Shown: positions 1 through 64,000 of the stretch, in pieces | Position numbering within the stretch: the first letter of the stretch is position 1 | Layout of the letters: every line of letters starts with the position of its first letter | Source of the DNA: Lotus japonicus | Taxonomy: Eukaryota; Streptophyta; Magnoliopsida; Fabales; Fabaceae | Reading direction: 5' to 3' | Length of the DNA stretch: 64,000 nt | Assembly (NCBI RefSeq): GCF_012489685.1 | Contig: NC_080044.1 | Coordinates: forward strand, 63,164,732 to 63,228,731 | Translations under genes and position numbers: made by a program | The notes under the pieces: model-generated | Databases searched by the model: none | Told to the model about the DNA's origin: nothing | What the model saw: the letters and a program-made list of their open reading frames with translations, nothing else

Positions 1-7
1 TGTCAAT

Positions 8-16
8 TTCTTTGTA
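8..16. repeat. 9-bp target-site duplication, left copy
   Basis: The sequence ttctttgta here matches 2148-2156 exactly, bracketing the element at 17-2147. Confidence 0.85.
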
Positions 17-2147
17 GGGTTAATCGTCTACTTGGTCCCTGTCTTTGTCTCGCCGTCTGAAATTAGTCCCTCCCCGGAAAATTTACAAATCTAGGTCCTC
101 TCGTTTGCAATAAGTCTGGAGCAGGTCCTCGTCGGAGCCCGGAGCTCCGGCGAGTGATGAAGTGGCACGCTGACTGTGTTAATAATGCTTACGTGGATTT
201 AAACAAAATTAAAAAATAAATAACAAGTCATATTTATTAATCAAATTAACTAATAATAAATCTATTAACAAATCAAACCCTAATCTAATTAACAAAATCA
301 ATTTCCCCCAAATAAAAAAATTCCTAAATCAATTTGGGATTTATCAGAAGCATACCCACCCAGAAAATCAACCATAACCCAGAAAAACATACCCACCCAT
401 CAAGATTCTTCTTTATCAATTAATCTCTCCACTCACAAATATTTCTCCCTCCACCGTCCACCCCTTATTTTTCATTCTCTTCCTTCTTTCTCAAACCTCA
501 AGATTGCCTCACCCACACATGCTCTTCTTTCATTGATTTTCCTTCTATCTCCAAGAAAACCGAGACATCTCCAACCTCCCTCACCCTTCATCTTCTTCCT
601 CTCAACAAATCAGAAACCCAGAACCACCGAAACTCGCGCCTGCATGCCCACACCACCACCTCCGTCCTCCACCGCCAAGATCCACACACGGTTTCTAGAT
701 CTGAGCATCAATCTGCGAATCGTCTTTGTGTTTTTGTCCTAAGCGATTTGTTCTAGGTCCTTTCAGAGTTGCGAATCGTCTTCCACCGCCCAGTTCTGTT
801 GCTGCATAATTTGGAGGAGCTCTTGGGGTGGCGGCGTTGGTTGTCCTGGGTGCACATGATGGCGGACATGAGGGAGTTAGATACTGAAGGGTCGTAGTCT
901 CCGCCGTTGCAAGGGAGACGCCGATCTGAGTCTCCTGAATTTTTCTCCTGAATCTGGGTTCGATACTGGGTACGGTTTTCTGAAATTGAAAGAAGAAGAA
1001 ATAAATTTGGGTTTGTTGGCTTTATGAGTTTTTGGTTTGGGGTGAGGTTGGGGTTAAGGGTGGCGGTGGGGAGTGGGTGGGTATGGTGGGAGAGGGTGGA
1101 AGGTGAAAAGATGGAGAAATCATGACTTCCCTGCTCTCGATATCGTCTCTCTCTGTTGGACTTCTGGGTTTTGAAAGTTTAGGAATTTTGTGTTTTGTGT
1201 TGTGTTCTGGGATGTTTTGGTGGTTTGGGATTTGATGTGTGAAATATGGTTTCTATAGGTAGATGATGAAGATGAAAATGATGAAGTATATGACTTTTGA
1301 GGGTTTATTTTCTGGGGTTTTATTGTTTCTGGGTTTGAGGAGTTGATTTTATGAAAATGGTGAAGAGCTTGATGAACATGGAAGGATGATTTGCTGGTTT
1401 CTGCAACAGTAAGGCTGAGACTATTTGTGCCATGCCGTGTGTGCATTTTTTCTTTTCCTGTACCTCTTTTTCCAATTAAACTGGGTTTGTAGCACCACTG
1501 GTGCATCTCTTTATTAAACTTGGAATGATGATTATTGATGATGTTGGGGGCTTGGGGCCAACGTATCCTGGGCAATTATTTAGCCACTGTGTTTGCTTTT
1601 TCTGGCTGCGGGTTGCTCTTCATGTGGGGGGATTTGGATCTGGTTTTTGGTTCTAGGTGGAAATGTTGCTTCATAGCTTATTGGATTTATGTTTTTTAAT
1701 TGGTACCTGTTTCGTGTTCTGATAGGTTCTAGATCTTAATTTTTTTCAATTTGGGTATTGTAAAAGGAGGATGAAGATGATGGGATGGAGAAGATGAAGA
1801 TATTTGTGAGATGATAAAGATGATGAACAAGGAGATGAAGATTTTTTATTTTCTGGAAATAGAAAAAAATTATGATGTGTAATTTAATTTAATTTAGTTT
1901 GGGGTTTTAACTTAATTTAATTTAATTTAATTTTCTGATGTGTAATTTTTATTTTTATTCTTTAAATCCACGTAAGCATTATTAACACAGTCATCGTGCC
2001 ACTTCATCACTCGCCGGAGCTCCGGGCTCCGGCGAGGACCTGCTCCAGACTTATTGCAAACGAGAGGACCCAGATTTGCAAATTTTCCGGGGAGGAACTA
2101 ATTTCAGACGGCGAGACAAAGACAGGGACCAAGTAGACGATTAACCC
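17..2147. mobile_element. Non-autonomous Mutator-like element with long TIRs
   Basis: The ends are inverted repeats of about 186 bp (17-202 and 1962-2147), starting gggttaatcgtctacttggt. The element is flanked by a perfect 9-bp direct repeat, ttctttgta, at 8-16 and 2148-2156. A 9-bp duplication with long TIRs is the hallmark of the Mutator superfamily. The interior holds only short ORFs in pyrimidine-rich or purine-rich sequence, and I see no transposase. It is therefore a non-autonomous MULE. The TIR contains a GC-rich palindromic block (cggagctccg) and a cacgtaagc motif near its inner end. Confidence 0.88.
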
Positions 2148-2384
2148 TTCTTTGTATGCATTAATTGATGACTAAGATGAGCCCATGTGGATGTTTATGA
2201 GGAGTGAAATAGTTAACAAGACATCAATATAAATAAAAAATATAAGAGAATTTTCATACAAGAGGATTATATATAACCTGCACAAAACTTTTTCAAGCTT
2301 CTACCATTAGTCTGTCACACTTGCTGTTCAAAAAAAGTTCTTCTACTTTTTAACTTTTTATTCCAGAATAACATTATTTTATGT
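2148..2384. other. Short spacer between two MULEs
   Basis: This stretch begins with the right 9-bp duplication of the first element (2148-2156) and ends where the duplication of the next, much larger MULE begins (2385). It is AT-rich host sequence with no recognisable gene. Confidence 0.6.
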
Positions 2385-2393
2385 TATAGTTAG
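2385..2393. repeat. 9-bp target-site duplication of the large MULE, left copy
   Basis: tatagttag, identical to 17222-17230. It fixes the left boundary of the large MULE at 2394. Confidence 0.9.
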
Positions 2394-2456
2394 GGGTCCC
2401 GCTACCATGGATCCCATCTTTTCGGGCTCTAATTTTGGAGCCCTGTTTTTTACCTA
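2394..2456. repeat. Left terminal inverted repeat of the large MULE
   Basis: This pairs imperfectly with 17160-17221 in reverse complement over roughly 60 bp. The best conserved blocks are catgga, ttcgggctc and ggagccctg. It is the likely transposase binding region. Confidence 0.8.
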
Positions 2457-2886
2457 CCATCACCCTTCCGGTTAAAAAAAAATAAAATTAAAAGTAAATG
2501 TTTTTAGTTAAAGTTTTAATTATTCCATTAATTGCTAATCATGATTCCGCACTAATTACCAGTATATATTCTCAGCTGGAATTAATTTCACATTTCAAGA
2601 AGAAGGACATTCATCTTTACCCTTAGCTCCTTACCTCTGGTTGTACCCCCACCAGCCTCCTCCGGCAGATCCAACCCACGAACCCCGTAACCATAGCAGC
2701 GAAAACAAAGGTATCCTTCGAAATCACGATTTTTCGTTTGTCGTGTTTATAGATCTGAAAACCCCCAATTCGCGTTTTTATGTTGAGATGCTCTTAGTTC
2801 AATTCGAATACACATAACTGATGTTTGTGATTTACTGTTTGTAGATCGCTCCGGCAGCACTCCGGCGATTATTCAACTCTTCAAAG

Positions 2887-5380
2887 ATGGCAACTGGGGA
2901 AGGAGAAAGAAAGATTGATAATGCAGAAGATTTTTTGCAGGTTTGGTAATTATTGTTTTCAAACCTTATTGACGATGCTATCCTTGTTCCTTATTGCGAA
3001 TGGTTTCGTTATTTTTGTTCAGGTGAACGAGGAGTCCGATAGTGATGATGAGAATGAGACTTCTGGTAGTGAGGAAATTGAAGACTTCTGTGATGGTGAA
3101 GATGCTGTGCAATCCATTGGAGAAACTTGTACAATTCCCATAGATGGTGTTGAAGATATGGGTAACATCAATTTCGTCACTTTAACATTTGAAGACATGA
3201 AGAAATACAGGTTTTTAAATCGCAATGTTGCCTGCGATTTTTACAATATGTATGCTCGCTTTAATGGATTTTCTGCCCGTCGGAGCGTTGTCAAGAAAAA
3301 CTTTAAGGGAGAAATTGTGCAGCAGAATTTTGTCTGTCATAAACAAGGTCACAGAGAAGATAGATTTGGGGAAGATGGAGTTCGCAAGCGTGAACCTAGG
3401 AGGGACATTAGGTGTGGATGTTTAGCACACTGCAAGGTCCATATTGATGAATCTGAATATGGTCAACGTTGGGTTGTTAAACATCTCGATGATGGCCATA
3501 GTCACTTGGTTGTCCCTGATAAGCATGTAGGTTTGCTAGCCGGTCATAGGAAGATGTGCGACATGGATGTTTCCCAGATGAACAACATGATTGGAGTTGG
3601 TATTTCACCTCCCCAAGTTTATGCATCATTTGCTGGTGAAGCGGGTGGGTATCTGAATGTAAATTTTAATCAGCGAAACATGTACAATGTATTGGATAAG
3701 GAGAGGAGAAACCAGTTGCCTGATGCAAGAGGTGCATTTGGCTATCTGCGTACTTTGCGAAGCACAGATCCAGACATGTACTGGAGCCATAAGAAGTCTG
3801 AGGAAGGAAAGTTGCTGAACTTGTTTTGGTGCGATGGACACAGTCGTAGAGACTATGGTGTTTTTGGTGATGTGTTAGCATTTGATGCTACGTATAGAAA
3901 AAACAAATATAGTTGCCCACTTGTGGTATTGTCTGGAGTCAACCATCATAACAGGACCATTGTGTTTGGCACAGCAATTGTATCTGATGAGAAAGAAGAA
4001 ACCTATGTATGGCTGCTGGAAAAATTTGTGGATGCAATGAAAGGCAAAGCTCCTGTATCTGTCATTACTGATGGATGCAAGTCCATGACGAATGCGATTA
4101 GAAGAGTATTCCCCGATGCCCACCATAGGTTGTGTGCGTGGCATTTATTGGAGAACGCATGAAGGAATGTGAAGAAGCCCAAATTCGTAGAAATGTTTAA
4201 AAGATGCATGTTGGGTGACTATGAGGTGGCTGGGTTTGAAGATAGGTGGGAAAAGATGGTGATAGAATTTGAAGTTCAAGATGAACCATGGGTGAAGGAG
4301 ACGTATGAGAAGAAGGAAATGTGGGCTTCTGCATACATGCGCGGTCAGTTTTTTGGTGGTTTTAGGACCACCTCGCGAGTTGAAGGCTTGCATGCTCAGC
4401 TCGGTAGATATGTGAATTATAAAAATAATTTGTGTAATTTCTTGAAGAACTTTCACAGGTGCATGACCTACTTTAGGTTCAAGGAGGTTGAAGATGACTT
4501 TAATTCAACACATGGGGAACAAGTGTTGTTGACATCTCTAAAAGCACTGGAGAGGTCCGCATCAAAGATCTACACGCGTAACATATTTCTTCGTTTTAGG
4601 GCTATTCTTCAAAGGGCTTCAACCTGGAGGGTTTTTGGGTTCAAGAGAACAGCAATGTGTGTTATCTACTTTGTGAAGCATTACCCCTCAACTGGAAGGA
4701 ATTGGCAAGTTACTTATTATGAACCTACTAGTGAGTTAAAGTGCAGCTGTGAGAGAATGGAGTCAGTAGGCCTTCCTTGTGATCACATTGTTTCTGTGAT
4801 GGTGCACATAGATATGGTTGAGATTCCTAAATCCCTTGTTCTTGGTAGGTGGACTATTAATGCTAAGGAATCTATTGAGGGCTTTGGAGAAACTGAAATG
4901 AATGAATGGGATCAACTAACAGTCTGTCGATATTCTGCATTGCTTGCAAGTTGTAGAAACCTGTGCAAACTTGCTTGTCGCACAAGTGCACAATTTCTAG
5001 AGACCAAATCACTTGTATTTGAGCACTGTAAAAGACTGAGCAGTAATTCACAGGTTGACGTGACAGCTGGAGATGGTGCTGCTGACCATGGTGCAACAGT
5101 TGATGAGGGACAGGGTGAGGAAGGTGAAGAGAGGCACATTAGGAATCCTGATGTTGTCAGATCTAAGGGATGTGGGGCCATTATCTCTCAACGGTCAATG
5201 AAAGGTAAGCGTACTCTTCGCTGTGGTATCTGTGGCAAGCCAGGACACAACCGCACAACATGCACACGTAGAGATGGCCAAACGTCTACTCAACTAGGAA
5301 CTCAACAAGGAACTCAAGAGGGATCTATTGGTGCTGGTCTCACCCAGAGACTATTTGAAGAAGAAAATGAAAATGTTTGA
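2887..5380 (+). pseudogene. MURA-type MULE transposase with FAR1 domain, one in-frame stop
   Basis: Predicted exons are 2887-2940 and 3023-5380, with an 82-bp phase-0 intron. A 5'-UTR intron at 2711-2844 is likely, and a 3'-UTR intron at 5397-5482 is possible. The product would be about 803 residues. It has an acidic N-terminus, a FAR1-type zinc-binding DNA-binding domain (about 80-195), and a MULE DDE catalytic core with Asp306 (DATY), Asp368 (TDGC) and Glu472 (SRVEG). A SWIM zinc finger follows (CSC...CDH from 592), then a CCHC zinc knuckle (CGICGKPGHNRTTC from 752). The domain order matches FAR1/FHY3-related MuDR transposases, which cut and join the element ends in the nucleus. The frame is broken only by TGA at 4160-4162 (codon 398), just after the conserved WHL motif, and the same frame continues for 405 codons. 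This copy is probably inactive unless the stop is read through. Confidence 0.9.
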
Positions 5381-6123
5381 GACAGATGTTGAGGAGGTAA
5401 CTATCCTCTCTTTTATGATTTCATGTGCTTATGTTGTTCAAATGAATGGTTTCATTGTGCTTAATGTGCGTATAAATTTCAGGTTGTGGATCCTTTTCTG
5501 GTGTGGTTTACGGAGGCTGACGTAGTTTAGTTCTATGGAACCCTAGTATGCGTATAATTAGATTGTGGTGTATTAGGTACAAAACAATTTGTGTTACTGT
5601 TGGATTTGTATTGAGTAAATGTTGAATTGTGTGTATTAAGTTTAATTTGATGTTGGATTCATATTGTGTTATTGTTTTGACTTAATATGTAGTTTATTTG
5701 CATGTTTTGACTTAATATGCAGTTCATATTGGGGTAGGAAAGGGTTTATGAGTGCTGCCTAAAGGTGCACTAATAAAATTAAAAGTGTAGAATGAACGAA
5801 AAACAGAATTTGCCACAAACAACCATATATTTTTCCATAAGTGTGTCAAAAGAAACACCTAAAGATCCAATTACATTTTTTTTTCTGGGCCAGCCCAAAA
5901 TAAAAAGTTAACGGGCCCAGGCCAATAAGCAGCTTCGTAAGCATTACGAGCCAAAAGTGTTAAGCAGGTTCAGAAGCACCAAGATCCACAACATTGGACC
6001 ATTAACCAGGTTCATACACATTACAAACCAAAAGTACGAGGGGAACATACACAGTACCAAAAAACTCGTCTAGTTCTCAAAAAATCTTAAGCTACTATGT
6101 GCATGACCTACTACCACCCAACA
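5381..6123. other. Convergent 3' region between transposase and ULP-like gene
   Basis: This is non-coding, AT-rich sequence between the tail ends of two convergent MULE genes. It probably contains both 3' UTRs, including a possible 3'-UTR intron of the transposase at 5397-5482 (gtaact...ttcag). A GC-richer patch near 5887-5925 (gggccagccc, gggcccaggcc) is the only notable feature. Confidence 0.5.
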
Positions 6124-8925
6124 TCAACTCAGCTTTGTCAGAGTATCCCAGAAGGCCTCACTGCTTGTCTGTAGCTTCCTCCTCTCCTCATTGTACCATC
6201 CAGTCAGCAAAGAAAGAGTCAACCTCATCCTCAAAGGGCTTGGCATCATCTGAAAGTAAAATATGGTAAGCTTCTTTTTGAGTTTAGCTATTGTATTCAA
6301 CAAAAAAGCAGTGAGAGTGAGAGTGTGCTTACACTGACAATAAGATTTGGATTGAATGCATCCTCCATCTCCATCCAATGCATTGTCCAAATGCCAGAGT
6401 GTTTGCTTCAATACATGAAGATATTGTTACGTTAAACAGTCAATGGATTACCAACTATCCAGTAACAAAATATTATTGGCAACTACGGACTACAATGATG
6501 TGGCCAACCTGTTTCCCCAGTTCGGTGTGCCCGTAGCCTCTTTGATTTTCCAGGACGGGAACTTCGCAGCAAGCTTTGTCAACAATGGTGGGTACACCCC
6601 CATTGTCACAATGTCCGATACAGCGGTGGTCTGATTAAAGCACAAATGTGAAGACAACTTCTAATACATTTTCCAGATTTAATTCACAATTATACAAAGG
6701 TTAATATGTTGTACCAAAGTAGTGATCATGTCAGACCGTTGTAGAACATCCATCCGATTCAAATATGAGTCTAGATGGAAAACCTTTTGATGAACAAGGG
6801 AGATGACCATTAAGAACCAATGGCCATATTCATTTCTTATGGGAAGGTAAACCTGTGTCACAAAGAAGAAATTGTAGTCAACACGTGGGAATTCCAAAAA
6901 CAATTTGACATTGACATTGATATTGAATTAAAGTTGACAAGATTTGCTGAGGGATTACATATTTCAGTCTTTCAAAAGGTTTCATCCAGACTTCAGCATA
7001 TGTCTCTGTTAGTTGTTTAATTGAATGTCCCTTGAAAACATCATCATGATCATTGCAAAAAGCAGCAATTCAATGAAATTTTCCATTTTGACCAATATTG
7101 TACTACTATATTATAAACACTATAATTGTTCACGTAACACACCACGAAAGCTGGTGGAAGTGACCACACCGTTGGAGTTATTGCATCATGTTGCACGCAT
7201 GTGCTCTTCATGCTCATTAAGGTTACCATCTGGAATTAATGGAGAAAAGTGTCATGCATACAGTTATGATTGTAATACATTCAGATATTAGTGATTGTAC
7301 TTCTAGTAATGTCTACATTACCTCTAGTCTGATGTCTATCTCTGGGCACATGCAGTGAAAATCTAGCCTGGTCAATGACATGTCTCCCAAACGCATCAAC
7401 ACTTCCCTGTATCCAAATTTCATCCAATTATGTTTTTATGTGACAATTAAGATAATGTTCACGTCGTTAATGTTTAGTAAAAAGATGCTCACCCTACCTC
7501 CAGAGCTGGATGAAACACATAGCAAGCAAGCTTCACTTCAGTCATCCCCAGTAGCATTTCCTCTGTTGGGGGAAAATAGCATAGAATCCCCTATGTCAAA
7601 ACAAACATAAACATGTCATTTTCATCATAAACTGTTGCATCAAAGGAAAATGCAAGAAAAAGGAACTAAAACAACCTGAGGCAATGTGTGACCCTTAGGT
7701 TCTTTCATCTCTTTGAGGATAGCTTCAACTGGCTTCAGAGTAGTATCAATCTCCTTTCCTTTCTTTTTAGGTGTTTCAGCAACTGAAGAAGGTGGTTTTT
7801 CTTTACCCCTTTTACCATTTTTTGGAGTACTTGCAGCAGACAATTTGCCCTTTCCCTTTTTGTCAGGCTTTGGGGGATCTGATGAAGGTAAAATTTCAGT
7901 GCTGTCGCTAACAAGGTCTTCATCTTCATCGGCTTTGGAATCTTTGCCCTTGCGTTTGGTTGGTGTTGGTGAATGAAAAAGTTTTTTCCCTGTTAGTCCA
8001 TCATCTACGTTGAATGCACGAATCAGACTCTGTCGATGCACAACAAAGATATTACACCATCAGCAAGCATACTACAGTACACATACGATTCATAAAAAAA
8101 TAATTTGGTAATGAACCACCATCTGAGTAGGGCTAGGCTGTTCTGGTGTCTTGCGTGCTTTGTTGACTGATTGGTTAACGAATCTTTGACCCCATGTGAT
8201 AGAAAAGGCACCACTCTTGTGTTGTTCATGGCTAAGCATAACCTCGTCATTGTCATCAGCCACGTATTCATCATCTGAAATATATGTCAGCAAGTCAAGG
8301 TCTTCATCCCCAATAAGGTCCACCTCGCGTTTCTTGTTTACAGATTTAGCAGCAATCGTGTTTGGTGTTACGTTCTCACTTGCAGCCACTGGGGTGCAGC
8401 TTTGACTTCCATCAGTTTGTGTTGTTTGTTTTGGAGTGTGCTTCAGATGTGTTACATCACTTGCAGATACTGATTTCCCCATCATGTGAATGGAGTGTTG
8501 TATGCTGGTCATTGTCAAGCTCAACTCGTCAACACGAGTGTTCATCACCTGTTATTAGTAAAAAATACAATTTATTAGAGCTTTTAAACCACATCAGACT
8601 TGATTTATGAATAGCAACTGGAAAAGATAAACTTACCTTGTTCTGCACAAGTGATTTTGTCACCGTTTCAGTAAGGGCTTTAATGGCCATTTTAATTTGT
8701 GAGATATCGTCCTTAACATCCATTCCGTTTCCGCGCCCTTTGTCCTCTATGTGAGCCTTCTCCAACCTGCAGTAAAGAGGACAGAAGTATTAGTTTGAGC
8801 TGAGGGTTTAGGGTTTAAGGGAAAAATAACAAATAGGGTTTATGGTTTAAGTGAACTTACATGTTGTTGTTTGCTTCAACACCGGCAGAGTTCATTGATG
8901 CAATCTCTTCCATGGGATCTTCCAT
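6124..8925 (-). CDS. Ulp1/C48 peptidase-like MULE passenger protein, 12 exons
   Basis: Exons (+ coordinates, transcribed right to left) are 8861-8925, 8637-8766, 8120-8548, 7676-8029, 7493-7590, 7322-7406, 7143-7229, 6959-7030, 6715-6852, 6509-6660, 6333-6405 and 6124-6249. They sum to 1809 nt, an uninterrupted frame of 602 residues with phases matching at all 11 junctions. Residues 1-326 are Lys/Ser/Pro-rich with several basic nuclear-localisation-like patches and an acidic stretch. The C-terminal half resembles the Ulp1 (C48) SUMO-protease fold: VYLPIRNEYGHWFLMV gives catalytic His451 and VFHLDS gives Asp468. The nucleophile segment reads NSKHSGIWTMHWM, so the Cys of the usual C-G-V/I-W/F motif is Ser540 and no Cys lies nearby. 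The protein may be a non-catalytic SUMO binder or a dead enzyme. Intron 9 is only 54 bp. Kaonashi-type MULEs carry related genes. Confidence 0.85.
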
Positions 8926-9577
8926 GGGATCTTCAGATCAACTGTTGACACTTTGGTTGTTGGATTGTTTAAACAGAGGTGCAGTGCATAGAAGTGTCAA
9001 GTGTGTAGAATGTGAATGAAGCACTTCAGACCTTTGTTGAACATAAAGTAGGTGAGCTTACGTGTCACGATTTCATTCGGCCAACCTATTACATTGGGAT
9101 GCTCTCGCTCCTGAAACCTAATTTTCTTCAAAAGTAAACGCGCTACGTGTCCATATGGTGATTGGTTGTTTCTCTTATTTTGGTCCACATTGGGAAGAAG
9201 CTTGTCCGAACAAAATTTTTCCCTCTAAAACCAGTGTGGTTACGTGTCACCGCATAATTGGTTTGAACTACTTATGTCGTACGACGATGTTTGTTTTTAA
9301 TTTTGTCTTAAACTAAACAGCACGCAACTCAACGCTTACTAACTAGTTCAACTATTTAGTTCAATCTAAACAAAGTTGGTTCAGCACATAAATTCTTTAT
9401 CCAGTGGATATGTAGTTGGATCTCCATGTGAGGGGGGCACAAATATTAAGAGGCACAAATTGAAATGCAAAGGAAATTATAGGATTAGGCTCAAACATTG
9501 ATGGGGTATATATACCCAAATTAGCATAATTAACAACAAGGTCCTAACAACAATTAGGTGGATCAGGCAACAACACT
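8926..9577. other. Spacer between ULP-like and hybrid-binding-domain genes
   Basis: This is upstream sequence of the ULP-like gene and downstream sequence of the next minus-strand gene. I see no ORF with recognisable content. A perfect 14-bp palindrome gggtatatataccc sits at 9504-9517, just past the stop codon of the neighbouring gene. Confidence 0.5.
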
Positions 9578-10021
9578 TTAAAATATGAGCTGCCATATCT
9601 TCAATAGGATTACACCCACGAATATTCCAAAAAGAATGGCACCACCAGTTGTTAGTTTGCCTTCAACAATTTCTTCTTTGACAGTTGGGGCTTCATGTGG
9701 ATGAGAACTCTTGATTGGTTCTTGAATGTCCGTAAGTTGTGGCATACACTCATCTCCAGGAAGTGATTTAGTTTGCACATCTCCAGCAATTGACATGTCC
9801 ACATGAGCCATTTCATATTTCGTTGACATTGCTTTGGCCCAGTACAGGTTCCATGCTGACAAAGCTTCTTCCTCACTGTTATATGCCTTGTACAAATTGC
9901 CTGAGAATCCAGAAACCTGATTGTTACACTCACCCCATGAAGAGTATATCCCTGGCTCCCTACCCTTGAAAACCACATATCTTTTGGATCTTGGACGCTG
10001 GTGGATCATTGGAGCCTCCAT
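9578..10021 (-). CDS. RNase H1-type hybrid-binding domain protein with C-terminal membrane anchor
   Basis: A single-exon frame of 147 residues starts at ATG 10021-10019. A start at TTG 10030 would add only three residues and is less likely. Residues 15-57 match the RNase H1 N-terminal hybrid-binding domain (Pfam Cauli_VI): YVVFKGREPGIYSSWGEC, then QVSGFSGNLYKAYNSEEEA. This fold binds RNA-DNA hybrids and dsRNA in cellular RNase H1 and also occurs in caulimovirus viroplasmin proteins. The catalytic RNase H domain is absent. A polar linker follows, then a hydrophobic C-terminus (about 124-147, GAILFGIFVGVILLKIWQLI) that looks like a single tail-anchor helix. A TATA box lies about 90 bp upstream on the same strand. 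Function is unknown; the domain order suggests a membrane-tethered nucleic-acid-binding protein. Confidence 0.8.
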   Translation of the reverse strand: MEAPMIHQRPRSKRYVVFKGREPGIYSSWGECNNQVSGFSGNLYKAYNSEEEALSAWNLYWAKAMSTKYEMAHVDMSIAGDVQTKSLPGDECMPQLTDIQEPIKSSHPHEAPTVKEEIVEGKLTTGGAILFGIFVGVILLKIWQLIF

Positions 10022-10105
10022 ACCACACAACAGAAGCTAATTTGCAAGGGAAGAACTTGTTTGTCTAGGTGAATGTGATTAAATAAATGGATAAAAGTAA
10101 AGGGC

Positions 10106-10116
10106 CATATATATAG
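10106..10116 (-). promoter_or_regulatory. TATA box for the hybrid-binding-domain gene
   Basis: On the minus strand the sequence is ctatatatatg, about 90 bp upstream of the ATG at 10021. The spacing fits a short 5' UTR. Confidence 0.55.
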
Positions 10117-10199
10117 GCAATGTGCCTTTACTAGCCGTTGTGATTGTTTAAATGTGACACAACCTAAAGGATAAACAAAGTTTGCTTTAATTGCAGTTT

Positions 10200-11160
10200 T
10201 CATAGAAGTAACATCACATCTCTGTACTTGGTCCCCATTTCCTCATTACTACATTCCACTACACACGTATAATGACCCTATTGTCCTTGTTCATCAAATG
10301 AGGGAGATTCCAAAATTTAATTGATTTAAATTTTTGAAAACAAATTTTGTAAGAAACAAAATTTACTAAACATAAGGTTGCTTTTTATGTGCTTCTTAAT
10401 ATGACTTATATGGGTCCAATAATTAAGTTTTAGTTCATAGGGTTACCCTAGTTCATATACACCATAAGTTAATGAGGGGTCATTAATGTAATTCAGTAAC
10501 CACAATCCAATTGATAAAACCCTCCATCCACATGTGAGGTCTCCACTTATTGCTTTTTGTCTCATATAAACCTTGACCTGATTGGCTGATTTCAATTTCT
10601 TTCACATTTTAGTGGTGCTGCAATGACTGACTTTGTACCGTGATTGATTGTCATAGGGTTCCGTAAAGATCAATCAAGCAACTCTGTCGCTGGCGCTGCT
10701 ACGTCTGACGCAGCTGAACCTATCGCAGGCCTACGTCACCTACGATTTCAAGCTGGCTCCATCTACTTTGATTTGAATTGATTTGACATTTTCAGCGAGA
10801 GAGAGGAAAGGCGGTTTCCATTACCGATAACTGTATTATCTGAATAAATTAGGACGTTCTAAATTAATTAGGGTCATGATCTTAATCAACAAGTCTTATT
10901 GAACACTATACGTCATAATCTTCGTCAAATAGATCTAATCACACAGTAATTAACCCAATTAACCTAATCAACTACAATGTGAAACACCCTTAATTATAAT
11001 AATCTTACATAACAAGTGCTACTCAAACCTAAATTATCCTAATCATAAAATCCTAATCAACCGTAATCACACTTAACTTATCCTATTCATGAATTTCTAA
11101 TAATTGATATTTTGAAAAAAAATAATTTTTTATTTTCAAAATATCAATTATCAGACATTT
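10200..11160. other. Non-coding MULE interior between anchor-protein gene and tandem array
   Basis: I see no coding sequence here. A GC-richer patch at about 10680-10760 (gctggcgctgctacgtctga) stands out from the AT-rich background but gives no convincing protein. From about 10860 onward the sequence is built of degenerate pieces such as cctaatca and accctaat, which look like eroded copies of the array that follows. Confidence 0.45.
11101..11150. repeat. Perfect 18-bp inverted repeat (hairpin) beside the tandem array
   Basis: The arm taattgatattttgaaaa (11101-11118) is exactly reverse-complementary to 11133-11150, with a 14-nt AT-only loop. It sits about 10 bp before the first array unit. 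Confidence 0.8.
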
Positions 11161-11935
11161 AGTCAGCAACCCATAATCACTCTCATAAGGTCATCATCCT
11201 GGTCAACAACTCCTAAGAACACCTCTAGTGCTACATATCCTAGTCAGCAAACCCTAATCACTCTCATAAGGTCATCATTCTGGTCAACAACTCCTAAGAA
11301 CACCTCTAGTGCTACATATCCTAGTCATCAACCCATAATCACTCTCATAAGGTCATCATCCTGGTCAACAACTCCTAAGAACACCTCTAGTGCTACATAT
11401 CCTAGTCAGCAAACCCTAATCACTCTCATAAGGTCATCATCCTGGTCAACAACTCCTAAGAACACCTCTAGTGCTACAAACCCTAGTCAGCAACCCATAA
11501 TCACACATGCACTATCCTAGTCAGCAAACCCTAATCACTCTCATAAGGTCATCATCCTGGTCAACAACTCCTAAGAACACCTCTAGTTCTACAAACCCTA
11601 GTCAGCAACCCATAATCACACATGCACTATCCTAGTCAGCAAACCCTAATCACTCTCATAAGGTCATCATCCTGGTCAACAACTCCTAATCACACCTCTA
11701 GTGCTACAAACCCTAGTCAGCAACCCATAATCACACATGCACTATCCTAGTCAGCAAACCCTAATCACTCTCATAAGGTCATCATCCTGGTCAACAACTC
11801 CTAAGAACACCTCTAGTTCTACAAACCCTAGTCAGCAAACCCTAAATAAGGTCATAATCCTGGTCAACAACTCCTAATCACACCTCTAGTGCTACAAACC
11901 CTAGTCAGCAACCCATAATTATCATAAGGTCATCA
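11161..11935. repeat. Tandem array of 81-bp and 34-bp units with telo-box-like motifs
   Basis: Units start with agtcagcaa at 11161, 11242, 11323, 11404, 11485, 11519, 11600, 11634, 11715, 11749, 11830 and 11903. The spacings are 81, 81, 81, 81, 34, 81, 34, 81, 34, 81 and 73 bp. The long unit contains ctcataaggtcatcatcctg and cctaagaacacctctag. The short unit ends cacacatgcactatcct. Many units carry aaaccctaatc, which includes a telo-box core. The 81+34 alternation is a higher-order pattern that arose after simple 81-bp repetition. Copies are nearly identical, so the array is young or homogenised. It lies entirely inside the large MULE. Confidence 0.9.
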
Positions 11936-12070
11936 TAATCCTATTAACACAACCTTTGCTAATGGGCCTTAATTATCATAATCCTATTAACACACAACCT
12001 TTGCTAATGGGCCTTAATTATCATAAACCTATTAGAACACACAACCTTTGTTAATTGGCCTTAATCTTTC
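11936..12070. repeat. Second short tandem repeat, about 46-bp unit, three copies
   Basis: Copies share cctattaacac, aacctttgctaatgggcct and taattatcata. The third copy is more diverged (ttgttaattggcc). It directly follows the 81/34-bp array. Confidence 0.7.
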
Positions 12071-12570
12071 ATAAACACAAAACTTTTACCTAAAATCCTA
12101 ACTAATTTGTAACTTCATTACGTAATTGTATAATTAGCTAATAAACAATCATTATTTAACTAAATAAAAATATGTGTGATTTTTTAAATAAAAACCCACA
12201 TATATTATTAACATTAAATTTTGTTTCGGAGGTCATTATTAGGAGATTTTTCCGAAAAAAAAATTACTCCATCTCATCCTCCAAAGTTAGAATATTGGTT
12301 ATCTACGCTCAGTTGTACTTCGAATTAGTGCAACCGTGCATTCTCCACCATTGATTAAGATTCCAAAGGGTTCCATTTAAATAGATTAAATCAACGTCAA
12401 AGCCTGGCCGCGTCCAAACCGTAGGATTAAATGAAAGGTTGGATCCAAAGGGCAAAACGATTCAAATCACTCCGGGAAAATGAACCATTGCGGAACACGA
12501 AGTAGTGGGGTAATCAATGAAACACGTTTTATTAAACCTTCACAACCGCACTCACCACCTTTCCACAACT

Positions 12571-12580
12571 ATATAAATAC
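12571..12580 (+). promoter_or_regulatory. TATA box of the first B3 gene
   Basis: atataaatac lies about 105 bp upstream of the ATG at 12682, in a suitable position for a plant core promoter. A pyrimidine-rich leader (cttctcctttctcgtcttca) follows. Confidence 0.55.
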
Positions 12581-12681
12581 TTCCATGAGGCAAATAAGGA
12601 AAACTCACAAACCCTAAACACTACACTAGATCTTCTCCTTTCTCGTCTTCAACTTTCCCAGAACACTCCACTACCAGATTC

Positions 12682-13163
12682 ATGGAACCTTTCGTCTGGG
12701 GATTCAACTGGAGAGCTTTCACGATCCAGTGGGATCGGGAAGATGTAAGTTTGCAACACTACACTACACTTGTTGCTTTCTGTTTGATTTTTTCAAGTTT
12801 GTTTACTAATGTCTTTGTTTCTGTTTTTGTTTTCTGCAGCAACGTTCTTTCTTCATCCCAAAAAACTTCTGGAATGACTGGGCAGACGAGATCGACGATG
12901 AAGTCACCATCATCGACCCTGTGGACAACTCCTTCTCCTGCCGTCTTCGCCGCTGGGGCAAACATGCTTACTTCTGGAAAGACTTCAGTAAAGAGGTGAT
13001 CAGCCTCTACCATCCAAACGGCCCGGTCCGATTGCACTTCCAGATGCTAGCCTCTGGTATTTTCATGATGAGGATGACGGTGGATGGTGAAGGCGAAATC
13101 TCCTACCCCTGGCACAACAATGGCCACCAGGGGCGTTTTGTTCAGGGGGGCTTATGGGAGTAG
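12682..13163 (+). CDS. B3-domain-like protein 1 (MULE passenger)
   Basis: Exons are 12682-12744 (21 codons) and 12840-13163, with a 95-bp phase-0 intron, giving 128 residues. After the exon junction come RSFFIPKNFWNDW, then a Gly/Trp/aromatic stretch (RRWGKHAYFWKDFSKEV) and MLASGIFMMRMTV. This order of strands resembles a B3 DNA-binding domain, best compared with the REM-type B3s. It is the most diverged of the three in this element. Codon use is strongly C-ending (TTC, ATC, GAC, AAC), unlike the neighbouring MULE genes, which may mark a different source or selection. The exon-1 length of exactly 21 codons is shared with the next gene. The frame is intact and probably acts in the nucleus; the B3 assignment is by eye. 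Confidence 0.7.
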
Positions 13164-14180
13164 GCTTCCATGCCCCCCCCCCCCTTTTTTTTTAATATGA
13201 AAATGTAATCCCCCATCCCCTTCCCCCATCCCCTTCCTCTTCCCCTTCCCCTTCCCTCTTCCTCTTTGTCATGAATGAAATTATGTTATTTTCCAATTTT
13301 TGTTTTTTTTGTGTTTTTTTATCTCCACTTTTCCTTTCTTCAAACTGTTTTTTTATTACTATTTTCGAGCACAAATAAATCTTAATAAACAATGGGAAAA
13401 ACCATAATAAAAAAAATGAAGTTAACAAAAACCAACCAAAGGATTGGGCTATACTAAAACTTTTTTGTTTAAAAAACCATTGTGGAATTTTAATTTAAAG
13501 TTAAAACCCACTAACTAAAACATATGGTAATTTAAATTGAAATTTACGTATAAATTTTGTACACATTTTTTGCTAAATCTTTAACTTAAGATTTAAGTAA
13601 TAATAATAAATTTAAGTAAGTAATAATAATAAATTGCATGACACTAGTTCTTTGTGATAAGACGCGTGGAAAGGTGAAAAGCCTTCTTCCTGCAATTAAT
13701 TTTTTAAACTGCGAACCGTCATTATCATATCTACTCAACCATCATTTTTTTCTCTTACCATTCACTCAATCTCTCCCTCATAAAGTTCGAAGTTATCCCA
13801 TCCCACAAGAAGTAAAAATCAAAAACCAAACATTGTCTACCTCTTATCGATCCAATCAACCCAGAAAACATAAGGTAAATTTTCGTTAGATCTTGCTTAC
13901 CTATTACTGAAAAAATGGTAACTATATGGTGTTAAAACGATTTTTATCATGCACAATGAATATATGCTCTTCTTTGTTTACCATATCTGACAAAAAAAAT
14001 TGTTGGGACCCATGAATGTTTTTTTTTAACTTATCCTCAAAAGCCCCAGATTCACATTGTTGAAAATTTGTTTTTATTTGAGTAACTATCGTTTTCTACA
14101 TACACTGTCACCTTCTTCACATGTTATGGGTTACCCTATTGAGAACCTTTTTTGTGTCTTTGTCTTCATGCAGTGACAAA
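13164..14180 (+). other. Low-complexity 3' region and 5' leader of the second B3 gene
   Basis: Just after the first B3 stop is an oligo-C/oligo-T run (13171-13193), followed by a ccccttccc-type pyrimidine stretch to about 13265. From about 13740 a pyrimidine-rich leader precedes the next gene. A 5'-UTR intron at 13875-14173 (aag/gtaaat ... tgcag/tgacaa) is likely, ending 7 nt before the next ATG. Confidence 0.5.
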
Positions 14181-15273
14181 ATGGACTCTTTTGGGACTGA
14201 ATCGAACATGCTTACTTTCGCTGTCAGAATCCGTTCTGACCGTGTAAGTTTTACTCTCTAACTTACATGACATTAGTTGTGTTTTTTTTTTCTTTAGCAA
14301 TTACTTGCAATTTTAGCCATTTAGTAACCTATTTTGTTGATGATTTTGACAAAATATTCTTAATAGATTACTAGCAATAACTGACACTTAACTTATCTGT
14401 TTTATGATTAGAATTCTGTTTATTTGAACAAGACTTTTTATGAACTACATAAGGAAGAGATCCTCAACAGAGAAGTTCAATTAAAAGACCCAAAAGGTAA
14501 TGTCTCTAGGTTGATGGTAAGAGAGATGCAGCAGAATTTAGTGACTATAGGTTATTTAGAGGAGACATGCAAACTAGTCGATCTTTATGGTCTTAGGGGT
14601 CTCAAATGGTTAAGAATGGAGTACAGAAGAGCGTGTATGTTTGACATAACAATACTGAATGAGAAGTTGGAAGAAATTCAGTACCCAGACCCTGTCCCCC
14701 AACCAGATGCTGATGTTGCTGTTCCAGAACAAGTGCTTCCTGTTGCAAATCCCATAATCGAACAACCTGTGGAGAACCCATAGCCACAACCACAACAAAT
14801 TCTATTGTGGGATAGAGATGTGACCACAGAATTTGCTAGGGGTAAAAACCCTTTGGTGAGTGTATCTAAATTTTATTGTTCCTAGCATTTCATTTGTTTG
14901 CTGAAATAGTTATTGCCTTATTGGGGCTCTAGTTATTGCTCGTTTATTTTAGGACTCTTGAATTTATTCTAAATCAGTTTTTTTCTATTTCTCTTTTTTT
15001 AAGCATATACCTGCTCAAATTGTCCGTGACTATCTCCTACCTGGAAAGAGCACCATTGATTTGCTTTGCAACGGAATGCCTGATGTACGTCGTGCTAAGC
15101 TTAAGGTTTATAAGCGGGGTGGGGGAAAGGAAGTATATGTTGGACCAGGATGGTACACCTTGTGCAAAGCCCTGAACATGAAGGACGGTGATACAATCTC
15201 CTTCTGGAATGCTGGAAACCCACAAGAATTGCACGTTCGACTCGTTCGTTTCATGGATGGCAATGGGAACTAA
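14181..15273 (+). pseudogene. Tandem two-B3-domain protein 2, one in-frame stop
   Basis: Exons are 14181-14243 (21 codons), 14412-14855 and 15004-15273, with all junctions phase 0; the frame spans 258 codons. The first B3-like domain covers about residues 12-120 (RNSVYLNKTFYELHKEEI, then GLKWLRMEYRRACMFDITIL). A Pro/Gln-rich linker follows. The second B3 domain occupies about 167-258 (HIPAQIVRDYLL, VGPGWYTLCKALNMKDGD, TISFWN) and is the clearest B3 match in the element. A TAG at 14781-14783 (codon 145) interrupts the linker, in pro-TAG-pro-gln context. CAG is the obvious ancestral codon, and the frame continues cleanly afterwards. If translated as is, only the first domain would be made. Paired B3 domains are typical of REM-family DNA-binding proteins. 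Confidence 0.8.
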
Positions 15274-15602
15274 AATGTACTCTGCTTTTGGAACCCTCAT
15301 GTGAGGTTTTAACTCTGTTAAATGTGTGCTTTAACTATGTCTGTAATTACTTACTATTTGAGTGTATTACCAAAATACTCTATGCATAATTTCTATTTAC
15401 CTTGTGCTTTAACTTTGTTCAACTCTTTCATTGGTCCTTTTTCACAAACTTGTTATGATGTGTGTGCAATGAGCTGAGTAATTAGAAAAATAAGGATAAA
15501 CACACCGACGAAAATAACATTTCTTTAAAACACTTCATTTGTGTACAATAAACACTTGAACAAGATCAACCAAAACAAGTAAAGAACATAGCACACAGTG
15601 TT
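15274..15602. other. Convergent 3' region between B3 genes 2 and 3
   Basis: This AT-rich non-coding sequence separates two convergent B3 genes and presumably holds both 3' UTRs. No other feature was seen. Confidence 0.5.
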
Positions 15603-16125
15603 TTACTGGCTAGGGCCTCCCTCCCTCCCTCCCCTCTTTCTTTTCCTTGTTATGAGTATGGTTGCACTAGTGCAGTTACCATTATCACCATCCAACATGA
15701 AAGTCACACGATCACCACAGCATAGTTTCTTGTCGTGGCAGAATTCATACCAGCCACTCGCAAAACAGCTTTCCCTGGGTCTATTGTCCCACCACTTCAA
15801 TTCAAAAGTTCTTATGGGTTCCCTAAAAAGGTCGCCATCGGTGTCAACCCAGATCTGAAGTGTTTTTGGCTTGTGGCTCAGGAAGCGTTTCACAATACTT
15901 GCCGGGATACCCTGAAATCAAAATCATACAAGGCACTATATGTCAAAATAAACAAGGCAAACAAATATACATGAATGTAAAGGGTTAGGATAAAAAATAA
16001 TAAGCTCATACCAGTGTTTATCCCCCTGATGCCTGATGCTTAGTTAGCACAACATCCCATTCCGGCAGGAACTCTTCATACTCCTCCTTCGATGAATCGC
16101 TAGAGATCTCAATAACATCAGCCAT
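15603..16125 (-). pseudogene. B3-domain protein 3, one in-frame stop
   Basis: Exons (+ coordinates) are 16012-16125 and 15603-15911, joined in phase 0, giving 141 codons. After an acidic, Ser-rich N-terminus (MADVIEISSDSSKEEYEEF) comes the B3 start WDVVLTKHQASGG. The domain then continues in exon 2: GIPASIVKRFLSHKP, ELKWWDNRPRESCFASGWYE and CCGDRVTFMLDG. The tail is basic (TRKRKRGGREGG) and could act as a nuclear localisation signal. TAA at 16018-16020, two codons before the splice donor, interrupts the frame at codon 36. CAA to TAA is the simplest origin, and the frame after the stop is the correct B3 frame. A TATA-like tatatat lies about 55 bp upstream. Confidence 0.78.
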
Positions 16126-16173
16126 TACACTGTGAAAGAAAATGCTTGTAAGTTCAACTAATGGTGTAAGTTC

Positions 16174-16190
16174 CATATATATGCATGCAA
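16174..16190 (-). promoter_or_regulatory. TATA-like sequence and RY motif upstream of B3 gene 3
   Basis: The + strand reads catatatatgcatgcaa. On the minus strand this is a tatatat core about 55 bp upstream of the ATG, overlapping a tgcatgca palindrome. CATGCA is the RY element bound by some B3 proteins, so self-regulation is conceivable. The motif is short and could be chance. Confidence 0.4.
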
Positions 16191-16261
16191 GGCTACGTTT
16201 CGTAAAATGTGCTGAGTCAAGGGAACACATTTTCTTTTTCACATCTGCTACTGGAAGCATA

Positions 16262-17159
16262 TTAACTGGCAGTTTTAAGATGGTCCACTAGGGTCCCACT
16301 AGCCTCTTGACCATGACCATGGAAAACAATAATACAAACACTAGTTGGGTTGGGGTCTGGTCATAAACTCATATGTGACGGTTACTGGGGTTAGTGGGGA
16401 CATGTGTCAACATCTGAATCTACTTTTCCATGCAATGGAATGGAGATGATAGTGGATACAAAATTTGTCTGCTTATGGCACATGGGTCCCTATGACACAT
16501 AGGTGCTACGAAAAGAAATTACTTTTAACTTTTAACAGACCTAGTAAAAAAAACGGGTTCGGGCCTCTGCAAGCCCAAATAAATTTAATATCTACAGCCG
16601 AATAAATTGAGGGGGTCCTCAAATTAACAAAAATACGGGTCCGGGACCTCTTCCAGCCCAACCTACCTTAACACATCAAAAATCCTACCAAAAAAACTTC
16701 TAATATTCGTTTGATTGTCATCTCAGAAGATCTGAGCCTGTACTCGACTGAGATAACACATAGAACATATAGAACATCATGGATACAACATATAGAACAT
16801 CATTGCCGGGAGATTCAAAGTTTGTACAGTACCGCAATTCACGAGGTGAGCATGGAGTAGGTAGATCCACGATGCCCGTTGCTGGAAATTCCTCCATCAC
16901 AGACAACTTCACTGTCGAGGTCAACCTTCAGCGGCGGCCGTTGCGGTTAAGCTTCAACGGCGGCCAACGAGATGGGGCAGATCCACGATGCTCGATCCCG
17001 GACCCAATTACAGTTCAAATTGGATACCCATTACCTCAACAAAACCTAATATTCTATTATAGTAGGGTCAGATTATTTATTTCAAAACACTTTTTAATTA
17101 AAACATAATGACAATTAGGAAAAAAAATAAAAAATAAAATAAAAAAAAGCAACCTGTGA
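16262..17159. other. Right subterminal region of the large MULE
   Basis: No gene is supported. Two diverged direct copies of a segment with cgggttcgggcctctgcaag / cgggtccgggacctcttcca occur at about 16552 and 16635. A short GC-rich stretch at 16800-17030 gives ORFs on both strands without recognisable content. An A/T-rich tract at 17095-17150 precedes the terminal repeat, mirroring a similar tract behind the left terminus. Confidence 0.45.
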
Positions 17160-17221
17160 TCACCGGTCAAACACAGGGCTCCAATGGAGCCCGAAAATCG
17201 GGCTCCATGTTAGCCGAACCC
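17160..17221. repeat. Right terminal inverted repeat of the large MULE
   Basis: This is the imperfect reverse complement of 2394-2456, ending agccgaaccc at 17221. Confidence 0.8.
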
Positions 17222-17230
17222 TATAGTTAG
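17222..17230. repeat. 9-bp target-site duplication of the large MULE, right copy
   Basis: tatagttag, identical to 2385-2393. Confidence 0.9.
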
Positions 17231-18269
17231 ATCTATTTTCTTCTCTATATTTCTTAAAATTTTGTTCCTTCTTACATTTTTCATGTTAAAACCATATTCT
17301 TTTCAAAATAAAATTGTTATGAATGCATTTCAAACTTCATAGCCACTACATATACTATTTTATATTTTTAGGATAATTGTTAGTGATTTTTTTTACGGGC
17401 AGCAATGTTTTAAAATATGAAAAACCCGTAAAAAACAATTTTAATTAATGTGCAATCAAAATTAATAGTTTTGATATCGTGGACAGGAAAAAAGCAAGCA
17501 GTAGTATCTCAGTCTAGCACGGAAACAAATTAAGTACAGAAGCATTGCTTTAGCAACTGCAGAACTGATCTGGCATCAGTCGCTCCTTGATGAGTTGCGT
17601 GTAACACGACCATCAACATCTTCCCCAATTTACTGCGATAATCTCAGTGTTGTTCAACTTAATGTACTGTGTTTTTAATGTTTCAAACTTATTGCCCCAC
17701 ATCATATAAATATTTATGGATCTGTCACACGCTCTAAATATACGTGTTGCATTCAATTCTTGAATGTCAGTCTAAAAATTACATTGATCAACTGTGTATT
17801 AAAATTAAATTACACCTTTAATATATATTATAATTTGAATATATATTGTAAAGAGTTTTAACAATACAACCAATTATCCATTTGTATTTTTAATATTGAA
17901 AATTTTTAAAATCAAATTTATTATGACAAATTGATAAATTCTAAATCTAATTGTGTGGTTTTGTGTCGCAAATTCTCTCACTCGGGTCACACCTTTTTCC
18001 TTTTTTTTTGAGGTGGAGGTGAAAAATAAGAATAAACAAAACATTATTCAAAAAACCATTTTATATTCCATCGTTGAAATATGAGGCGTCAACTCCCAAT
18101 GAGGCTTCAACTCCCAACTTCCAACTTTCACTTCCTGTGTTCTATCCAATGTTGAATGTCATACCAGGCCAGTTTAATTTCCTCTCTTGCAACTGGTATT
18201 TGGGATGCAGTTACACGCGACTAAGTGCTTTGAATCGTGTTTGCTGATCAGTTGACTTTAGTTATTACA
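17231..18269. other. AT-rich intergenic sequence
   Basis: No gene, RNA gene or bounded element was recognised between the large MULE and the next long-TIR element. Confidence 0.5.
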
Positions 18270-18278
18270 TTATTATTA

Positions 18279-19731
18279 GGTTAAAAACTATAACCGTCCC
18301 TGTACTTTGAGCGAGTTTTGAAAACCGTCCCTCGCCGGAAAATTATCTGAAAACCGTCCTCAGACTATTGAAAACTAAATTGACCCGTCCCTCCGGCCAC
18401 CATCCCTCCGGCGAGGCCCTTATGTGGCACGCCACATCATTTAATGAGATGACGTGTATTTTTTATTATTATTTAAAATTAAAAAAATTCCTAATTATTT
18501 TATTTAACCCAATTATCCTAAATTAACCATAAATCCCCAAACTAACCCTAAACCCCCTTTGAACCCAGAAATCTTGCAAGGTTTCATCTTTGTACATTCT
18601 GCATTGAACATCGTTCTTGAAACAGAGTAAAAATAGAGCTGGAGAACAACGGGTTCGTGCCTCACCAACACAGCAAGAAAAGAAAAAGGGGTGGATCATA
18701 ACAAGGGAAAAAATCAGAAAAATGGTTCCTTTCAACTGGGGAACAACACTACTAGTATTGTAGAAACAGAGTAAAAACAGAGCTCAGTTCAGTTCAGTTC
18801 AAGAACAATGTTGAAGAAGAGAAGGAAAACACTGCATCAGAAGCAGATTGTGGAACGTACAATGCAGATTGTTGGGTGGGGGCTAGAGAGGGAAGAGAAC
18901 CAAAAACCACTGCCACCGCCCCCAACCTCACGCACCACCACACACCACCACGCCCACCCACCACCACGGCACAAACCCATCACCCCCAATCTCACGCACC
19001 ACCACACACCACCACGCCCACCCACCACCACGGCACAAACCCATCACCCCCAACCTCACGCACCACCACGCCCACACACCACCACGCTCACCCACCACCA
19101 CAGCACAAACCCATCACCCGCAACCTCACCAACCCAGAAACCCATACCCACCACCCCCAACCTCACCAACCCAGAAACCCATACCCACCTCCAGAGCAAA
19201 AACCGACCACCCTTACTCCCACCACCCTCACCCCCATCGAACAACCCCCACCACCCAGAAACCCAAACCCAACCCCACAGATCTGTCAAGAAAACCAGAA
19301 AAAAAAAAGAGAAGAAGAAGAAACTAACAGAGCAGCAAGAACATGGGGCTGCAACAAGAAGCAAGAAGAAGATGAATGAATATTTTGAAAATGAAGATGA
19401 ATGAATATTTTGATTCAGGGAGATGAAATGAGATTTAGGGTTTTTTTTATGGAAGGGAAGGAGGTGTGATGAATGAATATTTTGAAAAATTATAAAAAAA
19501 GAATTAATTGCTAATTAGGATTTTTTTAATTTTAAATTATAAAAAAAATCCACGTCGGACTCTCATTAATTGACGTGGATAACCACGTAAGCGCTGGCCG
19601 GACCTGGGGCTGCCGGAGGGACGGGTCAATTTAGTTTTCAATAGTCTGAGGACGGTTTTCAGATAATTTTCCGGCGAGGGACGGTTTTCAAAACTCACTC
19701 AAAGTTCAGGGACGGTTATAGTTTTTAACCC
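18279..19731. mobile_element. Long-TIR Mutator-like element, non-autonomous
   Basis: The left end ggttaaaaactataaccgtc and the reverse complement of the right end (gggttaaaaactataaccgt) match for about 140 bp, including the ccctcgccggaaaatt block. The 9-bp duplication ttattatta lies at 18270-18278 and 19732-19740, in a locally repetitive context that weakens it slightly. The interior (18900-19260) is a Cys-free, His/Pro/Thr-coding tandem repeat rather than a transposase. Confidence 0.82.
18900..19260. repeat. C/A-rich tandem repeat inside the 18-kb MULE
   Basis: Units containing accaccacacaccaccacgc, cggcacaaacccatcacccc and caacctcacg recur with a period near 65 bp, then shift to shorter aacccagaaacccatacc units. 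All frames appear open because the sequence lacks T, so the long ORF across it is not evidence of a gene. Confidence 0.75.
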
Positions 19732-19740
19732 TTATTATTA

Positions 19741-22129
19741 TTATTATCATCCCATTCAATGTCCAAGACAAAGAGTAGCTTTGTTTCCCAGCCCCACGTC
19801 GGCAGGGTTGAAAATGATTAGGGTTGATGGTGGTGTTGGTGGTGAAAAATGTTTCCTTCATACATCTTTTGAGATGGAAATAGGTGAAGAGAAGAAAATA
19901 GGAAGAAAAGAGAGAAAAAAATATAAAACTTGATATATCATATGATAGAAAATGAAGAGAGAAATAAAAATAATATTGTTTGAAAATAAAGTGAAATTGT
20001 TTTAGAGTGTGAATGTATCAAGGTTGGTTTGTGTCACTTTTATCATGCCTAGCTAGTGTGAAAATAGACTATGCTAACTTAGCTTGACTTAAATAGTTTG
20101 ATTTACTAAAAATTATTTACGGTATGAGCTTGCCTTGTTATTTTTAATAGACTTATTATTTAGGATCGTGTTTGAGCTTTTTAAAGGCAGGCTTAACCTG
20201 ATAGTTTATTTAAAGACTTGTCTTAATATAATATAATATAATATGACATTTGGATAGACAAACATATATATTTGTAAATATGTCAACCAACTTATAAATT
20301 AATGAGTTAAAACATATTAAAATCATTATATCGTATCCGTCAAGGTAAATGGGTCATCCGCCTGTTTCTAAAGAAGTTTATAGGCTTAAATCAATATATA
20401 TATATATATAGTCTAATTTAAACATATAAATAAGTTAATAGATATATAATTTTAATATAATATAATAATTTAATTTCAATGTAAAGATAATATAATAAAT
20501 TTATATTTATCATATTTATTTAAATAATCAGGCTTGTTAGGTTTACAATGCTTTCGGTGGTCTAAACCTGACTTTAATTATAAAGTTTTTTAAGATAACA
20601 TCGACATTGTCTATTTATTCATTTAGCCTACAACGACTTAAATAGACCTTGTCAGGGGTCTAACCTACTTTCATCCTTAATTGCCTACAACGACTTAAAT
20701 AATACAATATCATTTTTTGGTTTTAACTCGTCTAAAGTGAAGTGATCAATTATCTTTATCATTTATTGAGTTTCTTTATTAACTTTTTAAAGTATGTAAT
20801 TAATCGATATTAATGATTGTAATAACTTACTTTATCATATAAAGTGAGTATGTGACTTTAAAAGACCCAAATCTTTTTTATAGATTATTATAAGGTGAGT
20901 CATGCATCTTTAAAAATGGCCCATCCATGCACTAAAGGATATCTTAGCAGCAATCTAAATGGAGACGTTCAAGTAGTTGGAAATGAAATAATAATATTTT
21001 GTTTATACATATTTTTCACCTCCACCCTATATAAATAAGAAGAGGAAAATGAAAAATGAGTGATATGATATGTAATTGACAAAAAATGTAAAGAGATGAG
21101 AATAAAAGTATGTGAAAATAAGATGAGAAAAAAAGTGAGATGTGTGTGAATCATTATGGATGTAATCGCGATTTAATTCTAGTGGCTAGAAAATAATTCA
21201 ACTTTTTAATCGCGATTTTGGAATGTAATCCTGATTAATTAAATCCAGTAAATGACCTATTGAAACGAAAGAATACAAAAATAGGGTAGGGGCATGCAGG
21301 GAAAGTTGCAAGCTATGCACGTGTTGGTCCCAAGTTGATTTCCTGGGTCCATGTTGAAAATAGTTGTCTTTCTTTGAAGGTCTAAAGCATCACGGTTTGC
21401 GGTCTAAAGTGAAAGATTTTTCTTTGACTAGTTTTACAAAAGCTCCCTTAATTTGAGTTGCTACAAAACAATTCAATTCATGAATCTTCTGTGCAGACCG
21501 ATTTGACATTTAAAAAAGCTTGTTTAGCACTTGGTTGCTTCTCGTTCTTTCAATTTTTTTCTTGATATAAACTATTTATCGTTTTATTTTCCATGGAATA
21601 AAGTATACCTTTGACGATAAATTTAATTCCTCATTCATACCAAGACATTAAAATGTGACTTTACTATTAAACGAAGGACGTAGCTAGGTGAGATTTAATT
21701 TGAGCCACTTGATGTGGGGTGGGAATTTGAATATATAAATAATCAACATATATCGTTTTAAAGCCTTTACGTGTCATTCAAAAACATTTACGGGACATTT
21801 GCGACCCCCCACACACACAGAGGCAGGATGCCCTATTGGATTGCCGGGTTGCATGATAAACTTCTAGATGCATAATAAATTAGAGTATTGTTGTTTCAGA
21901 AGGGAGACTACTCTCCTCGACTCTCTTTGCTTCCGGTGGTGATGAAAGGTCTTAATTGACTTTACTTATGCGGCAGAATTGGATTGACCTGGCGAGAGTA
22001 TACCTTCCAAACACATTTTAATGCTCGAATCAATAAGAGTGAAGAGAGAATATCATAATCTAACAAAAACTCAGGGTTTTTATATAATTGGTAAAGTGCA
22101 TGTTATGTGAATAAATGACTACACCAGTA
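19741..22129. other. AT-rich intergenic region with decayed repeats
   Basis: No gene was recognised. The duplicated phrase gcctacaacgacttaaat (about 20630 and 20683), aggcttaacctgatag (about 20192) and ggtctaaacctgac (about 20557) resemble parts of a degraded repeat. A (ta)n run lies at about 20395-20410. Confidence 0.4.
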
Positions 22130-22137
22130 TTTATAGG

Positions 22138-22436
22138 CAGGGCCGGTCCCGACATTTTGGAGGCCCTGGGTTAATAATAAAAATGGATCCCTAAATTTTT
22201 TTTTGGAGAAAGTTTAATAGGGACACTAAGCCAAAAAAAGGCCTTTTACAGCGCTTCGAACCTCTCGCCGCTATTAAATAGTATACAGCGGTACGAAGCG
22301 CTGTAAAAGATTGACTATTTACAGCGCTTTTTTAAGAAGAAACGCTGTAAAAAGTATTCGAATTTTTTTTTAGGCCCCTTCTTTTTTGGAGGCCCTGGGC
22401 TGTGGGCCTGCTTGCACAGGCCCAGGGCCGGCCCTG
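22138..22436. mobile_element. hAT-type MITE with nested gcgctgtaaa hairpin
   Basis: The termini are cagggccggtcccg (left) and cagggccggccctg (right), and the flanking 8-bp duplication tttatagg is perfect at 22130-22137 and 22437-22444. An 8-bp duplication with CAGGG-type ends fits the hAT superfamily. Inside, at about 22246-22360, are further inverted copies of ttttacagcgctt / aagcgctgtaaaa, a motif style seen at CACTA-element ends. Confidence 0.85.
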
Positions 22437-22444
22437 TTTATAGG

Positions 22445-22933
22445 CTCAAAGTCTATCATACTTGTCTCTGTAAGTCGTTAAAAAACCTCGTAGATGGTAT
22501 TCCGCGAGAGCAAGGTTGCCCCTAGACGACCTTACTTGGGAAGAGATGTTCTTTAACTATGTCATCTAGTCCGACTGTACGATGCTTAGTTGAGAGACTT
22601 TAGTGTACGTGCTGAATGCTATTGGATCCACCTTTTAGACTAGTCCAAACAACTCTAGAGTAACAAATCAATAAGATTAGTAAATAATATCAAATCTTAT
22701 GTATTCAAATGGTGTCTTATTGCCATGAGATGGAGATCTTAGTTGTCAAATAGTACTATCTCATTTTCTGTCTCATCAATGTTAATTGGAAATTATTTGT
22801 GATAAGTTATACATGTCGCACATATATATATATATATATTTAGATTGTTATGACATAACTTAATCTATCGATTGGGGCCAAAGATTAGATATTATTTGAG
22901 AACATCAATTCATCTTATTGATATGTCCTGGTA
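22445..22933. other. Intergenic sequence
   Basis: No gene was recognised. A short (ta)n run lies at about 22822-22840. Confidence 0.4.
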
Positions 22934-22942
22934 AAATAAAAA

Positions 22943-23175
22943 GGTTTAATAGCTCTTTTGGTCCTCACTTATCATGATTTTTCACTTTTGGTCCCTTTAG
23001 GAAAAAATTAGCAAAATTTGTCATTGACATTTACACACTTTTGCCGTTTTAGTCCAAATATGGATCATTTTTGCAAACAAATAAGCAATGTAAAGGATCA
23101 AAAGTGCTAATTTTTTTATTGGGGACCAAAAATGTAAAATCGTGATAAATGAGGGACGATAAGACCTATTAAGCC
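22943..23175. mobile_element. Small MULE-type MITE
   Basis: The left end ggtttaatagctcttttggt pairs with the reverse complement of the right end, ggcttaataggtcttatcgt, continuing through the tttttcacttttggtccc region. The 9-bp duplication aaataaaaa lies at 22934-22942 and 23176-23184; it is A-rich, so of modest weight. Confidence 0.7.
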
Positions 23176-23270
23176 AAATAAAAATAATCCTTTCATAAAA
23201 TAATTTCATTGCCCGATGCTAAACTTTTAAAGTTAAGTAGTTTTGTGCAATGGAAGGAGTACTTTAAACC

Positions 23271-23672
23271 TAGGGATGGCAATGGGTAGGGTCTGGGTAG
23301 GGTACTATAGTACCCATCCCCATACCCGCGTTTTCAAAAATTACCCGTACCCGTCCCCATACCCGCGTGGGTAGCAACTTGAATGCCCGTCCCCGTACCC
23401 TCTGGGTATCTATTTGCCCATACCCGTGCCCATTACCCGCAATTTAGCTAACCAAAATATATTTTTCACTATTTTTGTTAATAGAAAACAAAAATACAAC
23501 TACAATTTAGATTTATAATATAGCCCTTAGTTGTAGGTTAATAACTTACAAATTTTAAAAATAAGTGGGAGTAAATTAGTGATGATTATGAATACCTTAA
23601 ATACTAACCTACTTTTTTAAAAAAGAGTAAGTTTGAAAGGTATTGCTTAAGTTAATTTGTTATATATTACCA

Positions 23673-23730
<58 letters not shown>

Positions 23731-23910
23731 TGTGTGTGCGTGTATGGGGCGGGTTGGGTACTATAATACCCATGCCCGCACCCATACCCGCTACTTTTTG
23801 CGGGTAATTACCCATACCCAACCCCATACCCATCTAGCGGGTTTTTACCCTACCCATAATGGCTATTTTTTGCGGGTACCCTATGGGTCCTAGACCCATT
23901 GCCATCCCTA
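23271..23910. mobile_element. hAT-type element (tagggatggcaatgggt termini)
   Basis: The inverted ends tagggatggcaatgggt and acccattgccatcccta are exact over 17 bp, and the 8-bp duplication tttaaacc is perfect at 23263-23270 and 23911-23918. Subterminal regions are full of gggta/taccc repeats. The centre contains a (aat)n microsatellite at about 23672-23730. Confidence 0.88.
23672..23730. repeat. (AAT)n microsatellite
   Basis: About 20 uninterrupted aat triplets inside the hAT-type element. Confidence 0.9.
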
Positions 23911-23918
23911 TTTAAACC

Positions 23919-24391
23919 CCTAGCTATAATCTAGGTTTAGTTCTAATTAAATTTAAGAGCTAATTAAGTAGGTTAGGCTAACTTGCTTGTATTACACATT
24001 TACACAATGCTTGCTTTACAAGTTAATTAATTACAACCCTCTCGTCCACACCTTGTGCAGAATAAAGCTGCAGGAAAACCCTGTTTAAAGCAGAACAGTT
24101 TCTTATTACAGACAAAGTGTGATACTATAAACTAACAAGACCACGTGAAATGCATTAATGATCGAGCACTTTAACTTAAGATCGAGGTCCATGTGAACTA
24201 CACTATATACATTTTTAGGCAATCATGGACCGTAATTTAGGTGGAGAAAAAGAAAAGGGTATGAAAATTAGCCATGACAAGTGCAGCAATTAGATAAAAC
24301 TTACATGCCAAAGTGATAATACCGACTCTTAACCAACAAAATAATGTGAAGGTGTGTTGTTACATGTTCCTTAGTGATCATAAAGGCAAGG
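23919..24391. other. Intergenic sequence
   Basis: No gene or bounded element was recognised. Confidence 0.4.
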
Positions 24392-24400
24392 CAAAATAAA

Positions 24401-25868
24401 GGGGTGAATGGTCACTTTCGTCCCTATTGTTTCACGCGTCGGGCATTTTAGTCCCTATTCTATGGAAATGTCGCTCGTGGTCCCTAATGTTGCAAATCGT
24501 CAATCACGTTGGTCCTGGCCACTGCTCCCGTTAGTGAACGTTAACGGGAAGGGTGATTTGGCACGTTAAGTGCCCCAGTGGACTTGCCACGTGGATTTAA
24601 ATGTTGGGGAAAACATAGAAGCTTCAATTTAGTCCCTGACCAAAATCCCCAAATCTGAAAAGCTTCAATCTCTCCATCATCTTCTTCCTCCTCATCATCT
24701 TACCCATAAATGATAAAAACTCTTTTTTTTCATCATCATTTCATTCATGAACCAGATCAGGGAAAAAAAATTAAAATCTTCATTATCAATTCATTCCACA
24801 CCACCTTCATATTCACATCTGAAACCTTAGAACCAAAACCATAAACAAAATAACCCTAAAATCACTTTCTTTCCTAAATCCTCCACCGAAACCTTATTCT
24901 TCTTCTTCAATGGTAACCTTTGCATATCCGGCGGTGGCAAATAGGCATGGGTCTGAAGATGGAAGGTAGAGTGGCGTGGGAGTGGTGAGTTTGCAAGTTG
25001 AAGAGCTCTTGAACAGGTTTCTGAAGAAGGTCATGGGTTCCTCTCCTTCCTTCCCTCTTTTTGCTTCATGAGTTCCTCAGGTGGACGAAGATAGAAGATC
25101 TGAACAAGGTCATGGCTTGTCAAATCTGGATTTTGGGTTTGTGGGTTAGGGTGTTTTTTTTTCAATTTGGGGTTTTTTTTTTAAATTATAACTATCATTG
25201 TAATGGAAATAATGTGGATTTGGGCACCGCTAGCTGTAATTATCATTGTTATCGTTGTTTTGAATAATGGTTTTGTCTTTGCATCTCTGTTAAATTGAGG
25301 ACATGAAATTTGTGTGGTGTGAGATGTGGGACATAGCTTCATGCTTCATCAGATCCGGAAGGTGATGAGCAGTGGAAATCATGAGAAGTTGTGAAAATTT
25401 ATTCTTTGGGTTTTTAATTTGTTCCTTTGATGGAGGGGGAGGGGGAGATGAATGAGTTGATGATGAAGCATTTAATTTTTTTTGATGATTTGATTCATGA
25501 ATGAGATGATGAAAAAAAAGGAGAGTTGTTATCATGTTCAATTATTTTTTCTGGGTATGATGAGGAGGAGGAAGAAGATGATAGAGAGATTGAAGCTTTT
25601 ATGATTTGAAGATTTTGATCAGGGACTAAAATGAAGTTTTTAAGTTTTCCCAAAAATTTCCCTAATATTTAAATCCACGTGGCAAGTCCATTAGAGCACT
25701 TAACATGCCAAATCACCCTTCCTGTTAACGTTCACTAACGGGAGCCAAGCTATGGACTAAAATGATTGACGTTTTGCAACTTTAGGGACCACGAACGACA
25801 TTTCCATAGAATAGGGACTAGAATGCCCGACGCCTGTAACTTTAGGGACGAAAGTGACCATTCACCCC
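24401..25868. mobile_element. Long-TIR Mutator-like element, non-autonomous
   Basis: The left end ggggtgaatggtcactttcg is the reverse complement of the right end, and similarity extends for about 200 bp to gccacgtggatttaaat (about 24585-24608) and its partner near 25665. The direct repeat caaaataaa(g) flanks it (24392-24401 and 25868-25877), consistent with a 9-bp duplication. No coding content was seen inside. Confidence 0.82.
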
Positions 25869-25877
25869 AAAATAAAG

Positions 25878-27350
25878 CATTAGATTTGGCCTTATGTTAC
25901 AAATAAACACGCCTTGTCATTTTCTATTGACCCACTTGTTCCTCACCTGCTGAGCAACCATACCAACAAAGAGTAGCGAACCAAATTAACATTATTGAGA
26001 ACTTTAACATTAACTCGAAATATAACTAAATAAGTATTTATAATAGGAAAACATCCTTACCTCAAAGTTAGTTTTAGGTAGATTTGAGCGTAACTCAAAT
26101 TTTAAGTAACATGCTAATTTATATAGGATCTAATGTATATATCAAATAAAAAATAAATATATCCGCTTCTGTTGTGGTCAACAAATGAATATATCCACTT
26201 TATTGGGAAGATCCCTTTTCATTCTTACTTTGTTTGGTTTTTTTAATTTTTGGGGCGAAACTTACTTTATTTGGTTGATTTTAATAATTGATACCACAGA
26301 ATCATTCCACTGTTGGCCCCCCATATGTAGTACAGATTCACCAACCCAACAAATAGACATCCAACAAAAGAGTTTTGCATGTGGGTGGAGGTCAAAAAAA
26401 AAAAACTATCGACAGAAACAAACACCACGTGAAAAATGCAAGTCGCTATGATGAAAAAGAAAATGTTAGGTAGAAGCCTACACTCTCAGAATAACAAACA
26501 GAAGAGAAAAGAAAAAAGTAATTTATTTTGATATCTTAAGATGTGAGACATAAAGATGAAAATGATATATTATAAGTGTTTGTACAACTATGACAAAAGG
26601 AAACGGTAGTCATGAGACTAATTCACATCGTTATATTGTCAATGCACTACTAGGTTGTAAGGGACTTGCAATAAAGAGAATCAAACTCTCAACTATTTAT
26701 TAAAGAGACTAAGTGCTAATCACTACATCAACCAACCTATTTGGTCACAAATTGTTTGCTACTGTAATTCAAACAAAACAGGCGCAGTACATTTCTTTTC
26801 TCAATACTTTGCCATTCAAATAGAAAGGGCTGTTATTTTTCTTGTCGATGATATAGAAAGGGCTTTTATTTTTTGTCAATGAATAGAAAAGGCTTTACAT
26901 TACAAGTTTTGGTAAACTGCCTTTCATTGGACTGAATTTTAAAATTTAACCAGCCAGAAAGTACATGGGCCTATTATTCTAAGGCCTTAACGGCTGGTTG
27001 TTTTGACCAAAAACTCTAGAGCAGTTTTCAAGAGGATTTGTTTTTTTATAACTATACTAGTATTTTGCAAGTCTAAGGGGGACATAACTCCTTGAAAACT
27101 TGTTTTTTCGCAATTATACCCCCTGCAGTATTGCAACTACTAGGGGGGATATTGCTCTTTCAACAAAATTAGAGTTCTACTACCAGTTATAATAATCAAC
27201 TGAGCACAATTACAATTACTAAAGTGTAAAATGCAAATGGAATATACAATGAAATGGAACAAACTACCAACCATCAAGCAAAGCATTGCACTAGTCTTAA
27301 ATATGTTTAAATAAGGTCAAACCTTGAAAGCTATGCTGTGTGGCATTTTG
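25878..27350. other. AT-rich intergenic region
   Basis: No supported gene. Short ORFs here have no recognisable content. Confidence 0.4.
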
Positions 27351-27351
27351 T

Positions 27352-27670
27352 TTAGAATCAAAGAATATTTCTGACAAGGGCAGGAATAGTACTCACCATG
27401 AAATTGGAATAGAAGAAATTGAATTTTTTAATTTGTTTTTCTCGTAAAAAATAAAAACAGCATTTCAAGTTGATAGATGAAGGCACCATAGATGAACACG
27501 TTAATCAATTGGATTCAAGCATGTCCATTTTCCTTATTGAAACCATTCAAATCTGTCATCCTCCTTTGCCTAAAAAGACAAACTCATGAATGTTCCTGCC
27601 TATTGGCAATGATAGTGAAGTTCATGTCTTATTGTCCACAATTTTTGATCAAAAAGCCCAAACCCAATAA
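27352..27670. repeat. Segmental duplication, first copy (blocks A and B)
   Basis: Block A (about 27352-27490, gaatagtactcaccatgaaa...aacagcatttcaagttgata) recurs as A' at about 27697-27838. Block B (about 27508-27670, caaatctgtcatcctccttt...aaaaagacaaactcatg) recurs as B' at about 28375-28540. Confidence 0.75.
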
Positions 27671-27696
27671 AAGCCTAGGAAACACGAGGCATGTTT

Positions 27697-28540
27697 TTAG
27701 AATCATAGAATAATTCTCACGAGGTCAGGAATAGTACACGCCATGAAATTGGAAAGAAAATAAAACTGAGTTTTTTGTTTTTGTTTTTTTCATAAAAAAT
27801 AACAACAACATTTCAAGTTGATATATGAACACGTTAATTCCAATTCCAACACAATTGGCTTAGTTGGTTATATATGATGAAACAAATTTTTTCAAAAGGT
27901 TGTGTGTTTGATTGCACGCGAGAGTTGTGTCGGTGATCTATCTATAAGTACATGCGACATGTGATCCTAGTGATAAGTCATGACCCGTGATGGCGGTAAC
28001 CGGAGCCGAATCGACCCAGACTTCTATTCATTGAATAAAAATGTACACATTTGTTGGATTCAGGCATGTTCAATTACATTTTTGAACATGTTAATCCAAC
28101 ATATGTTGGCTTAGTTGTTAAAGACTTAATGATGATACATCTCCTTTCAGGAGACCGTATATTCGAACACGTTAATGCCAACATATCTTCATTTTTAAAT
28201 ACCAACTCAGTTGGTTAGGAAGAAACACCTCCGCTCAGAAGATTGTGTGTTCGGTTTCTGCTTCTTATATGAGGATTATGTTGGTGGATAATCTACTAGT
28301 ACCTGCATTATGTGATTTCAAAGACACGCCTTGACCCTTGAAGGTGACCGGAGCTGAATGTACACGTCAATTGGATTCAGGCATGCCCATTTTCATTTTT
28401 AAAACCATTCAAATCTGTCATCCTCCTTTGCCTAAAAAGACAAACTAAGGAATGTTCATGCCAATCGGCAATGACAATGAGAGGTTCATTCATGTCTTCT
28501 TCCCCAAATTTTTTTGATAAAAAAAAAGCCCAGGCCCAAT
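27697..28540. repeat. Segmental duplication, second copy, split by SINE-like repeats
   Basis: A' (27697-27838) and B' (28375-28540) are the same blocks in the same order as 27352-27670, but separated by about 535 bp of SINE-like sequence. The insertion therefore followed the duplication. B' forms the upstream region of the gene at 28760. Confidence 0.72.
27845..28365 (+). repeat. Cluster of three tRNA-derived SINE-like units
   Basis: Three diverged units (about 27847-28020, 28095-28175, 28197-28362) each carry a box-A-like ttggcttagttggtta / aactcagttggttagg and a later box-B-like ttgtgtgtttgattgcac / gtatattcgaacacg. Units 1 and 3 also share tgaccgtgat / tgacccttgaaggtgaccgg-type tails. RNA polymerase III origin is inferred. 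Confidence 0.5.
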
Positions 28541-28678
28541 TTCCACGTCAGTCATTATCATAGAAAAAGTCATTTACAAAAAGCGTGTAATAGAGAGAGA
28601 AGAAGAAACCACCGGCCACCACTGCAACTTCCACGTTTCCAACCTTATCCCTTTCTTCTTTCCTCATCTTTCCCCACA

Positions 28679-28686
28679 CTATAAAA
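28679..28686 (+). promoter_or_regulatory. TATA box of the 28760 gene
   Basis: ctataaaa lies about 80 bp upstream of the ATG at 28760. Confidence 0.6.
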
Positions 28687-28759
28687 CCAAACCCTCTTTC
28701 ACCCTCGGAACCCTAAACTGTTCCAATAACACCGTTGAAGACTCTTTCAAATTCCCAAA

Positions 28760-29131
28760 ATGGCAGCAACTTTGATTCCCCTCCGTTCCACCGGGATCCG
28801 AGCGTGCGCTGACTCCGGCCACCGCAAGCCCGAACCCGATCGCCGGAGAACCTCCTCCGCCAACTGGTGGACCCCGCTGTTTGGAATTTCTTCCGAACCG
28901 GACTACATTAACTCCAACAGCAAGGCACCGACCCTGCCGCAGGCCAAGGCGGAAGGCGATCCGGCGTTGAAGGCGGCGGCGAGGCCGCGGTTTGCCGGCG
29001 CGTTGACGGAGGAGAAGGCGAGGCAGCTCCGGATGATGACGACGGGGACTGAAACGTTTCATGACACGATGTATCATTCCGCCATCGCTTCACGACTCGC
29101 CTCCGAGTTCAAAGCCAACTCCGATCTGTGA
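28760..29131 (+). CDS. Conserved small plant protein of unknown function
   Basis: A single-exon frame of 123 residues with the typical GC rise of a plant coding exon against AT-rich flanks, a TATA box about 80 bp upstream and a start context of aaaATGG. The N-terminus is basic. A tryptophan motif, SSANWWTPLFGISSEPDYI, lies at about 32-50. The C-terminal third (TEEKARQLRMMTTGTETFHD, then MYHSAIASRLASEF) looks amphipathic and helical. I recall this WWTPLFG plus HDTMYHSAIASRLA arrangement from uncharacterised angiosperm proteins of similar length. No catalytic motif, signal peptide or membrane segment is visible. A degenerate copy of its 3' end lies at 30020-30112. Confidence 0.82.
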   Translation: MAATLIPLRSTGIRACADSGHRKPEPDRRRTSSANWWTPLFGISSEPDYINSNSKAPTLPQAKAEGDPALKAAARPRFAGALTEEKARQLRMMTTGTETFHDTMYHSAIASRLASEFKANSDL

Positions 29132-30019
29132 ACTCTCATCGCGTCGCATTTTATTGGATTTGTTTGTTGCAAAATGTTAGGTTTTTTTTTTTGTAAACGT
29201 TGATGCTAAGCAAAGCAATGTAAAATGGTTTAGCAAGTTATTAAGGTGATGAAAACTTGAAAATCATGATCTATATGTATGTAATTACTGATTTAGAGAT
29301 TCTAATTAAACACTTTGGATTAGATCTGATTTGACGTGGATAAGTTGATAACAATTGGGATTAAGGGACGTTAATCATAATTAATTAATAAGTGGTTGCT
29401 TACTCTGTCACTCAGTTGCAGTACTGTAGTGGCCTAGTGGGTCCCGAATGCAGATAGGGTGGAGGGTGGATGTACTAATGGATAAGTAGCAACGGAAATG
29501 GAGAATTTGATAATGTGTAATGATTTATTATGAATTTGATGATGTGTATTAAGTTAGTGAGATCCTATAAACATTTATTAAGGAAAAGATGAACACAAAC
29601 CATATGTCATAAGAGAATGCACACCCAGATATTTTAGGAGTTATGAACTGTTAAAGAATTTGTAAACTAAACTATTAAACTTAACATGCTGGGTAAAGTA
29701 TCCAACCAGGAATATGCTGAGGATTTGGTTGTCCCTATCTGATTAGGATATGTAATGATAACGTGTATGAAATTAATGAATCTTGTCTTTGCGTCTACGG
29801 AGCATATGATAATGCTTGCCAAAAGAAGATGGATTACCGAATATACCTACGGAATGGATTTGTAAATTCAGCAAGTGGTTCATAAGTTTGATACTTTAAT
29901 ATGTCTGACATGGGAGGAAACAGTAGTCTTGTGCATTGTTCTTGTTTTCAGTCTTCGTAAATTAATACTTATAAGACCCGTTTAGTGGTCAAGATGTGAT
30001 AAAAGCAGGATAAAATACA
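29132..30019. other. 3' flank of the 28760 gene
   Basis: This contains the 3' UTR (to roughly 29220) and AT-rich intergenic sequence. No other gene was recognised. Confidence 0.45.
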
Positions 30020-30112
30020 AAGTTCAAAGCCCACTCCGATCTGTGAACTCTCCTCTGTGTTGTAGCATCATCGCATCACATCGCATATCATTGGATTTGT
30101 TTGTTGCAAAAG
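30020..30112 (+). pseudogene. Partial duplicate of the 3' end of the 28760 gene
   Basis: The segment agttcaaagcccactccgat, then ctgtgaactctc, and ttggatttgtttgttgcaaa matches 29105-29178, which covers the last codons, the stop and the proximal 3' UTR of the upstream gene. About 15-20 bp of extra sequence interrupts the match. There is no 5' part, so it cannot encode the protein. Confidence 0.8.
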
Positions 30113-30969
30113 GCAATTTAGAGGGTATGAAAGCCTGCGTTCAATGGAAAGATGAGTGAAGAAATATTGAAATGCAGATGAGGTGAAGGGGTTTTCTAAT
30201 GTCCAGAATTAATCGCAGAGTGAGGTAGGGAGGTGGAGGTCAGGGGTAGTTGGTATGGTGGACAGAGAGTGGTTTCATGGAGGTGAGGAACGGAGACAAA
30301 CACTAAATATGATGAGAAATTCTTGATGGACAAAAACTAATTCACCCTTGTTTTTTTTTTTTGGTAATTGATTCATCCTAGTAAATCAGGACTAAGAACA
30401 TATTTAAAACTAAAAACAAGCAAAGGAATCAAGTGAAGAAAACTATGAACAACTAAAAAGTCACAATTTAAATGTGTATCAGAACAAATTAGAAGACGAC
30501 AATAGAAAGCTGTCCTAATTTGGGACAAAAAAATCTTGAGGGGAAAACTGTTTCAACCCGCAATCTTCAGTACTAGCAGAACGATACCAGTCAACAATGT
30601 TCGGCTCAAAGGAACAAGGGAACAACTTCTCGCAGGCCCAAAAGAACAAAAAAAATTTAAAGGCCCAGCAAACACTTTTACAATGCATTCTCATTCTGAA
30701 TCGAAAGTTCAAATGAACAACAAGAATTAAAGATTTTACGACAAAAAAACTTTTAGATTTTATTTTAAAAATAATAATTAAAAAAGAGAATAAGTTATAA
30801 CCAAAATGTTAGATAAGTAAATTCTTATTTTATCTTTCAAAAAAATTCTTATTTTGCACCTCCCATTTCTAAATAGTTGAAAATAATGGGAATGTTCACT
30901 TAAAATGAAAGAGAAGTGATAACAACATTCACTTTGACATCCTCTTTTTAACATTCTATTGTTGATTAG
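30113..30969. other. Intergenic sequence
   Basis: No gene or bounded element was recognised. Confidence 0.4.
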
Positions 30970-30972
30970 TTA

Positions 30973-31120
30973 GGCTTTGTTTGGTTTAGAGGGAAATGAA
31001 GGGGAATGAAAGAAAACACAAACCGAGGAATGAATTGGGACTAAGGTACAATCCAAATTCGTTTCCTGAATTTTGTGTTTTCTTTCCTTCACCTTTCTCT
31101 CCTCCAAACCAAACAAAGCC
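30973..31120. mobile_element. Tourist-like MITE (148 bp)
   Basis: The inverted ends ggctttgtttggttt and ccaaacaaagcc are flanked by TTA at 30970-30972 and 31121-31123. A three-base TTA duplication with GGC-type ends fits the PIF/Harbinger superfamily. Confidence 0.8.
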
Positions 31121-31123
31121 TTA

Positions 31124-32341
31124 AAATTCATGTCGGTCCCACCGAATTGGGAGTGAGAGACCATATAAATTTAGTGGACACTACATGAATTTTAACCAAT
31201 CAAAGAAGAAGTGTTAAAAAGGTGTCAAAGTGAGTTTTGCTAACATTTCTCGAAATGAAAAACTTTTACTTACATTCCCTCCGTTTTCCTTCTAAACTTC
31301 TATATCCAAACATATCTTTGTAATGCCCGAAAAGAGGAGTTAAAATAAGGGGTTTGACTCATCTAAAGTAAGAGTGAGAGATTACTTTACATGGTAAAGT
31401 AAGCTATCACAACCATTGATTAAGAAATCAACAGCTGATATTTGTATCATGTACTTGCGTATATATTATAAACTATGGTGTTCGTTAAGTCACAACCTTT
31501 GGTTTCTTAATCAGTAGTAACCTCCTCTCTAAATTCTTAAGTGAATCTCTAACTTTAGAGGAGCCGAAACCAATTTAGTGAGCTGTTTCGTTAAAAATGA
31601 AGGAGTATTGGAGGAAGTAGGGCAGTCAAAGATCTTGATAGAACATCAGGTGATCAACCTAGTTGACTGTGATTTGGGAGGGTGCCACTGAACTGCTCAA
31701 GGCTAAAGATAACTTCACATAAATGAAGTACTCCTAACCAAATCAATGAAGCATATTTCTTACATAGCATAAATATTCATCTACTCATCATGTAAAATAA
31801 AGACACAAGACATCAATTCCAACATAAAATCTTTAGTTCTTTTTTCAATTTATTGAAGGTAAAAATCAACTCTGGCTACAAGTAAATTAATTAATTTTAT
31901 AAATGAATAAAATAAATAGGGGAATGATATCACATCACATGTAACTATAAATGATATGCATGTTGATGTTCTGAATCTACTTAGACCATCTAATTATGCT
32001 GAAGTCTACATCAAACTGTTAAGTTTACATCAGGTGAGTGAGAAAACTAGGAGAAATTTGCTGGCATTATAAGATTTGGAGATCAAAGTAACAGACTCCA
32101 AAATTCACAGTTCTTCAATTAAAAGGTAATAACCGCAATGCAAGATGAAATTCTCAACAAGTACATAGCACAACAATCTTCCAAAACAACTGAAAAATAT
32201 TCATACATGACCAAAATTGACCTACGCTATTTAAGGTGTTACCAGAATGTTGAGCAGCAAATAGATGCTGACGAATTTATTGAGGACCTGTGGTTGAGAT
32301 GTAAATGATACCGATCAAATGTCTGAAAATGCTCTGCATAA
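31124..32341. other. Intergenic sequence and 3' flank of the minus-strand membrane-protein gene
   Basis: The part from about 32100 to 32341 is probably the 3' UTR of the gene ending at 32342. No other feature was recognised. Confidence 0.4.
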
Positions 32342-34857
32342 TCACTTGCTCTCAGCATCATACAGATCTGTTCTGGGTATAGCCATTAGGGCGAAACATG
32401 GTAAGAATATATAAAATAACAGAGCACGGTCCTTGCAAGATTCTAAAATTAGTCCAAACGAGACAAAAATTCTGTTACAGCAACCTTATAATTTACATTA
32501 GCTTCCATTAATGTAATTAATAATCAATTCAATAGTTCTACAATTCAGAAAGGAAATGTAGCTTAGGAATTTTAAAAAAAACATGCAGGTGGAAAGCAAA
32601 ATGCCATCCACCCATATATAATGTCATTTATTAGTTACAGTATGATATGATTATAAGGAATGATAACTTTCAAAATCCAAACTTAGAGTAGAACTACATC
32701 TTTATGAATCTCGGTAGCTTACACATGCCCTATTTACAGTCATAACTTCATAAGGGTCAGTTTGAGGCTCTAATTACAAAACTGTACATGCATAAACTGA
32801 TTCCAAATTTCAACTCTTTCGATCTAATATCAAGGAAATGCAAATTCGTATGCATGCATGTGCGTGTAAAACAGAAAATGCCAAATTAGCAAATTATTTG
32901 TCTTGCATTAGGGCATCCCCTGTTTACAGATCTAATGGGCAGGTGTTGTCACCTCTAATACTCAAGATCCTTGACACCCAAACTGCTTTAAACTTTCCAA
33001 TATTTCTCTCACTCATCACATCAGTATCAGAATGAAGATTCATCGATGTTGGAAATGACTATGCAACTAAAATCAGCAATGATTAGTTGCATCTAGTTAA
33101 CAACAACAACAACCACCGAAGCCTTTTCTTACTAAGTGGGGTCGACTAAGGCTTTATTTGTGAGTTGGAATTTGGAGGGGAGTGAAGGGAAAATGGAGGC
33201 TTATGAGAAGTCCTTCCCTTGTTTGGAGGTTTTCAAAGGGGGAGGGGGGAAGGATTTGGGGAATTTCTGAAAAACCCTCCTTCAGTTATTTTGTTGAGTT
33301 CCTCCAAATTGGGTTTTTTATTTAGGAATTTTAAACTTCTAAACAATTGGAGGACTAACCCCCCTCCTCTCTTATCTCCCCCCCCACACCCCTAAACACT
33401 CCAAAACGAAGCCTAAATGAATTAAACAACGTTATAATGTTCTATCATAAATCATGTCTAGTGAAACATCATTGATCCATGTCATGAAGATTTGACAAGT
33501 ATTTATTTGGCTTCCAACTGTCTAACACAGCTGTCATTTTTCTCCAGCTTTGGGGCTGGCTGTCTGGTGCAACTTAGGCCAGTGATCTGTTGTATCTAGT
33601 GGATATATTTGTGAAGAAAATCAATGAAGGATATGTAAGTTATGATTCTGAACCTCCTTACCAACCAATTTTGATATTAGATTCTGCTTAGGTCAAGTGG
33701 GTGAATCCAGTTTTACATACGAAAAGATCATCATACGCCAAAAATTAAGCATCTCCAAAACATTATGGTAAGGGAGCTTTTTATTTATAGTTTCAAGTGT
33801 TCACACTTCAACTAGATAAAATGAAGTCAGAGCCCTATCATGCTATTTCCCCTTCCCATATCTTCTCGCACAAACCAATAAAGCCAAAGTCAATAAGTAT
33901 CACAAGACACTGAATCTTTAGAAGTATGTACAATCACAAAGAGTCCAACCTCCGGCGGCCTCAAACAAACAACCATCTCAACTAATAAAAGAAGCCAAGC
34001 TAAAACCCCAAAATGCAAAAAATTAGGGTTTGTAGTTCAACTAATAGCATTTAGGCTGCGTTTGGGTAAACAGCTTATTTAAGCACCTATTGCAATGAGG
34101 GCTTATCGTATAAGCGCTTATTCATAAGCTAATTTGATGAACTTATTGAAATAAGCTGAAATTATCGTAAGCATAAGCTCTAATTCATAACCTAATCTGA
34201 ACCGGTTGTGAAAATAAGCTCAAAAAAATTTATAGGTAGATCATATGCTATTTACATATGCTGTATCAAACACTTGCATAAACACTTATGCTATCAGATA
34301 AGCTCAAATAATCTTTTCCAAAACGGGCGGCCTTACTCTATTAAACATGATACATCAATAACATCATCTACAAATAACCATTCTCAGATCTCAAAACCTA
34401 TCAAGCATGAAAATGCAATATTTATATAAAGGATCATAATCAGAAGAGTGTAAAGAAAAGGATACACCAGATAGGAACCATGAGCAAATGCCCCAGCCAA
34501 CACAGCAAAAAACAAACGATCCCTCACAACTGGTTTATGCCGCAACGCTATACGAACTGAAAATCAAAAGCAAAAATTGAAACACCCAAACAAAAATCAA
34601 CAAATTGAAAGAGGGGGAAAATGGAGGGATTGAGAGAAGTAACTAACTTAGAGGAAGAACAGGGGCATATATGAGAGGAAGAAGGAACTTGATTGGGGCT
34701 CCGTTGTTCTTCTTCCTCACAACAGGTTCTCTGTAGCAGAAAGTGAGAGGGAAAATGGAGTTACGGAGATGAAGATGAAGGAAACAATTGAGGTGGGAGT
34801 AGTTGTGTGTTAGACTTACTGGTTGAAAGGATCGAAGGATTCTGACGGCGGCGCCAT
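32342..34857 (-). CDS. Small conserved two-helix membrane protein, four exons
   Basis: Exons (+ coordinates) are 34820-34857, 34648-34730, 34466-34556 and 32342-32372. They sum to 243 nt, an 80-residue protein, with GT-AG introns and matching phases at all three junctions. It starts MAPPSESFDPFNQEPVVRKK. Two hydrophobic stretches follow, about residues 23-41 (IKFLLPLIYAPVLPLIRIAL) and 52-68 (RLFFAVLAGAFAHGSYL), with a basic loop between. It ends VTDLYDAESK. I believe similar short proteins occur widely in plants but know no assigned function. The final exon is only 31 nt, separated by a 2.1-kb intron (32373-34465) that hosts two MITEs and a SINE-like sequence. Annotation pipelines could easily miss this gene. 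Confidence 0.8.
33102..33470 (-). mobile_element. SINE-like sequence interrupted by a MITE
   Basis: The segment aacaacaacaacaaccaccg, then agtggggtcgacta, continues on the far side of the MITE at 33150-33413 as aacaacgttataatgttcta and tcataaatcatgtct. Removing the MITE gives a contiguous sequence of the type I know as the 3' part of Au-like plant SINEs, whose (TTG)n tail would be at 33102-33117 on the minus strand. Confidence 0.6.
33150..33413. mobile_element. Tourist-like MITE inserted in the SINE-like sequence
   Basis: The left end is ggctttatttgtgagttgga and the right end in reverse complement is ggcttcgttttggagtgttt. A TAA duplication lies at 33147-33149 and 33414-33416. It resides in the large intron of the membrane-protein gene. 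Confidence 0.7.
34054..34332. mobile_element. Tourist-like MITE (279 bp)
   Basis: The left end ggctgcgtttgggtaaac and reverse-complemented right end ggccgcccgttttgg are flanked by TTA at 34051-34053 and 34333-34335. Many internal ataagct/agcttat inverted motifs occur. It lies in the large intron of the membrane-protein gene. Confidence 0.78.
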
Positions 34858-35020
34858 GGCGGAGTTGACGGCGGGTTTGGGATCTAAGCCGAGAGTGCTG
34901 TTGATCTGAGAAACCAGGCGGAATTTTCCCCGGTTTGAGAAGAACGTTGTTTTACAAGCAGTCGCTTGTATCTGAAAACATGTAAATATTAATATTAATA
35001 TTTTTAAGGTATAAATATCA

Positions 35021-36180
35021 TTTTTTTTTATCGAGTGGAGGGAGGGGGGGGAAGAAACATAGGATCTAGTTCGGTGTTACAATCATACACCAACTAGTAT
35101 CACCAACTCAATCAAAAAGTAGAAAATTAGAAACCTTTGAGGAGGGAGAAGCATGGAGATGAATTCTTGGACTACCATTGTCACTATAATAAGCGAGAAC
35201 ATCGACAACTTTGTTGGTTTCCCTATAGTTACGGGTCACACGACAATAGTTCAATTGGTACATGAAAGTCTTTCACTAATAAATTAAGTGATGAAGAGGG
35301 TTGAAAGGCAAGCCACAACTGTTTAATAACTTAATGACAACCTTCAAATCACAAGAGAAGATGACTCTTTTCAAGCAGATGAGGATGGTTGTTTGTAGAC
35401 CATAATATGCACCCCAAAGCTTTGCACAAGTAATGGTGTACTGCCATTGTCAACGTTGGCTGAAAAATAGATAAGTCAAATTTCTTGCGTGATCTCTAGC
35501 AAACCCTCCTGCAAAAATCTGGCCTAGATTTGAAATGGCGCTGTCATCATTGTTAATTTCTAGGATACCGAGAGCGGGAGGCATCCATCTTAAGCTTGTG
35601 AGACTGTGGTGATGACCTGGGGACTATAGGGAGTGAAACTCCAGCCAAGCCTCGTATTTTGTTCTTGCAAATCCTTGCAATCTAGAGGCTAGTATAGTCT
35701 TGTTTTGGAACATTTGCATATTTCTCCAATGCCACACATGCCAACAAGATACAGCAAGGAGAACTGCCCAAGGTACAAGACTTATAGTTAAGGTTTTTGT
35801 GTGTTTGATGTTAAATCTTATCTATTCCTTAAGGGAGAGCCTGAAGAGGCTCGTTGTAGAGAAGCAGGTAGGATACAAGCCCATATTTCACAACTGAAGT
35901 TGCAATCGCGCAAGACATGCAAGGTGTCTTCGCTGGGGTGAAAGCATATTGGACAAGAGGAATCACCAAATTCTCCAACGCATGACATTAGTGAGCAATT
36001 TGTCTTTAAGGACTAGTTAAAAAAAACTCTTGACCTTTTTGTGAACGCACAACTTCCACAATGATTTCCAAGTTGTCGAGGAGGGTGCCAACAATCAAAA
36101 ACCTAATTTTATGTGAAGAATTAAACTTGAGGGATTCAAACGTTATCTCGTACATCCTACACCAAGCACGAAGCTAAAAT
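35021..36180 (-). mobile_element. 5'-truncated, decayed L1-type LINE fragment
   Basis: On the minus strand, about 35920-35995 encodes a zinc-binding reverse-transcriptase segment: CPICFHPSEDTLHVLRDCNF. Downstream (35100-35560) are RNase H-like remnants, including a RETNKVVDVLAYY motif that matches the usual R..N..AD.LA signature. The minus-strand 3' end runs into oligo-A (oligo-T at 35023-35031 on +). Multiple frameshifts and stops show it is dead. Confidence 0.75.
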
Positions 36181-37132
36181 CCTCGCACATGCACCACGCA
36201 CGAAGCTTCATTCAGTAACTCCTTTATAGCCTCATTTGTCTAGTTTGCATACAACGCACTCAGTGAATGTGAAGAAGGAAATGGAAGAAATGAGAGAAGA
36301 AGAAATTGACAATAGATCGAAGAAGGAATGCGGAAGAGAACCCTTATTTCTCTCTACTCAATTTTTCTATAAAGTCATAATTTCTCTTGTGCTCCTCATG
36401 TGCAAAGTCTAAGTGACAATAAGTTGTGTAAATAGATAAGTTTCAAAGTGTTAAATTAGATTAAAAACTTCAAGCAGGAAAAGTGTATCACTACGTTTTT
36501 TTCGATACATCGAAAAACAGTGTATCATTACTTTCTGAACATATAAGTGAAACATAACGGCTAGAATAAAAAAAAGACAATTCTCTTTAGGAGTTAAAAA
36601 TTAAGAAATTATTTTTTAGACTAAAAACATATTTAAGCCTAAATTATATTTAAATTATTTTTTGAAAATATTGATTCACAATTGAGATTATCTTTAAATG
36701 TCTCCATTAATGGTTAACAATATTAAGATGCCTAGTTTTTTTTTTTTTGTATATTTTATCATCAATATTTAACAATATTATGATACTTACGTATACCTAA
36801 GTAGTTTTTTTAATATAATAAAGTATAATTATCCATAAAAAAAGATAAAGTATAGTAAAAAAATTCAATCTACTCACTAGTATTTTTTGGATTGAATTTT
36901 TCTATAAGATAGTTTTTTTTTATAAGCTTCTATAATAGATAGATTTTTTTTTTTATAACCCGAAAATACTCATTAGTCTTTTTTGAAGCTAGATATCGCA
37001 CACAGATAGAAGTTGTATTTGAAAAGGAAAAGCGAGGGAGCGCGTCAATCTTAAGCCGTGAAATTGCATTAATTTTTGGTGGCGTAAGATTGAGGCCAAT
37101 ATCTGTGCGTGAATTTTAAGTCCAATACCAAA
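36181..37132. other. AT-rich upstream region of the Ran gene
   Basis: No gene was recognised. The segment nearest 37132 is presumably the distal Ran promoter. Confidence 0.4.
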
Positions 37133-37141
37133 CTATATAAG
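37133..37141 (+). promoter_or_regulatory. TATA box of the Ran gene
   Basis: ctatataag lies about 65 bp upstream of the ATG at 37201, followed by a cttcttcttctgcttca leader. Confidence 0.6.
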
Positions 37142-37200
37142 GACCCATTAACCTCCCCTCCATTCATCAATCACTCTTCTTCTTCTGCTTCACATTATTC

Positions 37201-38607
37201 ATGGTCTGTAACGCGTGCTTTCATTCTTTATTTTTCAATTCTATAGCATTTCCTCCATGTCTAACCTTCTTGCTTTTCTCTCCTAAGGCTCTCCCCCAGC
37301 AACAAGTTGTCGACTACCCCAGTTTCAAGCTCGTCATCGTCGGCGATGGAGGAACTGGTAATTAATAATGATCATGATCATGGAATCAATCAAACTCATC
37401 ATCATGATGATTATGAATTTATGATTATAATTAACATGTTTAATTTTGTTGTCACAGGAAAAACCACTTTTGTCAAGAGACACCTAACTGGGGAATTTGA
37501 GAAGAAATATGAACGTAATAATATATTTATACATGCATCTCCAACAACCTCTCCTTTTTACTTTTTACCATGCCTATTTATTTATTATTAATTTATGGTT
37601 TATTTTATTTAAATTTGCAACAGCAACCATTGGTGTTGAGGTTCATCCCCTGGATTTCCACACAAATTGCGGAAAAATTCGATTTTACTGCTGGGACACT
37701 GCTGGCCAAGAAAAATTTGGTGGTCTCAGAGATGGTTATTAGTAAGTCCTAATCAAATTTCATATTCTTAATTTCATAGCTGTTATATGTTTTGATTATA
37801 TGCCTCAAAGAAGCTTCCTGCATGTTTTTTTTTTTCAATCTTTTGTGTTATTGATGATGTCCTCATGAAAACTTGTGAATTGTGTGCAGTATTCATGGAC
37901 AGTGTGCTATTATCATGTTTGATGTAACAGCGAGGTTGACATACAAGAATGTTCCTACTTGGCACAGAGATCTCTGCAGGTGAGTTCTGTAATTTGATTT
38001 ACCACTTAATGATATCTTTTGCTGTTTTGTTACCTAATCATGTGACTCTTTCTTGTTATAATTGTAGGGTGTGTGAGAACATACCAATTGTTCTATGTGG
38101 AAACAAGGTTGATGTCAAGAACAGACAGGTTAAAGCAAAACAGGTCACATTCCACAGGAAGAAGAATCTGCAGTACTATGAGATCTCTGCAAAGAGTAAC
38201 TACAATTTCGAGAAGCCTTTCTTATACCTTGCCAAGAAACTTGCAGGGTACGTAACAAATTAGGGAAAATAAATGCTTTGTTCTTTGTTTATTTGATTTT
38301 ATATTGATATGCCAATGCCATGAGTGGAAGCAAATGATTGGTTTTTTTGATTGATCCAGGGATCCTGGTCTTCACTTTGTGGAGATGCCTGCTCTTGCTC
38401 CCCCAGATGTTGTCCTTGATCTAACTTCACAGCAAATGTAAGGGTCTTATGTGTTATTAAATTATGTGCTTTTAGCCATATTAGGCTATTCTGCATCAGT
38501 TTTTTTGGTTGATTTTAATCTGAATTTGTGTTATTTACAGGAATGAACAAGAACTTCTTATTGCGGCAAATCAGCCTCTTCCTGATGACGATGATGAGAT
38601 ATTTTAG
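37201..38607 (+). CDS. RAN: Ran small GTPase, eight exons
   Basis: Exons are 37201-37203, 37288-37357, 37458-37514, 37624-37741, 37890-37979, 38068-38247, 38360-38437 and 38541-38607. They sum to 663 nt, giving 220 residues against about 221 for plant Ran, with all junctions consistent. Exon 1 is the ATG codon alone. G1 is GDGGTGKTT, switch I contains [14 protein letters not shown]3 is [11 protein letters not shown]4 is NKVD and G5 is ISAKS; the acidic C-terminus is DDDDEIF, as expected for Ran. Ran lacks a prenylation motif, which also holds here. It cycles between GTP and GDP forms to drive nuclear import and export with importins and exportins, and acts in spindle and nuclear-envelope assembly. 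Every key residue I can check is present. Confidence 0.97.
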
Positions 38608-39316
38608 AAGACTTCTGGGCTTTAAGAGTTCTCCTGAAAAATGTTCTTTATTTTTTTTCCTTCCTTTTTTTGATGAATTGTAATCTTGGGGGATTTCATC
38701 ATACAGAAAACAGGAATTTAGTTAAGGTGTGGGTCTGTTTAGGCTTAGCACAGGCATATGCAGTGTTTTCTTAGTATAGTTCCAGCAGTTATGCTATCTT
38801 TAATGGTAATCAATTGAATTATCTTGTGTCATTGAACTTTTGAGTGATGCAATACAGAGTAGATATCTACATCTTTAATCATACCGTTTCACTTCTATAG
38901 TCTAGATATTGATAAATGAATCTGGGAATACCTTCATGACATTTATTTTTTCAGCAGAAATGTATGCTGAGCGATATATCTATAACTTACTAAAGCTCAA
39001 GCAAAGAGAAAGTTCACTTTTACTATTCATTTGGGAGAGCAAATCCCAACCATCCTTTTTTTCAATCCTACGGTCTACTCTATTTCCCTGTTCAACACTG
39101 TTCAATTGAGATTGCATTTTATTATTCTTTTCTTTGCACTACTCGTGGGCCATGTTATTGAAATATCATATTGGGCCTCTTTATGAAGTTGTATGCATGT
39201 CAAGCATTTAGCTCTAATTAATGAAGTATTGTATTAAGGTGTTTGTTAAAATGATTTTTTTTTACTGCTACCTATTGTTACAATGTGAAATTCATGTATG
39301 AATTTAAAAAACTAAG
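38608..39316. other. 3' flank of the Ran gene
   Basis: The 3' UTR probably ends within about 250 bp of the stop codon. No other gene was recognised. Confidence 0.45.
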
Positions 39317-39318
39317 TA

Positions 39319-39621
39319 CTCTCTGTTCCTATTTATAATAACCAAATAAAAAGTGTATTTGGTCCTTTTTATAAAAATCAACTTAGGGTTTGTGAAGAAT
39401 TAATTATTTTTAGACAGAAATACTCTTATTTAATTAAATTTCTCTCTCTTTCCACTTGCTATAGCATTAATGATGCATATAAATTAAGAGTAATGAGTGG
39501 AGGGTAACTTTGGAAAGTTCATATAAATTGAGAACAAATTTAATGCAATTATCTAAATTAACTAAATTTCTTAAAGGGTGTGAAGTGGTTGCTGGATTCT
39601 TATATTAAGGAACGAAGGGAG
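39319..39621. mobile_element. Stowaway-like MITE
   Basis: The left end ctctctgttcctatttataa and reverse-complemented right end ctcccttcgttccttaatat are flanked by TA on both sides (39317-39318, 39622-39623). The CTCCCTCCGTTCC-type terminus with TA duplication is typical of Tc1/mariner-type MITEs. Confidence 0.78.
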
Positions 39622-39622
39622 T

Positions 39623-39706
39623 AGCTGTTAAAAGTATTTTTAGGGAGTCCCAAGATTTTATAAGACATAGCTATTAAAAGTATTTTTAGGGAGTCCCAAG
39701 ATTTTA
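39623..39706. repeat. Two tandem copies of a 46-bp unit
   Basis: agctgttaaaagtattttta at 39623 repeats as agctattaaaagtattttta at 39669, with the following gggagtcccaagatttta identical. A partial third copy (attttataagacat) follows. Confidence 0.85.
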
Positions 39707-39984
39707 ATAAAGATTTTATAAGACATCTAAAGAGATTCAAGTGACATAAATAAATTGATAAAATTTCAGTACACTTTTAATTATTCTTTTTCATACATAC
39801 AGTTAATTATATTTTACAAAAAAATTGATTTAAATTGAATGCTTAGATTAATAGTTTATTTTAATTTATTGCGTAAAGTGAAATTTGATTTTAATTTTGC
39901 TTTGATTAAATTTTATCTCTTTTAATTATTTCTTTTTAACACATACAATTTGTACACGTAATTAGAAAGGACAAATAATGGAGC

Positions 39985-40023
39985 ATACTTCCCGTGCATC
40001 GCGCGGGTCGGGCTCAATCCTAG
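39985..40023 (+). mobile_element. Probable Helitron 3' end
   Basis: A GC-rich hairpin (cccgtgc-atc-gcgcggg, 39991-40007) is followed 12 nt later by CTAG (40020-40023) and then T. Hairpin plus CTRR before T is the Helitron 3' terminus. I could not place the 5' TC end. Confidence 0.55.
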
Positions 40024-40024
40024 T

Positions 40025-41005
40025 ATAGCCTATTCTGAGCACCTCACATCTAAAAATAAATCCCAATTTATGTATTTTTCCTGTTCCCTTAATTTGAATG
40101 AAACTTGATGGAGAGGAAAGATAAATTTTGAAATGAAAAATGCTAGACATGACTTATAACACAAGAAACGCATGAATAATCACTTTTCATACTACACTAT
40201 AGTATGTCTGGTTTTCTAGTGGAAAATCACATAATCACTTACGGAAAAAAAATGCAGTGGTCTGATATAGATTATGCAGTAGCAATGTCGTGCAAGAAAT
40301 AAATAAGGTTATGCAAGTCCTAAGACACACTTCGCTATTATGCTTAAAGCTGGTGTCTTGTGAGCTTCTGAACTGATATTGACAACTTGGGCTAAAAGTT
40401 ATCCTTTTGGTCCTATAGTTGATATTGAGCTTCGAGGTAGCTTCGTCTGCTAAAGCATGCGACACGCTCAAGGATCATGTCATGTATGCTTCAAATATTT
40501 TATTGATTAGGTCAGACACGCATGACCCCATAAACGAAACATGTGGTTACGTGGTTAGGGGCAGTTTGCGCATTAGCCTAGGATTTCTAATGCATATATG
40601 GTCCAATTACCATAAGCTGTGTCCATATTCACTTTTTAAATACAAAAAATGAGTTCTGAATTGAGTCTCGTTCTTAGCCTGGTCTCCCCTAGTTCACTTT
40701 GTGAACAAATAGTTTTGGGAGTTAGGGTGTTTTGAATTGTCTCACCACCAATTCAAGCATACAAGTCACCGTGATTTTAATTGGTTAGTAAAATATTCAT
40801 TCGTCTTCTGTACAAGTTCATATAGCACTCCTTTTGGATGGTTAGTCGGGTAATAGTGAAATGAACTTGAAACCCTTTGAACTAGTGTTATTTGTTCAGA
40901 CTAAAATATCAAATTTTGTCTAATGTTTATTTAATATTTAACTTATAAAATTTTAAAATTATTTTATATTACATTACATCATAAACCCCAAATTTTAAAG
41001 TTAAG
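40025..41005. other. Intergenic sequence
   Basis: No gene or bounded element was recognised. Confidence 0.4.
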
Positions 41006-41006
41006 G

Positions 41007-41128
41007 TTTTTTTATTGGTGCATCGGAAAGATAAATTACACTCTTCAGTGATTGATCTTTGGACCCCCACCCAACCCATATATATCCCCTTACTCTTACC
41101 ACTTGAACTATCATTCGGAATAAAATTA
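41007..41128 (-). mobile_element. tRNA-derived SINE, minus orientation
   Basis: On the minus strand, gatagttcaagtggtaagag (box A-like) is followed by a gggttgggtgggggtcca segment, and the 3' part is aatttatctttccgatgcac, ending in an oligo-A tail (oligo-T at 41008-41014 on +). It shares this layout with the plus-strand copy next to it. Box B is degenerate. Confidence 0.65.
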
Positions 41129-41241
41129 AGGTTTTTATAACTCAAGTGGTAGGAGCTGGGGGACATATAGGTTGGGTAAGGGGAGGTCCAGGGGTTGATT
41201 CCTAGCAGGTGCAACTTATCTTTCCGATGTAAAAAAAAAAA
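41129..41241 (+). mobile_element. tRNA-derived SINE, plus orientation
   Basis: Box A-like taactcaagtggtaggagct (about 41138-41157), box B-like ggttgattcct (41193-41203), a cttatctttccgatgt 3' part and an oligo-A tail (41231-41240). It lies head-to-head with the minus copy at 41007-41128. Confidence 0.75.
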
Positions 41242-43089
41242 TCAAATTTACTTAGTTTTAAAATCAGAGCACTTCATTAATTCAAAATAATTCAGGAGAA
41301 CAAAAGTGCAATGATCCTTTTTATTTTCATTATTTTGGTCATTTCTGGTCTAATTGTTATGGGTTATCTCGCATTACTTTTTTTTTGTTGGTCAAAATCT
41401 CGCATTACGTTATGGTGCAACACTTGAATGGACCAACCATTTGGGCCTGTATCTTGTAAAGAGATGTGCTGGGCTAATTAATCATTGATCTACAATTAAA
41501 TTGGTCATCCAACTCAATTCGAAATTCGATTAAAATAAAAGAACTCAATTTCAAATGTTTTGGTTTACGTAAATGTTTGATGAATCCAAGTGGTGCAGAC
41601 ATTTAGAGTGAGATGAGAGATAAATATTATATGCGAAATATGAGTTGATGTGATAGGAAGAGATACATAGAGTGAAAAAATTATAATGTATGAAGTGCTA
41701 TTATTGTTGGTAGTTTATGAATTGTGAGGATTTTTAATTTATTTTACACTCTTCCCTACCGGTGATCAAAAGCATAAAAAGCCTACAAATATAATATTTG
41801 AAGACTATTTGTATATTTGTAAACACGGATAAAAAATGTTACCAAAACACTTCAAATATAAAATAAATGACAAACTTTCTATAAATTGAGGTAAATGTCT
41901 GTTTACGTTACACTTAATTTTTATCTAACCAACCACTAATTCATCATTTTGATCCTTAAACTCATCACGAAAACACATTAATTCTCATTTATAAAAAGAG
42001 TTTTGTCAAATTTTTTTTATCTTGAAATGCATGTTAAATTTATGTCACATCGATAGGAACTTGTAGTCTAGTACCCATTTTAACACATAGAGTGATTTGA
42101 ATGAATTTTGAGATTAACTTTTAGGGATTGATATATAAAGTTTAATATCAGATTTTAGGGACCAATATGAATTTGAGCTTATAATATTTTGAACTAATAT
42201 GAATTGGTTATTCTAAATATGTTCTTAAGGATCAAATTGACCAATATATTACGCTTTCAATTAGTACTTTTTAATGGATTTACTCACATCTCTTATCAGC
42301 TGATACTTAGAGGGATTAGCTACCATATAAAATAAAAATAAAAAAGTAAGAAAAAAGTGATTTATCTTAGCCAAAGAGGAGCAGCAAAGAGTTTCTTATG
42401 TCTGAAATGGAACCAACACGCATCTATCTGTTGGCTGTTGCAGTACGCAACTTAGAACATTCCCTTTGTAGGATACTAAGATCATTCACTTGGTTTGGAA
42501 GGGGTAAAAAGTTCTTTAGTTTTTATTGACTTGATGGCTTTGATCTTTTGGATCAACCTTTTTTTGGGGGGTATATATGGCAACGCTTAATATCTGTCAC
42601 ATGTTGCTAAAACCACCCTTCTTACCGGTTAGAACTAACTTCTCAGAATTCTGATGCCATGAATTACTACACTGACAGTTAATTGCGGTCCAGGGTTTGG
42701 AACATTTCATTTTTCTATCATCAAGTTTCAGCCAGTTGTCCCTGGTCCATGTACATTTGGGATGCATTGAACCTTGAATAGTAGCATAAATAAAAAAGTT
42801 CCAACTTTGGGCTCTTCATTGTTGCTCCATTAGGCCACAACAATTTCCCTTATTCGTTAACTAGCTCTTGCCCATAAAATAATCACTGTACCACACATGC
42901 TATAGCTTTTACATTTATGCTCAAATAAATTCATGCCATGTGAATCTTGAATAGAGAAACACCAATTACCACATGACCAAATGTCATGGCACCACACCAG
43001 TCACTATATCATTACCATGGAGTAGTAGCTCTATGAACACACACTCAATTGCCAATAGCCATGTCTCCATAGTCGGCGGTGCAGAGCCA
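41242..43089. other. AT-rich intergenic region
   Basis: No supported gene. Phrases such as agggaccaatatgaatttga (about 42156) look like remnants of the gtccct-type repeats seen elsewhere in the window. Confidence 0.4.
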
Positions 43090-43245
43090 ATGTTTTAAAT
43101 TGCGGTTATAGTTGCTGTTACATTGTGTAATTGCGAAATGTGAATAAATGCAACCACAATTGAGAGTGTGATGCCCGGTGCGAGACTCCAAAACCCATTA
43201 TGTTGCGGCTGCAATTGCGGTATCAAATTGCAATTTGAAACCCTA
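43090..43245. mobile_element. Possible short MITE with attgcggtt-type ends
   Basis: The left end gttttaaattgcggttatag and reverse-complemented right end ggtttcaaattgcaatttga are similar. A target duplication is not clear, so the assignment is tentative. Confidence 0.4.
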
Positions 43246-46200
43246 GTGCACAAGATTAGGCGTGCCCTGATGGACCAAGGATGTTGATCATGTTCCAAAC
43301 TTACCCTATTGAGCTCCATTTGCTACAAGACTTGTCCCTATCAGTGTCGGTTCTAACCCACACCTACAAGCCCATTTTGCCATTACTACTCTACATAACA
43401 TACCCACTAAGCAGTGGTAGGAACCCACCAAGGCTTTCAAAAGTGGGCCATGTGAAAGCTGGTCTTTACCATGTCTGTGAAATGTGTGGGCTCATAAAAT
43501 ACAGAATTTTTGAACATTGCCCACTATAGCAGTCACACCGTCCAAATTTTCAGGAGCTGGTTAGTGGTTTACCTTTAAAAACTTATAAACTAGGTCCCAT
43601 ATAAGCACAGCACAATGTAAAATTCAGCTTTTCAGGGTAGCCTTAGAAGTGTGGCTTTCAATGTCTCTTGAGTGGTCGGCGTTACTTTGGGCCTCTGGCC
43701 TATTTGGTTGTTATCTATCTAATACATATCATTCTCTTAAGTTTGGGAAGTCATCTTCTCTTGCTGTTCCTGAACAGGGCTCACTTTTCCATTGACCCAT
43801 CCTCATTGCATCCTTAAAGTGAACCTGCCTATTCGGCTCAGACAATCCTAATTCCAATATGAGATTTCTGCTTAAGTTAGAACAGACTCACGCCACTCAC
43901 CCCAGTTGGTGGTTTAGTCCATTCCTCAAATCAATGTGTATAAATTAATTAGAAGTCTTCAATATGGATATGGATATATGTCAAGCAATAAATGAGGGAG
44001 ATGCATGCAGGGCTCATGTATATGAATTGTGAAGTCTTTTTTTATAATTCCATGCATGTGTTTGTCTATGTCTATGTTACAATTCAATGTATTCTAATTA
44101 ATATCTAGCATATAAATTGCAAACTAAAACCTGCAATAATACATACCACTAGCTAGTAGGTGAGGGTAAAGGGTTCAATTTAGGAACATGGTCTTGTTTT
44201 CAGTTCTGATCAATGTACCTAGATTGAAACATGAAGCCACTGTGGCCTAAAAAACTTTGGAATTTGTTTTATGAGCTGATTATGGAGAGGCATAAGAACA
44301 TAGTTGTCATAAAATTTCCAGTTACTGATGTATAACCCCAGTCCCACATGAAATAGAGCAGTGATGGAAGAATGTGAGTAATCATCACCACATGGTGAGG
44401 ATACATATATATTACAACAAATGTATATGGGGAGCCCCTCATCATGGTAGGGTAAGGGGAGAAATAAAACTGATTGTAGCTTGTTTTCAAGTAAAAATTG
44501 AAACAAGACATGTTGTGCAAAGGAAGCATGTGCTTGCACATAAACGGTAGGGGCATCAATAGGAGGATAGGTAGCAACTGTCATTGTCTATGCTATATGC
44601 GCCTAGTGTTTGATGTGAATTTGAGAGTAGGGGAAAGAAACCTGAATTTATTAGCAATAAGGATTATGGGTAGCTTCGCCTATGCTTCCATTGCATCATC
44701 TGTAACTCTCACTCTCACTGTCTCTTAGCCTGTCCCTGACTTGGGATGATCTGGCTCTAGCACATTTCACTCTCACATCACTTGAAAACTCCTTCTCTAT
44801 GGTTGCCATCTCATTTCTAGAACTATGTAGCCAGACCTTCCTTGATCTGTTAGATCATTTGTTGTGTGTGTGTCTAAATACCAGTTGACTGCCAAGTAAG
44901 CGGACTTTCAACTCAATCAATAAGAAAAGTTATGTTCACTTTTGCCTTAAGTGCATGCTAATGTGCAATTGCACTAATGGCAACAAATTATCAAACATAG
45001 TAGGGTAGTCTGCTTTCACTGTTGTTCTGTATTAACAGTACAATCATGATTAATATGGTATAGTTGAATTTTTACATTTCTACTAATTGAAAAGTGAATT
45101 TAAAGCTGTGTTCTTTTTTGGTATGTACTTATCTACACACTAACTGTCACCTAAAGGAATAAAGGAACTGAAGGACTTGTGCACAATGTATTTATATCCC
45201 TTTCTTGATTGAATAATGAACATAACAGCCAAACCAAGTGCTCAAAATTACAGCACATAAAGTATAAAAATTTATATATCATGTTTCTTGATGTTAAAAC
45301 TTGGTATTTAGCTATGTATCTTCCTCAAATTTCATCTACTAATTGGACTAGTATTGAACCATGTTGAAGAAAAATCAGCTACTGTCTACTACAGTAGATT
45401 TCATTTGTATGTAAGAAAATTAACTAGAAACGTATTTTCTATCCCTTTTGCTCTTATTGATCACTTAAGGAGCCTTCAAAGAGTTTGTTATCTCTATTGT
45501 GGGGAAATTAGTTCAATTTTACCAAATTTCATATCAGACGTCAGATAAATTAGTCAATTGATGAAGGAAGTACCTTTGAAAGCCCCTCATTGTGTTAATG
45601 TCGGCTAAGTTAGTCCCTAAAACTAGACTACATTTAGATAAAATGTCACTCAAGATAGTCCTTGTAGGGACTCTAGCTTGACCAACATTTAACAGTCTTT
45701 CAAGAGTATTTCATTCTTCTAAGGGCTAATTTACCTGACATCTAATCTTTATGAATGTCGTAATTCACTTGAATTAAAACCTAATTTTCTTTGAGCAAGG
45801 GGACCAAAGTTAGGTGAAAATAAAACATAAATTTACACAAGGAGGGGCCATGGGAATGAGACATAATTGGACAAGGATGATTTGGATGGGACAAAACACA
45901 CAGCATACCTGGTGTTCACCTTCTTCATTTGTTCCTAAAAGGCAAAAGCAGACATGCATATGAACAATAAATTACTGTGCTGCTGTTTGGAAGAAATCTT
46001 GGGGATGATGGTGGAGAAAAAAAAAAGTAAAGTTGGTCACCATCGATAACTGTTTTTAACTGAAAAAGTGCAAACATTGCCCCTCGATTCACGAGGGATC
46101 GAGAGATACAATGCATTAATATTAATATTTGCCTATAGTTAACATCAAATTATTATTATATCAGTAGCTTTGTCTATATTATCTGCAAGATTCATCTACC

Positions 46201-47222
46201 AAAAGTACAGATTTTTGGCTCATGTCTATGATTGTCATATATCACTTCTTTCTTCTGCTGCCAGAATCTGGAGGTTGTTATCTTTGTGCACTCCAAAACA
46301 AACCTGGCTCTGCCGTGCCGTGCTGTGCCTATGCTCTCTCACTCTCCCTCGATGTGGATGCAATGAAAATATATAGTAACATTTTTGGCTTTATGGACCA
46401 TGTGAGTTGAGAACTTCATTTCCTTCTTTATTGCCTTTTCCCCATCTTATCCTGGTTTGGTGTTTTTTCTTTTACATACAGATTTCCTACACATATACCT
46501 GTTGCATTTTCAAATTACTTTATGAATTCAATAATTATAGAGTGATTATAGGTAGAAATACACTTTTTGTTATACTAGTTTAGTGGCTGCGATTTTTAAC
46601 TGTTATAACATTATTATTAATATGTATATTGATTGTAAGTCTGGCAAAAAAATATTTATATTTGAAAATCATTCTTTATGAATTCAATCATATTTTTATT
46701 TTTTTATTTTTTTAAACTTAAATTTATGATGATGTGATGAAGTGATCTAAATTCTTACTTAACAAACTGTGTAAAATTTATTTATAATGTTTGGGTGTAT
46801 TTGTTAAACTTTTAATTAATTAAAGAAATAATTATAATTTGAGCAGAGTCGGTACAAGGCCAATGTGGTCCAAGCAAAGACTTTAGGACTCTCAAAAAAA
46901 AAATTTACAAAGTATAAAATGCCTTCCATTCATATGATAAGTCCAATAGTCCCTTTTTTGTAAAGAAGACCTCAAATAAAAATCAAGGTCCCAGTTCAAA
47001 AATCCAGGCACAATAGTCTCCATGAAAAGAAAAAAAAATTAATCTCACATTTAACTAGTCTGCCAAACGTTTGATTTCCCCAGTTCCCTGATTAATTGAA
47101 CAAAACTCTATGGAAAATTTTTAATAAAGATTTTTTTTTAGGTAAAAATGTCTCACTTTATAGTTTGTTTTATGTCTCATTTAGTGTTGGACCAACCCTA
47201 AACCCTAAATTCGAGTAATAAA
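43246..47222. other. Intergenic region without supported genes
   Basis: Several ORFs of 60-120 codons occur on both strands, but none shows a recognisable domain, splice-consistent neighbours or codon bias. I looked for common plant miRNA sequences and tRNA boxes and saw none. Confidence 0.4.
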
Positions 47223-47231
47223 TTATTAATA

Positions 47232-48462
47232 GGCTTAAATACTCTTTTGACCCCTAAAATTGTAAAGGGAATCAAACCCGATCCTTGTAAAATGTTCGCA
47301 TCAAATTGGATCCCTAAATTTTGTTTTTTAATCTAATTAGGTCCAAAGTGTGTCTGAGTCTGATGTGTCTTATTTTTTACCTAGTCAGCTTTTCTACGTG
47401 GCTTTTTTTTATTTTTCCATGTCATATAATTAATTAGTATTCCTTTTTTTTATTCCACTCATACAAACAAAAAATATGCTTCTAAAAAAACAAAAAATCT
47501 AACCTAATCTAAATTATCTAGTCTAATTTAAATGTGCCATCCCCACCGTCTGCAATGGCAATGACAACTTCATAGTCTTTTGGGATTTTGTCTAGCTTCA
47601 TAGTCGTTTGTGGCAGATCCAAACGCCTTTCGTCTCTTCCTCCCCAGTCCCCAACATTCCTAATTTAAGGTTTCTCTAGGCTCACTCATCCAATTTCTTC
47701 TCTTATATTGATCACTGTAACCTGATTTTGTTCAATGACATATCCAACACCTTTCCGTGCCGTCTCTTCCTCCCCATCAAACCCAGATCCGCAGAGGGAA
47801 GGCTAACCACCGCCACAAGCACCAGATCTGCCTTTCTTCTTCTTTTTCCATCGAGCAGATTTGGGCTTCATCTCTTTCTGGGTTCATCTCTCGTCTTGGT
47901 GCTTGAAATTTTTGGGTTTGGTGCTTGCGATTTCTCGGTTGGTCTAATGAAGTAGGGGAACATGGTGATGATGTTGAAAGTGATTGTGAGAGTGAGAAAG
48001 ACATGGATGAACAACTCAAAAACCCCAAATTATCTCTCAATAACCCCCAAATTGAACAGGGACCAGGTTGAAAGTGGTGTGATATTGAAAGAGATGGATG
48101 AACGTGGTGTGATATTGAAAGTGATTGTGATACTGAAATTGATATTGGTTTGTTGTTGAGAAGAATCGTGAATCTGAGCTTGGGTAATCTAAGGTTTAAA
48201 TTGGGGCTAAGATGATTAATTAAGGATTAATATTGATTTACAATTAATTAGAACAAGTGGCATTAATCAGTATTTAAAAAATAAAAGAAAAATCACGTGG
48301 AAAAGCTGATTGAGATTAAAAACAAGCCACGTCAGAACCAGACACCCTTTGGACTCAATTAGATTAAAAAAAAACTTTAGGGACTCAATTCGATGCAAAA
48401 ATTTTACAGGGATCAGGTTTGATTCCCTTTACAATTTCAGGGGTCAAAAGAGTATTTAAGCC
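47232..48462. mobile_element. Long-TIR Mutator-like element, non-autonomous
   Basis: Both ends read ggcttaaatactcttttgac inward, and similarity extends for about 180 bp to cagcttttctacgtgg on the left. The 9-bp duplication ttattaata is perfect at 47223-47231 and 48463-48471. No transposase was seen inside. Confidence 0.87.
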
Positions 48463-48742
48463 TTATTAATATTTAGTACTAATTCATAATTTTGAAATAT
48501 CTTATTTTGATCGTTTAAAATTTTCAAGGGGTCCATTCATATAAGGGGCAGGGCTGAATTGATTCAACGAAAAGCTTTGTGCCACAAGAGGACAAACTGG
48601 ACCTTTCAAATTAAACGGTTGAATGTATGATTTTTATAACACTTTCCATAAGACTTAGGATATCAATTATTATGAACTACATTGCGTAAGAATTTATTTT
48701 CATTATGAATATTCAAATTAAACAAATAACAAATAGGTTCTA

Positions 48743-49301
48743 GATTTAAATATGTTCCTGGTCCCTGAACTATAGCGAGAAATTGGTTTTCGCCCCTAAA
48801 CTAAATTTTCTTTGCTTTCCATCCTTTATCTTGTAAAACCGCTTTCATCCCTTAACCGGTTCCCATGCTTACTTGGCATGCAGAACTCAAATCTTCTCCT
48901 TCTCCCTCTTTGTTTTTCACCTCAGCTACGCTCTGCCCTGCAAGGTTGCTCTCTTGTGCTGCTTCTTCCACTTCCCAAAACAAACCCTGAAGTACATTGT
49001 GAATGGCGCGGTGGAGATCGATGACCCATTAGAAACTCCGGAGAAAGCGGAGAAATGGGAAAGAGAAAGGAAAAAAAAAGGTTATTTAAAAATATTACGT
49101 GGAAAAAAATATACGAAATATCTAAAAACTGACATGTCATTACTTTACCGGCAAGTTGGCATCCCAAGTAAGCAGGGAAACCAGTAAAAGATGAAAGCCA
49201 AACAGTTTTACAAGTTAAAGGATGGAAAACAACGAATATTTAGTTAAGGGACGAAAACCAATTTCTAGCTATAGTTCAAGGACCCCGAACATATTTAACT
49301 C
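48743..49301. mobile_element. Short MULE-type element with long TIRs
   Basis: The left end gatttaaatatgttcctggt and reverse-complemented right end gagttaaatatgttcggggt match, with about 145-bp arms that include aaattggttttcgcccct. The 9-bp duplications taggttcta (48734-48742) and taagttcta (49302-49310) differ at one base. Confidence 0.8.
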
Positions 49302-49310
49302 TAAGTTCTA

Positions 49311-52300
49311 TAATAGATGAACTCCTTAAGTATCTAATTCATAGTTTGATCCTGCGCACAATATGTTAATATAATCATCGAACCTCAGCCCTCATGCTTA
49401 CCGGCTATGAGAATACTTTAGGAAAAATATTAAAAAACAGAAAGTTATTCCTCTCTTTGTTATCCTAGATCCATACAGATAGGAGTGTATGTCGTGGCTC
49501 ATATCCCTCAAACTCGCGTTTCGTCGGGTTTCTTAGATCTAGGGGTGAGTTCATGTTTAAAAACTGAACCGGTCAACATTTAGGGTCAGATGAAAGTCAA
49601 GTCCAACCCGTCCTAAATTTGTCCCATAAACACTCCTTACCAACATAGTTTTGTATATTTTCATTAATAATCAAGTTTAAAGTGATTTTTTTCCTTGAGT
49701 TTTTTTGTTACACTTGAAAAATAAAAGGGAGAGCAAGAAAACTACTCAAGGGTCTAGGCGCAAACATGAAATAACAAAAAGGAGGAAGCTTGTCTTTTCT
49801 CTAGTTTAGGACTTATTTGTGAAAAACTTTACTATTATGTAATTTCTTTCATAATTCAACAATAGGATTATAAATTGTAGTTTCTTGCATAATAATAAGT
49901 ATTTATAATTATTTGGTGAGATTTGACATTTACCTTCAATTTATTCTTTGTGCCAACCGGGACCCATCATTTTGTGTCCTAGTTTATTTTAAACCACACC
50001 TCATCAGGTTTCTTCGGGTTTAGAGACGAGTTCGTGTTTAAAAACCACCTGAATAAATATTTAGAGTCAGGTGAAAATCAAGTTAAACTTGTCTCTACCT
50101 ATTCCACGAACACCCCTACATACACGCATATGTAAATATATAGTTTTGCTTTGGTACCTTTATAGAAAGAGAAGTATGATACTATTTTTTAAAATTTTGG
50201 TTGATTGTAAATTGTAAAATTATTTCAGAAAATAATATGTCATATCTAGGCAAAAAGCTATGGAACCTCTCAATCTTTAAAGGGTATCAGAGAAATCCCC
50301 ATAAATTGTAACTATCTTGTGCAATGCACGAGCATTTTAATTTTTAAAATTTAATTAAAGTACATACAAAATTGATGACTTATTTATATTTTAAATTAAT
50401 TTTTTAATGTTAATTAGTGGAAGAAATTTAAATATTCAATTGTATAATTATTTAAAAATGTAATTAATATTAATATTTTGAATTTTTTGGTACAGATATT
50501 AATATTTTGAATTGATTGAATAAACTTTTTTTTAGCCAAAATTGATTGAATAAACTTAAATATTAATTGAAATTTTTGACGGGTGTATTGAATACTGTAT
50601 ATATTTAAAAGAATAAATTAATATTAATTTGATTTATATTTATTTATATTCAATAAAGAAATTTATGCCACGACGTGACTTCATGAGAATATTGTTGTGT
50701 TTTGAAGATAAGGTACTTATTTCATTAAGAAGAAACTAAAACAGTACAAAAGTCCTGTAACAGCAAAACATCAAGACCTGTCTGTCGAGAGGGGAATTAG
50801 GAAAATACATGGCTTTCAAAACCCGGAATGCCAAACTTTGATGGTGCCACATGACATTTTGGACATAAGGCTGAATTATAAATTTATAATTGCTTTGAAC
50901 TAGCTTGTGGAGGGTATTAGGCAAGTCATGAAAAGTTGGATAATGAAACTGATTAATTAGTTAGGTAGTTAGTTAATTAGCTTTTGGTTAACTAACTATA
51001 TATACAGTTTTGTACTACTCCATTACTGTATATGCATCGTTCAATATATTTCTCACATCATCACTCGATCATTTTCCAACTTTTCTCCCTTACTCTGACT
51101 TTGGTATATATTGGATTTGAGAGATGTGTGGACTTTGAATTCTTTCGTTTTTCATATCTTTTGCTTGTTGTTACAAGGCATGCGCAACCGCATGCCATTC
51201 GATATCTTTTTCCTAATTGACCCCTCTGGTGGTATATTAATTAGTGCGCATTTTCTTGAACCAGCATTCATGTTCAAACAAGAATTTCCCGATATACCTA
51301 GCTATTATGGATTTGGCATTGAGTAGAAATTGAATGTGAATCTTGTAAACCCTTCAATTTCGTGAAAGTCAAGACTTTATCCCATATCAAAGTTATTCAT
51401 TATATTAATGTGGAGAACTCCAAATGTAAGATGACAAGTGGTTGCGTATCCTCATCGTGCCCACTGATGAACATAAAAAATTAGCATGTGGTTGATCGAA
51501 GTAATTTTTTAACAATGACCTTAATCACAAATAAGAGATATATATGATGCAATATGACCGCAAGGATTTGTTAATTATACCAAATTATCTATTTATATCT
51601 CCTCATCATAGTCTTAATCATAGCTTCTTGAGTTAGTCACCTACCGACTAAATATTTAATTTAAATATTTTTTGAATTAAGTTTCTTCTATAACCATTCA
51701 AATTTAGATAGATGCGTGTGAATTGGCGCCTGTTATTGATAAATATTTTCATGGCTTTGGGTTCCAGCTTTCTATCATTGAATTTCAATTATTAGTTTTG
51801 TCCAAACCAAATAATTCCAAAACTTCTTTTCAGCGTTCACTCTTTTTGTATTTTAATCAAAAGATATATAGATGCGTGCTTTATAGTGGTCTATTAACAA
51901 TCATTTTGGCTGTATGTACTCCTCCTTGTCCATATATATATTTTGTTAGATGCTCTCTGTTGCGTAACATCTTATATATGTTTAGGAACTTTAATTGAAA
52001 TTGAAACAGATTCCATTAGAATTTGAAAATAACAAGAAAATTTGGGAAAATGGAAAAGATGACCAATTATTATCAATCATGATTTGATGAATTGATGGTT
52101 TAGTTATAAGGACATCATCCCCAGTTTTCTAGCTAACATTCCCTTTTCACAGAAGCAAAATATTACATCAAATGTTTTTTCACTTGGACCCTCTTATCTC
52201 TCGTTCTCTGGTATGAAATTTTGCTTGATTTTACAAGTAATCTTGTCATTCACTTTTTAAGTGATGCCTGACAATTGACTGCCTATAGATTGTACATGTG

Positions 52301-52770
52301 CATGTATATGTGCATGTTTAGCTGCATGCGTAGTCACTTGATCAGTTTAGTACATAAACCATGGAATAGAGAAATTAACTTCTCTCAAAATTTTGTCTAT
52401 ATATGTAGTCATTAAGTCCAGTAAGGCAAAATAATTAATGAACATTTAGACTTTGACACGTTGGATATGAACAAATTTTTAATGTTATAGGAAGAGGATT
52501 GAACACTCAATACTGAAAATAATATCAACAGACAGTTTTTTTCAATGACACTCTTGATAAATAATTAGGGAAAAATTACAAATCTCTCAATTAACTAGAT
52601 ACTGAACACTCTTATTTTATAGGAAACATAGCACCGACCTCTCCAGAGGTTTATCGTATTGCAATGATCTCCATCAAGGTTTATTATTATGAAATTTAAC
52701 ATCTTAAATTATTCTGAATATTAATGGTATCACATGAAGGAAGAGAGACTAGTGCAATTTGCAAAATAGA
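49311..52770. other. AT-rich intergenic region with one direct repeat pair
   Basis: No supported gene. A diverged direct repeat of about 130 bp occurs at about 49510-49640 and 49993-50120 (gtttcttagatctaggggtg / gtttcttcgggtttagagac). The segment at 50945-51090 (gttagttaattagcttttgg, tatatatac, ttcaatatatttctcac) has the look of a retrotransposon LTR, but no ends or body were found. Confidence 0.4.
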
Positions 52771-52778
52771 TGGAGTAC

Positions 52779-53694
52779 CATGGACGGATCTACTTGAAGG
52801 CTAGGTGGGGCTTTAGCCACACCAGTTTTTCTTTTTTCTTTTTTTCAAAAAAAAAAATTATATGCTTGACAAGAAAACCCAACATCTAATTGCAAGTTAT
52901 TTTTCAATCTAAAGTTTATTGTTTTGATTTTACTCATGTCTCTAATTGCAAATTATTTTTAACGTCTTACAATTAAAAATCACAATTTACATAAGAGAAA
53001 TTAAGAGATAACCCAAAGGAGAAGACCAAAAATAGGTTAAGGAGTTTGTTTAAATTTCTTAGAGATATAATTTCTCTATATGTACATTCACAAATATCTA
53101 AACTATGAAATTATTGTTTAAGTTTTAAACATCGAGTTAGTGTAATTACTATCTTTAGTCTTTTCTTGTACATTCATAATTTCCTTGTGTTCGTTGGTTT
53201 TCTTATATTTTTCTTGCATAGGCAGTTTTGCTTGAGTTTGGTATTTGTGGGTAGCAGTCTGTGCATGTAAGCAGAACTTTCCAATAAGATCACAAATTAG
53301 TAAAGCTACACTTTGTTGTCAAGTGTCGTGTGTTCTGTGCTTTGATAAGTGTTGTGACCTACTATGTGCTGTTGTGGATTTCTCATGCACCTCCTATTTT
53401 TCGACCTCCACTATTAGTGTAGTATAGATTGTTGTTTTCATATTGTATTTTCCCTGTTTTATTGTTCCTGTTTCTTTATGTACCGTTGTTTTCATTTTGT
53501 TTCTTTTGTTATATTTTGTTGTAAACCTAGTACTTCTTGGACTGTAATCTCTTCTATTTCCATGAGAAACTTTTTCTCATGGTTTTATCTATAATATTTC
53601 TCTTTTTCGAAAAAAAAATATTTTCAATATATTTTAGTCTATAATTTCTTTTATGTTTAGCCACACTCATATATAAGGTCTGGATCCGCTCCTA
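52779..53694. mobile_element. hAT-type element with LINE-like interior
   Basis: The ends catggacggatctac and (reverse complement) taggagcggatccag are weakly inverted, with matching gctttagccacacc / gtgtggctaaac subterminal blocks. A perfect 8-bp duplication tggagtac lies at 52771-52778 and 53695-53702. The right interior (about 53150-53620) ends in ctctttttcgaaaaaaaaa, like a LINE 3' end nested inside. Confidence 0.68.
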
Positions 53695-54013
53695 TGGAGT
53701 ACAGTGCAATATAATGTTTAACCTAAGGGGTGGCCAATGCAATTTGTCATCGCTTCACTCGGTTTGCAAGGTAAGAAAATGTGACTATTAAAATGAGTTT
53801 TGATTAATTCATAATCAAATTTCTCTTCCATATCATTTACATCAAGTTTTTCTTCCTAAATCTCTTTTATTTTCCTATCACTTCTCCTTTTTCTATATTT
53901 TATCTCCCTATATTTCTCTTCGTGTTGGTAACTTGGTGGAAAAGAAATGTCAACCAAACATTTTCCCTATTTTATGTATGAAAATGCATTGCTTAAAGTG
54001 TGAGTTTTAAAAC

Positions 54014-54213
54014 GGTTCTTTTTTGGTTACAAGGAGAGGACGAAGCCCCGAAAACAAAGAAAACTACGAACACGACACAGGAGGTAACGTCCCCTGGTCA
54101 AGACTCAACAAACGATGACATTCCCCAAAGGGGGAGAGAAGAGAATGCAAACCAAAAGGAAAACTAATCGCAGCCGAAGCTAACCAATCCGCAACTAAAT
54201 ACCCCCACGGTCC
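54014..54213 (-). mobile_element. LINE 3' fragment with target duplication
   Basis: On the minus strand the sequence encodes an open segment, PWGYLVADWLASAAISFPFG and onward to a stop, resembling the extreme C-terminus of legume L1 ORF2. An 11-bp duplication agttttaaaac flanks it at 54003-54013 and 54214-54224. It is heavily 5'-truncated. Confidence 0.65.
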
Positions 54214-54497
54214 AGTTTTAAAACAGTCCAGTTTCTAACTACTCTTTAATTAATATAGGAATAAAATACATTCATCACCTCAAAATTTGTTAAAATAACA
54301 CTCAAACCTCATCTTATTTTCTAAAATCTACCCTTCATATTAATCTTCTCATAAACAACATAAGCTCATCTAGAAATACCTAGGGACTTGTTGTAAGTTA
54401 CTGACAACATTGGTCGTCATTAAGTTCAAGATATTACTGAAGATTCAGACCTATGTCAACAAATTTAGTATGTACAAAAAAACTCATTATGCTACAA

Positions 54498-54965
54498 ATG
54501 AAAAAAGCTTCCTTAAAGGGAAACTCATTAAGAGCTTTGCAAACAGACTCTGTGAGGGAAACCCCCTCGCTGCAGAAATTGGGGGGTTATCAAAGGATTG
54601 AAGCTGGCCAAGGATCTCAATCTCAACCGTGGAGAAGTGGAACTAGATTTCACGGAGGCTTTTGAGTTAATCACTAATAGATGCCCCTCTGCCCACCCGA
54701 ATGCTCCTTTAATTAGTGAGATTTTTGAACTGACCTCCCTAGATTGGTCAGTCTCTTTCAACCTGATTTTTAGAGAAGCAAATGCTAGTGCAGATGCCAT
54801 TTCTAGAATTGGTCATAGAGTAACTGAGGTGACTTTTGATGATCAAACTGTCCCTCATTTCCTTATTAGTTACGTTGAAAGATGGCGTAATTGGGAAATC
54901 TTCCCTTAGACTGGCGTAGTTTTGTTTTTTGGATCTCAGACCCTCCAAATTATCAAAAAAAAAAT
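54498..54965 (+). mobile_element. LINE fragment: RNase H-like domain, frameshifted
   Basis: The frame at 54598-54909 encodes an L1-type RNase H-like C-terminal domain (LAKDLNLNRGEVELDF, FNLIFREANASADAISRIG). The upstream part (CEGNPLAAEIGGLS) is in another frame, so there is a frameshift near 54595. An oligo-A tail follows at 54955-54965. No intact reverse transcriptase is present. Confidence 0.75.
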
Positions 54966-55053
54966 TGAATAGGTAACATTCATTATAGAAACTTCCACCT
55001 TTAATTTATTATGTCATTCGAGTCAATACATGTTTGTTCTCGAGCCACCACAA

Positions 55054-55189
55054 ATGTTTTTTTTATAGGTAAATGTTAATTGTTAGTAAAAATTAGTTCT
55101 CTTCAGGATTCGAATTCTGAACTATTCACCCTTTATCCCACCCAACCCTTATGTCTCTAGCTCTTACCACTTGAGCTATCCTTCGAGGA
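55054..55189 (-). mobile_element. tRNA-derived SINE with target duplication
   Basis: On the minus strand, gatagctcaagtggtaagag (box A) is followed by a gggttgggtgggataaaggg segment, aattcgaatcctg (box B) and an oligo-A tail (oligo-T at 55057-55064 on +). The 13-bp direct repeats cgagccaccacaa (55041-55053) and cgaaccaccacaa (55190-55202) differ at one base. It is the same family as the pair at 41007-41241. Confidence 0.82.
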
Positions 55190-55273
55190 CGAACCACCAC
55201 AATATAAAGCTGGCTACTTTTAACTGAGGTTTGTCAAAATAACAGTTAATCTCACTATTTTTCCAAACATACA

Positions 55274-55745
55274 CACTACAAAAGAAAAACAACATTTTGC
55301 GGGTTGGCAGCGGTAAACCCGCCGCAAAATGTATATTCGCAGCGATTGAGAGAATTCTTCAATTACAAGCATCACACTATCATTTTGCAGCGGTTTTGAC
55401 CAACTGCTTTAATACTACCGCTTGGTGTTTTCTTAGATCTTTTTTCTTGTTTTTTTTTTCCTTGAGGTGTTCCTCATTTCTTTCTCCTCTTTATATATGG
55501 GTTATAGCACCCCTTGTGCTATCTTATATACATCTTCTCTTTGACTTTAAAAAAAAACTACCGCTTGGTGGAGAATTGTTATTCTAACCTAAGTTCCAAC
55601 ATACAAGTCATTTGAGTCAAAAAGGGTATAACGAACGTACTTGTCTCCACATTGGGTCAAGAACGGGATAAGAGGAATAAAAAACTGTTAAAAACAACAG
55701 CAGTTTCATACCGCCGCAAAATGCTAACTATATTTCCCATGGTAG
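55274..55745. mobile_element. Degenerate CACTA-type MITE
   Basis: It starts cactacaaaagaaaaac, then carries ccgccgcaaaatg/cattttgcagcgg motifs in both orientations to about 55725. The right terminus (near tttcccatggtag) is eroded and no duplication is clear. It hosts a LINE tail at 55428-55556. Confidence 0.55.
55428..55556 (+). mobile_element. 5'-truncated LINE tail inserted in the CACTA-type MITE
   Basis: A 129-bp insertion ends in oligo-A and is flanked by the 14-bp perfect duplication actaccgcttggtg at 55414-55427 and 55557-55570. The body (atgggttatagcaccccttg, ttctctttgactttaa) resembles a LINE 3' UTR. Confidence 0.82.
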
Positions 55746-58541
55746 TTTATAACTCCTGCCATGTTTATTAATTGAATCCTTCCATTTTCGATCGTAATTC
55801 CATTTTTTTAAGTTTTAGATAAATAATTAATTTCCAATGGTTTTTAACTTCCAACTTTTTTCTCAAAAGTTAGATAAATAAATAATTTCTAATAATTTTG
55901 AAGATTGTCATTGATGACCAACAAGTGAATAGTCATGGCATACTGTGTAGTATAGATAATTGTTTGTTATATAAATCCATTAAGAAAAAAGGTGTTAATG
56001 GATCATCTAAAAAGTGATTAGATACCATTTTGATGAGTGTTTTTCCTGCTATACATCTAAACTATTACAGTAAACTCTTCAATTCATCATTTTCACATTC
56101 ATGCATGTGTACAATTATTTGATTTTTTTATAAGTCATAACAGTTCATCCTTATCTATATCGTTTAGCAATGGACATTATAAAATGATTATATGGGTGAG
56201 TTTTGGTGAAAGTATGAGTATAAAAAAACATCAATTTGCTTAAGTTGATGAAATGAAATGAATTGAGAGGATGAAACAAAATGACATAGAGGTGAGGTAA
56301 GGTGAGTGTGAAAGGAGGAGGTTGTTTCCTAATTTGTGCAATCCGGTTTAGAAACATAAATTGATTGATTGAGTGATCGATCTCATATCTCAGGCAGCCA
56401 GCCAGCTCAAGCCGTTGAGTTTCTGTTATAAATTTGTAGGACCCAATTGGGGGCACATGGCCCCAACATGTTTTGGTTGTATTAGGACAAGATTAGGGAA
56501 GGTTACCTTTGCGTGGGTGCCCCACTGTTGGGTCAACCAGAGCATATTTCCCCACCTAATGCACACAAGGATACCCTAACCTAGACACCCTTGTTCCCAT
56601 GTGCTCTAATTTAAGAGCAACATTCCAAAACGACAACCTCCTTTGTGCTCTCCTCATTTTTCACAACAACGCCTCTCTCTGTCTTCCACATTCGTTAATT
56701 CCTTTGCCTTTTCACCCAAATTTAATCATAAAACAATTCTTCTTAATAATTTCATAGTTATCTTCTTTTTCTAATTGTGTCAACGGGTTGTTAATTTTTT
56801 CATGATCCATTTCATGAATCATCATCACGTGCATACATTCCCGTGATGATTTGCTGTGGATTCTCATTCTCGTGTATATATAATTTGAAATTAGTCTTTG
56901 TGGATGTGTCATTTCGATTAGACATATGTGTGTAATTATATAGAAGGATCATTTGACTTTTATTTAACTAAGCAAAGACAAATCATAGTGCAATATGGCA
57001 ATTTTAAACTTAAACATACAATTATTACCTTAAAGAAATGGCGAATTCGTGGGTGGTTCAGCATTTTGACCTGAAATTGCAGAGCTCTTGTTCCCAGCTT
57101 TAGCAAGCACTCAAAACAACAATTGACGCCATTCCAAGGAATCATGATCTTCATCGAACCTCAATCTTCACCGAACCTCGAACACTAAGCACACAAAGTC
57201 ATTGCTTGAATTGAAAACAAGGAGAGTATGCTAGTTAGTGCCGAATGGATAGCTCTCTCACCTATGCAGCTCCCCTGCAAGTCGTCCAATGTCTAGCCTC
57301 CACGATAGGGTCTGTATAATCACGTGTCCCCCAAGCTTGTTTATACCCAGCTACAAGAATTGTATTGAGAAGACTCGCATTGACTAGTGGTATAGTTTAT
57401 TTAATTTACTATAAAAAGTAGACTAACTCTTGCTCTAAACTAGCTTTTTTTGAGGGTGGAGTTTGACTTAACCCAATATGTTGTCTTATGAATGTTTCAT
57501 TGTTGTTTTGTAAAATAGTAGTTTTTGGTTTCTAAAAAACAGAAAATGGTGGGAAAAAAAAACTCATTTCATACAGGTTTTGAATCCTCTCTTAAATCAT
57601 CTCAAGTGTAAAAAAACTTGTGTGTCAAATTTCATAATCTCAGTATCTCACCATTAATTTTTAATTTAATTTTATTTCCTTATTTATTATCTACACAAAA
57701 GTTAATGACGAGATGATGAAACTTGACACTCCCAAATTTTTTTATTTTTACATTTGAGAAGATCCAAAACCTTTCTTACGGGTACGTATAGTTTTATAAA
57801 AAAACATTTCTTATTTTCAGTTTTCAAAAGTAAAGTCACAGAACATTCTAGAGAATTTTCTTTTTGTGTATTTGTTTTCACGTTATAGGTTTTTCAACTT
57901 TGAAAAACTCCCTTTTTTTCAAATATAGGTTTTTTTTTAAATTGTATTCGAAAATAAATTTTAAATTCTAAAAACTGAGAAGGAAATCAAACAAGCCTAT
58001 AAAATCTGGGTTAATCCTAACTCTAACCTAAAAATTAGGTATGGTGTAATTTTTTTTATTTTTTTATAATGTCTTATTTGATTATATCTCTCATGAATGT
58101 GAGATTTCAAGACACTCATTCACATTTGGGAGTTGACATTATGTTTGCGCAAATTTTTGGTAAAGAAATGAATCCACGAGAAACCTAGGATTAGATTCGA
58201 ATTCTTTTGAGGTTCTTTAGGAAAATCTTAGGAGTTCACTCTCTTTCCTATTCATGAACTTTACAAGAGTGAGAAACGATGATATTTAATTCTAAGAATC
58301 GGTTGCTTTAAAAAATAACAAATCTTAAAAATGAACAACAACAACAACAACCTCCACGTTAGCGTTCTCCAGTGGTTTGCAACGTGGTGAGGCTAAGACG
58401 GTTAAAGACTTAGTTAACTTTTATTTCGGGAAAAATGAGGCTGAAGTTTAGCTATTGCTTCCGATCCTTCCTTCTACTCAATCACAAATTTCGAAATTTG
58501 GTGATCAAAATATTACAATTCAATCAAACTCTCATCGGAAG
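55746..58541. other. Intergenic region without supported genes
   Basis: No gene with recognisable content. A GC-richer promoter-like stretch occurs at about 56420-56700, but no coding sequence follows it. Confidence 0.4.
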
Positions 58542-59414
58542 ATTCACTACAGCATTTATGACTTTCGGCAACACTGTGCATACCAACAACATGAAAAATG
58601 TCCTTGAAAGGGGGAACTGGCTACGGTTTTCAAATTGTAGATTCCTATCATACCAACGGTTCCGTAACTATATCTGAAGTATAGAGTATGCTACACTTTA
58701 TCTAAGTGTAGTCATTTGACTTGTAAACACTTTCGTAAATGTTCCTAAAACATACAAAAGAGAACGGTTGTGTAATTGTTGACGGTAATCTTTTCTACAG
58801 TTTGAGAATTGTTCTTATAACCATAAACAGACAACGGATTTTATTATAATTAAATCTCATGTCAACAATTGTAAAATTGTGCTAAAAACTTTGTAGATAC
58901 AACGCTTATGAAAATGTAAATTATGAATGTATTTTGAAGCAACTATAATAAAAGAGTAATAATACATCAGATTTCACTCTCTCTCATCTCATTTCTGCTC
59001 AGACTTAAAGTTCTCTAAAATTATTTTAATTTTGATTTTGAAATACAAAACAATAACATATAACATATATCTTCTAACTTATTCATCCATATTTCAAAAA
59101 AAAAACTTATTCATCCCTCTATCTCTATACGCTTCAACCTGAACCTGGAAACGAGAAAAAAGAAAAGAAAAGAATGAAACCTAAAATCAGAAATAGCCTT
59201 GAGGGCCCTTCCTCTCTCGGTATCGCGCAGCGGCGACGAAATGCCTTGTTAACCAGATCTTGGCTGAAGCCGTTTGATGCTTTGGTGTGATGAGCAGAGC
59301 AACGAAAAAAGTGAGATAGATGAGAAAGGGAAAAAGCTCGTAAGCGGCCTCCAAGATTAGTATCGAGCGATTTAATCAATCCCTAGGAATGTTTTCTTCA
59401 GTTTCACTCCCAAT

Positions 59415-59556
59415 TGGCTATCGCCAATCGCCATAATCGCTTCCTTTCGAAAACCCTATGCATTCCGCTCTGTAACCCTCAGGCTCACTTGTCTCTCCGG
59501 CTCCGCACGATTGCCATGCTCAAAGCCACTTCTGAAACCAAATTCGTCAATAACCT
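59415..59556 (+). pseudogene. Captured first-exon-like fragment inside the CACTA element
   Basis: The segment is GC-rich and open: ...FLSKTLCIPLCNPQAHLSL, then RTIAMLKATSETKFVNN. It ends at a good splice donor, CT/gtgagt (59557). The Ser/Arg/Leu-rich start resembles an organelle transit peptide. I do not recognise the source gene. Confidence 0.5.
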
Positions 59557-61003
59557 GTGAGTTTTATCACGTTATCTAATTCATTTCATGCTTTTAATGT
59601 CTTTATATGTTGATTTGTTTTTTTTTCCTGGAAATTTTTAGATCTAAATCGTATCTTAATGTGTTCTTACTTCTTTGTGATGTGAGCTTCATGAATTATA
59701 TCTGAGATATGAAGAACTATTTGCCTTGAACAAATTTTCAGTAAGCATATTTAGTGCCCTTGAACAAATATTCTCTATGCCAATATATACTTTATAATTT
59801 GTTGGTCCGTGGTGCATTTACTATGAACAATCAAACTCCTTCTAAACGTGTACCTGATGGCTCCAAAAGGGTTTAGGTTCCTTATTTTACTCACTTGATA
59901 TTATCATCCTAATAATGTTATGGATCTACATGGTTATAAGAGGAGGAAAAAATGAATGTATTAAGGGCAATGAAGAAATATAAGCTGTGAAGGGAGCAAG
60001 AGCAGGAATCAGTAAGAGAAGAGGGTAGAATACAACAGAATGGATAGTTGACATATAATTAAAGGGGCAGGCAATTCAGGAATAAAAAAAGAGAAAATTA
60101 TAAATCAGGTGAAAGTAGAGAAGAGGGGTATATTTATTTACAAATCAGGTTCCTTATTTACTCAGGGGTGAGGTTAAGCTAAAAAGAAATTATCATCTTA
60201 GAGCATATTTTAATGTACCTCTTTTTTGGGGACTAGGGTGGTATAGTTGAAACATTATTTAATGGGAAGTGTATTAGATTTACTACTAAGAACAACGTTT
60301 TGAGCTTTTATTGTTACCATTTAGAGGGAGGATTTGGAACCTCATAATCATGTATATTTAGTTTCTATACACTACTAATGTTCATATTTCAATTTTAATA
60401 ATAATGGCCAGCTATTAGAAGTAACAGCTAGAGCAGTTCACCCAATGCTTCTGTTTGGAGGATCAAGATTGCATTGGCAGATGGTCTTTCAAACCTTTTA
60501 AAGGTAAGCAAACTTCTGTTATTGAAATTTTAATTTAACTTGACTATGTTTAATGTAATATGTTAAACTTTGGAAAAATGATTCTAGTTTATGAGACAAA
60601 ACTACTCTGTTTTTTTGGTTCAGATATATCCCAAGATACACCTTTAACTGGCTGGAAAACCTCATGTGGTTGGTCATAAGTTTGTATGCTTTTTTGCTGC
60701 CTCTGTTCAAGTACTAAGTGTTACCTGTGGAGACATCAATCCTCTTGTGCTTCTTTTGAGTATATAGTGTCCTTCAAGTAATGAGTGTAACAATTATATT
60801 GACAATGATTCAAGAAATTTAGCTTTAAGACGAGCATGGTTCACTTATTACGTCAGTAACTGGGAAGACTTTTCTTACATGATTAGGTTGAGAAGTTAAA
60901 TGATCGGGCATATACACTTTGCACCTGATTTCATTTTGTCATGTGTTTATTGTATTTCTTGAATTTCATATGCTTATTCATTTTTTTAATGGAAACAATG
61001 CAG

Positions 61004-61140
61004 TGAATGCACATCCAAAATTTGTTTTGAAGTGTAGAAAGTCAGATTTTGATGGCTATCTTGATGACGATGTGATTCTAAATTCTGGAACTCCTAAAAG
61101 TTCTTCTCATCCAATCAACATTGAATTATATGAGACTAAT
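61004..61140 (+). pseudogene. Captured internal exon inside the CACTA element
   Basis: The segment is bounded by acceptor aatgcag/TG and donor AAT/gtaagt and is open in the frame NAHPKFVLKCRKSDFDGYLD, then DDVILNSGTPKSSSHPINIE. Splice sites at both ends indicate a real exon copied from a host gene that I cannot name. It may belong with the fragment at 59415-59556. Confidence 0.6.
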
Positions 61141-61618
61141 GTAAGTCCATTTGCATATATGTATGAAAGTATGTTGTGTAGTACAATCTTTGTTGAAACA
61201 TAGACTCTTTAGGGCGAGACTTATACACGAGACAAGCTTCATTTGATAGCATTGTATTCCACATCATTATAGAATATAGATATCATGAATATGTCATAAA
61301 CTGGTGGACATGCTCTTATAGAAAATGATTGCATTGAGCACTGATGCGTGGGTGAACTGCTCATCTTCCAATTTTAACCTACATCTCTTTTAATGGTTTA
61401 TTATTTTTAGTTTTTCATTTTTACATGACTTGATTCTTCATAGTGAGTGTATTGTTCTTTATTATTATTATTATGAGTTAGAATGCTTGTAAAGTTGTAA
61501 TGGTGTGTTTCAGTTGTTGGACTGTAAAGGAAAAAGTTTATTGGATTAATCGTAGAATTGTAGTCTTCTGAAGCTGTTTGTGGTAAGCATAGGTTTTTGT
61601 AGGTAATATAATATTTCT

Positions 61619-61930
61619 AGCAACGGTTCCATAATCGTTCTTTTACTGTAAGGCGACGCTTACAAAATCGTAGCAAGACTGTATTGTTAAACCGTTGCTT
61701 AACAAACATAAGACTACATTTATAATGTGTGGCTGGAAGTGAAACCGTTGCCGTTAGGATCATATAAAAACGTTGCTGAAGTTCATATTAAGACAACGGT
61801 TTTTCTGGTATGTGGCCGAAAGTTGGAAAACCGTTGCTAGAAGGAAAAGGCCACGGCTTTTAATACGACATATGCAAAACCGTTCCTGAAACTTTCAGCA
61901 ACGGTTATTTGGCTTTAGGGAACACTTTCC
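61619..61930. repeat. CACTA subterminal repeats
   Basis: At least nine copies of gcaacggtt/aaccgttgc-like 9-mers in both orientations within about 310 bp of the right end. Confidence 0.8.
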
Positions 61931-61965
61931 TGGCATTGCCGTAGACCAAAAATGCTGTAGTGATT

Positions 61966-62863
61966 GTTTCAAAAAGATGACACAAGTTGTTCACTATGGA
62001 TCTGGATCCTCTCCAGCCATTATCCCTCTCCAGCCTCTCCATCTGAAATTTCAGCCGTAGGATACATCTTATTGCATTGTAAAAATAGTAACGCTTATGA
62101 CTTCATGACCATGCCTTATCATCATAATAGTGTGAAATGCTATCATAGTATCTTGTTATTTGTTGTCTTTGTTCGAGTGTTTGGAAAATAAAAAATAAAA
62201 AACTAAAATGTGCTAAACTATATATGTTGCAAAAATACTTTTTTTAGTTTAAATATTAATATTTAAATTAAATATTTGAATAAAATTAATATCATGTATC
62301 TTTTACTTAAATAATTTCTATATTCATTTTAGTTTTTATTTTTTAATTTTAAGAATAGAAAATAAAAAAAATAAAAAAAGTTGGACTTAATGTATATTTA
62401 TAATTTAAAAAAGACCAAAAAAAAAATTTTGTAATTTAAACCGAAAAGTTTAATTATAATACTATAAAGTATTTAAAGTTTATGATATAAAATATATATT
62501 ATTATCGTTCACAAATATCCATAGAATATACTAAATGTTGGTCTGGAAATTAAACAATTTCGACAAACTATTCTAATTTTTTTAATAATTAATTTGTGTA
62601 TCATATAATAGTACTTACTGGTTTAAATTCAATATTTCAATAAAATTATTTTTGCAAAATATATAGTATATGAGTTTCATTTTTATAGTATATCCTATTG
62701 TAATTTTTTTCTTCCAGACATTGAACAAAATCAATGATAAAAAAGATATATACGATGTGGCATGGGTGGTATTTTGAAATGCCATAAACTGTCATGGCAT
62801 TATTGTTTTTAAGATGCAACAAATGGATGAATCGTGTGGCTGAAATTTCCGCTTGAGGGGATG
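61966..62863. other. AT-rich intergenic region
   Basis: No gene or bounded element was recognised. Confidence 0.4.
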
Positions 62864-62875
62864 GAGAGCAAGGTA

Positions 62876-63496
62876 GTCAAATCGAGATACGTATCGTGTA
62901 TCGCTAGACCCTAATTCCGTGTCGTGTATCGTATCGTAACGTGTATCGTAAGATACGGACACAAAAAAAATTAAGTCATAAATTAAATAATATACTAATA
63001 TATCATCTAAATATAGTTCAAAATAATCAAAGATCCAAGTCATAAGTAGAAAAATAGTCTCACAAAGTTCAAGTTCAACCTAATTCCAAGCCATAAGCCA
63101 AACTAAAGTACTAAACATCAAAGAGATGAAATTAAATGTCCACTCCCTAATTCCAAGCCATTAAAGGGCTGCTGAAGTTGAACGTGAAACATGAAAGGGC
63201 TGCTGAAGTGAAGTTGAACGTGAAATGGTGAAAGAATCAAAGAAAACATCACTTTTTAGAGCAATTTACTAATTTTTAATGAAATTAAATGCCCACTCCC
63301 TAATTTTTCTAGGGGAGTAAGATGAAACGGCATTTGAAAAACTGTTTTTGTATCGTATCGGGATACGTATCGTGCGATACTCATGCGATATGCGCGATAC
63401 AGGTCACGATACGAACACAAAAAAATACATACATGGGATACGTATCGTTTGGTTGATTTTCGTATCGTATCGGGATACGTATCGTGCGATATCAGC
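62876..63496. repeat. Region of dense gtatcg/cgatac palindromic repeats
   Basis: gatacgtatc and gtatcgtatcg-type motifs cluster at 62885-62960 and 63350-63495, facing each other across an AT-rich middle. This suggests an element with repeat-rich arms of about 80-140 bp. No target duplication could be fixed. Confidence 0.5.
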
Positions 63497-64000
63497 CCGA
63501 GAGGATCCGTATCCGGAAGAAAGGGGATCCCTCCACTTTAAACATTATTATTTATTTCAAATTCTTCATCATCTTAAAAACTATGATATTTTTTTAAAAA
63601 TTCTATTTTTATGTTCAATATAAATAATGAATAGTATTGGTTGTTGTGTAAAGTGCCCTGTTTTTTATGTGCTCACTTCAGATGAATGTTCTCAAGGATC
63701 TCTCTTTTATTGAATGCAGTTCTGTTTTGTCGAGAAAAACTTGTAGACAGACTCGATTCTGCATCTGCAAAATCCCATAGCAAATAGGAACCCCAAATAA
63801 TTCAATAAAATGTGAATAAGCAGTTCTGTTATCCTCTGCCAGTGGCAAAAAAGTCTTCTGATCATACTCTATTCCGAGGAATGAATGAAGGTAGGTAGTA
63901 TTGACATAATCAAATCAGCTAAACTTTTTTTATATAATATTTGGATGGATTCAACCTTCATGGCTAATTGGCTATCAATGTCACTGCACATATTTATAAG
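63497..64000. other. Intergenic sequence to the window end
   Basis: No gene or bounded element was recognised. Confidence 0.4.

Follow-up and report, generated by a model that had tools for sequence, protein, structure and literature searches.

To our knowledge, the accessory load of plant DNA transposons is usually one or two genes or gene fragments. The locus described here, within a 64,000-nucleotide stretch of Lotus japonicus DNA (the window), raises the question of whether five genes that lie with a transposase gene between the ends of a Mutator-like element (MULE) are parts of a transposon lineage or passengers in it. Our reading, to which we give a probability of roughly 0.7, is that the element is a member of a multi-copy, recently mobile L. 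japonicus MULE family, moved by its FAR1-type DDE transposase, which acts on the terminal inverted repeats and leaves 9-bp duplications, and that its Ulp1-like, hybrid-binding-domain (HBD) and B3 or B3-like genes have long belonged to the lineage as accessory genes and are not one-off captures. If true, five extra genes that include transcription-factor-type DNA-binding proteins and are largely under purifying selection would offer a rare view of a transposon building a regulatory kit.

The element and its copies

The element spans positions 2394-17221 (14.8 kb), with boundaries set by flanking 9-bp target-site duplications (TSDs) and inverted ends, which confirms the single MULE and the exact coordinates proposed in an earlier note on this DNA. 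The duplications (TATAGTTAG, at 2385..2393 on the left and 17222..17230 on the right) are perfect, and their length falls within the 8-11 bp of MULE target sites. The terminal inverted repeats (TIRs) of a MULE are likewise present (2394..2454, forward strand, and, from alignment to the left end, 17165..17221, reverse strand). They are imperfect, and their alignment of about 60 bp scores 54 against a maximum of 35 in 2000 shuffles of both 150-bp ends.

Ten left ends at 96-100% identity occur in the genome, and the ten near-identical copies that we fetched are spread over contigs C1-C5. Different perfect 9-bp TSDs flank seven of these ten. Both ends were located in ten elements, nine near-identical copies plus the deletion derivative c1_18m; eight of these have a perfect 9-bp TSD, and a search found none at the other two, c1_73m and c3_47m. 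We exclude chance because near-identical copies recur, seven with their own perfect 9-bp TSDs. HBD and B3b matches plus a right-end match in the genome point to an eleventh copy. Left ends at 74-79% identity also lie at C4:43.1 Mb and C1:119.4 Mb, and alignment breaks mark extra long stretches, relative to the window copy, in c1_73m, c4_20m and c3_47m. There was no match in Rfam and none in a plasmid collection, the latter being an uninformative control.

Genes within the element

The FAR1-type transposase gene (2887..5380, forward strand; exons 2887-2940 and 3023-5380) matches the Pfam FAR1, MULE and SWIM families. Its DDE domain (PF10551, E 9e-30) is that of a MULE, and its FAR1 domain (PF03101, E 6e-14) is the DNA-binding domain that we take to mark the Jittery-like MULE group. 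The frame is open in four of ten copies and has one in-frame stop, at codon 398, in the window copy. A protein database holds 435 relatives of this transposase; among the 120 listed, those with an organism in their name are from legumes, and they come with no gene context.

The Ulp1-like gene (6124..8925, reverse strand) encodes 592 aa in 12 exons (8925-8861, 8766-8637, 8548-8120, 8029-7676, 7590-7493, 7406-7322, 7229-7143, 7030-6959, 6852-6715, 6630-6509, 6405-6333 and 6249-6124), has an open frame in the window copy, and matches Peptidase_C48 (E 1.2e-8) as its sole Pfam family at E up to 1. Active Ulp1 proteases have their catalytic Cys within a DCG motif. In the window copy the presumptive catalytic Cys is replaced by Ser, and all twelve sequences read have HSG, YSG, HFG or HSS in place of the active-protease Cys motif, whose position was set by hand from the general DCG pattern and falls outside the Pfam-aligned stretch.

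The HBD gene (9578..10021, reverse strand) is a single exon of 147 aa, open in nine of ten copies, the window copy included. Its product has the N-terminal hybrid-binding domain of RNase H1 (Cauli_VI, E 1e-16), matches the RNase H1 structures 1qhk and 3bsu, and ends in a hydrophobic segment that, judged by eye, resembles a tail anchor. More than 100 remote HBD loci occur in the genome. One HBD locus, on C6, has a 330-aa HBD frame plus one further frame.

Three further genes are of B3 or B3-like type. B3b (14181..15273, forward strand; exons 14181-14243, 14412-14855 and 15004-15273) has two B3-type halves, and its C-terminal half matches Pfam B3 (E 5e-9, 36.4 bits against a cut-off of 30.1, with the protein of copy c3_78p). 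B3c (15603..16125, reverse strand; exons 16125-16012 and 15911-15603) has a single Pfam B3 domain (E 3e-10, 40.3 bits against the same cut-off, with the protein of copy c2_8p). In the window copy B3b has an in-frame stop at codon 145 and B3c one at codon 36; they are open in four and three of ten copies, respectively. B3a (12682..13163, forward strand; exons 12682-12744 and 12840-13163; 128 aa) is open in the window copy, and neither it nor the N-terminal half of B3b reaches the Pfam B3 cut-off or has any Pfam match. The two are related to each other (blastp 1e-4; hhalign probability 56%, E 1e-4). Three relatives of the B3b N-terminal half at about 30% identity likewise have no Pfam B3 match. 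We label B3a B3-like because its kinship is with this half alone, itself unrecognised by Pfam. A proven B3 domain was rejected for B3a: the AlphaFold model of its second exon has a pLDDT of 57, Foldseek with this model gave no match at E below 0.001, and the best PDB sequence match has E 0.31. Thus five of the genes named in the earlier note (FAR1, Ulp1-like, HBD, B3b and B3c) are borne out by Pfam, and the evidence for the sixth as a B3 gene is weak.

With the HBD query the protein database returned one protein (99% identical, full length), and with B3b also one (97% identical over 56% of the query); the database therefore does not allow other species to be judged.

Recurrence of the gene set

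Each of the ten near-identical copies holds recognisable forms of all six genes, in one order, some of them partial; in c3_47m about 1.4 kb is unread, and B3a exon 1 falls in this part. The earlier note had asked whether the same gene set recurs between homologous TIRs, and would have read B3 or HBD genes found in no other copy as one-off captures. All ten near-identical copies carry both, and the set extends in part to older relatives. The diverged copy c5_42m (76-83%) retains the order, with FAR1, ULP, HBD, what is left of B3a, B3b and B3c, its B3a being mostly unalignable (second exon 51% identical with six stops, first exon not found). The deletion derivative c1_18m keeps all three B3-type genes and has its own perfect 9-bp TSD, TACATTCTC; c2_37m holds part or nearly all of the set; and in c2_48m FAR1 and a portion of ULP are present, with HBD and B3 matches absent. 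A one-off capture into a single copy is ruled out by the ten near-identical copies together with c5_42m, c1_18m and c2_37m. Since most or all of the set is retained in near-identical and in older copies alike, the genes look like transposon parts, not chance passengers.

The near-intact frames of the earlier note hold in part: three of six are open in the window copy (ULP, HBD and B3a) and in none of the ten copies are all six open, counts that assume the modelled splice sites in every copy.

An internal tandem array and a possible regulatory role

The element contains a non-coding tandem array (11160..12074, forward strand), with units of 81/115 bp from 11160 to about 11918 and of 45 bp at 11932-12074. 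An array with a shared short motif was found in all ten elements examined, where the core CCT[AG]GTCA[AG]C (CCTAGTCAAC) occurs 11-52 times per element, always within the array and on one strand; the remaining 49 kb of the window hold one match. Since the motif was chosen from the arrays, the informative points are just that it is absent elsewhere and that subfamilies share it, and this sharing may be simple common descent of the repeats.

These features suggest a mechanism by analogy with VANDAL elements, in which the targets of the VANC anti-silencing proteins are non-coding tandem repeats with short, fast-diverging motifs (PMC10398659). The array, through CCTAGTCAAC, would be a sequence-specific address to which the B3 proteins of the same element bind, as VANC does to VANDAL arrays; the Ulp1-like protein, without the expected catalytic Cys, would be a binding rather than a cleaving module; and element-derived RNA:DNA hybrids or double-stranded RNA would be the ligands of the HBD protein. 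That these accessory proteins sustain expression of the element in the face of host silencing is a tentative inference, less likely than not. Equally speculative is the fuller picture of a FAR1-type MULE lineage with a self-addressed B3 regulatory system, a convergent counterpart of VANDAL/VANC, in which B3 proteins would read a fast-evolving internal array and the element would evade silencing with help from a membrane-tailed RNA:DNA-hybrid binder and a Ulp1-fold protein that does not cleave. With its internal motif arrays, this self-regulation idea can be put to a direct test in a model legume.

The accessory genes might instead serve transposition, not anti-silencing, with the B3 proteins assisting assembly of a transposition complex by binding at the ends or in the array. 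The presence of the array in every element examined fits such a role, as does the second ORF of maize MuDR (mudrB), apparently required for integration (PMC6446971). However, about 8.8 kb separate the array of the window element from the left end and 5.1 kb from the right, a location where end-synapsis sites would be unusual, and we consider a transposition role unlikely.

Selection on the genes

The long-term residence and selection suggested in the earlier note find support in signs of purifying selection. Against c5_42m, dN/dS is 0.31 for FAR1, 0.49 for ULP, 0.62 for HBD, 0.51 for B3b and 0.50 for B3c, and is individually significantly below 1 for four genes (one-sided Fisher p 1e-9 for FAR1, 2e-5 for ULP, 0.004 for B3b and 0.01 for B3c) and not for HBD (p 0.14). 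Exons differ from c5_42m by 8.9% and non-coding sequence by 16.0% (p 2e-29); the corresponding values against c1_18m are 8.9% and 12.9% (p 3e-7). Omega against c1_18m is 0.81 for B3b, 0.93 for B3c and 0.28 for B3a, and ULP, compared with c2_48m over 265 of 593 codons, has 0.66. Within the near-identical group, omega is close to neutral for private changes (0.87); for shared changes its point value is 0.52, from only 62 changes. We set aside the FAR1 values against c1_18m (0.78) and c2_48m (0.63), for which forced alignments cross breaks (70% identity), and that of B3a against c5_42m (0.39), likewise a forced alignment.

These values bear on the view that the genes are passive cargo, host genes captured once by an ancestral element (transduplication) and copied along without function, as in a Pack-MULE that bears a transposase. 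Broken accessory genes in many copies, the near-neutral private changes, the B3b and B3c omegas near 1 against c1_18m and the related c2_48m without HBD and B3 genes would all follow from such a history. It is nevertheless improbable, given the omegas of about 0.5 for ULP, B3b and B3c against c5_42m, an exon divergence about half that of non-coding sequence in the same comparison, an HBD frame open in nine of ten copies, and gene models that are whole, introns included. A composite artefact, with a host gene cluster between unrelated MULE ends or separate elements nested in one another, would suit the great length, the mixed families and the extra stretches of three copies, but is ruled out for practical purposes by the recurrent TSDs, seven of ten near-identical copies lying at unrelated sites between the same two ends, and by their single gene order.

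Comparison with known MULEs

ULP-carrying MULEs of melon and grapevine are reportedly the subject of van Leeuwen 2007. ULP was already known in Jittery-like MULEs, and in these Jittery-like and TIR MULEs a Ulp1-like gene likewise follows the transposase gene, in one orientation or the other; the section consulted does not mention HBD or B3, and the Lotus element differs in its five extra genes and motif array (PMC2528002). The link to Kaonashi drawn in the earlier note is not supported: Kaonashi elements are non-TIR MULEs (PMC2528002), whereas the Lotus element has TIRs, for which reason we reject membership, and a FAR1-domain transposase. Arabidopsis VANDAL / Hiun and Kaonashi elements likewise have extra genes, a Ulp1 domain being encoded by some of these, and non-coding short-motif tandem repeats that expand and contract, a mark shared by the lineage of the window element (PMC10398659, PMC13317346). 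VANDALs have degenerated TIRs (PMC10398659, PMC13317346), whereas those of the Lotus element are present though imperfect. Its candidate DNA-binding proteins are B3 proteins, and the VANDAL likeness is drawn from published descriptions.

Abermu MULEs of barley are likewise large (over 8 kb), with a transposase and two further ORFs, of which one is oppositely oriented; as far as the consulted part of the paper goes, the ORF functions are unassigned, the transposase is closer to MuDR and no Ulp1/HBD/B3 set is described (PMC9168764). Pack-MULEs also hold host-type genes between MULE TIRs, but are usually 2-3 kb and non-autonomous (PMC9168764), with gene fragments and no transposase, whereas the Lotus element has a transposase and whole gene models common to a diverged copy. 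We noticed no MULE with this gene set in the literature surveyed, as far as the sources were available. A sugarcane paper combining B3 and Mutator terms concerns, in the part consulted, a syntenic host gene.

The host genome itself has loci about 30% identical to B3b, and outside element-related places the highest identity is 37%, confined to a short stretch, while the match with the best E-value (3e-9) has 31%. These dual-B3 host genes, presumably REM-like, share with B3b its two B3-type halves.

Structure and recurrence of the element

The element lies on contig C4 of the 553.7-Mb genome and occupies positions 2394-17221 of the window (14,828 bp), flanked on both sides by the target-site duplication (TSD) TATAGTTAG. 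Aligned as inverted repeats, the two ends match over roughly 60 bp, with a score of 54 against a maximum of 35 in 2000 shuffles. Six coherent gene models, predicted and spliced by hand, fall within these ends. The FAR1-type transposase (2887-5380, plus strand, two exons; Pfam FAR1, MULE and SWIM) is followed by the Ulp1-like gene ULP (8925-6124, minus strand, 12 exons; Pfam Peptidase_C48) and by HBD, the gene for a hybrid-binding domain (RNase H1 N-terminal) protein (10021-9578, minus strand, one exon, 147 aa; Pfam Cauli_VI), whose C-terminus is hydrophobic as judged by eye. B3a (12682-13163, plus strand) resembles the N-terminal half of B3b (14181-15273, plus strand), which carries Pfam B3 in its C-terminal half, and B3c (16125-15603, minus strand; Pfam B3) resembles that C-terminal half. 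We infer the B3 label of B3a and of the N-terminal half of B3b, since Pfam recognises a domain in neither.

A left-end query finds at least 31 genomic places, ten of them at 96-100% identity, and we compared at least about 20 kb of sequence at each of the nine other near-identical places and at one 82% place. The gene combination that the earlier note had described from a single element recurs: the six genes are recognisable, in one constant order, in 10/10 near-identical copies, with B3a partial in c2_8p and read from exon 2 only in c3_47m, where 1.4 kb of the copy falls outside the sequence compared. Perfect 9-bp TSDs, each different, flank the window copy, c5_44p, c5_48m, c3_78p, c2_8p, c5_52m and c4_20m; a TSD was sought and not found at c1_73m and c3_47m, as was the right end of c2_24m. 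Relative to the window copy, eight copies (c3_47m left out) show 0.9-3.1% divergence in non-coding sequence and 0.7-1.9% in exons. A further HBD match at 95% lies at C1:8837091, with adjoining B3b matches and a right-end match near. This is a real MULE family in which the six-gene set is retained.

In the parts of the open-licence literature consulted, no MULE carrying HBD or B3 genes came to our notice, which does not prove absence from print. ULP genes in Jittery-like MULEs (PMC2528002) and extra open reading frames in MULEs (PMC6446971, PMC9168764) are already known.

Older relatives

The same order, FAR1, ULP, HBD, a B3a remnant, B3b and B3c, is found in the diverged copy c5_42m, which has a left end at 79% identity and matches element positions 2394-10549 at 83% and 13655-16363 at 76%; its right end was not found within 20 kb. 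The deletion derivative c1_18m (left end at 81%, perfect TSD TACATTCTC) has lost its middle, including the 3' part of FAR1, most of ULP, and HBD, and keeps the FAR1 5' part with B3a-c. A degraded B3b and B3c pair (73.5% identical) lies at C2:37.36 Mb, and a B3b match at 81% (C4:43203664) lies 97 kb away from a 79% left end. The related copy c2_48m contains FAR1 together with the catalytic region of ULP, and its 20 kb yielded no match to HBD or B3. Outside these places, the top B3b match in the genome has 31% identity and an E-value of 3e-9, on scores for 147 of the 204 candidates.

Relatives of the B3b N-terminal half at about 30% identity occur at C4:64980637, C3:93511628 and C6:10478873, among others, and Pfam names the domain in none of the three compared with it. 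At nine places (C2:51649706, C1:61746683, C5:8854606, C2:61958180, C1:97872153, C5:8458158, C1:87108905, C4:74871731 and C5:13271180) the match covers only about the initial 100-140 bp of the left-end query, with 75-82% identity; these are probably the termini of other families or of non-autonomous ones.

Constraint and decay

Between the window copy and c5_42m, dN/dS is 0.31 for FAR1, 0.49 for ULP, 0.62 for HBD, 0.51 for B3b and 0.50 for B3c (one-sided Fisher p of 1e-9, 2e-5, 0.14, 0.004 and 0.01, respectively), B3a not being comparable between these two. Exon gaps in these five genes are multiples of three in 11/15 cases, and divergence is 8.9% in exons and 16.0% in non-coding sequence. Against c1_18m the window copy gives dN/dS of 0.28 (B3a), 0.81 (B3b) and 0.93 (B3c), with divergence of 8.9% in exons and 12.9% in non-coding sequence. 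ULP against c2_48m gives 0.66 (265/593 codons).

Among the near-identical copies, with codons of badly aligned stretches masked, private changes comprise 70 synonymous, 206 nonsynonymous and 22 stops (dN/dS 0.87), and shared changes comprise 21 synonymous, 41 nonsynonymous and no stop (nominally 0.52). Frames are open in 9/10 copies for HBD, 6/10 for B3a, 5/10 for ULP, 4/10 each for FAR1 and B3b, and 3/10 for B3c, where incomplete reads are scored as not open and, in copies without the first Met, ULP is read from its second. The picture we draw from these comparisons is of accessory genes that would have been constrained in the lineage's active phase and would decay after insertion, like the transposase itself. 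No copy has all six frames open (0/10), which may mean that the copies rely on each other or that the family is by now decaying.

A tandem array upstream of the B3 genes

Tandem arrays lie upstream of the B3 genes in all ten elements examined (eight near-identical elements, c5_42m and c1_18m). The array occupies the interval from HBD to B3a, except in c1_18m, in which the deletion of ULP and HBD leaves it between B3a and what remains of FAR1. The near-identical elements have units of 81/113-118 bp as well as 45-bp units, whereas the unit length is 72 bp for c5_42m and 73 bp for c1_18m. Each element holds 11-52 matches to the motif CCT[AG]GTCA[AG]C, exclusively within the array and on a single strand in 10/10 elements, and the remaining 49 kb of the window has one; the number inside the arrays is no test, since the motif was chosen after the arrays were viewed. 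VANC targets in VANDAL elements, too, are short-motif tandem repeats of non-coding DNA, which expand, contract and diverge fast (PMC10398659), and the likeness is a structural parallel. By this analogy the six-gene set could be a self-addressed anti-silencing kit, a tentative reading to which we give roughly three chances in ten.

The Ulp1-like protein and other HBD genes

The catalytic Cys of Ulp1 proteases sits in a DCG motif. At the expected site, placed by hand as the Pfam alignment stops before it, ULP has HSG, YSG, HFG or HSS, and Cys is present in 0/12 sequences (the ten near-identical copies, c5_42m and c2_48m). The exon before this site was read in frame for four sequences (the window copy, c2_8p, c5_42m and c2_48m); of these, 4/4 keep the candidate His and 3/4 the Asp. 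The absence of Cys thus points to a protein that may bind rather than cleave.

HBD coding stretches have matches at 130 scored genome places. Many of these fall into recurring sets of the same length, a pattern suggesting that HBD genes are carried by other mobile elements too. An insert between B3c and the right end of c2_8p holds a second, 53% identical HBD fragment (C2:8970891-8971004). Four loci share a similar match; one of them (C6:30063200-30069200) has a 330-aa HBD-bearing frame and, 3' of it on the same strand, a charged 220-aa frame with a loose resemblance to the N-terminal region of the Ulp-like protein.
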